A stretch of 64,000 nucleotides of DNA from Leptasterias polaris (Eukaryota; Echinodermata; Asteroidea; Forcipulatida; Asteriidae): positions 1,736,001-1,800,000 of the forward strand of contig JAZGTN010000047.1 in the NCBI GenBank assembly GCA_037783415.1, read 5' to 3'. Below the pieces are notes generated by a model that saw only the letters and a program-made list of their open reading frames with translations, had not been told where the DNA came from and made no database searches. How positions within the stretch are numbered: the first letter of the stretch is position 1; each line of letters starts with the position of its first letter. Shown here piece by piece: positions 1 to 64,000 of the stretch. The position numbers and the translations under genes are program-made.

Positions 1-360
1 GGAGCTGATTCACAAGCTCCGCTCCATAGGGTTGTGTAGTGCGGAGCTGAGCCGTGGGCTCTGCTCCATTGGTTTGTACAGTGCGGAGCTGATTGACAAG
101 CTCCGCTCCATAGGGTTGTGTAGTGCGGAGCTGAGCCGTGGGCTCTGCACCATTGGTTTGTACAGTGCGGAGCTGAGCCGTGTGCTCCGCTCCATAGGTT
201 TGTACAGTGCGGAGCTGAGCCGTGTGCTCCGCTCCATAGGTTTGTGCAGTGCGGAGCTGAGCCGTGTGCTCCGCTCCATTGGTTTGTGCAGTGCGGAGCT
301 GAGCCGTGGGCTCCGCTCCATAGGTTTGTGCAGTGCGGAGCTGATTGACAGGCTCCGCAC
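1..360. repeat. 42-bp tandem repeat with an internal hairpin
   Basis: About eight and a half units of 42 bp. Each unit holds GCGGAGC, a spacer of about 10 nt, then GCTCCGC, so every unit can fold into a 7-bp stem. The period is a multiple of three, so frames stay open on both strands (14-residue repeats). It lies on the internal side of the LTR-like sequence at 1273-1589, so it may be part of that element's leader. It continues off the left edge. Confidence 0.85.
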
Positions 361-1272
361 AAAAGAAATGTGCGGGGTCGAGTTGAATCAAATTCTCTGT
401 CTCATAGGCCTGTGCTGTCAGCCTCTGGTCAACAAGACCACGCACTTCCGTGCCGTGACTTCGTGGCTCCTGGGCCCGCTGCGGTGTAGACTGGGCATCC
501 CCCATGTGGGCACGCTCCCGGAAGAAAGGCCCCGAAGAAAGCTGCTCCACAACCGCATGTCCGGGGTGAGGATGGCCCAGTTCCGAAAAGAGCCGCGCTC
601 TGATGTCTCCCGCCGAATGCCACGGGGAGGGGAAGGTCGGTTCCGTGTGGGACCGCCCCAACCCCTCCCTGGTCTCTGGGGCATGCTGCGGAGAGGCACA
701 GAACTGCTTCCTTGGAACCCGCTCCGATCCTTCCCCCCTCACGTCGGTGCTCCGTCGCCCCGACCCTTCCGCCCCTCTCATGTCGGTGCTCTGTTGAGAG
801 AACCAGAACGATTCTGTGAGGGATCGCCCCGACCCCTCCAGCCCCCTCGTGTCTGTGCTCTGTTGAGAGAGCCGGAACGATTCCGAGGGATCGCCCCGAC
901 CCCTCCGCCCACTTCGTGCCGGTACGTTGCGGAGGGAGCCGGAACGATTCCGTGTGGTACCGCTCCGACCCCCCGCGCCCACCTGACCCGACGTGGACGT
1001 GACTCTACTGACCTTAAGAACCTGTGGCTGACCCCCCTCATCTCCACTGTTGCTCCTACCGGCCTCTCCCAGCCCTAGGAATGATAAAATCTCATCCACT
1101 GTAGACCACAATGGCCCACCCATTGTCTGAGTCTGGCTCGGCGTGTCCCCAGCATCTGCTGAGTCTGACGCCAAACTACCCAACACACGTGAAAACCCCC
1201 ACAGAGAAAACAATCTTTTTACCTGATTCCAGTGTCTTGCTAGTGCTCCTGCCGTCCCGTCGCTGCCACCAA
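361..1272 (-). other. GC-rich putative internal leader of an LTR retroelement
   Basis: GC-rich sequence between the 42-bp repeat and the LTR-like block. Read on the minus strand it would directly follow the LTR and its primer-binding-site-like sequence. I see no gag or pol motif. An open plus-strand frame across 32-1078 has no recognisable domain and is partly made of repeat, so I do not call it a gene. Confidence 0.3.
605..1000. repeat. Degenerate tandem repeat of about 68 bp
   Basis: Three to four imperfect units share a GGTGCTCTGTTGAGAGA-like start, a GGAACGATTC-like middle and a CCCCGACCCCTCC-like end. Clear units start near 780, 849 and 916; earlier ones are more diverged. Confidence 0.6.
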
Positions 1273-1589
1273 TGGAACAATAATTTTGTCCACAGATTCT
1301 TCTCAGCAGAACACAACAAAAACACACAGCAGGATACAGTTTTCTCGGTCAATTCTTTACTGGTTTATTCAACACGTCTCTACTCCAAGACTCACATGAC
1401 AAGAAGAACGTTTAGGCCACGTCTTCCCAACGAGACGGGTGTCCCAGCCGTTCAGCGAGGGGCCCGCTGCGACACAGCTCTAACAACGGTGCCGTGTCAC
1501 AGCGCCCTCCAGGAGGCCGCTCGGTAACACGGCTCCCACCGAGCCCGTGCTGGCGCCCTCTCGCTGAACGGTCTGGGCCAAACGCTACA
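1273..1589 (-). mobile_element. LTR of a retrotransposon, minus orientation
   Basis: On the minus strand this block starts TGTAGCG and ends TTGTTCCA, giving the TG...CA ends usual for LTRs. It contains AATAAA in a poly(A)-signal-like context, and two bases after its end comes TGGTGGCAGCGACGGGA, which looks like a tRNA primer-binding site. It abuts the PLE fragment at 1590 and has replaced the PLE sequence found upstream at the homologous sites near 27.48 and 44.87 kb. Inside is a 12-bp inverted repeat (CCGTTCAGCGAG/CTCGCTGAACGG). The second LTR and coding region would lie left of the window. Confidence 0.5.
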
Positions 1590-1590
1590 C

Positions 1591-1880
1591 TATCTTATAT
1601 CTTTCAGAGTTTGTGGTGTTCAATATATAGGTGAAACAAGAACTACACTCAAGAGGCGTTTCTATGGCCACATATCCCAATCAACACCCAAAAGCTGGAT
1701 ACACCTGTAGGACACCACTTCAACCTTCCTAACCACTCCATTTCTGACATGAATTTACAGGGCATTGAGGCACTAGGTAACTGCAGAGAGACTGTTCGTC
1801 TGAGTAGGGAGAAACTATGGATAAGGTGCATAAAGACCACTCAGCCCCATGGTTTGAACATCCAAGAAGGAAATAACTAA
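1591..1880 (+). pseudogene. PLE GIY-YIG endonuclease fragment (copy A)
   Basis: C-terminal endonuclease remnant of a Penelope-like element. Translation gives VQYIGETRTTLKRRFYGH, the GIY-YIG core with its following Arg, then a TPVGHHF-like stretch, a GIEALGN segment and LSREKLWIR before the stop, as is typical for PLE endonucleases. A frameshift lies after the SWIHL region, and an extra CTTCCTAAC segment distinguishes this copy from those at 27.5 and 44.9 kb. All upstream reverse-transcriptase sequence is missing, displaced by the LTR element. In intact elements this domain nicks the target DNA. Confidence 0.8.
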
Positions 1881-2300
1881 TAAACTTTTGTCTTTGCCTT
1901 CTCCCTTTCCCCCCCACAGATATCCACATTTTTGGTCTGCCCTAATTACTAATTATTTACTTTTCTTTCTACCTTCCATTTTGTCCTTTGTGTTTCCAAC
2001 TTCTTCTGGTCAAGCCATCCCCTTATCTCCATAACCCCCCCCCCCCCCTTGTCTTCATAATCCTTGCCTTCTGCTTCTCTCTCTCTCTCTCCACTCTCTC
2101 TATTCTTGTATTTCCACTTGACTGCTCTTGTTACTCCTGTATGCTTGTATGTTTTAGCCCTATAATTATAGGACTCTGTGCTGTACACATACGAAAGTGA
2201 AAGGCCGCCAGGGCTAGTATGCTGTGTGTTGTGTTGTCATTTAGCCTTCGAGAAAGACTCTGCTAGGTTCGAAACGTCAGGCCACTGACTTATTTTGTGC
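1881..2300 (+). mobile_element. PLE 3' untranslated tail with terminal signature
   Basis: Noncoding tail with C-tracts (near 2033) and CT-rich stretches (near 2070-2100). It ends in the signature at 2244-2282, containing GACTCTGCTAGGTTCGAAAC then GTCAGGCC. The element ends just before ACTAAACTTT at 2301-2310, the 3' copy of a 10-bp target-site duplication seen on both sides of the other PLE copies. Confidence 0.7.
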
Positions 2301-2310
2301 ACTAAACTTT

Positions 2311-2616
2311 CACTAATTGGAAAAAATTTCAAATCAGCATGAGTAAATCCACACTGGAGATATGGCATTCATGGGAAAGTACCTATACTCCAGAAGAGTT
2401 GGTCTAAATAAGCATGACCATACCCACACTAGAGAACAAAGCATTTGTAAATTTGGATGATTCAGGAATGACATTTTGTGGCATTTGTGAAATTCCTAGT
2501 TCAGGTTAATGCCTCCATTCCCAAGAGTAATGTAGTAATTTAATTTGTAATTATCATTATTGATTTAGAACAATTTCCAAATAGCATTTATTTAAAATAA
2601 ATTTTGATTATTACAG
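2311..2616 (+). other. Decayed finger sequence and 3' end of intron before ZNF-A
   Basis: Finger-like scraps (GCATGAGTAAATCCACACTGG, an ACACTAGAGAACAAA linker remnant) lie in an AT-rich stretch ending in TTGATTATTACAG at 2604-2616, a plausible splice acceptor. The same arrangement precedes ZNF-B, -C and -D. The upstream exon was not found. Confidence 0.5.
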
Positions 2617-2618
2617 AT

Positions 2619-3311
2619 ATGAATTCTCAAGAGAAGACGTTACTTTGTGACTTAAGTGGAGCAACCTGCTCAAACAAAGGCAACCTGGAAAAACAGCAAG
2701 AACCGGACACTTCAAAGTCACTGACGATACATCGGAGCGTCAACGCTGGAGAAAAACTGTTTGTTTGTGACCTTTGTGGGAAAATCTACTCATGTAAACA
2801 GTCACTGAAATACCATCAGAAGCTCCATACCGGAGAGAAACCGTTTGTTTGTGACATTTGTGGTAAAGCCTTTTTACAAAGACTTAACCTTACCAATCAT
2901 CAGCGTGTCCACACTGGAGAAAAACCATTTGTTTGTGACGTTTGTGAAAAAGCATTTTCTCAAAAAAGCCATTTAAGTACTCACCAGAGAATCCACACTG
3001 GAGAGAAACCATTTGTCTGTGATATTTGTGGAAAAGCTTTCTCACATAAAGGTACACTGACAGCCCATCAGCGTGTCCACACTGGAGAGAAACCATTTGT
3101 TTGTGACATTTGCGGGAAAGCATTTTCTCGTAAACACAACCTTATCAGCCACCAGTTAACCCACACGGGAGAGAAACCATTTACTTTTGACTATTGTGGG
3201 AAAGTGTTTGTTTTTAAAAGAAACCTTGTCAGCCACCACCGAATCTATACTGCAGAGAAGCCATATATCTGCGATGTTTGTGGGAAAGCCTTTACACAAA
3301 AACAAACATGA
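2619..3311 (+). CDS. C2H2 zinc-finger exon ZNF-A, frameshifted at its end
   Basis: Start chosen at the ATG of MNSQEKTLLC just after the acceptor at 2616; an earlier in-frame ATG at 2604 lies in the intron's acceptor tract. After about 50 non-finger residues come seven C2H2 units of 28 residues joined by TGEKP linkers. Fingers 1-5 keep all four ligands. Finger 6 reads FTFDYC, losing the first Cys, and its last His is Tyr. Finger 7 stops at QKQT because one base is missing relative to ZNF-C (AAACAAGGCTTGACC). Tandem TGEKP fingers are known to bind DNA in the nucleus. The product would be a truncated five-finger protein; it may be a pseudogene. Confidence 0.6.
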   Translation: MNSQEKTLLCDLSGATCSNKGNLEKQQEPDTSKSLTIHRSVNAGEKLFVCDLCGKIYSCKQSLKYHQKLHTGEKPFVCDICGKAFLQRLNLTNHQRVHTGEKPFVCDVCEKAFSQKSHLSTHQRIHTGEKPFVCDICGKAFSHKGTLTAHQRVHTGEKPFVCDICGKAFSRKHNLISHQLTHTGEKPFTFDYCGKVFVFKRNLVSHHRIYTAEKPYICDVCGKAFTQKQT

Positions 3312-4040
3312 CCAAACATCGGCGTGTCCACACTAAAGAGAAACCTTTTGTTTAATACATTTGTGGGAAAACATTTTCAGAAAAACGTACCCTGAACAAC
3401 CATTGGGGTGTCCACACTGGAGAAAAACCATTTGTTTGTGAAAAGCATTTGCTTATAAATGTAGTCTTATTTTACACTGGAGAGAAACAATTTTTTGTTG
3501 GAAAACATTCTTATGCAAAAGTGGTCTGAGTATCCACACTGGGGAGAAACCATTTTGTTTCTGATCTTTGTTGAAAACTTCACTTTATGGCCCATCAGAC
3601 ACTGGAGAAAAACTATTTACAAAGTATGTTTGCGACATAAGTGGAAAAGCCTTTTCATATAAACATACCTTGACATATCAGCGTACCCACACTGGGGAGA
3701 AATTAATCACACGCAAATTTTGTACTTTTGTTTTAATGATTGGCAACCTATCAACCATTAAGTGATTACAGGTGTGTGAAATTTGCCCCAAGGGGTTAAG
3801 TGGTAATTCCATTTCAGTCAACATGAAAAAAACACACACAGGATAGAAACGGTTTATTTGTGACATTTGTAGTAGAAAGCATAGAGGATGAGTAGCTTTA
3901 CAACTGCATGAGAAAATCCACACTGGAGAGAGATCATTTTGTTTGTGATACTTGTGGATACTTAGCTTTCACTAATTTGAAAAGTTTCAATTCAGCATGA
4001 GTCAATCCATGCCGGAGAGAGTTCGTTTGTTTATGTGCAC
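3312..4040 (+). pseudogene. Decayed zinc-finger 3' region of ZNF-A
   Basis: A run of finger fragments with frame changes and stops: CACACTGGAGA linkers, TGTTTGTGA and CCATTTG motifs recur every 80-90 bp, but no finger is whole. The same decayed sequence follows ZNF-B, ZNF-C (split by an insertion) and ZNF-D. It is probably 3' UTR today and shows the ancestral exon had more fingers. Confidence 0.75.
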
Positions 4041-4129
4041 TTTATGTTTTTTATGACGGAATAGTACCTTAATTCAGCAAGATTGTAATATTGTTTCCCC
4101 AATTATTGTAACTGTTTTAAGAATAGATT

Positions 4130-4441
4130 AAGTAGTTACTGTGGTATACTGAAGATTGTCTTTTTATACCAAGATGGAAATAGAAATAAATATGAGAACC
4201 AAGAAAAGAAGAACTTTGCTTCATTTTGTTTGTAAAAGACCCCATTTTCATCATCATCATCATCATCAACACCACATGCTCAGGAAGAGCGTAGCGCCTC
4301 AACAATGCAGTTTTCACTCCAGCTGGTTCTGGGCGAGTCTTTTACCAGCTGACAGATTCAGTCCCAGTGCCCTTAGGTCTTCTTTTAGCTTGCCCTTCTA
4401 TCGCAAACGGGGTGACCCCTTGGATGGGGCCAGCTGGGGGG
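4130..4441 (+). other. Conserved leader before the minisatellite
   Basis: About 300 bp, starting near GGTATACTGAAGATTG, are closely matched at 17998-18290, 38727-39030 and 47770-48068. It includes a variable CAT/CAA trinucleotide run (near 4249) that reads as poly-His in one frame. Frames run open into the array in copies A and B, but an insertion breaks it in the 38.9-kb copy and the reading frame at the array entry differs between copies. I treat it as noncoding 3' sequence. Confidence 0.6.
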
Positions 4442-7400
4442 CAGGCTCTTTCAACAGAAGAGCAGGCTCCTTCAACAGAAGAGCAGGCTCCTTCAACAGA
4501 AGAGCAGGATCCTTCAACAGAAGAGCAGGCTCCTTCAACAGAAGAGCAGGCTCCTTCAACAGAAGAGCAGGCTCCTTCAACAGAAGAGCAGGCTCCTTCC
4601 AACAGAAGAACAGGCTCCTTCAACAGAAGAACAGGCTCCTTCAACAGAAGAGCAGGCTCCTTCAACAGAAGAGCAGGCTCCTTCAACAGAAGAGCAGGCT
4701 CCTTCAACAGAAGAGCAGGATCCTTCAACAGAAGAGCAGGCTCCTTCAACAGAAGAGCAGGCTCTTTCAACAGAAGAGCAGGCTCCTTCAACAGAAGAGC
4801 AGGCTCCTTCAACAGAAGAGCAGGCTCCTTCCAACAGAAGAACAGGCTCCTTCAACAGAAGAACAGGCTCCTTCAACAGAAGAGCAGGCTCCTTCCAACA
4901 GAAGAGCAGGCTCCTTCCAACAGAAGAACAGGCTCCTTCAACAGAAGAGCAGGCTCCTTCAACAGAAGAGCAGGCTCCTTCAACAGAAGAGCAGGCTCCT
5001 TCAACAGAAGAGCAGGCTCCTTCAACAGAAGAGCAGGCTCCTTCCAACAGAAGAGCAGGCTCCTTCAACAGAAGAGCAGGCTCCTTCAACAGAAGAGCAG
5101 GCTCCTTCCAACAGAAGAACAGGCTCCTTCAACAGAAGAGCAGGCTCCTTCAACAGAAGGGCAGGCTCCTTCAACAGAAGAGCAGGCTCCTTCAACAGAA
5201 GAGCAGGCTCCTTCAACAGAAGAACAGGCTCCTTCAACAGAAGAGCAGGCTCCTTCAACAGAAGAGCAGGCTCCTTCCAACAGAAGAGCAGGCTCCTTCA
5301 ACAGAAGAACAGGCTCCTTCAACAGAAGAGCAGGCTCCTTCCAACAGAAGAGCAGGCTCCTTCAACAGAAGAACAGGCTCCTTCAACAGAAGAGCAGGCT
5401 CCTTCCAACAGAAGAGCAGGCTCCTTCAACAGAAGAACAGGCTCCTTCAACAGAAGAGCAGGCTCCTTCAACAGAAGAACAGGCTCCTTCAACAGAAGAG
5501 CAGGCTCCTTCAACAGAAGAGCAGGCTCCTTCCAACAGAAGAGCAGGCTCCTTCAACAGAAGAACAGGCTCCTTCAACAGAAGAGCAGGCTCCTTCCAAC
5601 AGAAGAGCAGGCTCCTTCAACAGAAGAACAGGCTCCTTCAACAGAAGAGCAGGCTCCTTCCAACAGAAGAGCAGGCTCCTTCAACAGAAGAACAGGCTCC
5701 TTCAACAGAAGAGCAGGCTCCTTCCAACAGAAGAGCAGGCTCCTTCAACAGAAGAACAGGCTCCTTCAACAGAAGAGCAGGCTCCTTCAACAGAAGAGCA
5801 GGCTCATTCAACAGAAGAGCAGGCTCCTTCCAACAGAAGAACAGGCTCCTTCAACAGAAGAACAGGCTCCTTCAACAGAAGAACAGGCTCCTTCAACAGA
5901 AGAGCAGGCTCCTTCCAACAGAAGAACAGGCTCCTTCAACAGAAGAGCAGGCTCCTTCAACAGAAGAGCAGGCTCCTTCAACAGAAGAGCAGGCTCCTTC
6001 AACAGAAGAACAGGCTCCTTCAACAGAAGAGCAGGCTCCTTCCAACAGAAGAGCAGGCTCCTTCAACAGAAGAACAGGCTCCTTCAACAGAAGAGCAGGC
6101 TCCTTCCAACAGAAGAGCAGGCTCCTTCAACAGAAGAACAGGCTCCTTCAACAGAAGAGCAGGCTCCTTCCAACAGAAGAGCAGGCTCCTTCAACAGAAG
6201 AACAGGCTCCTTCAACAGAAGAGCAGGCTCCTTCCAACAGAAGAGCAGGCTCCTTCAACAGAAGAACAGGCTCCTTCAACAGAAGAGCAGGCTCCTTCAA
6301 CAGAAGAGCAGGCTCATTCAACAGAAGAGCAGGCTCCTTCCAACAGAAGAACAGGCTCCTTCAACAGAAGAACAGGCTCCTTCAACAGAAGAACAGGCTC
6401 CTTCAACAGAAGAGCAGGCTCCTTCCAACAGAAGAACAGGCTCCTTCAACAGAAGAGCAGGCTCCTTCAACAGAAGAGCAGGCTCCTTCAACAGAAGAGC
6501 AGGCTCCTTCAACAGAAGAGCATGCTCCTTCAACAGAAGAGCAGGCTCCTTCCAACAGAAGAACAGGCTCCTTCCAACAGAAGAGCAGGCTCCTTCAACA
6601 GAAGAGCAGGCTCCTTCAACAGAAGAGCAGGCTCCTTCAACAGAAGAGCAGGCTCCTTCAACAGAAGAGCAGGCCCCTTCAACAGAAGAGCAGGCTCCTT
6701 CAACAGAAGAGCAGGCTCCTTCAAACAGAAGAGCAGGCTCCTTCAACAGAAGAACAGGCTCCATCAACAGAAGAGCAGGCTCCTTCAACAGAAGAGCAGG
6801 CTCCTTCCAACAGAAGAACAGGCTCCTTCAACAGAAGAGCAGGCTCCTTCAACAGAAGAGCAGGCTCCTTCAACAGAAGAGCAGGCTCCTTCAACAGAAG
6901 AGCAGGCTCCTTCAACAGAAGAGCAGGCTCCTTCAACAGAAGAACAGGCTCCTTCAACAGAAGAGCAGGCTCCTTCAACAGAAGAGCAGGCTCCTTCCAA
7001 CAGAAGAGCAGGCTCCTTCAACAGAAGAACAGGCTCCTTCAACAGAAGAGCAGGCTCCTTCCAACAGAAGAGCAGGCTCCTTCAACAGAAGAACAGGCTC
7101 CTTCAACAGAAGAGCAGGCTCCTTCCAACAGAAGAGCAGGCTCCTTCAACAGAAGAACAGGCTCCTTCAACAGAAGAGCAGGCTCCTTCCAACAGAAGAG
7201 CAGGCTCCTTCAACAGAAGAACAGGCTCCTTCAACAGAAGAGCAGGCTCCTTCCAACAGAAGAGCAGGCTCCTTCAACAGAAGAACAGGCTCCTTCAACA
7301 GAAGAGCAGGCTCCTTCAACAGAAGAACAGGCTCCTTCAACAGAAGAGCAGGCTCCTTCAACAGAAGAGCAGGCTCCTTCAACAGAAGAGCAGGCTCCTT

Positions 7401-8883
7401 CCAACAGAAGAGCAGGCTCCTTCAACAGAAGAACAGGCTCCTTCAACAGAAGAGCAGGCTCCTTCCAACAGAAGAGCAGGCTCCTTCAACAGAAGAACAG
7501 GCTCCTTCAACAGAAGAGCAGGCTCCTTCCAACAGAAGAGCAGGCTCCTTCAACAGAAGAACAGGCTCCTTCAACAGAAGAGCAGGCTCCTTCAACAGAA
7601 GAGCAGGCTCCTTCAACAGAAGAGCAGGCTCCTTCAACAGAAGAACAGGCTCCTTCAACAGAAGAGCAGGCTCCTTCAACAGAAGAGCAGGCTCATTCAA
7701 CAGAAGAGCAGGCTCCTTCCAACAGAAGAACAGGCTCCTTCAACAGAAGAACAGGCTCCTTCAACAGAAGAACAGGCTCCTTCAACAGAAGAGCAGGCTC
7801 CTTCCAACAGAAGAACAGGCTCCTTCAACAGAAGAGCAGGCTCCTTCAACAGAAGAGCAGGCTCCTTCAACAGAAGAGCAGGCTCCTTCAACAGAAGAGC
7901 AGGCTCCTTCAACAGAAGAGCATGCTCCTTCAACAGAAGAGCAGGCTCCTTCAAACAGAAGAGCAGGCTCCTTCAACAGAAGAACAGGCTCCATCAACAG
8001 AAGAGCAGGCTCCTTCAACAGAAGAGCAGGCTCCTTCCAACAGAAGAACAGGCTCCTTCAACAGAAGAGCAGGCTCCTTCAACAGAAGAGCAGGCTCCTT
8101 CAACAGAAGAGCAGGCTCCTTCAACAGAAGAGCAGGCTCCTTCAACAGAAGAGCAGGCTCCTTCAACAGAAGAGCAGGCCCCTTCAACAGAAGAGCAGGC
8201 TCCTTCAACAGAAGAGCAGGCTCCTTCAAACAGAAGAGCAGGCTCCTTCAACAGAAGAACAGGCTCCATCAACAGAAGAGCAGGCTCCTTCAACAGAAGA
8301 GCAGGCTCCTTCAACAGAAGAGCAGGCTCCTTCCAACAGAAGAACAGGCTCCTTCAACAGAAGAGCAGGCTCCTTCAACAGAAGAGCAGGCTCCTTCAAC
8401 AGAAGAGCAGGCTCCTTCAACAGAAGAGCAGGCTCCTTCAACAGAAGAGCAGGCTCCTTCAACAGAAGAACAGGCTCCTTCAACAGAAGAGCAGGCTCCT
8501 TCAACAGAAGAGCAGGCTCCTTCCAACAGAAGAGCAGGCTCCTTCAACAGAAGAACAGGCTCCTTCAACAGAAGAGCAGGCTCCTTCCAACAGAAGAGCA
8601 GGCTCCTTCAACAGAAGAACAGGCTCCTTCAACAGAAGAGCAGGCTCCTTCCAACAGAAGAGCAGGCTCCTTCAACAGAAGAACAGGCTCCTTCAACAGA
8701 AGAGCAGGCTCCTTCCAACAGAAGAGCAGGCTCCTTCAACAGAAGAACAGGCTCCTTCAACAGAAGAGCAGGCTCCTTCAACAGAAGAGCAGGCTCCTTC
8801 AACAGAAGAGCAGGCTCCTTCAACAGAAGAGCAGGCTCCTTCCAACAGAAGAGCAGGCTCCTTCCAACAGAAGAGCAGGCTCC
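4442..8883. repeat. 21/22-bp minisatellite, about 208 units
   Basis: Tandem CAGGCTCCTTCAACAGAAGAG units of 21 bp, mixed with a 22-bp form that has TTCCAACAG. Positions vary between GAGCAGG and GAACAGG. Much of the array is a 22+21+21 = 64-bp higher-order repeat, clearly seen near 5280-5720, 6030-6250 and 7000-7270. The 21-bp unit has no stop in any of the three plus frames, so three long overlapping open frames cross the whole array and 22-mers only rotate between them. Smaller versions sit at the homologous places near 18.3, 39.0 and 48.1 kb. Confidence 0.97.
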
Positions 8884-8922
8884 CCTGTTTTTATGATGGA
8901 TCTGAACTGAGATTGGATGGGA

Positions 8923-8928
8923 AATAAA
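8923..8928 (+). promoter_or_regulatory. Poly(A) signal after the minisatellite
   Basis: AATAAA in GGGAAATAAATTGC, about 40 bp after the array, is kept at the homologous sites 18957 and 39456. The 48.1-kb copy has AATATT instead. It would place the array in the 3' UTR of the ZNF transcripts. Confidence 0.45.
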
Positions 8929-8929
8929 T

Positions 8930-9790
8930 TGCTCCTTGAGTTTTCAGAATCTAATTTATGTTGCACTGATGTAATGGTTTCAGGCATCTGAAAGTTATTT
9001 AGACCCAATCAGGGGCATATCCAGGATTTTCAAATGGGGGTGGGGGGACACACTTCAAGGGGCTAATTTGAAAGTTTGTTATTTTCTATAATCCAAAATT
9101 ATTTTAGCAGGTGACCAAAATTAGTTTTGAATGATAAGCACATGCAAGTTGTGAAATTCTGGTTCATAGATAGAAGACTGAACACATGAATCAATTTGGA
9201 GGTACAGTATATTGTCAATGTCTAGCAAGTTGTTAAAATATCAGAGTATTTTTACCCCTACATGAGGAGATAATAAAGTGTAAACAATATTTACTGGATG
9301 CAAAGCAAGAAAAACAAACTTATTTTTTGATTTACAGTTTATGATTTATTTGGCCATTGAGTCAGAAAACATCATAGTCAAAACAAGATAAAACCGTACT
9401 GTGGTGCAATGATAAAAAAAATACTAGCTGCATTTATCTCCAATAATATGGAGATCAATAATGACTAGCTGTTGAAAGCGCCCTCATGCATCTAAAAATA
9501 CGTTTGTGTGAGTTAGTCAAATCATAGAGAAAGAAATGTAGGCCAATTTTGTTGACAACTTTGCAAATTCTGGGGTTGGAATTATTCTGTACCCTCTGGT
9601 CCCCAAAACTTGAAACCTTTTTTTTGGTCATCCCACGAAAAAGACAGCAGTTACCCCGCTCATTCTATACTAACCCTTGCTAAACCTGAACAATAGAGGG
9701 GGTTGTTTGCAAATCGAGTTCGTCTACTTCTAATTCTTCGATAATGTGCTTGATCGATATGATGACCATCGAACTCACACGGTAAAAACT
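8930..9790. other. Conserved module tail, no gene; carries an empty insertion site
   Basis: AT-rich sequence repeated in the other modules (from 18963, 39462, 48140, and partly from 55908). At 9226-9238 it has CAAGTTGTTAAAA as a single copy; the homologous places in modules B and C carry a PLE insertion flanked by two copies of these 13 bases. No coding signal was seen. Confidence 0.7.
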
Positions 9791-9794
9791 GAGA

Positions 9795-10124
<330 letters not shown>

Positions 10125-10159
10125 TACGAAAGCCCATTAGCGCCACGAAAAAATAAAAA

Positions 10160-10370
10160 TCAAATCCGTTATTACGGATTCGAATCCGTTATTACGGATT
10201 CGCAATCCGTTATAACGGATTCTCAATCCGTTATTACGGATTCGCAATCCGTTATTACGGATTAGCAATCCGTTATTACGGATTAGCAATCCGTTATTAC
10301 GGATTCGCAATCCGTTATTACGGATTAGCAATCCGTTATTACGGATTCGCAATCCGTTATTACGGATTCA
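10160..10370. repeat. 20-bp palindromic repeat array, left arm
   Basis: About ten units built on AATCCGTTATTACGGATT spaced by CG or AG. The unit is itself a near-palindrome, and one unit (AATCCGTTATAACGGATT) is a perfect 18-bp palindrome. Confidence 0.9.
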
Positions 10371-11280
10371 CTCGAGGATCCCTTGATGGCGCTATTTGCG
10401 TTGGACAGTAATGGTTTATCCTGCCTAACTTTTATTAGGCCCAAAGGACGTACATGATTTCAATAATCATGTTTTATTATAATTTTTTTTTTAAGTAACT
10501 GCAAATCACCGCAACCATTGTACACTTAATAATGAACCACTACAGCAAGATATTGAACTAAGTTGAAGTGCATGTTTACAAATACACAGTCCTAACCTTT
10601 GACATTTTAATAACTTTGTGTCTTTACGGAAAAAAACACGTGGTTTAAGAAAGGCCGGACCTATCCCACTATCCTATCAAAAGCGTTTGTTATGAATTGA
10701 ATTGAAATGAATATGGTTGGAAAGATGTTATAAAAGTAGAATATAATGATCCACACAAATAATTGTGTGGTTTTTCTTATATTTCGTGAACTAACACAGT
10801 CCGCCATTTTGTGGAGTCAAATTTTTGACTCAAAATGGCGGACGGTGTTAGTTCACAAGGTAAATGAAAAAACACACAATTTCGAGGCATTTTTGTGTGG
10901 ATTATTATATTCTACTTTTTAAACATCTTTCGACCATATTCATTTCAATTAATTTCATAACAAACGCTTTTGATAGAATAGTGGGATAGGTCCGGCCTTT
11001 CTTGAACCACGTGGTTTTTTCCGTAAAGACACAAAGTTATTAAAATTTCAAAGGTTAGGACTGTGTATTTGTAAACATGCACTTCAACTTAGTTCAATAT
11101 CTTGCTGTAGTGGTTCATTATTAAGTGTACAATGGTTGCGGTGATTTGCAGTTACTTTAAAAAAAATTAATAATAAAACATGATTATTGAAATCACGTAC
11201 GTCCTTTGGGCCTAATAAAAGTTAGGCAGGATAAACCATTAACTGTCCAACGCAAATAGCGCCATCAAAGGATCCTCGAG

Positions 11281-11466
11281 TGAATCCGTAATAACGGATT
11301 GCTAATCCGTAATAACGGATTGCGAATCCGTAATAACGGATTGCGAATCCGTAATAACGGATTGCGAATCCGTAATAACGGATTGCAAATCCGTTATAAC
11401 GGATTCGAATCCGTAATAAATGATTGCGAATCCGTTATAACGGATTCGAATCCGTAATAACGGATT
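11281..11466. repeat. 20-bp palindromic repeat array, right arm
   Basis: Inverted partner of the array at 10160-10370, with about nine units, some changed (AATAAATGATT). Arm lengths differ slightly, so units have been gained or lost since the arms formed. Confidence 0.9.
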
Positions 11467-11504
11467 TGATTTTTATTTTTTCGTGGCGCTAATGGGCTTT
11501 CGTA

Positions 11505-11651
11505 GTAAAGCGTGTATTCGCCAAAAAAAAAAACCTTGTCAGCCACCAGATAATCCACGCTGGAGAGAAACCATTTACTTTTGACATTTCAAGTATGGTT
11601 TAAAAACCAACCTTGTCTGCTGCCGCCACCACCACCGAATCTAGACCCACA
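11505..11651 (+). pseudogene. Decayed finger fragment between insertions
   Basis: CCTTGTCAGCCACCAGATAATCCAC and GAGAAACCATTTACTTTTGAC match the C-terminal fingers of ZNF-B, with poly(A) and frame damage. Its continuation resumes after the next MITE at 12020. Confidence 0.7.
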
Positions 11652-12019
11652 CCCAGTAACTGGGGCGCTGTACTTCTTTTTCAAAATTTTGACATCATCG
11701 GTCGTACACTAGCGCCCCAGGTTATTATAGTATGTTCATACATGATCCGACTCTCAGCATGATCGACGGGTGCCCTGCCTCAACCGCGTAGTCGTAACGG
11801 TTGCGGCAGGGCACCCGTCTAAAATTTTAAACTGATGTAGATGCCCTGCCTCAACCGTGACGATTACGCGGTTTGGACAGGGCACCCGTCGATCAAGCTA
11901 AGAGTAGGATCATGTATGGACATACAATAATAACCTGGGGCGCTAGTACACATGTAGTACGACCGATGATGACGATGTCAAAATTTCGAAAAAAGGAGTA
12001 CAGCGCCCCAGTTACTGGG
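11652..12019. mobile_element. 368-bp MITE with palindromic ends
   Basis: Inverted ends CCCAGTAACTGGGGCGCTGTAC and GTACAGCGCCCCAGTTACTGGG; the outermost 13 bp are themselves near-palindromic. The match extends about 60 bp inward (GACATCATCGGTCGTAC / GTACGACCGATGATGACG). The centre contains two further hairpins built on GACGGGTGCCCTGCC / GGCAGGGCACCCGTC. CACCGAATCTA on the left and CACCGAATCCA on the right may be remnants of a target duplication. No coding capacity. Confidence 0.85.
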
Positions 12020-12173
12020 TCTACACCGAATCCATATCACTGTCACAGATTCATACTGATGATACTGGAAGAACCATTTGCCTGCGATGTTTGAGGGAAA
12101 GCCTTTACACAAAAACCTAGCTTAATCAACCATAAATGTCCACACTGACTTAACAGAAACCATTTGTACGAAG
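12020..12173 (+). pseudogene. Decayed finger fragment
   Basis: Continues the broken finger: CACCGAATCCATA, GAACCATTTGCCTGCGATG, GGGAAAGCCTTTACACAAAAACC, CATAAATGTCCACACTGAC. It is out of frame and interrupted at about 12174 by the next element. Confidence 0.65.
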
Positions 12174-12447
12174 CCCAGAAAGGGACAGTGGTGGTAAGAA
12201 AAAAATATGCACGGACTAATTCGTTTGCATGGTTTAGTATTCCGTTCTCAAAGTTTAGTAACCCGTCCAAACGAATTAATAATCTGTTCCCACATTTACG
12301 TAATCTGTCCGAACGAATTAATAAACTTTGCAGTCGAATAACGCATTCGAACGAATTAGGAATCTGTTTGCACGGATTGGCAAAGGCATGAAATGATGCT
12401 TCACGCATGCATCCACCCAGTCCACTCACAACAACACTGCTTCAAAG

Positions 12448-12597
12448 TTCAAGATGGCGGAGGGCAGAACAGAAGTATCTGATGATGACTGTGGTGTTGG
12501 TAAGTTTGTCAGTCTTTATCAGTATGATTAGAAGCTTACCAACATGGTCATCATCGGATTTGTCAGAACTACCGTCGCGGCCCTCTGCCATCTTGAA
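12448..12597. repeat. 150-bp palindromic insertion
   Basis: TTCAAGATGGCGGAGGGC on the left matches inverted GCCCTCTGCCATCTTGAA on the right, with a second inner pair (GATGATGACTGTGGTGTTGGTAAG / CTTACCAACATGGTCATCATC). Probably a short MITE. Confidence 0.75.
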
Positions 12598-13094
12598 GCT
12601 ACATGTATGCAGCGGCGGTGCTACAGGGGGGCAAGGGGGGGAAAATGCCCCCCCCAGTAATTTTTTTTGCCCCCCCCCCCCCCCCAGTTTTTTCCCCGAT
12701 GGCGGAAATTGAGTTTAATCCCAAACCATTGCACCCAATTTGTTACAATGTTGTTTGCGCTGTAAATAATAAACTCAATTTCATCCATCATAATTAGCTG
12801 GCACCATCAAAAAAGCCAAATACACTTTCCATCTCCGGCAATGTTAATAAAATGTGGATTTATTTATCTGTACAAGCTTGGAAACTTGCTACAAATAGAA
12901 ATGCATTGTCTGCCCAAAACCGCAAGCAGCCATTCATTGTAAACGCAGTTCGCACAACACGTCAAATTCACACAGTGCAAAATCTTATTTCTGGAGTGAA
13001 TTGTAGGCTTATACAGTACACACGACATAAACTTGATGTTCACGTGGAGTGCTGTATTATGCCTACTAGTTGTTGCACTTAAAGGTATTATACA

Positions 13095-13440
13095 GGATTG
13101 GCAGAGCTGACAAAATAATCACAGACAGTGTTCATGTTTTGTGTAATCAACCACATACATGAAATAACAAACCTGTGAAAATTTGAGCTCAATTGGTCAT
13201 CGAGGTCACGAGAAAATAGTGAAAAGAGACCTTATGTGTTTTCTGTTTTTCAAACATCGAGTTTATTATCGCGCGCGATAACAACTATTGTTTTACTCAT
13301 TTCTCAGAAACGATAGCATTTTAGGCAGAAATATTTTAAGGAACCCTTTCTACCATTACTTACTTTCAATCATGTAAGTTATGTGTGAATCTGTGAACAT
13401 TTGTGTTTTTCGATCTTACCAATAGTGTACAGGGCCTTTA
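13095..13440 (-). repeat. Dispersed repeat, copy 1
   Basis: Its reverse complement aligns with 53640-53960 (and 61626-61946): shared blocks include TTCACAGATTCACA, AACTTACATG, GAGAAATGAGTAAAACAA, CTCGATGTTTGAAAA / CTTGATGTTTGAAAA and TTTCACAGGTTTGTT. Its ends are not defined. No coding. Confidence 0.7.
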
Positions 13441-13467
13441 AACACGTTGGTAAAACAGTTAGTTAAA

Positions 13468-13656
13468 ATGGATATTAGAAAGTTTTGCAAGAAATCCAAA
13501 CAACCTCCATCCCATGATGATAGGCACAGATCTGATTCTGAATCTAGCGATGAGAATCCTGAACCCAAACACAAACACCCCAGGATTGAAGTTAATATTG
13601 ACGTAAATGTCCCAGATGGTGTAAGTCCCAGATGGTGTAAGTCCCAGATGGTGTAA
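13468..13656 (+). pseudogene. Putative hAT transposase N-terminal fragment
   Basis: Short frame starting MDIRKFCKKSKQPPS, followed by an acidic/serine stretch (SDSESSDENPEP). Animal hAT transposases and hAT-derived TTF/ZMYM-type proteins often begin with an MDIRKFF-like start; this is family knowledge plus position inside a hAT element, not a domain match. The 3' end shows three copies of GTCCCAGATGGTGTAA, which contains a GTAAGT donor-like site. No RNase H-like or dimerisation domain is present. Confidence 0.45.
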
Positions 13657-13985
13657 GTCCGTCAAAGTGGTAAGTCAATGCTTTTCTGCAGTACAAAATT
13701 ACACTATAGATTTTTGTTTGCCCCCCCTAAATTTAAGTTTTCCCCCTCTTGCCCCCCCAGATTAACAGGTCTGGTGCCGCCACTAAATGTATGTGTTGTT
13801 GTGAGTGGATCGTACGCATGCGTGCAGCGCTATTTCATGCCTTGGCTAATCTGTGCGAACGGACTCTAATGCGTTCAAATGGATTATTAAACTGTGCGAA
13901 CTGATTACTAACTCATTCGGACGGATTACTAAACCTTGCGAACGAATTAGTCCCCTGCAAATGTTTTTCTTACATTGTCCCTCCT

Positions 13986-14160
13986 GGGGAGAGATAATCC
14001 GTACATTTGTGTGTGACCATTTGTGCGTGACTGATCGATTTGTTTGTGATACTTGTGGATACTCAACTATCACTAATTTGAAAGAATTTTAAATTGGCAT
14101 GAGTAAATCAACGCTGGAGATAGATCATTTTGTTTGGGATACTTGTGGATACTAAACTTT
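13986..14160 (+). pseudogene. Decayed finger sequence before PLE fragment
   Basis: GTTTGTGATACTTGTGGATAC (CDTCGY) and GGCATGAGTAAATC recur, matching sequence before the other PLE copies (20830-20960, 43640-43784). It ends in ACTAAACTTT at 14151-14160, the left copy of the PLE 10-bp target duplication. Confidence 0.6.
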
Positions 14161-14369
14161 TGATGCTATATTGATGACATCTTTTTCATCTGGACTAGTG
14201 ATGAAGCAAGCCGCATAGCATTCATTAACCACATTAAGTCCTTACACAGGACCATCAATTTCACAAATGAATTCTCGACCAAGGAAACCCACTTTCTGGA
14301 TGTCAAGGTTATAAAGACAAAGGATGGCTTAACCACAGATCTCTTTGTCAAACCCACAGATAAACAGAC
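14161..14369 (+). pseudogene. PLE reverse-transcriptase fragment (copy A)
   Basis: Opens with YIDDIFFIWTS, the YxDD catalytic box of a reverse transcriptase, followed by a THFLDVKV segment and FVKPTDK, the order found in PLE palm and thumb regions. It is cut at both ends: the 5' truncation is the same as in the copies at 26428 and 43785, and at 14369 it jumps straight into finger sequence. The remaining PLE has been deleted here. Confidence 0.8.
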
Positions 14370-15170
14370 AATGGAGAAGAACCATTTACAAAGTATGTTT
14401 GCAACATTTATAAGTGGAAAAGCCTTTTCATACAAACATACCCTGACATCATCAGCGTACCCACACTGGAGAGAAACTAATCAAATGCAAATCCTGTGGA
14501 AAAGTGGTTTCTGTTTTGTTTTAATGATTGGCAACTTATCAAACCATTGAGTGATTACAGGATTTCAAATCAGCATGAGTAAATCCACACTGGGGAGAGA
14601 TCATTTTGTTTGTGATACTTGTGGATACTAAACTTTCACTATAAAATGGAAAGAATTTCAAATCAGCGTGAGTAAATCCACACTAGAGAGAGATCATTTT
14701 GTTTGTGAAAGTTGTGGATACTAAACTTTCACTAAATGGAAAGAATTTTAAATCAGCATGAGTAAATCCACTTTGGGGAGAGATAATTTGTTTGTGATTC
14801 TTGTGGATACTTAGCTTTCACTAAATGGAAATAATTTTAATCAGCATGAGTAAATCCACACTGGAGAGAGATCATTTTGTTTGTGATACTTAGTTGTGGA
14901 TACTAAACTTTCACTAAATGGAAAGAATTTCAAATCAGCATGAATAAATCCACACTGGACAGATATTTTTGTTTGTGATACTTGTGGATACTAAACTTTC
15001 ACTACCTGGAAAGCATTTTTAAAAAGCTTGAATAAATCCACATTGTTTGTGGTTCTTGTGGATACTTAGCTTTCACTACATGTAAATGTAATCGGCATGA
15101 ATAAATCCATGTTGCATTCATGAGAAAGTAAACACCAGAAGATTCGGTCTAAATGAGCATGAACATACCC
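14370..15170 (+). pseudogene. Array of decayed zinc fingers
   Basis: About six copies of an 85-90 bp unit containing GATCATTTTGTTTGTGATAC, TTGTGGATACTAAACTTTCAC and CAGCATGAGTAAATCCACACTGG. The unit still shows the Cys-x2-Cys, Phe and His spacing in pieces, but every copy has stops and shifts. It sits upstream of ZNF-B and shows how far fingers have eroded. Confidence 0.7.
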
Positions 15171-15345
15171 TCACTCAAATTTGAATGATTTATGAAAAAT
15201 ATTTAGTGGCATTTTTGTAATTTCTAGTTCAGATTAACCTCCATTCCCAAAAGTAGATTGGTAACTTAATACATACTTATCTATCTTGATTAAGAACAAT
15301 TTGCAAAAAGCTTTTTTATAAAAACTTTTTTTGATTGTTACAGGT

Positions 15346-16575
15346 ATGAATTCTCAAGAGAAGACTTTAATTTGTGACTCGGGTAGAGCAACCTTCTCAA
15401 AAAAAGGAAACCTGGAAAAACAGCAAGAAGCAGACACTTCAACGTCTTTGACAATACATCGGTGCGTTGACGCTGGAAAAAAGAAGTTTGTCTGTGACAT
15501 TTGTGGCAAAGCCTTTAAAAAACAATCTGTCCTTACCACTCATCAGCGTGTCCACACTGGAGAAAAACCATTTGTTTGTGACCTTTGTGAAAAAGCATTT
15601 CCTCGAAAAGACACTTTAAGTATTCACCAGAGAATCCACACTGGAGAGAAACCATTTGTTTGTGACCTTTGTGGAAAAGCTTTTTTGCGTAAACATCACC
15701 TGGAAAACCACCTGCGGTTCCATAGCGGAGAGAAACCGTTTGTTTGTGACATTTGTGGTAGAGCCTTTTTAAACAATTATAAACTTACCAATCATCAGCG
15801 TGTCCACACTGGAGTGAAACCATTTGCTTGTGACATTTGTGGGAAAGCGATTTCAGAAGAACAGTCTCTGACTGGCCATAACTGTGTCGACTACAACACT
15901 GAAGAAAACACATTTGTTTGTGACATTTGTGGTAAAGCCTTTTTAGGCAAATGTAAACTAACCACTCATCAGCATGCCCACACTGGAGAGAAACCATTTG
16001 TTTGTGACGTTTGTGGAAAAGCCTTTGCGCAAAAAAATTGCCTGACCTCCCATCAGCCTGTTCACACTGGAGAGAAACAATTTGCTTGTGACATTTGTGG
16101 AAAAGCCTTTCTGCAAACCAATAACCTGGTAACGCATAAGCGTATCCACACAGAAGAGAAACCATTTGTCTGTGATATTTGTGGAAAAGCTTTCTCACAT
16201 AAATCTACACTGACAGCCCATCAGCGTGTCCACACTGGAGAGAAACCATCTGTTTGTGATATTTGTGGAAAAGCTTTTTCACATAAATGTACTTTGACAA
16301 CCCATAAGCGTGTCCACACTGGAGAGAAACCATTTGTTTGTGACATTTGTGGGAAAGCCTGTTCTCGTAAAGACCACCTTATCAGCCACCAGATAATCCA
16401 CACGGGAGAGAAACCATTTACTTGTGACTATTGTGGGAAAGCGTTTGCTTTTAAAAATAGCCTTGTCAGCCACCACCGAATCCATACTGCAGAGAAACCA
16501 TATGTCTGCGATGTTTGTGGGAAAGCCTTTACACAAAACCAAGGCTTGACCAAACATCAGCGTGTCCACACTTAA
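15346..16575 (+). CDS. C2H2 zinc-finger protein exon ZNF-B, 13 fingers
   Basis: A 409-residue frame from the ATG of MNSQEKTLICD, three bases after the acceptor (TTGATTGTTACAG, AG at 15342-15343). About 50 N-terminal residues carry no KRAB, SCAN or BTB motif. Thirteen finger units follow from about residue 52; unit 5 (KAISEEQSLTGHNCVDYN) lacks its second His, the other twelve keep C-x2-C-x12-H-x3-H. Linkers are mostly TGEKP with variants TGVKP, TEEKP and TAEKP. It ends at VHT then a stop, with decayed fingers beyond. It is the most intact member of the MNSQ family here and likely a nuclear sequence-specific DNA-binding protein; its target cannot be read from the sequence. An upstream exon is expected. 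Confidence 0.85.
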   Translation: MNSQEKTLICDSGRATFSKKGNLEKQQEADTSTSLTIHRCVDAGKKKFVCDICGKAFKKQSVLTTHQRVHTGEKPFVCDLCEKAFPRKDTLSIHQRIHTGEKPFVCDLCGKAFLRKHHLENHLRFHSGEKPFVCDICGRAFLNNYKLTNHQRVHTGVKPFACDICGKAISEEQSLTGHNCVDYNTEENTFVCDICGKAFLGKCKLTTHQHAHTGEKPFVCDVCGKAFAQKNCLTSHQPVHTGEKQFACDICGKAFLQTNNLVTHKRIHTEEKPFVCDICGKAFSHKSTLTAHQRVHTGEKPSVCDICGKAFSHKCTLTTHKRVHTGEKPFVCDICGKACSRKDHLISHQIIHTGEKPFTCDYCGKAFAFKNSLVSHHRIHTAEKPYVCDVCGKAFTQNQGLTKHQRVHT

Positions 16576-17087
16576 GTGAAACCATTTATTGAATGCATTT
16601 GTGAGAAATCCTTTGTGCCAAAAAGTCAACCGACTAACTATCAGCGAGTCCTGGAGAGAATCAATTTGTCTGCGATGTTTGTGGGAAAGCCCTTACCCAA
16701 AAAACTAACATGACCAAACATCAGCGTGTTCACACTAAAGAGAAACCTTTTGTTTAATACATTAATTGTGGGAAATTGCAGAAAAACGTACCCTGAACAA
16801 CCATTGGCGTGTCCACACTGGAGAAAAACCATTTGTTTGTGAAAAGCATTTGCTTATAAATGTAGTCTTATTTCACTCCAGAGGTTTCACACTGGAGAGA
16901 AACGATTTTTTTGTTGGAAAACATTCTGATGCAAAAGTCGCCTGAGTATCCACACTGGGGAGAAACCATTTGTTTCTGATCTTTGTTGAAAACTTCACTT
17001 TATGGCCCATCAGACACTGGAGAAAAACTATTTACAAAGTATGTTTGCGACATAAGTGGAAAAGCCTTTTCATATAAACATACCTTG
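16576..17087 (+). pseudogene. Decayed fingers after ZNF-B
   Basis: Same decayed series as after ZNF-A (AATACATT..GTGGGAAA, CGTACCCTGAACAACCATTGG, GAAAAGCATTTGCTTATAAATG). A LINE tail interrupts it at 17088 and it resumes at 17524. Confidence 0.7.
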
Positions 17088-17517
17088 GATTGGCCATGTT
17101 ACCAGGATGGAGGAACCACGACTGCCGAAAGCCGTATTCTACTCGGAGCTACAACTGGGTACAAGACCTCGTGGAAGACCCAACCTCCGCTACAAGGACA
17201 CCCTAAAACGAACTCTCAAAGCATGCAGCATTAACATCGCTACCTGGGAGGACAAGGCATCAAACCGCTCTCAATGGAAACAAATCACTCATAGGGGCAC
17301 AGCAGTGGCAGAAGAAACTCGTACTGCTGCATCCAGAGAGTCCCGACAACGCCGCCATGCTGCTTCTCCACAAGCTGTGGCGGCAGACCCCACCTTAGTG
17401 TGTAGCCGATGTGGACGTGTTTGTCGTGCCCGCATCGGTCTCCTTTCACACGAGAAAGCCTGTCAAAGGAGATGAGGACGCCCTGGTTGACATCGACCGG
17501 CTGCCACGACGACGACG
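17088..17517 (+). mobile_element. 5'-truncated non-LTR retrotransposon, ORF2 C-terminus
   Basis: Encodes WIGHVTRMEEPRLPKAVFY, then GTRPRGRPNLRYKDTLKR, a WEDKASNRSQW segment and a terminal CSRCGRVCRARIGLLSHEKAC zinc knuckle, with the stop at 17473-17475. This is the usual C-terminal tail of LINE ORF2 in many invertebrates; the clade (RTE/CR1/jockey-like) is not settled. The 3' end is a short (ACG)n run. ACCTTG flanks both sides (17082-17087, 17518-17523), and the paralogous region near 38250 lacks the insertion, which confirms the boundaries. Confidence 0.85.
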
Positions 17518-17523
17518 ACCTTG

Positions 17524-17960
17524 ACATATCATCAGCATACCCACACTGGGGAGAAATTAATCACACGCAAATTTTGTACTTTTGTTTTAATGATTGGCAA
17601 CCTATCAAACCATTAAGTGATTACAGGTGTGTGAAATTTGCCCCAAGGGGTTAAGTGGTAATTCCATTTCAGTCAACATAAAAAAACCACACACAGGATA
17701 GAAACGGTTTATTTGTGACATTTGTAGTAGAAAGCATAGAGGAACATAGCTTTACAACTGCATGAGAAAATCCACACTGGAGAGAGGTCATTGTTTGTGA
17801 TACTTGTGGATACTTAGCTTACACTAATTTGAAAAAGTTTCAATTCAGCATGACTCAATCCATGCCGGAGAGAGTTCATTTGTTTATGTGCACTTTGTTA
17901 TGTTTTTTATGACAGAATAGTACCTTAATTCAGCAAGATTGTGATATTGTTTCCCCAATT
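17524..17960 (+). pseudogene. Decayed fingers after the LINE insertion
   Basis: Continuation of the eroded finger region (CATCAGCATACCCACACTGG, TTTGTAGTAGAAAGCATAG, GATACTTGTGGATAC), matching 3680-4040 and 38260-38620. Confidence 0.7.
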
Positions 17961-18290
17961 ATTGTAACTTTTTTAAGAATAGATTAAGTAGTTACTGTGG
18001 TATACTGAAGATTGTCTTTTTATAACAAGATGGAAATAGAAATAAATATGAGAACCAAGAAAAGAAGAACTTTGCTTCATTTTGTTTGTAAAAGACCCTC
18101 TTTTCATCATCATCATCAACACAACATGCCCAGGAAGAGCGTAGCGCCTCAACAATGCAGTTTTCACTCCAGCTGGTTCTGGGCGAGTCTTTTACCAGCT
18201 GACAGATTCAGTCCCAGTGCCCTTAGGTCTTCTTTTAGGTTGTCCTTCTATCGCAAACGGGGTGACCCATTGGACGGAGCCAGCTGGGGG

Positions 18291-18917
18291 CAGGCTCCTT
18301 CAACAGAATTGAAGAGCAGGCTCCTTCAACAGAAGAGCAGGCTCCTTCAACAGAAGAGCAGGCTCCTTCAACAGAAGAGCAGGCCCCTTCAACAGAAGAG
18401 CAGGCTCCTTCAACAGAAGAGCAGGCTCCTTCAACAGAAGAGCAGGCTCCTTCAACAGAAGAGCAGGCTCCTTCAACAGAAGAGCAGGCTCCTTCCAACA
18501 GAAGAGCAGGCTCCTTCAACAGAAGAGCAGGCTCCTTCAACAGAAGAGCAGGCTCCTTCCAACAGAAGAGCAGGCTCCTTCAACAGAAGAGCAGGCTCCT
18601 TCAACAGAAGAGCAGGCTCCTTCCAACAGAAGAGCAGGCTCCTTCAACAGAAGAGCAGGCTCCTTCAACAGAAGAGCAGGCTCCTTCCAACAGAAGAGCA
18701 GGCTCCTTCAACAGAAGAGCAGGCTCCTTCAACAGAAGAGCAGGCTCCTTCAACAGAAGAGCAGGCTCCTTCAACAGAAGAGCAGGCTCCTTCAACAGAA
18801 GAGCAGGCCCCTTCAACAGAAGAGCAGGCTCCTTCAACAGAAGAGCAGGCTCCTTCCAACAGAAGAGCAGGCTCCTTCAACAGAAGAGCAGGCTCCTTCA
18901 ACAGAAGAGCAGGCTCC
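18291..18917. repeat. 21/22-bp minisatellite, about 29 units
   Basis: Same unit as the array at 4442. It includes one CAACAGAATTGAAGAG variant at the start and a few 22-bp units. GAACAGG variants are absent, unlike the large array. Confidence 0.95.
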
Positions 18918-18956
18918 CCTGTTTTTATGATGTATCTGAACTGAGATTGGATGGGA

Positions 18957-18962
18957 AATAAA
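18957..18962 (+). promoter_or_regulatory. Poly(A) signal after minisatellite B
   Basis: AATAAA in the conserved GGGAAATAAATTGC context, homologous to 8923. Confidence 0.45.
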
Positions 18963-19273
18963 TTGCTCCTTGTGTTTTCAGAATCTAATTTATGTTGCAT
19001 TGATGAAACGGTCTCAGGCATCTGAAAGTTATTTAGACCCAATCAGGGGCATATCCAGGATTTTCAAATGGGGGTGGGGGGGGGGGGGGGACACACTTCA
19101 AGGGGCTAATTTGAAAGTTTATTTTCTATAATCCAAAATTATTTTAGCAGGTGACCAAAATTAGTTTTGAATGATAAGCACATGCAAGTTGTGAAATTCT
19201 GGTTCATAGATAGAAGACTGAACAAATTAGTCAATTTGGAGGTACAGTATAATTGTCAAGCAAGTTGTTAAAA

Positions 19274-19818
19274 TGCAAAAAGTTAGTTAGTGGCCTGACG
19301 TTTCGACCCTAGCAGAGTCTTTCTCGAAGGCTAATGACAAGACAACACACATACATGGATACAAGGCTGAGTAGGGAGAAATTGTGGATAAGGCGCATAA
19401 AGACCTTGCTCAGCCCCTTGGTTTGAACATCCAAGAAGGAAATGACTATTCTTGTTTTTGCCTTCTCCTTTTTCCCCACAGATATCCATATTTTCAGTCT
19501 GCCCTATTAACTAATTATTTACTTTTCTTCCAACCCTCCATTTTGTCCTTTGTGTTTCCAACTTTTTGTGGTCAAGCCATCCCCTTCCCTCCAACACACC
19601 CCCCCCCCTTTGTCTCCATAATCCCTGCTTACCCCTGCTTTTTCTGAATGCTTTATGCTTTTCTCTCTCCACACTCTCTATTCATGTATTTCCACTTGAC
19701 TGCTCTTGTCAGCCTTGTATCCATGGGGTCGAAATGTCAGGCCACTACTAACTTTTTTCATTTTTACTACAGGTCCTTTTGGTTGGTAAGCAGTTTGCAA
19801 CAGCTAATTCTATTTTCT
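19274..19818 (+). mobile_element. Short PLE insertion with inverted 5' end (copy B)
   Basis: Flanked by a 13-bp target duplication CAAGTTGTTAAAA (19261-19273, 19819-19831). The 5' end starts with an inverted copy of the element's own 3' signature (GGCCTGACGTTTCGACCC, 19291 on). It then switches to the last codons of the endonuclease (LSREKLWI-like, near 19366) and the noncoding 3' tail. About 50 bp around the 3' signature are deleted (CATGGGGTCGAAATGTCAGG). Inverted plus direct terminal pieces are characteristic of PLEs. Module A has the empty site. Confidence 0.85.
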
Positions 19819-20371
19819 CAAGTTGTTAAAATATCAGAGTATCACTACATGAGGATCGATAATAAAGTGCAAACAAAATTAACTGAAAGCAAGAAAAACA
19901 AACTTATTTTTTAATTTACAGTTATGATTTTATTTGGCCATTGATATCAGAAAACATCATAGTCAAAATAAGATAAAACTGTATTGTGGTGCAATGATAA
20001 ATACTAGCTGCATTTATCTCCAATAATGGAGATCAATTAATAATGACTAGCTGTTGAAAGCGCCCTCATGCATCTAAAAATATGTTTAATTTGTGTGAGT
20101 TAGTCAAATCATAGAGAAAGAAATGTAGGCCAATTTTGTTGACAACTTTGCAAATTCTGGGGGTGGAATTATTCTGTACCCTCTGGTCCCCAAAACTTGG
20201 GGATACTAAATTGAAACTTTTTTTTTGTCATCCCACGAAAAAGACAGCAGTTACCCCGCCCATTCTATACTTGCTAAACCTGAACAATAGAGGGGGTTGT
20301 TTGCAAATCGAGTTCGTCTTCTTCTTCAAAAATGTGCTGGATCTGCTTCAGAGTTAAAACTGAGAAGAGAG

Positions 20372-20957
<586 letters not shown>

Positions 20958-21124
20958 ACTAAACTTTTGATGCTATATTGTATGGGGCGCCGTTTGTCAA
21001 TTAATTGTTTAGCGTATTTTTGACGTGTTTTTACCATGGTTTGTAATAATTAGATGTAAACCATAGAAAGTGCTGTCAATTTATTTTGTGGTTTACATAC
21101 CATAAATTTACAATCAAAGCTTAT

Positions 21125-22545
21125 AAATTATGGTTTATAAACCATGAAAATTGAATCATCATAAAACATGGTTTATAAACCATGGTTTATAAACCATGAA
21201 AATTGAAGCGTCATAAAACATGGTTTATAAACCATGAAAATTTAAGCACCTTCAAAACATGGTTTATAAACCATAAAAATTTAAGCATAATAAAACATGG
21301 TTTACAAATCATGGTTTATAAACCATGAAAATTTAAGCACCTTCAAAACATGGTTTATAAACCATAACAATTTAAGCATCAAAACATGGTTTACAAATCA
21401 TGGTTTATAAACCATGAAAATTTAAGCATCTTCAAAACATGGTTTATAAACCATAAAAATGTAAACATGGTTTACAAATCATGATTCATGGTTTATAAAC
21501 CATGAAAATTTAGGCATCCTCAAAACATGGTTTATAAATCATGGTTTATAAACCATGAAAAGTGAAGCATCATAAAACATGGTTTATAAACCATGAAAAT
21601 CGTGTGTTCACAAATCATGGTTTATAAACCATAAAAACGTGTCACAAATCATGGTTTATAAACCATGAAAATCGTGTGTTCACAAATCATGGTTTATAAA
21701 CCATGAAAATCGTGCGTCACAAATCATGGTTTATAAACCATAAAAATCGTGTGTCACAAATCATGGTTTATAAACCATGAAAATCGTGTGTTCACAAATC
21801 ATGGTTTATAAACCATGAAAATCGTGTGTCACAAATCATGGTTTATAAACCATGAAAATCGTGTGTTCACAAATCATGGTTTATAAACCATGAAAATCGT
21901 GCGTCACAAATCATGGTTTATAAACCATAAAAATCGTGTGTCACAAATCATGGTTTATAAACCATGAAAATCGTGTGTTCACAAATCATGGTTTATAAAC
22001 CATGAAAATCGTGTTTCACAAATCATGGTTTATAAACCATGAAAATCGTGTGTTCACAAATCATGGTTTATAAACCATGAAAAGTGAAGCATCACTAAAA
22101 CATGGTTTATAAACCATGAAAATCGTGTGTTCACAAATCATGATTCACAAATCATGGTTTATAAACCATAAAAACGTGTGTCACAAATCATGGTTTATAA
22201 ACCATGAAAATCGTGTGTCACAAATCATGGTTTATAAACCATAAAAATCGTGTGTCACAAATCATGGTTTATAAACCATGAAAATCGTGTGTTCACAAAT
22301 CATGGTTTATAAACCATGAAAATCGTGCGTCACAAATCATGGTTTATAAACCATAAAAATCGTGTGTCACAAATCATGGTTTATAAACCATGAAAATCGT
22401 GTGTTCACAAATCATGGTTTATAAACCATGAAAATCGTGTGTCACAAATCATGGTTTATAAACCATGAAAATCGTGTGTTCACAAATCATGGTTAATAAA
22501 CCATGAAAATCGTGTGTCACAAATCATGGTTTATAAACCATAAAA
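21125..22545. repeat. Left-arm array of the ATGGTTTATAAACCAT palindrome
   Basis: Roughly 35-40 units of 37-38 bp. Each has the perfect palindrome ATGGTTTATAAACCAT plus a spacer. The outer third uses GAAAATTTAAGCATC-type spacers, the inner part GAAAATCGTGTGTCACAAATC-type. Alternating units end CATGAAAA or CATAAAAA. Confidence 0.95.
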
Positions 22546-22576
22546 AAATGTGTCCGAATTAACGGCTACAGCTACG

Positions 22577-23322
22577 TGTGTCTAGGGGAAAAGCGAATCA
22601 AACGTGTAACCTTGTGCAAACAGACTATAAGATGAGACTAGTGTGACCACAAAGAACATTTTGATGGTTTTGTATATATATAAGCATCATTATAGAGTGT
22701 TTTTTAAGAGGACAAGCACAAAAAATATAATAATACCGGGACGCACTCACAGTGTACAAAAAGCTTTAGTTATAGTATTTATAAAATTCTTCCCTTGTTA
22801 ACGGAGAAACAAGTAAGGAAATTAAAGCTTTAAAGAACGTATGAGGCGATATGTGGATAGTTCTTAATAGGGAAGGGGAGGGGGTGGAAATGTTTTGGTT
22901 AAGGGAAAAAGGCAAAATTAAATGGGGAACAGGTGTTGGTGGGGGTGGGGTTTGGATAAGATGGAGGGTGTGAAAAGGAAACTGCCAAAAGACACATTGA
23001 ACCGAGATGCACCAAGGAGCGGGAAATTCGAAACTGAATCAGGTGCTAGAAGATAGATTGGCAGCGAGAGGGAGTGAAGGGAACACATGTTGTCTGTGTG
23101 GTCTCTGGTAGTAAATCATCCCTGACTGTCTAAATGTTGTTATGGGGTGGGAGACAAGTGTCTCTGTATGCAGATACTCAGGCAATGGTTACAACAGAGC
23201 TAATGTTGATGTTTTTATGAAACTTCATGAAGGATTGAGGGGGAGTGGGTTTTGGAAAGGGGGGGGGGTTTTGGTTTTCAGGGGAAGGGGTTGTTGGAAT
23301 TCACTAAAAGGAACTTTTATCC
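22577..23322. other. Core of giant element, left part
   Basis: No coding signal. AT-rich at first, then G-rich (GGGAAGGGGAGGGGGTGG near 22870; runs near 22935 and 23240-23290). On the minus strand it lies just downstream of the hammerhead and may be further PLE terminal sequence. Confidence 0.4.
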
Positions 23323-23418
23323 GGTGATAATATGTTGAGCCACTTTTTTTATTCCTTTAATGGAATAGCTCAAAACATATTTTCAGTGCGTTATATAAGC
23401 TGCACCTCATCAGTCACC
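23323..23418 (-). ncRNA. Hammerhead ribozyme (type I) of a PLE
   Basis: Read on the minus strand: GGTGA (stem I), CTGATGA core, GGTGC / GCACT (stem II, 12-nt loop), GAAA core, then stem III: AATATGTT pairs with AACATATT and GAGC with GCTC (TT bulge), capped by an inner TATTCC/GGAATA hairpin. Next come the UUA cleavage triplet and TCACC closing stem I. All invariant positions (CUGANGA, GAAA, U16.1, H17) are present. The only oddity is G-U instead of G-C at the base of stem II. Hammerheads are known in PLE terminal repeats, and a PLE linker fragment lies on the same strand upstream at 24428-24165. It would self-cleave just before stem I's 3' strand, at about 23327/23328. Confidence 0.8.
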
Positions 23419-23535
23419 ATTCTGGCTTATGTATCCTTTATTATGAAAGATTTGCAACAAGGAGTGATCAAAATGTAGCTTGTTAGAGTAGAAGGATCCA
23501 GCGAGATTAGTATTTTTCGTTTGTTTTTAGTTAAA

Positions 23536-24063
23536 TATGGTGTTCCATATGTGCCACTCCTTCCGTCGCCTTTTCAATTTTTTCCGTCGCCTTTTCAATG
23601 TTGTCCGGTGGCCTTTTCAATTTTTCAGGCGCATTTTTTTTCTGAAACGGCCACGTGACTGTCACATGATGACCATGTGATGATTTGTTGGCAAAGAAAA
23701 ATGATTGGATACCTCAACCATACTGTCTATGTACAGGCTTTGCTTAGTAAATCAAGAATGAAACTGAAAAAGGATATTATCGTAGTTATCTGGTCTCGCG
23801 ACTGGATGAAGCAACGTATACATTTTGGCAACTGCGGTATGCCTCCCAAAGGTCGAATTTCCTTCGGAGTCATGTGATAGTCACCTGGTAGTCACGTGGA
23901 CCCACGATGGAAAAATTGAAAAGGCGACGGACAAAATTGAAAAGGCGACGGACAAAATTGAAAAGGCGACGGACAAAATTGAAAAGGCGACGGACAAAAT
24001 TGAAAAGGCGACGGACAAAATTGAAAAGGCGACGGAAAGGAGTGGCACATATGGAACACCATA
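23536..24063. mobile_element. 528-bp MITE with internal 21-bp repeats
   Basis: Inverted ends TATGGTGTTCCATATGTGCC and GGCACATATGGAACACCATA, flanked by GTTAAA on both sides (23530-23535, 24064-24069). Both arms hold CCGTCGCCTTTTCAATTTT-type units: three in the left arm, and inverted in the right arm expanded to six. It is inserted in the PLE remnant between linker and hammerhead. Confidence 0.85.
23912..24037. repeat. Six 21-bp tandem units in the MITE arm
   Basis: AAAATTGAAAAGGCGACGGAC repeated six times. Translated on plus it gives KIEKATD repeats in a 79-codon frame that has no other sign of being a gene. Confidence 0.9.
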
Positions 24064-24164
24064 GTTAAACGTAATCTCGTCTGGATCCAAACCCTGTTGT
24101 TTCTTTAATTTATTGTACCAAACTGTTGTTCTTGGAGTAATTTAACCAGGATTTGCAAGTTCTG

Positions 24165-24428
24165 TTAGTCCATTTCTTTGAGTATGTTTTCTTCGGTTGA
24201 ATCTTGCAATCTAGCTCGAATTATTTGGTCTTTTATGTTCTTTTGTCTTTTGTAGGCCAACAGAGGTGGTACAGGGAAGAGTTTGTTAAGGAGATCACTG
24301 TCATTTATTAAGTGCCAGTGTTTAAACAGTGCACGTTTGAGATTAGAGTGGTGTATTTGTGGGAAGAAAGGCAAGATAAAAACAAGGGGCGGATTCGTTT
24401 CCTTCTTGATGTTAAGGACCCGGTGCAA
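24165..24428 (-). pseudogene. PLE linker-region fragment, minus strand
   Basis: Minus-strand frame with PLVFILPFFPQIHHSNLKR, HWHLINDSDLLNKLFPVPP and LAYKRQKNIKDQIIRARL. This is the stretch between reverse transcriptase and the GIY-YIG domain in PLEs; the plus-strand PLE near 44250-44420 shows the same order (VTFHPSHPHIRNQF, IVAYQRPLSLRDLIVRAE). The sequences are clearly different, so this is a second PLE lineage. No endonuclease was found downstream, so it is internally deleted before the MITE and hammerhead. Confidence 0.75.
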
Positions 24429-24805
24429 CTACGGCTGCCACGGCTGCCGATGGAACTATGGCTGCCGTTGCCGGAAAATGACTTGCCGTGTGATCTACGA
24501 CAAGTAAAGTACTTCGGAGGGCCTCTACTACAGCAGTAACAACTAGCCTTTCCACGTTCGTTGTTGCTTCGGCCATTGTCACATCACATTTAATTGTTCC
24601 CCCGGGCCCGCAATGGGCGCAAACAAACTCCGACTTGTCTCTAAGATTGTTAAGAAGAGTCGTCTAGGAACCAGACTACTTCGTGATTGGTTTCCTCGAG
24701 CCTCTGCCGGCATGCCGCATGGCACGCGGTGCATTACATCATTGCTAGCTCGCATGGGGAACCGATCAGAATTGGGAAGGAGGTTTCAATGAGACGATGT
24801 GAGCC
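24429..24805. other. Core of giant element, right part
   Basis: Contains short GGCTGCC(A/G)(C/A/T)GG repeats near 24430-24480 and unrecognised sequence with some short open frames. No gene called. Confidence 0.35.
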
Positions 24806-24936
24806 GTATCCGAATTGGCGGCTACAGCTACAGCTACGGCTGTTGCTAAGGATTTTGCTAAGGATGTCCTATACTTCAACGCATGATGACGCAGAAATCT
24901 AGCCGTAGCCGTAGCTGTAGCCGTTAATTCGGACAC
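24806..24936. mobile_element. 131-bp MITE with GTGTCCGAATT ends
   Basis: GTATCCGAATTGGCGGCTAC on the left and GTAGCCGTTAATTCGGACAC on the right are inverted, with CTACAGCTACGGCT-like arms. A partial copy of the same end (GTGTCCGAATTAACGGCTAC) sits at the inner edge of the left arm (about 22551), so the boundary of the core is itself part of the large inverted repeat. Confidence 0.7.
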
Positions 24937-24944
24937 GGTTTTTT

Positions 24945-26285
24945 ATGGTTTATAAACCATGATTTGTGACACACGTTTTTTATGGTTTATAAACCATGAT
25001 TTGTGAACACACGATTTTCATGGTTTATAAACCATGATTTGTGACACACGATTTTTATGGTTTATAAACCATGATTTGTGACACACGATTTTCATGGTTT
25101 ATAAACCATGATTTGTGACACACGATTTTTATGGTTTATAAACCATGATTTGTGACACACGTTTTTTATGGTTTATAAACCATGATTTGTGAACACACGA
25201 TTTTCATGGTTTATAAACCATGATTTGTGAACACACGATTTTCATGGTTTATAAACCATGATTTGTGACACACGATTTTTATGGTTTATAAACCATGATT
25301 TGTGACACACGATTTTCATGGTTTATAAACCATGATTTGTGAGCACACGATTTTCATGGTTTAAAAACCATGATTTGTGACACACGATTTTCATGGTTTA
25401 TAAACCATGATTTGTGACACACGATTGTTATGGTTTATAAACCATGATTTGTGAACACACGATTTTCATGGTTTATAAACCATTTTTTGTGACACACGAT
25501 TTTTATGGTTTATAAACGTAAACCATGATTTGTGACACACGATTTTTATGGTTTATAAACCATGATTTGTGACACACGATTTTTATGGTTTATAAACCAT
25601 GATTTGTGAACACACGATTTTCATGGTTTATAAACCATGATTTGTGACACACGATTTTTATGGTTTATAAACCATGATTTGTGACACACGATTTTTATGG
25701 TTTATAAACCATGATTTGTGACACACGTTTTTATGGTTTATAAACCATGATTTGTGAACACACGATTTTCATGGTTTATAAACCATGTTTTATGATGCTT
25801 CAATTTTCATGGTTTATAAACCATGATTTATAAACCATGTTTTGAGGATGCCTAAATTTTCATGGTTTATAAACCATGAATCATGATTTGTAAACCATGT
25901 TTACATTTTTATGGTTTATAAACCATGTTTTGAAGATGCTTAAATTTTCATGGTTTATAAACCATGATTTGTAAACCATGTTTTGATGCTTAAATTGTTA
26001 TGGTTTATAAACCATGTTTTGAAGATGCTTAAATTTTCATGGTTTATAAACCATGTTTTGAAGGTGCTTAAATTTTCATGGTTTATAAACCATGATTTGT
26101 AAACCATGTTTTATTATGCTTAAATTGTTATGGTTTATAAACCATGTTTTGAAGACCGGTGCTTAAATTTTCATGGTTTGTAAACCATGTTTTATGACGC
26201 TTCAATTTTCATGGTTTATAAACCATGGTTTATAAACCATGTTTTATGATGATTCAATTTTCATGGTTTATAAACCATAATTTAT
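24945..26285. repeat. Right-arm array of the ATGGTTTATAAACCAT palindrome
   Basis: Inverted counterpart of the left array, in the same order of spacer types (CGTGTGTC-like near the core, TTTAAGC-like outside). Unit order is similar but not identical; variants such as GTTTAAAAACC (25361) and an inserted CGTAAACC (25517) are unique to this arm. Confidence 0.95.
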
Positions 26286-26427
26286 AAGCTTTGATTGTAA
26301 ATTTATGGTATGTAAACCACAAAATAAATTGACAGCACTTTCTATGGTTTACATCTAATTATTACAAACCATGGTAAAAACACGTCAAAAATACGCTAAA
26401 CAATTAATTGACAAACGGCGCCCCATA

Positions 26428-27154
26428 ATATTGATGACATCTTTTTCATTTGGACTAGTGATGAAGCAAGCCTCATAGCATTCAATAACCACATTCCTTT
26501 CACAGGACCATCAATTTCACGATTGAATTCTCGACCAAGGAAACCCACTTTCTGGATGTCAAGGTTATAAAGACAGATGATGGCTTAACGACAGATCTCT
26601 TTGTCAAACCCACAAATAAACATCAATACCTCCACTCAACCAGCTGTTACCCCCAACACTGCAAAAGCATAGCCTACAGTCAGGCCCTCAGACTCTGTCG
26701 AATCTGTTCTAATGATTCTGATTTTGTCCACCACTCACAGGAACTTAAGAAACACCTTGTTTCCAGGGGTCATAGCTCCCTAGCAGTAGCAGTAGCAGTC
26801 CATCGAGTGATTCAGAAAGTCAAGGCTTGTTCTAGGGAGTCTGTACTCTCCAAAGGACCCAAGCAACGTTGAAAGTTCCTTTTGTTGTTACTTTTCACAT
26901 CCTCACATTCGTAACCAGTTCTATATTCTTCATATTCTTCACACATCAGAACGGCTTCAACGTGCTGTACAGGAAAAACCCATAATTGCCTACCAACGCC
27001 CACTCAGTCTCAGGGATCTCATCGTCCCCCCCCCCATTAAGGATGATGTTAATCCCCCTTTGCTTCAGGGTACTTTGAGGTTTTCCAACACATCTAAATG
27101 CATCAGTTGTAGACAAAACATCAGGGATTCAGACTCCTTTACCAGCCATACTGG
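26428..27154 (+). pseudogene. PLE reverse transcriptase C-terminus and linker (copy B)
   Basis: YIDDIFFIWTS after the insertion, then a THFLDVKV segment, FVKPTNKHQYLHSTSCYP, HCKSIAYSQALRLCRICSN and SSLAVAVAVHRVIQKVK. A frame change follows near 26872 to VPFVVTF.., then AYQRPLSLRDLIV and CISCRQNIRDSDSFTSHTG. PLE RT thumb and CxxC-containing linker are recognisable, but at least two frame changes and a CCCCCCCCC tract at 27027 make it inactive. Confidence 0.8.
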
Positions 27155-27158
27155 TTAA

Positions 27159-27422
27159 GCCTGGGCGACTAGTGAAATTCACTACTTGACTAGTTGCGCC
27201 TCAAATAGTCGCAACAATGACACTAGTCGCGACTAATAACTCCCATGATGCATTGCGGTTTATTGTTTGCTGCAGGCGCAATATAGTAAAATTCATTTTT
27301 GTAGTAGTCGCGACTATTTTTGTAGTAGTCGTGGCGGCGCAATTAATCGAGTAGTTGAAAAACGGTAGTCGCGACTAGACTAATTAATCAATAGTCGCGA
27401 CTTCGACAGTAGTCGCCCAGGC
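27159..27422. mobile_element. 264-bp TTAA-flanked MITE (copy B)
   Basis: Inverted ends GCCTGGGCGACTA / TAGTCGCCCAGGC between TTAA duplications (27155-27158, 27423-27426). The interior is rich in the palindrome TAGTCGCGACTA and its variants. TTAA targets are typical of piggyBac-type elements, so a piggyBac-like MITE is likely; no transposase. A nearly identical copy sits at the homologous place 44550. Confidence 0.8.
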
Positions 27423-27486
27423 TTAATACTGGTGGTACCACCCATAAGACAAGGGATTAGGTCACCTGCACCACCACTAATCTAAT

Positions 27487-27768
27487 CTATCTTATATCTT
27501 TCAGAGTTTGTAGTGTTCAATATATAGGTGAAACAAGAACTACACTCAAGAGGCCTTTCTACGGCCACATATCCCAATCAACACCCAAAAGCTGGATACA
27601 CCTGTAGGACACCACTTCAACCACTCCATTTTTGACATGAATTTACAGGGCATTGAGGCACTAGGTAACTGCAGAGAGACTGTTCGTCTGAGTAGGGAGA
27701 AACTATGGATAAGGCGCATTAAGACCACTCAGCCCCATGGTTTGAATATCCAAGAAGGAAATGACTAA
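27487..27768 (+). pseudogene. PLE GIY-YIG endonuclease fragment (copy B)
   Basis: IYLISFRVCSVQYIGETRT, a KRPFYGHISQ segment, a shift, then TPVGHHFNHSIFDMNLQGIE, ALGNCRETVRLSREKLWIRR and GLNIQEGND before the stop. The GIY-YIG core and the downstream Arg/Glu region are recognisable. One frameshift lies after the SWIHL region. Confidence 0.8.
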
Positions 27769-27951
27769 TAAACTTTTGTCTTTGCCTTCTCCCTTTTCCC
27801 CCCACAGATATCCACATTTTTGGTCTGCCCTAATTTACTTTTCTTTCTACCTTCCATTTTGTCCTTTGTGTTTCCAACTTCTTCTGGTCAAGCCATCCCC
27901 TTATCTCCATAACCCCCCCCCCCCCTTTGTCTCCATAATCCTTGCCTTCTG

Positions 27952-27986
<35 letters not shown>

Positions 27987-28184
27987 TCTTGTATTTCCAC
28001 TTGACTGCTCTTGTTACTCCTGTATGCATGTATGTTGTTAGCCCTATAATTATAGGACTCTGTGCTGTACACATACGAAAGTGAAAGGCCGCCAGGGCTA
28101 GTATGCTGTGTGTTGTGTTGTCATTTAGCCTTCGAGAAAGACTCTGCTAGGTTCGAAACGTCAGGCCACTGACTTATTTTGTGC
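27769..28184 (+). mobile_element. PLE 3' tail (copy B)
   Basis: Noncoding tail with a C-tract (27910), a (CT)n microsatellite (27955-27983) and the terminal signature at 28128-28166, ending at the target duplication ACTAAACTTT. Confidence 0.75.
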
Positions 28185-28194
28185 ACTAAACTTT

Positions 28195-28503
28195 CACTAA
28201 TTGGAAAAAATTTCAAATCAGCATGAGTAAATCCACACTGGAGATATGGCATTCATGGGAAAGTACCTATACTCCAGAAGAGTTGGTCTAAATGAGCATG
28301 ACCATACCCACACTAGAGAACAAAGCATTTGTAAATTTGGATGATTCAGGAATGACATTTTGTGGCATTTGTGAAATTCCTAGTTCAGGTTGATGCCTCC
28401 ATTCCCAAGAGTAATGTACGTAATTTAATTTGTAATTATCATTATCGATTTAGAACAATTTCCAAATATCATTTATTTAAAATAAATTTTGATTATTACA
28501 GAT
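28195..28503 (+). other. Intron end before ZNF-C
   Basis: Near copy of 2311-2618: eroded finger scraps and the acceptor TTGATTATTACAG with AG at 28500-28501. Confidence 0.5.
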
Positions 28504-31500
28504 ATGAATTCTCAAGAGAAGACGTTACTTTGTGACTTAAGTGGAGCAACCTACTCAAACAAAGGCAACCTGGAAAAACAGCAAGAACCGGACACTTCAA
28601 AGTCACTGACAATTCATCGGAGCGTCAACGCTGGAGAAAAACTGTTTGTTTGTGACCTTTGTGGGAAAATCTACTCATGTAAACAGTCACTGAAATACCA
28701 TCAGAAGCTCCATACCGGAGAGAAACCGTTTGTGACATTTGTGGTAAAGCCTTTTTACAAAAAAGCCATTTAAGTACTCACCAGAGAATCCACACTGGAG
28801 AGAAACCATTTGTTTGTGACCTTTGTGGAAAAGCATTTTCTCAAAAAGACACTTTAAGTACTCACCAGAGAATCCACACTGGAGAGAAACCATTTGTTTG
28901 TGACCTTTGTGGAAAAGCCTTTTCGCGTAAACATCACCTGGAAACCCATCTGCGGTTCCATAGCGGAGAGAAAGAGTTTGTTTGTGACATTTGTGGTAAA
29001 GCCTTTTTACAAAAACAACACCTTACCACTCATCAGCGTGTCCACACTGGAGAAAAACCATTTGTTTGTGCTGTTTGTGAAAAAGCATTTTCTCAAAAAG
29101 ACACTTTAATTACTCACCAGAGAATCCACACTGGAGAGAAACCATTTGTTTGCGACCTTTGTGGAAAAGCCTTTTCGTGTAAACAGTTACTGAAAAACCA
29201 TCAGAAGCTCCATACCGGAGAGAAACCGTTTGTTTGTGACCTTTGTGGAAAAGCCTTTGCGCGTAAACATCGCCTGGCAAACCATAGGCGTTTCCACACA
29301 GGAGAGAAACCATTCTTTGTGACATTTGTGGGAAAATGTACTCAGGTAAACAGTCACTGAAATACCATCAGAAGTTCCATACCGAAGAGAAACTGTTTGT
29401 TTGTGACCTTTGTGGTAAAGCTTTTTTACAAAAACATTACCTTACGACTCACCAGCTTGTCCACACTGGAGAAAACCCATTTGTTTGTGACCTTTGTGGG
29501 AAAATCTACTCATGTAAACAGTCACTGAAATACCATCAGAAGCTCCATACCGGAGAGAAACCGTTTGTTTGTGACATTTGTGGTAAAGCCTTTTTACAAA
29601 GACTTATCCTTACCAATCATCAGCGTGTCCACACTGGAGAAAAACCATTTGTTTGTGACGTTTGTGAAAAAGCATTCTCTCAAAAAAGCCATTTAAGTAC
29701 TCACCAGAGAATCCACACTGGAGAGAAACCATTTGTTTGTGACATTTGTGGAAAAGCCTTTCTGCGTACCAATAACCTGTTAACGCATAAGCGTATCCAC
29801 ACTGGAGAGAAACCATTTGTCTGTGATATTTGTGGAAAAGCTTTCTCACATAAAGGTACACTGACAGCCCATCAGCGTGTCCACACTGGAGAGAAACCAT
29901 ATGTCTGCGATGTTTGTGGGAAAGCCTTTTCGCGTAAACATCACCTGGAAAACCATCTGCGGTCCCATACCAGAGAGAAACCATTTGTTTGTGACATTTG
30001 TGGTAAAGCCTTTTTACACAAATGTAAACTTACCACTCATCAGCGTGTCCACACTGGAGTGAAACCATTTGTTTGTGACATTTGTGGAAAAGGCTTCATA
30101 AAAAAACAGCAGCATGAAAACCATCAGCGTGTCCACACTGGAGTGAAACCATTTGTTTGTGACATTTGTGGGAAAGCATTTTCAGAAGAACAGTCTCTGA
30201 CTGGCCATAACTGTGTCGACTACAACACTGGAGAAAACACCTTTGTTTGTGACATTTGTGGTAAAGCCTTTTCAGGCAAATGTAAACTTACCACTCATCA
30301 GCAAGTCCACACTGGAGAGAAACAATTTGCTTGTGACATTTGTGGAAAAGCCTTTCTGCGTACCAATAACCTGTTAACGCATAAGCGTATCCACACTGGA
30401 GAGAAACCATTTGTCTGTGATATTTGTGGAAAAGCTTTCTCACATAAAGGTACACTGACAGCCCATCAGCGTGTCCACACTGGAGAGAAACCATTTGTCT
30501 GCGATGTTTGTGGGAAAGCCTTTTCGCGTAAACATCACCTGGAAAACCATCTGCGGTCCCATACCGGAGAGAAACCATTTGTTTGTGACATTTGTGGTAA
30601 AGCCTTTTTACACAAATGTAAACTTACCACTCATCAGCGTGTCCACACTGGAGTGAAACCATTTGTTTGTGACATTTGTGGAAAAGGCTTCATAAAAAAA
30701 CAGCAGCATGAAAACCATCAGCGTGTCCACACTGGAGTGAAACCATTTGTTTGTGACATTTGTGGGAAAGCATTTTCAGAAGAACAGTCTCTGACTGGCC
30801 ATAACTGTGTCGACTACAACACTGGAGAAAACACATTTGTTTGTGACATTTGTGGTAAAGCCTTTTCAGGCAAATGTAAACTTACCACTCATCAGCAAGT
30901 CCACACTGGAGAGAAACAATTTGATGGTGACATTTGTGGAAAAGCCTTTCTGCGTACCAATAACCTGTTAACGCATAAGCGTATCCACACTGGAGAGAAA
31001 CCATTTGTCTGTGATATTTGTGGAAAAGCTTTCTCACATAAAGGTACACTGACAGCCCATCAGCGTGTCCACACTAGAGAGAAACCATCTGTTTGTGATA
31101 TTTGTGGAAAAGCTTTTTCACACAAATGTACACTGACAGCCCATCAGCATATCCACACTGGAGAGAAACCATTTGTTTGTGACATTTGCGGGAAAGCATT
31201 TTCTCGTAAACACAACCTTATCAGCCACCAGTTAACCCACACGGGAGAGAAACCATATACTTGTGACTATTGTGGGAAAGCGTTTGTTTTTAAAAGCAAC
31301 CTTGTCAGCCACCACCGAATCCATACTGGAGAGAAACCATATGTCTGCGATGTTTGTGGGAAAGCCTTTTCGCGTAAACATCACCTGGAAAACCATCTGC
31401 GGTCCCATACCGGAGAGAAACCATTTGTTTGTGACATTTGTGGTAGAGCCTTTTTACACAAATGTAAACTTACCAACCATCAGCGTGTCCACACTGGAGA

Positions 31501-32535
31501 GAAACAATTTGCTTGTGACATTTGTGGAAAAGCCTTTCTGCGTACCAATAACCTGTTAACGCATAAGCGTATCCACACTGGAGAGAAACCATTTGTTTGT
31601 GATATTTGTGGAAAAGCTTTCTCACATAAAGGTACACTGACAGCCCATCAGCGTGTCCACACTGGAGAGAAACCATTTGTCTGCGATGTTTGTGGGAAAG
31701 CCTTTTCGCGTAAACATCACCTGGAAAACCATCTGCGGTCCCATACCGGAGAGAAACCATTTGTTTGTGACATTTGTGGTAAAGCCTTTTTACACAAATG
31801 TAAACTTACCACTCATCAGCGTGTCCACACTGGAGTGAAGTGAAACCATTTGTTTGTGACATTTGTGGAAAAGGCTTCATAAAAAAACAGCAGCATGAAA
31901 ACCATCAGCGTGTCCACACTGGAGTGAAACCATTTGTTTGTGACATTTGTGGGAAAGCATTTTCAGAAGAACAGTCTCTGACTGGCCATAACTGTGTCGA
32001 CTACAACACTGGAGAAAACACATTTGTTTGTGACATTTGTGGTAAAGCCTTTTCAGGCAAATGTAAACTTACCACTCATCAGCAAGTCCACACTGGAGAG
32101 AAACAATTTGATGGTGACATTTGTGGAAAAGCCTTACTGCGTACCAATAACCTGTTAACGCATAAGCGTATCCACACTGGAGAGAAACCATTTGTTTGTG
32201 ATATTTGTGGAAAAGCTTTCTCACATAAAGGTACACTGACAGCCCATCAGCGTGTCCACACTGGAGAGAAACCATTTGTTTGTGACATTTGCGGGAAAGC
32301 ATTTTCTCGTAAACACAACCTTATCAGCCACCAGTTAACCCACACGGGAGAGAAACCATTTACTTGTGACTATTGTGGGAAAGCGTTTGTTTTTAAAAGC
32401 AACCTTGTCAGCCACCGCCGAATCCATACTGCAGAGAAACCATATGTCTGCGATGTTTGTGGGAAAGCCTTTACACAAAAACAAGGCTTGACCAAACATC
32501 AGCGTGTCCACACTAAAGAGAAACCTTTTGTTTAA
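28504..32535 (+). pseudogene. Frameshifted C2H2 exon ZNF-C, about 45 fingers
   Basis: Begins MNSQEKTLLCDL behind an acceptor at 28501. Three indels break the frame: a 4-base loss near 28731 (AAACCGTTTGTGACATT), a 1-base loss near 29313 (CCATTCTTTGTGAC) and a 5-base duplication at 31836 (GGAGTGAAGTGAAACC) that creates a stop. Between them are 7, then 29, then 8 finger units; the longest open stretch is 29336-31843. Degenerate units recur: SEEQSLTGHNCVDYN lacks the second His, and QFDGDIC has Gly for the first Cys. The end ([19 protein letters not shown]) matches the ends of ZNF-A and -B. If no intron or editing removes the shifts, no full-length protein can be made. A partial 29-finger product remains conceivable if another start is used. 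Confidence 0.8.
29742..32115 (+). repeat. 594-bp unit (seven fingers) present three times in ZNF-C
   Basis: The block starting GACATTTGTGGAAAAGCCTTTCTGCG occurs at 29742 and 30336 exactly 594 bp apart. It then starts a partial copy at 30930, and recurs at 31517-32115 (599 bp because of the 5-base duplication). Finger order in each: RTNNLLTHKRIH, HKGTLTAHQRVH, RKHHLENHLRSH, HKCKLTTHQRVH, KKQQHENHQRVH, the degenerate unit, GKCKLTTHQQVH. This is recent growth by in-frame duplication of whole fingers. Confidence 0.9.
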
Positions 32536-32637
<102 letters not shown>

Positions 32638-32929
32638 TAACACACACACAAACTGACTCCGTGCAAATGAATTAAAACTTGAAAGAACCACTTTTAATGA
32701 CCTTCATAGCTCTTTCTTCAAGAAGATAACAAACTTTAACTTTTAGCTTAAATGCAAAATACAATAAAACATGAACAGCTGTATACTAAATATTGGCCAA
32801 CACAAAATCTCAATACACCAGGATCCTGGATTTATCGTTCAGTCCACTGAGAGTTCAAATCCGCGATTATCAAGGATACAAGAACTGTTAAATACTCCTC
32901 CACTTGACACCTTGCATGTACATGTAGGT

Positions 32930-33215
32930 ACGTGTGTAGGTCAATGACAATAGTTCAGAGTTCACCTTGAAAATTGGCGCAGCTATATATGTACATGTAC
33001 GTGTAGATCAACAGTTCAGGATTCAACTTGAAACTTGCTGCAGCTAGGTAGTAGGTCCTATGCCGTGTGCGGATTCCCTCACCAACAGTCCAGACAGCGA
33101 GTCCAGAGTTCACTTTGAACGCTTGCTGCAGCTAGCATGTGTAGGTCCTACCAACATGCAGTGCAGCTTCATTCATCACCAACAGTTCAGAGTTCATTAA
33201 CTTGAAAAGCTGAGA
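32930..33215. repeat. Degenerate tandem repeat of about 85 bp
   Basis: Motifs CAACAGTTCAGAGTTCA, ACTTGAAA, TGCTGCAGCTA and GTAGGTCCTA recur in the same order three to four times with indels. No gene. Confidence 0.5.
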
Positions 33216-33464
33216 TCATTCAGAGAAAATCTAAAATCGTAGATCTGAGATCCAACAACTGCCATCAATAATCTTTAATGATGTTGGAAGAAATCCTGTC
33301 AACAGGAAGTTACTATTTCTTCCCCAAAACTATTTAATTTCTGAACAAAACGATGATTAAAACTTCTACATGACAACAAACATGTCTGCCACCAAAACAC
33401 TGTCACATGGCCTGGACACATCCAGCCGTTTGAGGGCGCTATCTCCTTTTATGCTCTGTGCTAC

Positions 33465-33910
33465 GGGCGCACCCCTCTAAATGATCTCCCATAGGAACCA
33501 ATGCTAAATGATAATTATTCAAAAATACTCAAAAAATCGTGTAAGTCTCTCAGCCTCTTGAAAACCAATCAGACATATTTCCGGACAACTAAACTTCAGA
33601 ATTCTTTTCAATTTTTGGCAGGTCAGCCGTTTGGAATTTTTGTTTTTTTTCCAAAACCGACTTGCTGCCAGTTTTCGTGAAGCACTTCTCCACTTCCCCG
33701 GTCAAATAGGGCCAACTTTAACGCCTAAATTTATCAAGTCTCCTCAAAAGTTGAAGCACAGAACCCCCAGGTTGTGATAGATTTTTATATTTACACAATC
33801 TATTAATTGCATGACCCCCAAAACGTTATAATTAAAAATAAGTTGTGGGTTTACAAATTATGATAAGTAGCTTGGCGCATTAATTCTGGCTTATTTAGTG
33901 TGGTGCACCC
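33465..33910 (+). mobile_element. GGGCGCACC MITE, copy 1 (446 bp)
   Basis: Ends GGGCGCACCCCTCTAAATGA and TTAGTGTGGTGCACCC form imperfect inverted repeats of about 20 bp. It lacks about 35 bp near its middle (the GCTAACTACCCCAGAAG region) that copies 2 and 3 keep. Target duplication unclear. Confidence 0.7.
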
Positions 33911-34819
33911 TATAAGGGCACTTAATTATTCTTTATGGTTAAAAAATTATGCTTAAATTGTTGAGAATAAGTCACTGACTTGATATCTGGAAAAAAAAAA
34001 GTGAAATGTTATTGCGTTCGTCTACAACAAGGTCAAACATGTTGGAGCATTTACATGTACTCTAAGCAATGCGAGAAGAAAAACCTGCACGACACACTGT
34101 GTACATTCTAAGGACAAGTCAGAAGTTATATCCAAGTCCTCACTCAAAAAGTTATTAACATGTCTCTTTTTTATCACAGGATCATAAAAACCTTACAAGT
34201 TATTTAATTAATCATTAAGAAGGGGTTAATTGGCATGAACAAGCTGTAAAAATGGAAGGGGGCTGGCCGGGGGGGGGGGGCACATTTTGCTTTCCCTTAA
34301 ATTTTTCTAACCATGCATTCATATTAGTCTAAAATGGGGAGCTTTATAAAATTTAGAAAACACATAGGTCACTTTTTGTACATTTAACTGCCCTTTCAAA
34401 TTTTATTCTACCTCTGGAACAGGGTAAAAGGGGAAAGGGTGGGCGGGGCGTGGGCGGGGCATGTTGAAAAAGGCCAAACCATTATGATTGTTTCTGGTTG
34501 ATGGGGACAAGTTATAACTCTATCCAGAAACAGATGGCTATTATCTTAGACAATTCCCCTGGGATGGGGGCCTTTTCACAGGTCCTACTGTCCAATATGG
34601 AGCATTGGCAATGGTTTTATCTTGATGAATTTTTGTGAAATTTATCTGAAATTGAAAAAAAAAAAATAAAATAATATATATATATATATATTTTGGCATA
34701 TCGGCCGAAATTTGTGCGTTCAGCGTAGTGTCGGCCCTGATACGCTAGCTTGTGCATCGGGAGAACTCTAAAAGTATTTTTGCTTTAGACCACAACTAAT
34801 GTGAGATCACTTATGATGG
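33911..34819. other. AT-rich stretch upstream of the transposase
   Basis: No gene. Contains a G-tract (34270), a (TA)n run near 34675-34692, and a GGGCGGGGCGTGGGCGGGGC direct repeat near 34441 that could be promoter-like. The function of these is not shown. Confidence 0.35.
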
Positions 34820-36961
34820 ATGCCATTCAATGTTTGTAACAAATCCATTGCCATAAAAATGGGTAGAGCTAGACGCGGCATTTTCAAGATGCAAAAAACT
34901 TGGTTCAAGCCGAAAAATAAATTTAATTCACTACAAGACAAAGGCAGTGAAACTCAAAGTATACCTACACCACGGTATGTCAGGCCAACCCATCAGCAGT
35001 TGAGTTTAGCCGCCCCAAATACAGAGCGAGGAGATTTCTGCCACATTGCAGCACAGATGGAACAAGACAACCGCAGAAATGTGATGCTCCTTCGCCCAAA
35101 AGTTGTAGAAATGGCTCCAGTTGACAAGATCCAGCTCAAGGGAGTGATCCCAATAGCCAACAAATGTGGCCAGCCACTGCCCAAGAGAGGAACTGATCAC
35201 CAAGGAGGAGGTTATCGTTTTGTAGACATCAACTCAGCTCTAAAGCTGGGTGCACAAGCTGTACTTGATCATCAACAAACACATCCTAAGTGTGATGGTC
35301 AACCTAAACTATTGGCTGAGGCAGAAGAGCGTAGAGGTTTAGCCGTCTCAGAGGTAATGTCCTGCAAAAAGTGTGGTTTTAAAACACAAAAGACAAAACT
35401 TTACAGTGAGATAGCTAACGAGGGTAGGAAGCGGGGACGACGCACTGCAACCCCAAACATGTCTTTCCAAGTTGGCCTGCAGAACACTGGCATTGCAACC
35501 GCAGGTGCGAGGAGGCTCTTGACATCAATGGACACAGCTGTACCATCCACTAGTGGGCTGCAAAAAATTTCGAACAAATGTGGTGAAATTATCAAAAATG
35601 AAAATATCAGAGACATGGCAGACAAGAGGAAACTAGTGAAAGACATCCGTGAGCTCCAAGGCTTTGAACGAGAAAGTCCAATTGCAGTTGAAATGGACAG
35701 GCAGTATAATAATCCCCTGCGCAACTGTAGGAAAAAAACCCCATTTGTTCCTGCAACACAGACAAGAGACACCGTGTGCGAGAACGCAACTACTTCAAAG
35801 TTTGTTATAATGTACCATCAAGAAAACAAGCTTTGTAAAAGTGGTGAAATGTCACCATCATCATTCGGTCAACAATGCACATCCGCTAAGCACGGCGACA
35901 AGTGCACAGCTACTCGTCCAGCGCATTTCAATATGGGAGATGAGAGAGAAGGGGGTGTTCGATGTGCGACTAAACTTTTGGAGTGCACGGAACCAGTTCT
36001 TGTGGATAGAATAACAACAGACGCTGACGGCTGTCTAGCAAAAGGAATGAATTCTGTCATGAGAAGAAGAACGGGAAAGGAAATGGAAAGTCTGCTGGAC
36101 CCATCCCACTTGAACCGCTCGCTTTGTGCGGCAGTCAGCCGAGCAAACTTTAGCAGTGACATGTTCCCTGGGAACAGTGCAAGAGACCGAAACAGAGTAC
36201 AGGACCGATTTGCTGATGACGTGAGTCACAGAGCACAGGCTGAGGCACACCATATTTCCATTAAATGCGGAAATGACACAGCAAGCATGAAAAGACTGGC
36301 TGCAAAGGCGATTGATGCAATTCCGAACTGCTACATGGGAGACCATGAGAAATGCAAACAAAATTCTCATGTTTGCAACGGTAAATACAAGTACCCATAC
36401 CTCTCTCGCTATGTCCGCGGCAGATTTATTTTAACATCTAAAGATGAGGAAATCTTTAAAACAATTTTGGAAAAACGCATAGGAGACGAAGCGATAGAGA
36501 GAACCAAGTACAGAACAAGTTCCCAGAAGTCTGAATCCATGAATCATGCCTACGCCATGACAAATCCAAAAGGAACACTAACCTTTTCAAGGAACGGAGC
36601 TTCAAGAGATCACAGCGCCATCCATCTGGTGAACAACCAACATGCAAACTCTATTATCAAAAAGTGTGAGGCAACTCATTGCCCCATTACTGCTGGATCA
36701 CCCGCTGCAAAAGCCCTCGATGCAATGGACAAAAAACAACAATATCACAAAAAACGTGTTATGGGAAAGATCTACAAAAAGCGACGAGCACAGTGTCGAG
36801 CTGAACGATATCACACTTACTATGCTAAAAAAAATTTGTATCAACCTGGCCAACTAAATCCAAAGTCACAGGACACTAACTCATCGTATAACTATGATGG
36901 GCCAAAGATTCACAAGGAGCACAATTACAGCAGAATGTTCTCAAAATGGAAAAACCGATAG
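34820..36961 (+). CDS. Putative DDE transposase, 713 codons
   Basis: Single uninterrupted frame inside the 32.6-38.0 kb insertion. The second ATG (34859, MGRARRGIFKMQKTWF) is an equally plausible start. Features: a basic N-terminus, a CKKCGF zinc-ribbon-like pair near residue 181, an AVEMDRQYNN segment (Asp 293), TTDADGCLAKGM (Asp 401 and 403) and SSQKSESMNHAYA (Glu 572) followed by TNPKGTLTFSRNG. The order D...D...E with S-x2-E-x2-N and a nearby PK resembles the RNase H-like catalytic triad of Mutator-type transposases, but I infer this from motif spacing and cannot assign a superfamily. The C-terminus is basic. The intact frame suggests recent arrival. No cellular role is inferred. Confidence 0.65.
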   Translation: MPFNVCNKSIAIKMGRARRGIFKMQKTWFKPKNKFNSLQDKGSETQSIPTPRYVRPTHQQLSLAAPNTERGDFCHIAAQMEQDNRRNVMLLRPKVVEMAPVDKIQLKGVIPIANKCGQPLPKRGTDHQGGGYRFVDINSALKLGAQAVLDHQQTHPKCDGQPKLLAEAEERRGLAVSEVMSCKKCGFKTQKTKLYSEIANEGRKRGRRTATPNMSFQVGLQNTGIATAGARRLLTSMDTAVPSTSGLQKISNKCGEIIKNENIRDMADKRKLVKDIRELQGFERESPIAVEMDRQYNNPLRNCRKKTPFVPATQTRDTVCENATTSKFVIMYHQENKLCKSGEMSPSSFGQQCTSAKHGDKCTATRPAHFNMGDEREGGVRCATKLLECTEPVLVDRITTDADGCLAKGMNSVMRRRTGKEMESLLDPSHLNRSLCAAVSRANFSSDMFPGNSARDRNRVQDRFADDVSHRAQAEAHHISIKCGNDTASMKRLAAKAIDAIPNCYMGDHEKCKQNSHVCNGKYKYPYLSRYVRGRFILTSKDEEIFKTILEKRIGDEAIERTKYRTSSQKSESMNHAYAMTNPKGTLTFSRNGASRDHSAIHLVNNQHANSIIKKCEATHCPITAGSPAAKALDAMDKKQQYHKKRVMGKIYKKRRAQCRAERYHTYYAKKNLYQPGQLNPKSQDTNSSYNYDGPKIHKEHNYSRMFSKWKNR

Positions 36962-37547
36962 AGTGTAACTCTAATTGAATCACTTGACTTTTCCGGAAAC
37001 TTGACATTCATAATAATGCAATGTTTACACCTCCCCCACTCTTCTTGTTCAGTTATTAGTTAATACCAACCATGCCATGTAATGTATGATGATGATGTTT
37101 ACAACATGTTTATTTCTTCCTAATTGAGGAAGCAACCAGCCGCTGTTGACCCATGATTTTCTTGAAAGTGACTTACCATCACAGTCTCATCAAATAGTCA
37201 TACACGATAGTCGTACCGTCGATCGTAGTTTGTCCCGTCTTACACACTGTATACTGACTGTTAAGTGTGTAGGAATAGGATGCCTAAAAAAAAAGCAAGC
37301 CACTCTTTGAAAACGTTGAATTATTCTGTTAACAAGTGACAATGTTATTGCTATCTATATTTTATTATAATTACTGTTTGCGGCCAGAGGAGTGATGTTT
37401 TCACGAACAATAAAAAAAAACGGCGATAACTGACGAAAGAAGTCTCAAACAACTCATTTCTGTCACGCCTGCAATTGTAAACAAACGGCAGACATGTTTA
37501 AATCCCAACAAAAATGGCTGCAAGGGCGCCACCATGTTGTATATATA
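36962..37547. other. Sequence after the transposase
   Basis: No gene seen. GGCAGACATGTTT (37487) is the inverted match of AAACATGTCTGCC (33377), a possible remnant of inverted repeats around the transposase. It contains AACAATAAAAAAAAACGG near 37407, a possible poly(A) signal. Confidence 0.35.
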
Positions 37548-38027
37548 GGGCGCACCCCTCTAAATGATCTCCCATAGGAACCAATGCTAAATGATAATTA
37601 TTCAAAAATACTCAAAAAATCGTGTAAGTCTCTCAGCCTCTTGAAAACCAATCAGACATATTTCCGGACAACTAAACTTCAGAATTCTTTTCAATTTTTG
37701 GCAGGTCAGCCGTTTGGAATTTTTGCTAACTACCCCAGAAGAAAAAAACACGATTTTTTTTTTTTTTCCAAAACCGACTTGCTGCCAGTTTTCGTGAAGC
37801 ACTTCTCCACTTCCCCGGTCAAATAGGGCCAACTTTAACGCCTAAATTTATCAAGTCTCCTCAAAAGTTGAAGCACAGAACCCCCAGGTTGTGATAGATT
37901 TTTATATTTACACAATCTATTAATTGCATGACCCCCAAAACGTTATAATTAAAAATAAGTTGTGGGTTTACAAATTATGATAAGTAGCTTGGCGCATTAA
38001 TTCTGGCTTATTTAGTGTGGTGCACCC
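37548..38027 (+). mobile_element. GGGCGCACC MITE, copy 2 (480 bp)
   Basis: Same ends as copy 1. It encodes by chance an 80-codon plus frame (from 37584) whose translation is identical to that of the inverted copy at 57000-57479, so the two copies are almost the same sequence. Its right end lies within a few bases of the edge of the larger insertion. Confidence 0.8.
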
Positions 38028-38032
38028 CTACA

Positions 38033-38620
38033 CTTATAAATGTAGTCTTATTTTACACTGCAGAGAAACAATTTTTTGTTGGAAAACATTCTTATGCAAA
38101 AGTGGTCTGAGTATCCACACTGGGGAGAAACCATTTTGTTTCTGATCTTTGTTGAAAACTTCACTTTATGGCCCATCAGACACTGGAGAAAAACTATTTA
38201 CAAAGTATGTTTGCGACATAAGTGGAAAAGCCTTTTCATATAAACATACCTTGACATATCATCAGCGTACCCACACTGGGGAGAAATTAATCACACGCAA
38301 ATTTTGTACTTTTGTTTTAATGATTGGCAACCTATCAAACCATTAAGTGATTACAGGTGTGTGAAATTTGCCCCAAGGGGTTAAGTGGTAATTCCATTTC
38401 AGTCAACATAAAAAAAACACACACAGGATAGAAACGGTGTATTTGTGACATTTGTAGTAGAAAGCATAGAGGATGAGTAGCTTTACAACTGCATGAGAAA
38501 ATCCACACTGGAGAGAGATCATTTTGTTTGTGATACTTGTGGATACTTGGCTTTCACTAATTTGAAAAAGTTTCAATTCAGCATGAGTCAATCCATGCCG
38601 GAGAGAGTTCGTTTGTTTAT
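38033..38620 (+). pseudogene. Decayed fingers after ZNF-C (resumed)
   Basis: Continues the eroded finger region (AAATGTAGTCTTATTTTACAC, TATGGCCCATCAGACACTGG, CATCAGCGTACCCACACTGG), close to 3455-4040 and lacking the LINE insertion seen at 17088. Confidence 0.7.
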
Positions 38621-39030
38621 GTGCACTTTATGTTTTTTATGACGGAATAGTACCTTAATTCAGCAAGATTGTAATATTGTTTCCCCAATTATTGTAACTG
38701 TTTTAAGAATAGATTAAGTAGTTACTGTGGTATACTGAAGATTGTCTTTTTATAACAAGATGGAAATAGAAATAAATATGAGAACCAAGAAAAGAAGAAC
38801 TTTGCTTCATTTTGTTTGTAAAAGACCCTCTTTTCATCATCATCATCATCAACAACACAACATGCTCAGGAAGAGCGTAGCGCCTCAACAATGCAGTTTT
38901 CACTCCAGCTGGTTCTGGGCGAGTCTTTTACCAGCTGCATGACAGATTCAGTCCCAGTGCCCTTAGGTCTTCTTTTAGCTTGCCCTTCTATCGCAAACGG
39001 GGTGACCCATTGGATGGGGCCAGCTGGGGG

Positions 39031-39417
39031 CAGGCTCCTTCAACAGAAGAGCAGGCTCCTTCAACAGAAGAGCAGGCTCCTTCAACAGAAGAGCAGGCTC
39101 CTTCAACAGAAGAGCAGGCTCCTTCAACAGAAGAGCAGGCTCCTTCAACAGAAGAGCAGGCTCCTTCAACAGAAGAGCAGGCTCCTTCAACAGAAGAGCA
39201 TGCTCCTTCAACAGAAGAGCATGCTCCTTCAACAGAAGAGCAGGCTCCTTCAACAGAAGAGCAGGCTCCTTCAACAGAAGAGCAGGCTCCTTCAACAGAA
39301 GAGCAGGCTCCTTCAACAGAAGAGCAGGCTCCTTCAACAGAAGAGCAGGCTCCTTCAACAGAAGAGCAGGCTCCTTCAACAGAAGAGCAGGCTCCTTCAA
39401 CAGAAGAGCAGGCTCCC
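39031..39417. repeat. 21-bp minisatellite, about 18 units
   Basis: All units are 21 bp, with no 22-bp forms, so frames stay fixed. Two consecutive units carry GAGCATG instead of GAGCAGG. Confidence 0.95.
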
Positions 39418-39455
39418 CTGTTTTTATGATGAATCTGAACTGAGATTGGATGGGA

Positions 39456-39461
39456 AATAAA
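39456..39461 (+). promoter_or_regulatory. Poly(A) signal after minisatellite C
   Basis: AATAAA in the conserved GGGAAATAAATTGC context. Confidence 0.45.
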
Positions 39462-39772
39462 TTGCTCCTTGTGTTTTCAGAATCTAATTTATGTTGCATT
39501 GATGTAACGGTCTCGGGCATCTGAAAGTTATTTTGACCCAATCAGGGGCATGTCCAGGATTTTCAAATGGGGGTGGGGGGGGGGGGGGGACACACTTCAA
39601 GGGGCTAATTTGAAAGTTTATTTTCTATAATCCAAAATTATTTTAGCAGGTGACCAAAATTAGTTTTGAATGATAAGCACATGCAAGTTGTGAAATTCTG
39701 GTTCATAGATAGAAGACTGAACAAATTAGTCAATTTGGAGGTACAGTATAATTGTCAAGCAAGTTGTTAAAA

Positions 39773-40366
39773 TGCAAAAAGTTAGTTAGTGGCCTGACGT
39801 TTCGACCCTAGCAGAGTCTTTCTTGAAGGCTAAATGACAAGACAACACACATACATGGATACAAGGCTGAGTAGGGAGAAATTGTGGATATTGGCGCATA
39901 AAGACCAATCAGCCCCTTGGTTTGAACATCCAAGAAGGAAATGACTAATAACCTTTTGTTTTTGCCTTCTCCCTTTCCCCACAGATATCCATATTTTTAG
40001 TCTGCCCTATTAACTAATTATTTACTTTTCTTCCAACCCTCCATTTTGTCCTTTGTGTTTCCAACTTTTTGTGGTCAAGCCATCCCCTTCCCTCCAACCC
40101 CCCCCCCCCCTTTGTCTCCATAATCCCTGCTTACCCCCTGCTTTTTCTGAATGCTTTATGCTTTTCTCTCTCCACTCTATCTATTCATGTATTTCCACTT
40201 GACTGCTCTTGTCAGCCTTGTATCCATGTATGTGTGTTGTCTTGTCATTTAACCTTCAAGAAAGACTCTGCTAGGTTCGAAATGTCAGGCCACTACTAAC
40301 TTTTTGCATTTATACTACAGGTCCTTTTGGTTGGTAAGCAGTTTGCAACAGCTAATTCTATTTTCT
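39773..40366 (+). mobile_element. Short PLE insertion with inverted 5' end (copy C)
   Basis: Homologous to 19274-19818, with the same 13-bp target duplication CAAGTTGTTAAAA (39760-39772, 40367-40379). It keeps both terminal signatures: inverted at 39792-39830 and direct at about 40252-40290 (with GAAATGTC instead of GAAACGTC). Between them are only the last endonuclease codons and the 3' tail. Confidence 0.85.
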
Positions 40367-40432
40367 CAAGTTGTTAAAAATAATATCAGAGTATCACTAC
40401 ATGAGGAGATAATAAAGTGGAAACAAAATTAA

Positions 40433-42700
40433 TTAGCACTTACGAGCAAATTCAACAAAGTCATTTACTCACTGAGCGGGCGGGGAAAAGTCATCGAATT
40501 AACGCACTATCTGGAAGTCGTATCATAACTTCCATTGTAATTATTTTTTTGTATTACAAGTTTGGTTTATTTTGTAGAGGATAAAATTATCTTTCGAATG
40601 ATTCACACATATATGTATTTGCTTTTACCGAATTGAAGCTTTCAGATTGTAAATATGTTGACACACCAACGAAAATAGACAACTGTTAGTTTGCATTTAC
40701 GTTAGCGTCAGTGTTTCACGGAAAGTTGTGCACGCAACTTTTTCAACTTTGCTATCGTTTCAAACAAGAACAAAATGTTGACAAAGTGATTGAAATAATA
40801 TCAAAACATACCTTTAGAAATGAACAATCTTGTCTATATTACTTATGGATAACAATAAATTTCCTCTACAATGTAAACTCCTTTCAATAATGTGTGAAAA
40901 ACATGGCGAAAGCCCAGCGAAACATCGTCGCTTTCGTAGTATAGTGCGTGTGTGCGCGTAATGCATTGTACACATACGCAGTGCTTCCACAATGAAAAAA
41001 AGAGTTTCCCTATCCTGAGCTTGAAATTTCCTTAGATTTCCAAAGGTTTTCCTGATTTTCATCTAAAACCCCAAAAAGCTTTGGTGATGTTGAGATCACG
41101 CACACAGAATTAAGTGTAAGTTTGAAAAAAACAATCTTAGCTGTTTTATTGCTTCATGGTGAGGTCACTCAACTGTTAGACAACAGCGCCCTCTTTTGTC
41201 TATTATTTGCCAACAGTATAGAGGATACTCTTTACTTAGCCCAATTGGGCTGTCAAAATTATATGGACTGAGAAACATTAACCAAACAAATGTATTGCAA
41301 TTTACAAAACGAGTATGGACCAGTCTGGTATTGACTATCAATGCTTATTATATTTATAATACCTTAAATAATTTCTGAAAAGAAAATCTGAAAGAAAAAA
41401 ACACTTTTTGCATTTTGTTCTGAAAAATTTCTGTTAGAAATGACTTGTTTTGCATTTTGTTCCTCAGATAAATTTAGTAGGCCCCCCTATTACCCATACA
41501 TGCACATTTAATTTTGCTCATAAAAATACAGAGTCTAAACTCATTCTGATGAATAGAAAATATAATTAATGTTTTATTCACTTGTTTTCTTCCTACTATA
41601 CCCCAATGACTGAGGCACAATCAAGCACCTGACTTACGACTTAACTATGTGAAATTGTTATAAGATTTATTACAAAACTAACTTCTTCCATTTTCATGTC
41701 CCCAGTTATTCAGTACCATGTCAGAATTAATATAGGCCTATGAGTGTGTATCACATTGCCGACAGCTTGTTGCAATGTTTCTTGAATAAAATCTAAATGA
41801 ATCAATACTTTTGCTCACAAGTCACAATACAATGTTCAGAACCTCTGTCGAAAATGCCAAATGCAAAACAGTTTTTTTTGTACATACCTGAAGTTTACTG
41901 ATGAGAAGATTTACGAGCGTATGACACAAACAAACAGTAGGCTGGATGGGCGCGTCTATCACAAAGATCGGTTTCAGTATCGCACCCGTCTGGTACGCAG
42001 GTACGGTATAACCTTAACGTTAGATTATGGCAAACATTCAACCAATCAGAAATCGTCTTTCACAGTCCTGATGCTGCAGGGCTGCATAAAACCCTTTCAG
42101 ATTAGTTTAATGTTTGCCATTAACAGTGCATCATCACTTCTGCACACACGCGGTAATCAACAGCGTGGCTAGTCTTTTTTCAAGTCATCTATCCAACAAG
42201 AAGATACTCGTCTCACTCAAAATATTTACAAACAGTCTTTTTTGCTTCTCGAGATTATGAATAATGTAGATTTTCTCAATATTTATAATTTTCCTGAGAA
42301 TTTCCTTAAATTAATTGAATTTCCTTAGAATTTCCTGAGGTTTTTTCATTTCCTTAGAACTTTCCTTAAAAAGCCTAAATTTCCTTAAAATAAGGAAATT
42401 TCCTTGAATGTGGAAGCACTGCACATACGATACGGTATGCACACACACACACAGAAGCATTGACACGTCGTGCTAGATTTCCGACCTTTGAACCTTTGGA
42501 AGGAGATTACTTGTTTTTTGTCAATGGTGACCACGGGATATTTTTAGACTGGCGCAATCTTTAGATCACGCTCTTTCGACGGCTGTTTGCTGCAACCCGC
42601 TAGCATGTGTAAAACCAGTGTTGTTTAATCTCGGGCGGTTTTGGGCGGTCCAGTGAGTAAATGGCTGGGCGGTTTCGGGCGGAACAGTGACTAAAGGGTT
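40433..42700. mobile_element. 2.27-kb insertion of unknown type
   Basis: Interrupts the module tail: AAACAAAATTAA before and CTGAAAGCAAG after are contiguous at 19872-19893. Near each end is GGGCGG-rich sequence next to ACTCACTG-type motifs in inverted sense (40468; 42650), weak inverted repeats at best. A hAT element is nested at 40979. No gene was recognised. Confidence 0.55.
40979..42421. mobile_element. 1.44-kb non-autonomous hAT element
   Basis: Inverted ends CAGTGCTTCCAC / GTGGAAGCACTG with a perfect 8-bp duplication CACATACG (40971-40978, 42422-42429), diagnostic of hAT. Sub-terminal TTTCCTTA(G/A)A repeats lie inside both ends (41030-41060 and 42300-42410). No transposase domain was found. 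A further inverted pair, ATGGCAAACATT / TTAATGTTTGCCAT, sits near 42027 and 42107. Confidence 0.85.
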
Positions 42701-43204
42701 CTGAAAGCAAGAAAAACAAACTTATTTTTTTATTTACAGTTATGATTTTATTTGGCCATTGATATCAGAAAACATCATAGTCAAAATAAGATAAAACTGT
42801 ATTGTGGTGCAATGATAAATACTAGCTGCATTTATCTCCAATAATATGGAGATCAATAATGACTAGCTGTTGAAAGCGCCCTCATGCATCTAAAAATACG
42901 TTTAATTTGTGTGAGTTAGTCAAATCATAGAGAAAGAAATGTAGGCCAATTTTGTTGACAACTTTGCAAATTCTGGGGGTGGAATTATTCTGTACCCTCT
43001 GGTCCCCAAAACTTGGGGATACTAAATTGAAACTTTTTTTTGTCATCCCACGAAAAAGACTGCATTCTATACTTGCTAAACCTGAACAATAGAGGGGGTT
43101 GTTTGCAAATCGAGTTCGTCTCTTTCTTCAAAAAATGTGCTGGATCTGCTAGCGCTTATTACCACCATCCATCGAACTCGCATGGTAAAAACTGAGAAGA
43201 GAGA

Positions 43205-43345
43205 GCAGGAAAAACCGCTTGTTTGTGACCTTCGGACATGTCGGATAAAGCCTTCACAACTACTACCTGTAAATATAACCTGAACATCCATCAGATTATC
43301 CACACTAGAGAGAAACCATTTGTTTGTGACATTTGTGGAAAAGAT
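43205..43345 (+). pseudogene. Small decayed zinc-finger exon (module tail, copy C)
   Basis: GCAGGAAAAACCGCTTGTTTG and GACATTTGTGGAAAAGATTTT match 20372-20525. The CATCAGATTATCCACACTAG linker is altered. Confidence 0.65.
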
Positions 43346-44549
43346 TTTATCATTAAATTTATAAAATCTGAAATACTGACAGTGACAAGTAAGTAAAGTA
43401 GTGTCACTGTCGGTCCTACAAAAAGCCGACAACACGCCGACAACAAGTCCAGGGCCGACAACACGCCGACAACAAGTTTCAAATACCTCAAAAACAGCAA
43501 ATAAACCAAGGATTTATTAGAAATATGTGTACTAAATATTAACAAAAATGCAATTGCATAAAAATTCAGACTTCTCCTGAAGTTTATGCCCATTGCATTA
43601 GCTAGCAGTCCATCAGATCATTTGTGTGTGACCATTTTGTTGTTGTGTGTGACCGATCGATTTGTTTGTGATACTTGTGTGGATACTAAACTATCACTAA
43701 TTTGAAAGAGTTTCAAATTGGCATGAGTAAATCAACGCTGGAGATAGATCATTTTGTTTGTGATACTTGTGGATACTAAACTTTTGATGCTATATTGATG
43801 ACATCTTTTTCATCTGGACTAGTGATGAAGCAAGCCTCATAAAGTCATAGCATTCAATAACCACATTCCTTTCACAGGACCATCAATTTCACGATTGAAT
43901 TCTCGACCAAGGAAACCCACTTTCTGGATGTCAAGGTAATATAAAGACAGATGATGGCTTAACGACAGATCTCTTTGTCAAACCCACAAATAAACATCAA
44001 TACCTCCACTCAACCAGCTGTCACCCCCAACACTGCAAAAGCATAGCCTACAGTCAGGCCCTCAGACTCTGTCGAATCTGTTCTAATGATTCTGATTTTG
44101 TCCACCACTCACAGGAACTTAAGAAACACCTTGTTTCCAGGGGTCACAGCTCCCTAGCAGTAGCAGTAGCAGTCCATCGAGTGATTCAGAAAGTCAAGGC
44201 TCGTTCTAGGGAGTCTGTACTCTCCAAAGGACCCAAGCAACGTTGAAAGTTCCTTTTGTTGTTACTTTTCACCCCTCACATCCTCACATTCGTAACCAGT
44301 TCTATATTCTTCATATTCTTCACACATCAGATCGGCTTCAACGTGCTGTACAGGAAAAACCCATAGTTGCCTACCAACGCCCACTCAGTCTCAGGGATCT
44401 CATCGTCCGGGCAGAAGGCCCCCCCCATTAAGGATGATGTTAATCCCCCTTTGCCTCAGGGTACTTTGAGGTTTTCCAACACATCTAAATGCATCAGTTG
44501 TAGACAAAACATCAGGGATTCAGACTCCTTTACCAGCCATACTGGTTAA

Positions 44550-44813
44550 GCCTGGGCGACTAGTGAAATTCACTACTTGACTAGTTGCGCCTCAAATAGT
44601 CGCAACAATGACACTAGTCGCGACTAATAACTCCCATGATGCATTGCGGTTTATTGTTTGCTGCAGGCGCAATATAGTAAAATTCATTTTTGTAGTAGTC
44701 GCGACTATTTTTGTAGTAGTCGTGGCAGCGCAATTAATCGAGTAGTTGAAAAACGGTAGTCGCGACTAGACTAATTAATCAATAGTCGCGACTTCGACAG
44801 TAGTCGCCCAGGC
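44550..44813. mobile_element. 264-bp TTAA-flanked MITE (copy C)
   Basis: Same ends, TTAA duplication (44546-44549, 44814-44817) and length as 27159-27422, with very few differences (GGCAGCG versus GGCGGCG). Its presence in both PLE copies shows it was there before the segment was duplicated. Confidence 0.8.
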
Positions 44814-44879
44814 TTAATACTGGTGGTACCACCCATAAGACAAGGGATTAGGTCACCTGCACCACCACTAATCTAATCT

Positions 44880-45170
44880 ATCTTATATCTTTCAGAGTTT
44901 GTAGTGTTCAATATATAGGTGAAACAAGAACTACACTCAAGAGGCCTTTCTACGGCCACATATCCCAATCAACACCCAAAAGCTGGATACACCTGTAGGA
45001 CACCTGTAGGACACCACTTCAACCACTCCATTTTTTACATGAATTTACAGGGCATTGAGGCACTAGGTAACTGCAGAGAGACTGTTCGTCTGAGTAGGGA
45101 GAAACTATGGATAAGGCGCATTAAGACCACTGAGCCCCATGGTTTGAATATCCAAGAAGGAAATGACTAA
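44880..45170 (+). pseudogene. PLE GIY-YIG endonuclease fragment (copy C)
   Basis: IYLISFRVCSVQYIGETRT then HSRGLSTATYPNQ in a shifted frame, and the C-terminal part from TPVGHHFNHSIFYMN to GLNIQEGND before the stop. A short duplication (GGACACCTGTAGGACACC) at 44998 distinguishes it. Confidence 0.8.
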
Positions 45171-45604
45171 TAAACTTTTGTCTTTGCCTTCTCCCTTTTC
45201 CCCCCACAGATATCCACATTTTTGGTCTGCCCTAATTACTAATTATTTACTTTTCTTTCTACCTTCCATTTTGTCCTTTGTGTTTCCAACTTCTTCTGGT
45301 CAAGCCATCCCCTTATCTCCATAACCCCCCCCCCCCCTTTGTCTCCATAATCCTTGCCTTCTGCTTCTCTCTCTCTCTCTCCACTCTATCTATTCTTGTA
45401 TTTCCACTTGACTGCTCTTGTTACTCCTGTATGCTTGTATGTTGTTAGCCCTATAATTATAGGACTCTGTGCTGTACACGTACGAAAGTGAAAGGCCGCC
45501 AGGGCTAGTATGCCAGTGTGTGTTGTGTTGTCATTTAGCCTTCGAGAAAGACTCTGCTAGGTTCGAAACGTCAGGCCACTGACTTATTTTGTGCACAAAA
45601 CTTT

Positions 45605-45890
45605 CACTAATTGAAAAAAATTTCAAATCAGCATGAGTAAATCCACACTGGAGATATGGCATTCATGGGAAAGTACCTATACTGCAGAAGAGTTGGTCTA
45701 AATGAGCATGACCATACCCACACTAGAGAACAAAGCATTTGTAAATTTGGATGATTCAGGAATGACATTTTAGTTCAGGTTGATGCCTCCATTCCCAAGA
45801 GTAATGTTGTAATTTAATATACTTATTATTCTCGATTAAGAACAATTTCCAAATAGCATTTATTTAAAATAAATTTTGATTATTACAGAT
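45605..45890 (+). other. Intron end before ZNF-D
   Basis: Eroded finger scraps followed by the acceptor TTGATTATTACAG (AG at 45887-45888). Shorter than the ZNF-A and -C versions by a small deletion around 45768. Confidence 0.5.
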
Positions 45891-47126
45891 ATGAATTCTC
45901 AAGAGAAGACGTTACTTTGTGACTTAGGTGGAGCAACCTGCTCAAACAAAGGCAACCTGGAAAAACAGCAAGAACCGGACACTTCCAAGTCACTGACAAT
46001 ACATCGGAGCGTCAACGCTGGAGAAAAACCATTTGTTTGTGACGTTTGTGAAAAAGCATTTTCTCAAAAAAGCCATTTAAGTACTCACCAGAGAATCCAC
46101 ACTGGAGAGAAACCATTTGTTTGTGACCTTTGTGGAAAAGCCTTTTCGCGTAAACATCACCTGGAAAACCATCTGCGGTTCCATAGCGGAGAGAAAGAGT
46201 TTGTTTGTGACATTTGTGGTAAAGCCTTTTTACAAAAACAACACCTTACCACTCATCAGCGTGTCCACACTGGAGAAAAACCATTTGTTTGTGCTGTTTG
46301 TGAAAAAGCATTTTCTCAAAAAGACACTTTAAGTACTCACCAGAGAATCCACACTGGAAATGCTGGAGAGAAACCATTTGTTTGCGACCTTTGTGGAAAA
46401 GCCTTCTCGCGTAAACAGCACCTGGAAAACCATCTGCAGTTCCATAGCGGAGAAAAACCATTTGTTTGTGACATTTGTGGAAAAGGCTTCATAAGAAAAC
46501 AATCCCTGCTACACCATTCTGTTGTTCATACTGGAGAGAAATCATTTGCTTGTGACATTTGTGGAAAAGCGTTTCTGCATAGACAATACCTGGCAAACCA
46601 TCAGCGTATCCACACTGGAGTGAAACCATTTGTTTGTGACATTTGTGGCAAAGCGTTTTCAGAAGCACGCTCCCTGAAAGTCCATAACCGGGTCCACACT
46701 GGAGAGAAACCATTTGTTTGTGATATTTGTGGAAAAGCTTTCTCACATAAATTAACACTGACAGACCATCGGCGTGTCCATACTGGAGAGAAACCATATG
46801 TCTGTGATGTTTGTGGGAAAGCATTTACACAAAAATCAACTTTGACCAACCATCAGCGTGTCCACACTAAAGAGAAACCATTTCATTTTTGGAAAAACCT
46901 TTTCAGAAAAACAAACCCTGAATCAACCATTGGCAGGTCCACACTTAACAGAGACCATTTGTTTGTGACATTTGTGAGAAATCCTTTTTGCAAAAAAAGT
47001 CACCTTCGAGTCCACACTGGAGAGAAACCATTTGTTTTTGACATTTATGGCAAAACTTTTGTTCATAAGTGTAGTCTTATTTCACACCAGAGACTTCACA
47101 CTGGAAAGAAACCATTTACTTGTTGA
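45891..47126 (+). CDS. C2H2 zinc-finger protein exon ZNF-D, 10 fingers
   Basis: Starts at MNSQEKTLLCDLGGATC, two bases after the acceptor. Ten complete fingers run from about residue 50 to 330, the first VCDVCEKAFSQKSHLSTH and the last [18 protein letters not shown]; one linker is expanded (TGNAGEKP). After [11 protein letters not shown] the frame slips: the next 80 residues translate out-of-frame finger DNA (RDHLFVTFVRNPF is the shifted form of FVCDICEKSF), then return to partial fingers (FVFDIYGKTF lacks both Cys) before stopping at KPFTC. It likely still makes a ten-finger nuclear DNA-binding protein with an aberrant tail. No effector domain is visible; upstream exons were not identified. 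Confidence 0.75.
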   Translation: MNSQEKTLLCDLGGATCSNKGNLEKQQEPDTSKSLTIHRSVNAGEKPFVCDVCEKAFSQKSHLSTHQRIHTGEKPFVCDLCGKAFSRKHHLENHLRFHSGEKEFVCDICGKAFLQKQHLTTHQRVHTGEKPFVCAVCEKAFSQKDTLSTHQRIHTGNAGEKPFVCDLCGKAFSRKQHLENHLQFHSGEKPFVCDICGKGFIRKQSLLHHSVVHTGEKSFACDICGKAFLHRQYLANHQRIHTGVKPFVCDICGKAFSEARSLKVHNRVHTGEKPFVCDICGKAFSHKLTLTDHRRVHTGEKPYVCDVCGKAFTQKSTLTNHQRVHTKEKPFHFWKNLFRKTNPESTIGRSTLNRDHLFVTFVRNPFCKKSHLRVHTGEKPFVFDIYGKTFVHKCSLISHQRLHTGKKPFTC

Positions 47127-47700
47127 AAAACACTCTCATATAAAAGTGGCCTGAAAGACTGTAAGCATCATATCCACACTGGGGAGAAACCATTTGTTTC
47201 TGATTTTTGTTGAAAAGTTGTGTCACAAAAACTTCACTTCGTCGCTCATCAGACACTGGAGAAAAGCTATTTACAAAGTATGTTTGCGAAAGGCCTTTTC
47301 ATATAAACAAACCTCAACATATCATCAGCGTACCCACACTGGAGAGAAACTAATCACAAGCAAATGTTGTACTTTTGTTTTAATGAGTGGCAACCTATCA
47401 AACCATTAAGTGATTACAGGTGTGTGAAATTTGCCCTAAAGGGGTCGAGTGATAATTCCATTTCAGTCAACATAAAAAAATACACACAGGATAAAAACAG
47501 TTTGTTTATGACATTTGTAGTAGAAAGCATAGAAGCAAAGTAGCTTTACAACTGCATGAGAAAATCCACACTGAGGAGAGATCATTGTTTGTGATACTTG
47601 TGGATACTTAGCTTTCACTTATTTGAAGAAAAAAAATTCAATTCAGCATGAGTCAATCCACGCCGGAGAGAGATCATTTGTTTGTGTGCATTTTGTTATG
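47127..47700 (+). pseudogene. Decayed fingers after ZNF-D
   Basis: GCATCATATCCACACTGGGG, CATCAGCGTACCCACACTGG and GATACTTGTGGATAC remnants, more diverged from the other three copies than they are from each other. Confidence 0.7.
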
Positions 47701-48068
47701 TTTTTATGACGGAAAAGTAAGGTGAAACTACCTGAATTCAGCAAGATTGTGATATTTTAAGAATAGATTAAGAAGTTACTGAAGATTGTATTTTTATAAC
47801 AAGATGTAAATAAAAATGAGAACCAAGAAAAGAAGAACTTTGCTTTATTTTGTTTGTAAAAAAACCATATTTTCTTCATCATCATCACCAACACCAACAC
47901 CACATGCTCGGGAAGAACGTAGTGCCTCAACAATGCAGTTTTCAGTCCAGCTGGTTCTGGGCGAGTCTTTTACCAGCTGACAGATTCAGTCCCAGTGCCC
48001 TTAGGTCTTCTTTAAGGTTGTCCTTCTGTCACAAACGGTGTGACCCCTTGGACAGGGCCAGCTGGGGG

Positions 48069-48097
48069 TAGGCTCCTTCAACAGAAGAGCAGGCTCC
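48069..48097. repeat. Minisatellite vestige: one unit
   Basis: TAGGCTCCTTCAACAGAAGAG then CAGGCTCC, directly followed by the conserved downstream flank. This is the unexpanded state of the array seen at the three other homologous sites. Confidence 0.85.
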
Positions 48098-48735
48098 ACC
48101 TGTTTTCATGGTGTATCGGAACTGAGTTTGGATGGGAAATATTTGGTCGTTTTGTGTTTTCGGAATCTAATTTATGTTGCACTGTTGTAACAGTTTTAGG
48201 CATAAAGTTATTTAGACCCAACCAGGGGCGTATCCAGGATTTTCAGATGGGGGGGGGGGGGGGGGGCACTTCAAGAGCCTTATTTGAAAGTTAGTATTTT
48301 CTGTAATCTTAAATTATTTTAGTAGGTGTCCCTAATTAGTTTTGAATGACACTAAACAAAGCACATGCAAGTTGTGAAATTCTGGTACATTAGAAGAATG
48401 AAAAAAATTGCAAGTCTGATCGGCATAATTAAGTGCAAACAAAATTTATGTGATGCAAAACTAGAAAAACAAACGGACTTTTCAATAAGAGTTACGATTT
48501 ATTTGGCCATTGATATCAGAAAACATACAGGCAGTCAAAATAAGATTAAACTGTAGGCCTACATGTATTGTGATGCAAGGATAATTTATTAGCTGCATTG
48601 AGCTCCACTAGCTGTTGAAAATACCCTCATGCAACTAAAAATACGTTTAATTTGCGTGAGTCAGTCAAATGTAGGCACATTTTTTTGACAACTTTGCAAA
48701 TTCTTAAAGTGGAATTATTTTGTCCCCTCTTGTCC
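48098..48735. other. Module tail, copy D, no gene
   Basis: Diverged version of 8890-9600 with a long G-tract (48250-48266). No PLE insertion at the CAAGTTGTTAAAA position; that stretch is deleted or changed here. Confidence 0.6.
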
Positions 48736-49796
48736 TAGCCTTGCTCAAGGCGGTCGGTCGCAGTTTTCACTCCGAAAAGATGCCGTAAAATCCACCACTA
48801 GCCTATACACAAGCACTGTGCGTAATGTTTGTATCACATCGCACGACGCCCGTACTACTGTGCGCAGGTCATCCGCACTCGTATTACTATTCGCATGCGG
48901 AGGCCGTAGGCCGACAGCCTTGTCGCGTCTGTATCTACCGGGTTTAATGTGTTTCCTGTTTTTATTTCCGCTAGCCCCCCCATTTTCGTCCACTATTGGA
49001 CGAAAATGGGGGGGCTAGCGGATATGCTGGTATGCAGATCATGAATATTTAAATCTTTCGTTCGGCCGACTAAACAGCGCAGAATGGGAGGCAAATGAAT
49101 GATTCATTTTCGACGGTCCAATCACAAGCTTCCCTCATTATGACCTTTGTACCATGCTTCCACACAAGCACACGATTCGAACACCGTGGCCGTTGAGACT
49201 GGGAGACTGGTTGGACGAGTCCATTTTATCTGAGGGTGATGAAATCTTCAAATGTTGTAAACACGTAGACCTAATCTTTACACTAGTAGAGAACATTCGA
49301 AAATGATTATTTTTACGTTGTTAACTGCTTTAGTAATTTGAAACTACAGGCCTTACTGTTATGATGTTAGTGCTGATAGAGAAAGAATCTCAACGATACG
49401 ATTTTCTTTTTCTTTGTTAACGGTAAGCATCTCTTTAAAAAAATGGAGTGTACTCAAACCGCGATTGCAAATGATTGCGCAATGCGCCCCCCATCCTTAG
49501 TAAACATGACTTCCGCCACTGACCAATGGGGTCTTGTCTTATGCACGCATTATAGTAATGACCCCGGCTAGCTCAAAACAGAACCATCAAGGCGTTGATT
49601 CAGATAGTCTACGTGTACACATCTCACACCACGCAAGCATGCCACTGCGTTACACATGCTTGGCACACATCCAGAGACTGCATATAGCTGGGGTGCATGG
49701 GTAGCGCAATGGCGCAATAGCGCAAAGGGAAAACCAACTAATCTAAAAAAGACAATTAATAAATGAAAGTAAAACTCCAACGCCTTGGTCAAGGCT
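48736..49796. mobile_element. 1.06-kb inverted-repeat transposon
   Basis: Inverted ends TAGCCTTGCTCAAGGCG / CGCCTTGGTCAAGGCTA with TA at both borders, inserted in the module tail between TCTTGTCC and TATGGGGATAC. The end itself is a short hairpin (GCCTTG..CAAGGC). It contains the 56-nt perfect hairpin at 48967. No transposase was recognised; superfamily uncertain. Confidence 0.75.
48967..49022. repeat. Perfect 26-bp hairpin
   Basis: TCCGCTAGCCCCCCCATTTT continues to CGTCCA, a 4-nt CTAT loop, then the exact complement ending GGGGGGGCTAGCGGA. It may be a small MITE or a fold-back copy. Confidence 0.9.
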
Positions 49797-49974
49797 ATAT
49801 GGGGATACTGAAATTCTTTCTTTTGTCATCCCACAAAAACGACTCAGTTACCCCGCCTATCCTATACTTGCTAAACCTGAACAGTAGAGGGGGTAGTTTG
49901 CAAATCGAGTTCGGCTTCTTGCATCATTCATTCATGCATGCAGAGTGCTGGTTCTGAGGATCGAACTCAAGTCG

Positions 49975-50095
49975 AAACTGAGACAGAAACCGCTTGTTTG
50001 TGACCTTTAGGAAAAGTATTCACTAACTGTAACTTGTAAGTATAGCCTGAACATCCATCAGCGTATCAGAGAAACCATTTGTTTGTGATACCCAC
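49975..50095 (+). pseudogene. Small decayed zinc-finger exon (module tail, copy D)
   Basis: AGACAGAAACCGCTTGTTTG, GTAAGTATAGCCTGAACATC and CATCAGCGTATCAGAGAAACC. The CACACTGG linker is deleted. Homologous to the fragment at 56519. Confidence 0.6.
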
Positions 50096-50150
50096 TAGTA
50101 GTTGTTGCGATAATCGTAATGTTCCTTTCCAACTTGACAATCGTCCAAAC

Positions 50151-50470
50151 TATAGACCTTTCTTTTGCAACGTCACAGCCCGAGTTTTTGCCAACCCAGG
50201 TTGGAAAAATATGGAAAGCCATAACTGCAAATCAAAAACAGATTGCCACAGTTTGTAGCAGTGTTACACAAATATTCAAAAATAGTGTTGAATTTGTTGG
50301 AAACAAATCAACCAATCATGGAAGGTATTTCCGTTCATGAATCTTTACAGAAAATGTTGAATTTGGTCACAACATTTTTTAACACGATTGAATGTTTTGC
50401 TAACATTCGGCCGTCCATGCCAACCGGCGCACTTTGTTTATCAACAAAAGAAACATTAGAAAGGTCTATA
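50151..50470. mobile_element. 320-bp MITE with TATAGACCTTTC ends
   Basis: TATAGACCTTTC and GAAAGGTCTATA are exact inverted ends, with a TA at each side. The interior has short open frames without any domain. Confidence 0.65.
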
Positions 50471-50510
50471 CTTCGGTAGTCTTGATTGGCGACGTTCATT
50501 TTGAAATCCA

Positions 50511-50621
50511 GGCCTATTATCTTTTATTGGTGATTTACCTTTTATTTAGCCAAGGTGCTGAGTTTGCAAGGTGCCAAAGTAAGTGACCGTGAATCACCAA
50601 TAAAACATCAAATAAAAGGCC
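50511..50621. repeat. 111-bp palindromic sequence
   Basis: GGCCTATTATCTTTTATTGG on the left and CCAATAAAACATCAAATAAAAGGCC on the right are inverted, with GGTGATTTACC-like inner arms. Likely a short MITE. Confidence 0.6.
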
Positions 50622-50710
50622 AATGGCCTGCTACATACACAATGTAACTTGTAAGTAGTATCAACGTTGCTGATATGGATAAAAAAAGGAGTGTTTATTT
50701 TTTTACCGAC

Positions 50711-50712
50711 AG
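50711..50712 (+). promoter_or_regulatory. Splice acceptor of ZNF-E exon
   Basis: TTTATTTTTTTACCGACAG is a good pyrimidine-rich acceptor. The exon would begin at GATTTCCC with about 107 bp of 5' UTR (in-frame stop before the ATG). The duplicate is at 58697-58698. Confidence 0.6.
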
Positions 50713-50819
50713 GATTTCCCTGCAAAACACTCCACCCCCATACAGACCAAAAGATTCATTTGTGGAAATGTCTTCGCCTTATTAACTCGCCTAATTGAGG
50801 ACATACACAACTAAGAACA

Positions 50820-52832
50820 ATGGAGATGGTGGACAACTTAGAAAGTGACATCTTACTAGAAAGCATGCAAAGGCGTCGACTGTTTGTGAACTTAGGAACC
50901 AAATTGACTGTTTCTGACCTTTGTAGAAGAACCTGTGGAGAAATAAATCCGACAAACCATCAGATTCAGGGCGTTAACACAAGGAAGAAATCTGTTGACT
51001 GTGATGTTTGTGGAAAAGCCTTCCCATTTAAATCTGCACTGACAGTCCATGAACGTGTCCACACTGGAGAGAAACCATTTAACTGTGACTTTTGTGGAAA
51101 ATCATTCTCGTTAAAATCTAACTTGACAGGCCATAAGCGTATCCACACTGGAGAAAACCCATTTAACTGTGACATTTGTGGAATATCGTTCTCGTTTGAA
51201 CATAACTTGACACGCCATCAGCGTATCCACACTGGAGAGAAACCATATGTTTGTGATCTTTGTGGAAAATGCTTCTCACTAATGGGTGGCCTGACATGCC
51301 ATCAACGTGTCCACACTGGAGAGAAACCATTTGTTTGTGACATTTGTAGCAAAGCCTTCCAATTTAAATCTGCACTGACAGTCCATGAACGTGTTCACAC
51401 TGGAGAGAAACCTTTTGACTGTGACATTTGTGGAAAAGCCTTCTCTATAAAATCTAGGCTGACAGGCCATAAGCGTATCCACACTGGAGAGAAACCATTT
51501 AACTGTGACTTTTGTGGAAAAGCCTTCTCTATAAAATCTAGGCTGACATGCCATAAGCGTATCCACACTGGAGAGAAACCATTTAACTGTGACTTTTGTG
51601 GAAAAACTTTCTCAATTAAAAGTTCCTTGACAAGTCATCAGCGTATCCACACTGGAGAGAAACCATATGTTTGTAATCTTTGTGGAAAAACTTTCTCAAT
51701 TAAAAGTTCCTTGACATGCCATCAGCGTATCCACACTGGAGAGAAACCCTTTGTTTGTGACATTTGTAGCAAAGCCTTCCCGTCTAAATCTGCACTGACA
51801 GTCCATGAACGTATCCACACTGGAGAGAAACCTTTTGACTGTGACATTTGTGGAAAAGCCTTCTCTATAAAATCTAGGCTGACGGGCCATAAGCGTATCC
51901 ACACTGGAGAAAAACCATTTAACTGTGACTTTTGTGGAAAATCATTCTTGTTAGAATATAACTTGACACGCCATCAGCGTGTCCACACTGGAGAGAAACC
52001 ATTTGTTTGTGATTTTTGTGGAAAAACCTTCTCAAATAAAGGTACATTGACACGCCATCAGCGTGTCCACACTGGAGAGAAACCATATGTTTGTGATTTT
52101 TGTGGAAAATCCTTTTCACAACAAATTGGCTTGACATGCCATCAGCGTATCCACACTGGAGAGAAACCATTTGTTTGTGACATTTGTAGCAAAGCCTTCC
52201 TGCTTAAATCTGCACTGACAGTCCATGAACGTATCCACACTGGAGAGAAACCTTTTGACTGTGACATTTGTGGAAAAGCCTTCGCTGTAAAATTTAGGCT
52301 GACAGGCCATATGCATATCCACACTGGAGAGAAACCATTTAACTGTGACATTTGTGGAAAATCATTCTTGTTATTATTTAACTTGACACGCCATCAGCGT
52401 ATCCACACTGGAGAGAAACCATTTGTTTGTGATCTTTGTGGAAAAACCTTCTCAATTAAAAGTACCTTGACATGTCATCAACGTGTCCACACTGGAGAAA
52501 AACCATTTGTTTGTGATTTTTGTGGAAAAACCTTCTCACATAAAGGTGCATTGACACGCCATCAACGTGTCCACACTGGAGAGAAACCATATGTTTGTGA
52601 TTTTTGTGGAAAATCCTTTTCACAACAAATTGGCTTGACACACCATCAGCGTATCCACACTGGAGAGAAACCATTTGTTTGTGACATTTGTGGAAAAGCC
52701 TTCTCTATAAAATTTAGGCTGACAGACCATATGCATATCCACACTGGAGAGAAACCATTTAACTGTGACATTTGTGGAAAATCATTCTCTATCAAATTTA
52801 GGCTGACACGCCATCAGCGTATCCACACTTGA
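50820..52832 (+). CDS. C2H2 zinc-finger protein ZNF-E1, 22 fingers
   Basis: A 670-residue protein. [20 protein letters not shown] opens a 60-residue N-terminus with acidic and basic patches but no recognised effector domain; CRRTC near residue 35-39 is too short for a finger. Fingers run from residue 61 to the end at a strict 28-residue period, all 22 with C-x2-C and H-x3-H intact and TGEKP linkers (one TGENP). Helix positions vary ([39 protein letters not shown]), with repeating blocks that suggest growth by duplicating groups of fingers. It differs in finger consensus and N-terminus from the MNSQ family, so it is a separate subfamily. The stop arises from TGA in place of the linker GGA. It probably acts in the nucleus as a DNA-binding regulator; target unknown. 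Confidence 0.9.
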
Positions 52833-53010
52833 GAGAAACCATTTGTTGTAATCTTTGTGGAAAATCATTCACAATAAAAGATAGCTTGACATGTCATCAG
52901 GGTCTCCACACTGGAGAGAAACTATTTGTTTATTGATGTTTGTTGAACACCCTTTTCACAAAAAAGAGTAATCTGACATGCTATTGGCGTGTCCACTCTG
53001 CAGAGAAACC
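52833..53010 (+). pseudogene. Lost C-terminal fingers of ZNF-E1
   Basis: Directly after the stop, GAGAAACCATTTGTTGTAATC, TGTGGAAAATCATTC and ACATGTCATCAGGGTCTCCAC form another finger with a 1-base deletion. Two further remnants (TTGTTTATTGATG; AAAAAGAGTAATCTGACATG) follow. The open frame once continued for two to three fingers. Confidence 0.8.
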
Positions 53011-53140
53011 ATGGGGTGGTTGTGGTAAAACCTGTCTTAAATTATAACTACAGGCATGTAGTGTTTGTATATTATTTACAAACATTAAGTGTTCGATTTG
53101 TTTAAAAATCAGGTAATTCTTGAAACTTGAAAGTTAAATC

Positions 53141-53187
53141 AATAAAGATTTAAAACTATTTACACAAGACCCACTCATTTAAATAAA
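53141..53187 (+). promoter_or_regulatory. Poly(A) signals of ZNF-E1
   Basis: AATAAA at 53141-53146 (ATCAATAAAGATTT) and again at 53182-53187 within the palindrome AAATAAAGCTTTATTT, 310-355 bp past the stop codon. Duplicated at 61127 and 61168. Confidence 0.55.
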
Positions 53188-53639
53188 GCTTTATTTTGTC
53201 TGATCTTATTTGAACTGGTTTGCTCAGTAATTCAGATCGAAGTGGAAGAAAAAAGAATTCCCACACATCAAACTTTCACAGGAGAAACTACATTTAAGAC
53301 TCAAATGTGGTTCTTGAGATGCGTTTAAGATTTGGTAAAACTTCACATTTTAAGGTGTTGTCATGTTATAATATTGATGACAAAATTGTACAAGGACCTC
53401 AAACATTTTAACTTATCTCGGCTCGAGTGTATCCAAAAGTTAAGCTCATTTGAGAATTGCCATTAGTCCATTTTTATATTTTTTGAGCAAATACTTACAT
53501 GTAATGTACGGGTTTCTTAGCCGCAGGGAGCAATGGGAAAAAACATGGTCGGGGTTATGGAATTTCCAGCTCTCGAAATTGGGCTAGCTTTTTTTGGTTG
53601 GGGGGGGGGAATTGTTTGGGAAGGCATTTAAAGGGTGTT

Positions 53640-53960
53640 TGTAACATCATTGGTAAGAGTAAAAATATAAATGTTCACAGATTCACATATAACTTACATG
53701 GTATAAAGATGGTCATGATGGGAAACTCCCTTTGAAATATTTTTGCTTTAAATGCTATAGTTTTTGAGAAATGAGTAAAACAATTAGTTTTGATCTCATG
53801 AGTCAAAAACTTGATGTTTGAAAACAGTGAAAACACTTTTTTCTGGTGATTGCAATGACTGATTGAGCTTAAACTTTCACAGGTTTGTTGTTTCATGTTG
53901 GGATACACCAAGTGAGGATACTGGTCTTTGACATTTACCAAAAGTATAAACTCCCTAGGA
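53640..53960 (+). repeat. Dispersed repeat, copy 2
   Basis: Aligns with the reverse complement of 13095-13440 inside the hAT element (TTCACAGATTCACATATAAC, GAGAAATGAGTAAAACAA, TTCACAGGTTTGTTGTTTC). A minus-strand open frame here (53675-54046) is unlikely to be real because the other copy does not keep it. Confidence 0.7.
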
Positions 53961-55493
53961 AGGCATATGTTTTGGTAATTACTCTTAAATTGTAATAAAA
54001 ACGTATTGGTTAGAAGCCTACAGCAGGTTTCTATATTTAAAACCATTTTAGAACCTGAAATTTGAATCTGAGACGTTTGTCAGATTGTGTAGTCCTATTT
54101 AGGATTATTCTTCCTTCCTTGGCATACATGTACACTGATGAGAGCGCGAGGGAAGTTTGAAGGGGAAACATACCTAAAGTTGGTTTTTGGAACCAATGAT
54201 TCCAATGTTTTTATTCTGTATAAATGTAGATAATATACCGTACATTAAAACTAACCTGTGAAAAATTTACTTCAAAATGAAGTCGCGTTTTTTTGATATC
54301 ACTGATAATCCGGAGGAAGGGAAATGATCAATTCTAATAAATAGAGTCCTCATTTGAGTGAGGGAAAAAAAGTCTCTAACCTCACATTAAAATTGGGTAA
54401 ACCACTGTTGTATTTGATACCCTTCCAGTGCAAAATTTGAAAACATCTTCATCATTCTGAGAAAAATGGGTCTGTAAATTTTTGTATGGGGAAGTTTTGG
54501 TTCATATCTGACTTTCAATAACATTTCATCAAAAACAGCTTTGAATTTGACACTTTGACTTGACAACCAAAAATAATGTACAGCTTTTTTTTCAGAATAA
54601 TGTTATCAGATATTCTGGGTGTGGACAGATTTTGCTCCAAAAGGGTATTGAATACAATGACAATTTACACCATTTCAACGTGAGGTTCTTTTAAAGGAAA
54701 ATCCCAAACTTTTCTTTCAAACCATTGCGAGCTTGGGTATGGAGGATGAACATAGACAAGACTACAGCTCTGTTATTTTTGCTCAATTTTGAGCGCTAAC
54801 ATTAAATCGCCAATAGTAAAGAAGAGGGGTATGAATGCAGTCAACTTTAAACTTTACACTCTCAGCTAAAATGATGTTTACATGTTTCATTGTTGTTAAA
54901 GGTTTTTTTGACCATTTTGCGCCAATTTTATACCAATGTGTGTCTGCAATAATCGCCACTTTGGGATTTGAATTCCACTAATAATTAGGGTAAGTGTCTA
55001 AATGCCATATCACCTACAATACCCACTACACTGTACACACGGCACATTATGACTCCCAAAATGACTCCCTAGATTTTTGAACTGGGTCAGTATGTCAGAT
55101 TCTGTTCATGGTTTCTGGATAAAAGTGACATTCCTGGGTAGCAACAATATTTTGTTTTAATTTGTTTTTTTATTGAGTTACATAAGGGTAGATGGAAATA
55201 AAAAAGTAGTGAGAATTAAGAAAATGTTTGGATTTTTGTTTTTATGGATGGTTCAGCAGGGTAAACTAGTCTGGTCCCTGTTTGTGTTTATAGAATCGGC
55301 ATTCATCAATCATTGATATAACATAGGGAACCTGACACAAAGCATTTAACATGTTTAAAGGGTGCCTTTTGAGATGTCAAGTGCTACAAGATGACATTTA
55401 GATAGAAAAACCACTCAAATTTGCACAAACAAACAAAACAGAGGGATGAGGTGTTGTCCCCACTCACACAGCCCCGCCCATCCCCTTTAAGAC
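53961..55493. other. Intergenic sequence, no gene recognised
   Basis: AT-rich with no long frames, no tandem repeats and no clear transposon ends. The same sequence is present at 61947-63479. Confidence 0.6.
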
Positions 55494-55853
55494 TTAAAGG
55501 GCGCTACATACAGCACGTGAGTGCTTTAGAAAGATGTCAGGAATGAAGTCTTCCCGCAAGTCCAAGGCTTGGGGATCCCTTGGACGCCTATTCTGGTGAA
55601 TACGATTAGCAGCTCTAGCTAGGTTGTCTGGATTTGGAGAAGATGACAACGGCTGTGTCCCAACATTCTCAAGCAGCACATTCTCTTCAATGGTTGGAGC
55701 TGGTTCGAATACATCTTGGGCAGCCTTCGTTTTAACATCCTTGATGATGTTCACAGCCAGCTCAGCACCAGCCTGACCTGCATGGTTATGCTCATGGATT
55801 CCTCTACGGAACCTTACGTCCTCTATTACACGGTAGCCTTGCAGTTTAGTGCG
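55494..55853 (-). pseudogene. FLYWCH-type zinc finger/MULE-related fragment
   Basis: Minus-strand translation reads RTKLQGYRVIEDVRFRRG, then IHEHNHAGQAGAELA and NIIKDVKTKAAQDVFEPAP, and near the end NLARAANRIHQNRRPRDP and LDLREDFIPDIFL before the stop. The HEHNH motif after a Tyr/Arg-rich strand matches the second half of a FLYWCH finger, and the A-R-A-A-N-R...RP-x-DP-x2-L...DF-P segment is familiar from FLYWCH-bearing Mutator-like transposases. The first half of the finger and the transposase core are absent; an in-frame TAA lies upstream at about 55859. Its right neighbour at 55908 is the ZNF module tail, so it is probably a truncated transposon or exon relic. Confidence 0.6.
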
Positions 55854-55907
55854 ACCTTCTTCTTACTGTACACCCCAGATACACTGATGTCTCGCCCGCC
55901 TTCTTGT

Positions 55908-56518
55908 AAACAAAGCACATGCAAGTTGTGAAATTCTGGTACATTAGAAAAGTGGAAATAAACCCCAATACCCCACGTTTGCTCATCAATTTGGAGGTCT
56001 ATTTATCTTAAAGCAATCTGCTTTTAAAATTCAGGGTATTTTTTCCACATAAAGTGTGAGCCAAATTTATGTGATAAAAACAAGAAAAACAAACTGATTT
56101 TTCAGTTAATTACTGTTATTATATTTATTTGGCCATTGATATCAGAAAACATCATACAGGCAGTCAAAATAAGATATAACTGTATTGTGATGCAAGGATA
56201 ATACTATTTGTAGCTGCATTTATCTCCTTTTATGGATATCTTGACTATAGCTTTTGAAAGCGCCCTCATGCAACTAAAAATACGTTTCATTTATGTGAGT
56301 TAGTCAAATGTAGGCCAATTTTGCTGACAACTCTGCAAATTCCGGAGGTGGAATTATTCTGTGTCCTCTGTTCCAAACAAATATATGGGGATATACTCAA
56401 TTAAAACTCCCTTTTGTCATCCCACGAAAACGACAGCAGTTACCCCGCCCATCCTGTACTTGCTAAACCTGAACAGTAGAGGGGGTATAGCTGGCAAATC
56501 AAGTTCGTCTTCTGCTGA
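55908..56518. other. Module tail, fifth copy, no gene
   Basis: Starts at AAACAAAGCACATGCAAGTTG and follows 48354 onward. It is recognisable by GGCCATTGATATCAGAAAACATC and GCGCCCTCATGCAACTAAAAATACG. The ZNF exon and minisatellite expected to its left are missing. Confidence 0.65.
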
Positions 56519-56665
56519 GTGCTGGTTCTGATGAGACAGAAACCGCTTGTTTGTGACTTTTGGGAAAAGCCTTCACAAAACTGTAAGTATAGCCTGAACA
56601 TCCATCAGCGTATCCACACTGGAGAGAAACAATTTAATATTAGGATATTTGTGGAAAAGCTTTTG
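56519..56665 (+). pseudogene. Small decayed zinc-finger exon (fifth copy)
   Basis: [33 protein letters not shown] is partly readable in one frame: Cys-x2-Cys is disrupted but the HQRIHTGEK linker is intact. Ends near TTTGTGGAAAAGCTTTTGG. Confidence 0.65.
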
Positions 56666-56795
56666 GTGACTACTTCCAAGCATGGAGGTAGAAATAGGGC
56701 GGGTCATGATTTTGGGCTAGAGCCCAGGTTGGACTCCTCCGTTGCATACAACGCGACGGGAAAACATTTATAATTTTTTTATAATTTTTTTTCTT

Positions 56796-57656
56796 CACCT
56801 ATTTGAGGAAGCTGAAACTTGACTCACATATTCCTTGTGTCCTGAACTTTACGCCTGCTCTATTCAGAATTGTAAATTTTATCCTTGGATGACATTATTT
56901 CTGAAAATAAATCCGAGTTGTGCACTGGCGATGTGACAACCTCAACTGACATGGAACCAAGTCCACAAAAGAGGGCGCTGTCTAACCCGTAACACTATAG
57001 GGTGCACCACACTAAATAAGCCAGAATTAATGCGCCAAGCTACTTATCATAATTTGTAAACCCACAACTTATTTTTAATTATAACGTTTTGGGGGTCATG
57101 CAATTAATAGATTGTGTAAATATAAAAATCTATCACAACCTGGGGGTTCTGTGCTTCAACTTTTGAGGAGACTTGATAAATTTAGGCGTTAAAGTTGGCC
57201 CTATTTGACCGGGGAAGTGGAGAAGTGCTTCACGAAAACTGGCAGCAAGTCGGTTTTGGAAAAAAAAAAAAAATCGTGTTTTTTTCTTCTGGGGTAGTTA
57301 GCAAAAATTCCAAACGGCTGACCTGCCAAAAATTGAAAAGAATTCTGAAGTTTAGTTGTCCGGAAATATGTCTGATTGGTTTTCAAGAGGCTGAGAGACT
57401 TACACGATTTTTTGAGTATTTTTGAATAATTATCATTTAGCATTGGTTCCTATGGGAGATTATTTAGAGGGGTGCGCCCTCAACGTTTTTACTTCCGGGC
57501 GGCAACACGACGGAGTCACATCGCCAGTGCACAACTCGGACTTATTTTCGGAAATAATGTCATTCATGGATGTATTTGTTCGTTTTTGAACTCATCAAAA
57601 GTGTAGTTAAGGGCACCAAGAATAAATGAATGGAGTTTCAGCTTCTCAAATTAGGT
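56796..57656. mobile_element. Inverted-repeat element split by a MITE
   Basis: CACCTATTTGAGGAAGCTGAAACTT at the left and AGTTTCAGCTTCTCAAATTAGGT at the right are inverted, and arms of about 180 bp match through GACATTATTTC(T/C)GAAAATAA and GAGTTGTGCACTGGCGATGTGAC. MITE copy 3 sits between the arms. No gene. Confidence 0.75.
57000..57479 (-). mobile_element. GGGCGCACC MITE, copy 3 (480 bp, inverted)
   Basis: Same length as copy 2 (37548-38027) and, where I compared, nearly base-for-base identical in reverse complement, including the T-tract beside CACGA. Flanked by CACTATA on the left and TCAACG on the right; target duplication unclear. Confidence 0.85.
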
Positions 57657-58622
57657 AAAAATATGAAAAAATTGTATCCTCCCCCCTGTCCGGTTTTCGA
57701 TGTAGTAAAGTATGCCTTTTTCTTTGAATTGATTTTTTTTTTAAATATTCCATAATCAACTGATGCCCTAATTACCTTCCTTTGTTTATAAGAAATATGC
57801 AAACATATATTAAAACGTGATGGACATTGAAACTTTCACACCACGCACCGATCTTCGATGACTTCAATAGCGTCCCATTTGTTTTGAGTTTGACCTGTTT
57901 TCGATGCAAACAAGAAAGTATGGTGTCCGGGTGAAGCCATACGTGGAAGAAACATCTGCAGTGACTACAATTGTTCTGTGAGACTTAGTGTATGACTCTA
58001 TAGCCAGCAGTTTTCTTCATTTTATTCAACATATTTTGTATTTAGTTTTAAAAATAACCATGGTATTTTTCAAAAACTAAAAAAAAAAAAAAAAAAAAAA
58101 CCGTAAATAATTCTTGGCTTTCAAATCTTATTTTTATTTAGTTTTGTGTCTTTTTATGTTTTTTAACATTTATAATAAAGCATATAAATAAACAGTGATA
58201 ATCGAATCACAAAGCTGATGTTTAAATTTTAATATTAATAACAAAAATGATAGAGTGTTACCAAAAAAAATTATCCAGACTATTAGAAAATGATATAAGG
58301 CACGTGGCTTCTTTAAGCCTCTGTATTTTTCCCCCCAGAATGCTCAGCAGAATGTTCAGTCACATGATTTGATCATCGTGAATTGTGAATTGTGAATTGA
58401 AAAAGTGTTTGATGAAACTTTTTCGGTGGGAATTTTTTTTGTTATGGCCCCGACAGTATGACATATTTTTGTACCTTGCAGAAATGCCTAAAATACCACA
58501 ACTGTTTGCATTTACAAGTGCAACTAACCAGTGGAGCCTTACATGTTTCTAAGTTTTGGTCAAATGAGAGGAGACTCTTTGCTTGGCAAGTCAAACCACA
58601 AAAATTGTATCTAGGGACTGTT
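57657..58622. other. AT-rich intergenic sequence
   Basis: No gene. Contains an A-tract of more than 20 (58078-58100) and an ATTGTGAATTGTGAATTG short repeat (58377-58397). It ends at the junction of the second duplicate copy. Confidence 0.5.
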
Positions 58623-58805
58623 ACACAATGTAACTTGTAAGTAGTATCAACGTTGCTGATATGGATAAAAAAAGGAGTGTTTATTTTTTTACCGACAGGA
58701 TTTCCCTGCAAAACACTCCACCCCCATACAGACCAAAAGATTCATTTGTGGAAATGTCTTCGCCTTATTAACTCGCCTAATTGAGGACATACACAACTAA
58801 GAACA

Positions 58806-60818
58806 ATGGAGATGGTGGACAACTTAGAAAGTGACATCTTACTAGAAAGCATGCAAAGGCGTCGACTGTTTGTGAACTTAGGAACCAAATTGACTGTTTC
58901 TGACCTTTGTAGAAGAACCTGTGGAGAAATAAATCCGACAAACCATCAGATTCAGGGCGTTAACACAAGGAAGAAATCTGTTGACTGTGATGTTTGTGGA
59001 AAAGCCTTCCCATTTAAATCTGCACTGACAGTCCATGAACGTGTCCACACTGGAGAGAAACCATTTAACTGTGACTTTTGTGGAAAATCATTCTCGTTAA
59101 AATCTAACTTGACAGGCCATAAGCGTATCCACACTGGAGAAAACCCATTTAACTGTGACATTTGTGGAATATCGTTCTCGTTTGAACATAACTTGACACG
59201 CCATCAGCGTATCCACACTGGAGAGAAACCATATGTTTGTGATCTTTGTGGAAAATGCTTCTCACTAATGGGTGGCCTGACATGCCATCAACGTGTCCAC
59301 ACTGGAGAGAAACCATTTGTTTGTGACATTTGTAGCAAAGCCTTCCAATTTAAATCTGCACTGACAGTCCATGAACGTGTTCACACTGGAGAGAAACCTT
59401 TTGACTGTGACATTTGTGGAAAAGCCTTCTCTATAAAATCTAGGCTGACAGGCCATAAGCGTATCCACACTGGAGAGAAACCATTTAACTGTGACTTTTG
59501 TGGAAAAGCCTTCTCTATAAAATCTAGGCTGACATGCCATAAGCGTATCCACACTGGAGAGAAACCATTTAACTGTGACTTTTGTGGAAAAACTTTCTCA
59601 ATTAAAAGTTCCTTGACAAGTCATCAGCGTATCCACACTGGAGAGAAACCATATGTTTGTAATCTTTGTGGAAAAACTTTCTCAATTAAAAGTTCCTTGA
59701 CATGCCATCAGCGTATCCACACTGGAGAGAAACCCTTTGTTTGTGACATTTGTAGCAAAGCCTTCCCGTCTAAATCTGCACTGACAGTCCATGAACGTAT
59801 CCACACTGGAGAGAAACCTTTTGACTGTGACATTTGTGGAAAAGCCTTCTCTATAAAATCTAGGCTGACGGGCCATAAGCGTATCCACACTGGAGAAAAA
59901 CCATTTAACTGTGACTTTTGTGGAAAATCATTCTTGTTAGAATATAACTTGACACGCCATCAGCGTGTCCACACTGGAGAGAAACCATTTGTTTGTGATT
60001 TTTGTGGAAAAACCTTCTCAAATAAAGGTACATTGACACGCCATCAGCGTGTCCACACTGGAGAGAAACCATATGTTTGTGATTTTTGTGGAAAATCCTT
60101 TTCACAACAAATTGGCTTGACATGCCATCAGCGTATCCACACTGGAGAGAAACCATTTGTTTGTGACATTTGTAGCAAAGCCTTCCTGCTTAAATCTGCA
60201 CTGACAGTCCATGAACGTATCCACACTGGAGAGAAACCTTTTGACTGTGACATTTGTGGAAAAGCCTTCGCTGTAAAATTTAGGCTGACAGGCCATATGC
60301 ATATCCACACTGGAGAGAAACCATTTAACTGTGACATTTGTGGAAAATCATTCTTGTTATTATTTAACTTGACACGCCATCAGCGTATCCACACTGGAGA
60401 GAAACCATTTGTTTGTGATCTTTGTGGAAAAACCTTCTCAATTAAAAGTACCTTGACATGTCATCAACGTGTCCACACTGGAGAAAAACCATTTGTTTGT
60501 GATTTTTGTGGAAAAACCTTCTCACATAAAGGTGCATTGACACGCCATCAACGTGTCCACACTGGAGAGAAACCATATGTTTGTGATTTTTGTGGAAAAT
60601 CCTTTTCACAACAAATTGGCTTGACACACCATCAGCGTATCCACACTGGAGAGAAACCATTTGTTTGTGACATTTGTGGAAAAGCCTTCTCTATAAAATT
60701 TAGGCTGACAGACCATATGCATATCCACACTGGAGAGAAACCATTTAACTGTGACATTTGTGGAAAATCATTCTCTATCAAATTTAGGCTGACACGCCAT
60801 CAGCGTATCCACACTTGA
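58806..60818 (+). CDS. C2H2 zinc-finger protein ZNF-E2, 22 fingers
   Basis: Protein identical to ZNF-E1 over all 670 residues, with the same acceptor (58697-58698), the same TGA in place of the last linker Gly codon, and the same decayed fingers after it (60819-60996). The 22 fingers span residues 61-670. Identity at third-codon positions points to a very recent duplication, gene conversion or an assembly duplicate. Upstream of 58623 the two genes have unrelated flanks, so they would not share distal promoter sequence. Confidence 0.88.
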
Positions 60819-61126
60819 GAGAAACCATTTGTTGTAATCTTTGTGGAAAATCATTCACAATAAAAGATAGCTTGACATGTCATCAGGGTCTCCACACTGG
60901 AGAGAAACTATTTGTTTATTGATGTTTGTTGAACACCCTTTTCACAAAAAAGAGTAATCTGACATGCTATTGGCGTGTCCACTCTGCAGAGAAACCATGG
61001 GGTGGTTGTGGTAAAACCTGTCTTAAATTATAACTACAGGCATGTAGTGTTTGTATATTATTTACAAACATTAAGTGTTCGATTTGTTTAAAAATCAGGT
61101 AATTCTTGAAACTTGAAAGTTAAATC

Positions 61127-61173
61127 AATAAAGATTTAAAACTATTTACACAAGACCCACTCATTTAAATAAA
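61127..61173 (+). promoter_or_regulatory. Poly(A) signals of ZNF-E2
   Basis: Duplicate of 53141-53187: two AATAAA motifs 41 bp apart downstream of the stop. Confidence 0.55.
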
Positions 61174-61625
61174 GCTTTATTTTGTCTGATCTTATTTGAA
61201 CTGGTTTGCTCAGTAATTCAGATCGAAGTGGAAGAAAAAAGAATTCCCACACATCAAACTTTCACAGGAGAAACTACATTTAAGACTCAAATGTGGTTCT
61301 TGAGATGCGTTTAAGATTTGGTAAAACTTCACATTTTAAGGTGTTGTCATGTTATAATATTGATGACAAAATTGTACAAGGACCTCAAACATTTTAACTT
61401 ATCTCGGCTCGAGTGTATCCAAAAGTTAAGCTCATTTGAGAATTGCCATTAGTCCATTTTTATATTTTTTGAGCAAATACTTACATGTAATGTACGGGTT
61501 TCTTAGCCGCAGGGAGCAATGGGAAAAAACATGGTCGGGGTTATGGAATTTCCAGCTCTCGAAATTGGGCTAGCTTTTTTTGGTTGGGGGGGGGGAATTG
61601 TTTGGGAAGGCATTTAAAGGGTGTT

Positions 61626-61946
61626 TGTAACATCATTGGTAAGAGTAAAAATATAAATGTTCACAGATTCACATATAACTTACATGGTATAAAGATGGTC
61701 ATGATGGGAAACTCCCTTTGAAATATTTTTGCTTTAAATGCTATAGTTTTTGAGAAATGAGTAAAACAATTAGTTTTGATCTCATGAGTCAAAAACTTGA
61801 TGTTTGAAAACAGTGAAAACACTTTTTTCTGGTGATTGCAATGACTGATTGAGCTTAAACTTTCACAGGTTTGTTGTTTCATGTTGGGATACACCAAGTG
61901 AGGATACTGGTCTTTGACATTTACCAAAAGTATAAACTCCCTAGGA
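61626..61946 (+). repeat. Dispersed repeat, copy 3
   Basis: Duplicate of 53640-53960, carried along in the segmental duplication. Confidence 0.7.
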
Positions 61947-63479
61947 AGGCATATGTTTTGGTAATTACTCTTAAATTGTAATAAAAACGTATTGGTTAGA
62001 AGCCTACAGCAGGTTTCTATATTTAAAACCATTTTAGAACCTGAAATTTGAATCTGAGACGTTTGTCAGATTGTGTAGTCCTATTTAGGATTATTCTTCC
62101 TTCCTTGGCATACATGTACACTGATGAGAGCGCGAGGGAAGTTTGAAGGGGAAACATACCTAAAGTTGGTTTTTGGAACCAATGATTCCAATGTTTTTAT
62201 TCTGTATAAATGTAGATAATATACCGTACATTAAAACTAACCTGTGAAAAATTTACTTCAAAATGAAGTCGCGTTTTTTTGATATCACTGATAATCCGGA
62301 GGAAGGGAAATGATCAATTCTAATAAATAGAGTCCTCATTTGAGTGAGGGAAAAAAAGTCTCTAACCTCACATTAAAATTGGGTAAACCACTGTTGTATT
62401 TGATACCCTTCCAGTGCAAAATTTGAAAACATCTTCATCATTCTGAGAAAAATGGGTCTGTAAATTTTTGTATGGGGAAGTTTTGGTTCATATCTGACTT
62501 TCAATAACATTTCATCAAAAACAGCTTTGAATTTGACACTTTGACTTGACAACCAAAAATAATGTACAGCTTTTTTTTCAGAATAATGTTATCAGATATT
62601 CTGGGTGTGGACAGATTTTGCTCCAAAAGGGTATTGAATACAATGACAATTTACACCATTTCAACGTGAGGTTCTTTTAAAGGAAAATCCCAAACTTTTC
62701 TTTCAAACCATTGCGAGCTTGGGTATGGAGGATGAACATAGACAAGACTACAGCTCTGTTATTTTTGCTCAATTTTGAGCGCTAACATTAAATCGCCAAT
62801 AGTAAAGAAGAGGGGTATGAATGCAGTCAACTTTAAACTTTACACTCTCAGCTAAAATGATGTTTACATGTTTCATTGTTGTTAAAGGTTTTTTTGACCA
62901 TTTTGCGCCAATTTTATACCAATGTGTGTCTGCAATAATCGCCACTTTGGGATTTGAATTCCACTAATAATTAGGGTAAGTGTCTAAATGCCATATCACC
63001 TACAATACCCACTACACTGTACACACGGCACATTATGACTCCCAAAATGACTCCCTAGATTTTTGAACTGGGTCAGTATGTCAGATTCTGTTCATGGTTT
63101 CTGGATAAAAGTGACATTCCTGGGTAGCAACAATATTTTGTTTTAATTTGTTTTTTTATTGAGTTACATAAGGGTAGATGGAAATAAAAAAGTAGTGAGA
63201 ATTAAGAAAATGTTTGGATTTTTGTTTTTATGGATGGTTCAGCAGGGTAAACTAGTCTGGTCCCTGTTTGTGTTTATAGAATCGGCATTCATCAATCATT
63301 GATATAACATAGGGAACCTGACACAAAGCATTTAACATGTTTAAAGGGTGCCTTTTGAGATGTCAAGTGCTACAAGATGACATTTAGATAGAAAAACCAC
63401 TCAAATTTGCACAAACAAACAAAACAGAGGGATGAGGTGTTGTCCCCACTCACACAGCCCCGCCCATCCCCTTTAAGAC

Positions 63480-63839
63480 TTAAAGGGCGCTACATACAGC
63501 ACGTGAGTGCTTTAGAAAGATGTCAGGAATGAAGTCTTCCCGCAAGTCCAAGGCTTGGGGATCCCTTGGACGCCTATTCTGGTGAATACGATTAGCAGCT
63601 CTAGCTAGGTTGTCTGGATTTGGAGAAGATGACAACGGCTGTGTCCCAACATTCTCAAGCAGCACATTCTCTTCAATGGTTGGAGCTGGTTCGAATACAT
63701 CTTGGGCAGCCTTCGTTTTAACATCCTTGATGATGTTCACAGCCAGCTCAGCACCAGCCTGACCTGCATGGTTATGCTCATGGATTCCTCTACGGAACCT
63801 TACGTCCTCTATTACACGGTAGCCTTGCAGTTTAGTGCG
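63480..63839 (-). pseudogene. FLYWCH-type fragment, second copy
   Basis: Identical to 55494-55853: IHEHNHAGQAGAELA, NIIKDVKTKAAQDVFEPAP, NLARAANRIHQNRRPRDP. The module tail follows at 63894 and runs off the window. Confidence 0.6.
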
Positions 63840-64000
63840 ACCTTCTTCTTACTGTACACCCCAGATACACTGATGTCTCGCCCGCCTTCTTGTAAACAAA
63901 GCACATGCAAGTTGTGAAATTCTGGTACATTAGAAAAGTGGAAATAAACCCCAATACCCCACGTTTGCTCATCAATTTGGAGGTCTATTTATCTTAAAGC

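Follow-up and report, generated by a model that had tools for sequence, protein, structure and literature searches.

How does a hammerhead ribozyme motif come to lie between the arms of a long palindrome, and from which mobile element does it derive? We addressed this question in a window of 64 kb (locus G000:C47:1736001-1800000, the whole stretch of DNA that was analysed) from a genome of 629.7 Mb. Very probably, the motif is a true hammerhead ribozyme (HHR) of type I that stems from a Penelope-like element (PLE), a 5'-truncated copy of which was inserted once in a long-TIR transposon and then multiplied, the HHR being a passenger there.

A hammerhead core on the minus strand

All of the core parts that the initial annotation had listed for the minus strand of 23323-23418 are present when the sequence is read directly, in the order CUGANGA ... 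GAAA ... NUH of a type I HHR. As an observation, the hammerhead motif is confirmed to be real. Its parts are the following:

23323..23418, minus strand: type I HHR, 96 nt (sequence, MFE fold, covariation across PLE families)
23414..23418, minus strand: stem I, 5' strand GGUGA (sequence and MFE fold)
23407..23413, minus strand: conserved core CUGAUGA (sequence and MFE fold)
23385..23406, minus strand: stem II GGUGC/GCACU with a 12-nt loop and G.U at its base (MFE fold, alignment)
23382..23384, minus strand: core GAA, G12 A13 A14 (sequence and MFE fold)
23329..23381, minus strand: extended helix III, two 7-bp segments separated by a UU bulge, then an internal loop and an apical hairpin (MFE fold)
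23323..23327, minus strand: stem I, 3' strand UCACC (sequence and MFE fold)

The 12-nt loop of stem II reads AGCUUAUAUAAC. The stem III strands, AAUAUGUU...AACAUAUU, form 8 bp in an uninterrupted register, and in that register the 8-bp stem III of the initial annotation holds, together with its inner hairpin around UUCC-AUUAAA-GGAA; the MFE fold has an alternative register of 7 bp, a UU bulge and a further 7 bp. A17 precedes UCACC, and cleavage would be expected between this base (23328) and 23327. We take the core positions used here and below (G8, U4, A17) to follow standard hammerhead numbering. At the base of stem II, where textbook hammerheads have G-C, the window HHR has a G.U pair, which had rightly been singled out as unusual, and 3 of 12 aligned copies have A.A. 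No tertiary contact between loop I and loop II was identified in the window HHR.

The MFE fold of the 96 nt is a hammerhead with three stems, stem I being open at its ends (-24.0 kcal/mol), and with 111 nt (23315-23425) it is still a hammerhead (-25.5 kcal/mol). With 141 nt (23300-23440), a competing non-hammerhead fold has the MFE (-31.2 kcal/mol). Model R1, which was built partly from the window sequence itself, scores the window HHR at 115.8 bits. Two weak R1 matches (16 bits) at 22475-22570 and 24958-25050 lie in or beside the palindrome repeats and were set aside.

The Penelope-like source family

The HHR lies downstream of a remnant of PLE coding sequence:

22577..24414, minus strand: 5'-truncated PLE copy (RT C-terminus/linker, HHR, 3' tail)
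24165..24414, minus strand: degraded coding remnant of the PLE RT C-terminus/linker, interrupted by TAG and TAA

The labels "Penelope-like" and "linker" follow from relatives whose RT and, in more distant ones, GIY-YIG domains fit PLEs, and from sequence motifs. A linker-like PLE fragment upstream on the minus strand had been noted, and it is confirmed by a six-frame match at 24165-24437, which shares 91% identity with a free PLE copy. The proposed link between the hammerhead and PLEs was found as well: in free PLE copies the motif lies just downstream of the RT ORF, about 150-210 bp 3' of its stop codon, and this ORF is intact in two of them, L026 and L029. To judge by these sequences, the HHR has its seat in a PLE with RT. 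Among the 20 loci that were fetched, nine are without transposon ends, and seven of these nine have RT sequence directly upstream of the piece. The RT ORF of L026 has 707 aa and ends about 155 bp before the HHR; its sole Pfam match is RVT_1, at 28.4 bits against a curated cut-off of 29.6. Two PLE copies in C206 are spaced 5685 bp apart (150 of 511 candidates scored). L029 (6301 bp) begins near the end of one RT and stops shortly after the end of the next. It contains a single HHR, a 3' tail that is duplicated, an ORF of 231 aa with no Pfam match and an RT ORF of 706 aa.

A protein search with the RT gave 151 relatives, and among the best 120 of these the first 46 are without the GIY-YIG family PF01541, which several later ones have. 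For a quick tree of 76 rows, 80 of the 120 listed relatives were picked by hand and those below 450 residues dropped, leaving 75. The RT falls in a group of 34 rows (SH-aLRT 100), the members of which end 0-76 residues past the aligned region, three of the rows being cut short. Outside this group, 35 of 42 rows continue for 133-262 residues and seven are short (0-27). The source PLE family has no GIY-YIG endonuclease. A comparison of the RT with PDB sequences gave nothing useful.

By description, the family resembles the endonuclease-lacking two-ORF PLEs and Terminons, which according to PMC6431247 also lack GIY-YIG and have a second ORF upstream and an HHR downstream of the RT. The same paper gives such two-ORF PLEs a length of 4-6 kb, to be compared with the 5685-bp unit of the window family. 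Terminons are marked by telomeric repeats beside the 3' HHR and by a place at chromosome ends; such repeats were not seen by eye beside the window-family HHR, neither after it nor at the 3' junctions inspected. In the PAc element the HHR overlaps the ORF start, whereas the window-family HHR follows the RT ORF; PAc with a mutated HHR remained able to insert in vitro, and its HHR was cleaved only with protein present (PMC11167929). In 18 of 21 loci the PLE piece has the 3' end CCCCTACACACA, from which L009, L011 and the window deviate slightly; this end may be comparable with the internal AC-rich start site reported for PAc (PMC11167929).

How would the ribozyme serve a PLE? Placed between RT and 3' tail, it could cut transcripts of multimeric arrays after UUA into unit-length RNAs of 5685 nt.

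A DNA transposon that carries the truncated copy

The PLE piece lies inside another mobile element and itself contains one:

20981..26427: long-TIR (foldback-like) DNA transposon, 5447 bp, carrying the PLE piece
20981..22434, plus strand: left inverted arm, built of tandem units (about 37-38 bp each) that contain ATGGTTTATAAACCAT
24940..26427, minus strand: right inverted arm
20975..20980, plus strand: target-site duplication ATATTG, left
26428..26433, plus strand: target-site duplication ATATTG, right
23536..24061: MITE-like inverted-repeat element of 526 bp, a secondary insertion within the PLE piece, flanked by the 8-bp duplication TAGTTAAA

The "giant palindrome" of the initial annotation stands as far as the inverted arms are concerned, which are about 1.5 kb long and belong to a transposon, but the palindrome is not perfect, the arms being 92.6% alike over 1511 aligned columns. 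The transposon ends read TATGGGGCGCC...GGCGCCCCATA, and the uninterrupted target site occurs twice more in the window, at 43780-43805 and 14156-14181. Inverted ends, target-site duplication and empty site are all those of a long-TIR DNA transposon. Foldback-like or long-TIR DNA transposons have long inverted arms of tandem subrepeats and make a target-site duplication. The 5447-bp element shares the tandem-subrepeat arms and the duplication with them, and differs in that its duplication is 6 bp long and its ends are of the TATGGGGCGCC type.

The target of the transposon is another stretch, at 26428-27500, which by its motifs is a putative PLE-like RT fragment, apparently of a different family. 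A transposon-free version of it lies at 43792-44891 and, in part, at 14168-14366.

Transposon ends were found at 12 of 21 loci (the window and 11 of the 20 fetched), both ends in nine of them and one end only in L015, L020 and L023. The PLE 3' junction is identical in all 12, and the 5' junction in 11, the 5' anchor of L018 not having been found. From these shared junctions in many transposon copies we infer one insertion, followed by multiplication. By eye, eight of the nine two-ended copies (window, L010, L013, L016, L017, L018, L019 and L021) have perfect 6-bp duplications, all different; the ninth, L024, is without a perfect one. That the hammerhead had been carried into a non-PLE transposon was thus borne out at the level of DNA sequence; it was also multiplied there, and the interpretation of a PLE hammerhead carried by another transposon is supported.

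A search of the genome with the 96-nt DNA found 145 candidates. The 40 that were scored have identities of 96-100%, and copy numbers of the HHR are lower bounds. These 40 copies were all looked at: the window, the 20 loci (9.9 kb each) and 19 shorter pieces, each about 617 bases long. Classed by hand from junction letters, 17 are assigned to palindromes, 12 by their visible ends and 5 by inference; 16 have RT sequence upstream, and seven were left unclassed (L009, L025, L042, L047, L048, L050 and L058). Palindrome sequence is directly upstream of the HHR in L040 and L043-L045 and, by coordinates, about 1.4 kb upstream in L041.

Three palindromes (L073-L075) have the arms and the core sequence and no PLE match, and eleven more matches of this shortened type are among those listed (40 of 2335 candidates scored). 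Since PLE-free palindromes exist, the PLE piece was probably added to a pre-existing transposon. The 526-bp element, which has GTCGCCTTTTCAATT-type repeats near its ends, entered the window PLE piece later than the PLE insertion. In a second, short palindrome form (L030 and L031) each arm bears a C-terminal piece of the PLE that stops short of the HHR, and model R1 found no HHR in either locus. Many inverted pairs of this C-terminal fragment, about 1.1 kb apart, were also seen.

In the simplest view, the HHR would be a passenger in the DNA transposon, and a minus-strand transcript of the latter, if ever made, would cut itself at 23328/23327. Titles and abstract beginnings on hammerhead ribozymes with DNA transposons or terminal inverted repeats contained no report of an HHR carried by a DNA transposon.

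Conservation of the core among copies

In 39 of the 40 copies the core is intact, as are the stem III closing and the stem I 3' strand; in the fortieth, L024, G8 is changed to U. Copies that are more diverged fare less well: in the 12-row alignment A3 a core base is changed in four rows: at G8 in L024a and L034, at U4 in L033 and at A17 in L032. This alignment replaced A1, which had misplaced or shifted rows (including L024b and L032), and A2 (including L023). When the free copy L012 was compared with L026, L033, L034, L037, L032 and L024b, identity was 89.7-96.9% in the HHR and 71.2-83.3% in the flanks, gap columns and 12 upstream sites of L024b (6 of them identical) being left out. The HHR was conserved above its flanks in all six comparisons (Fisher one-sided p from 3.4e-3 to 2.5e-6). 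Within the extended-helix family, 96.4% of cells pair, a value reached in 1 of 500 shuffles. Covariation in this family was not above that of shuffles, one pair being changed on both sides (matched by 214 of 500). Among the six moderately diverged pieces L032-L037, an HHR match is present in four and absent from L035 and L036.

L024 contains a second, diverged HHR copy (L024:7879-7975), in which homology begins at stem I and the sequence upstream is unrelated; it is perhaps a non-autonomous or truncated relative. The two related copies of L024 lie 2.9 kb apart, and neither matches the HHR descriptor.

Retention of the core in 39 of 40 copies, together with the conservation of the HHR above its flanks among diverged copies, argues against the reading that the window HHR descends from a PLE hammerhead but has lost its catalysis, a fossil passenger without self-cleavage. 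The carried copies also look young, the 127-bp transposon ends being mostly 99-100% identical among them. We regard such a fossil as the less likely case, even though the G.U pair at the base of stem II, the lack of an identified tertiary contact, the competing 141-nt fold and the degraded PLE coding part would all fit it, as would the loss of G8 in the carried copy L024, the core changes in three diverged copies and a lizard PLE HHR that showed no cleavage in the absence of its protein (PMC11167929).

It is very improbable that the DNA transposon recruited the HHR for use, for example in trimming read-through transcripts or making circular RNA. Of the 12 carried copies whose transposon ends were seen, 11 have an intact core, as recruitment would have it, but these copies are about 97-100% identical to the window HHR and too alike to show selection. 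PLE-free palindromes moreover exist (the three seen and the eleven further matches of the shortened type), and the other palindrome variant carries its PLE pieces without an HHR in both arms. The HHR as a passenger, brought in with a truncated PLE, is the reading that we retain.

Helix III in related elements

Cervera and de la Pena reportedly described minimal type I hammerheads of PLEs in 2014. The minimal PLE hammerheads and the window family share the CUGANGA...GAA core, the type I layout and a PLE as carrier, and differ in helix III, which in the window family has about 14 bp and a hairpin. PLE HHRs are described as minimal, without helix III and tertiary contacts, in PMC6155905 and PMC7761336; an extended helix III in PLE or Terminon HHRs may already be in print elsewhere in this literature.

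Matches with 32-50% identity to the RT C-terminus gave 16 diverged PLE 3' regions. Ten of them have a minimal HHR-like motif at the same place as the extended HHR, and by stem II and helix III these ten fall into four kinds (L038, L064, L039 and L063) and their near-copies. Stem I of the minimal HHRs is GCAA/UUGC, and stem II is GGAAG/CUUCC or, with a mismatch at the base, AUGCC/GGCAG and UUGCC/GGCAU. Helix III, AGCUAGCU or AACAUGUU, consists of 2 bp and a palindromic tetraloop, against about 14 bp and a hairpin in the window, where the HHR is thus not of the minimal-helix form. Among the remaining regions, L067 and L068 have a mismatch in stem I, L069 is incomplete at its end, and L072 belongs to the extended family but has decayed; L060 and L070 are the two of the 16 in which no HHR motif was found. 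A weak R1 match in L039 coincides with its minimal HHR.

Five extended and four minimal HHRs, from several PLE families, were aligned manually by their core motif. In these nine rows, which have no shuffle control, the core is kept, and for 8 of 12 pairs standard pairs occur in which both partners differ. Repeats or near-repeats (L059, L061, L062, L065, L066 and L071) were left out of the nine rows, as were L060, L070, L069, L072, L067 and L068, the extended-family L032 and L034, and near-identical copies.

Minimal PLE HHRs are said by Lunse et al. (2017) to function as dimers. For the four minimal rows the single-molecule MFE fold is not the full hammerhead, which fits this published view. 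Minimal HHRs with a palindromic helix III of 2 bp would call for dimers, and the long helix III would let the extended HHR fold as a monomer. Because the minimal form is usual in PLEs, we infer that helix III grew rather than shrank. Going further, it is possible, though we hold it with some doubt, that a PLE lineage grew helix III and so turned a dimer-dependent minimal HHR into a monomeric one, and that the active ribozyme was then captured and spread by a DNA transposon, which would make a new class of mobile element with a ribozyme. Within one genome, related PLEs have either a minimal HHR or one with an expanded helix III at the corresponding position, and the expanded one has also been naturally transplanted into a DNA transposon. 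Helix III length can therefore be tested as a switch between dimer and monomer cleavage, and the transplant makes it testable whether a ribozyme core is retained after a move from retro- to DNA-transposition.

A type I HHR with a stable helix III also resembles the HHRs of metazoan retrozymes (PMC7229834), among them those of invertebrates (PMC7229834 and PMC7761336). An origin from a non-autonomous retrozyme, with short tandem repeats that bear HHRs, rather than from a PLE is nevertheless highly improbable and already contradicted: the window-family HHR is in PLE context, downstream of the PLE RT ORF, and the 20 loci of 9.9 kb have at most one descriptor match each (one in 19 and none in L024), not the short tandem HHR repeats of a retrozyme.

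Chance expectation and the Rfam search

The full HHR descriptor matches once in the whole 64-kb window. In first-order Markov sequence with the dinucleotide make-up of the window (5.67 Gb, both strands scanned) it matched twice, each time with a stem III of 4 bp, compared with 8 in the window. From these two matches, about 2e-5 are expected by chance per window at the loosest setting. Without the stem III requirement, the descriptor also matches at window positions 54135 and 62121, which belong to a stretch present twice by duplication; neither is matched by the full descriptor.

The Rfam covariance-model check that had been set in advance was negative. Scans of the window and of the HHR interval with Rfam 15 gave no hammerhead at the gathering threshold or at E<=10. 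Six related pieces (four with minimal and two with extended HHRs) gave no hammerhead match either, and because this control was equally unmatched we do not take the negative as a defining failure of the motif. It points to a gap in Rfam release 15, which leaves the window interval and all six related HHR pieces unmatched. A hammerhead likeness by chance, in favour of which the missing Rfam match could be cited, can be practically dismissed, being already contradicted by the Markov simulation, the copies in the genome and the minimal HHRs with compensated stems that related PLEs have at this position.

Other features of the window

At 4153-8910 a frame of 1585 aa is open in 21-bp repeats, where three plus-strand frames are open; its one weak Pfam match is below the cut-off. 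Large C2H2 zinc-finger ORFs (Pfam) lie at 29288-31843 and 50799-52832. Repeats with a period of 84 bp are also found near 2.7 and 15.5 kb, and similar sequence near 46 kb. ORFs of equal length recur 7986 bp apart (50799-52832/58785-60818, 53675/61661 and 55494/63480), which suggests a recent tandem duplication.
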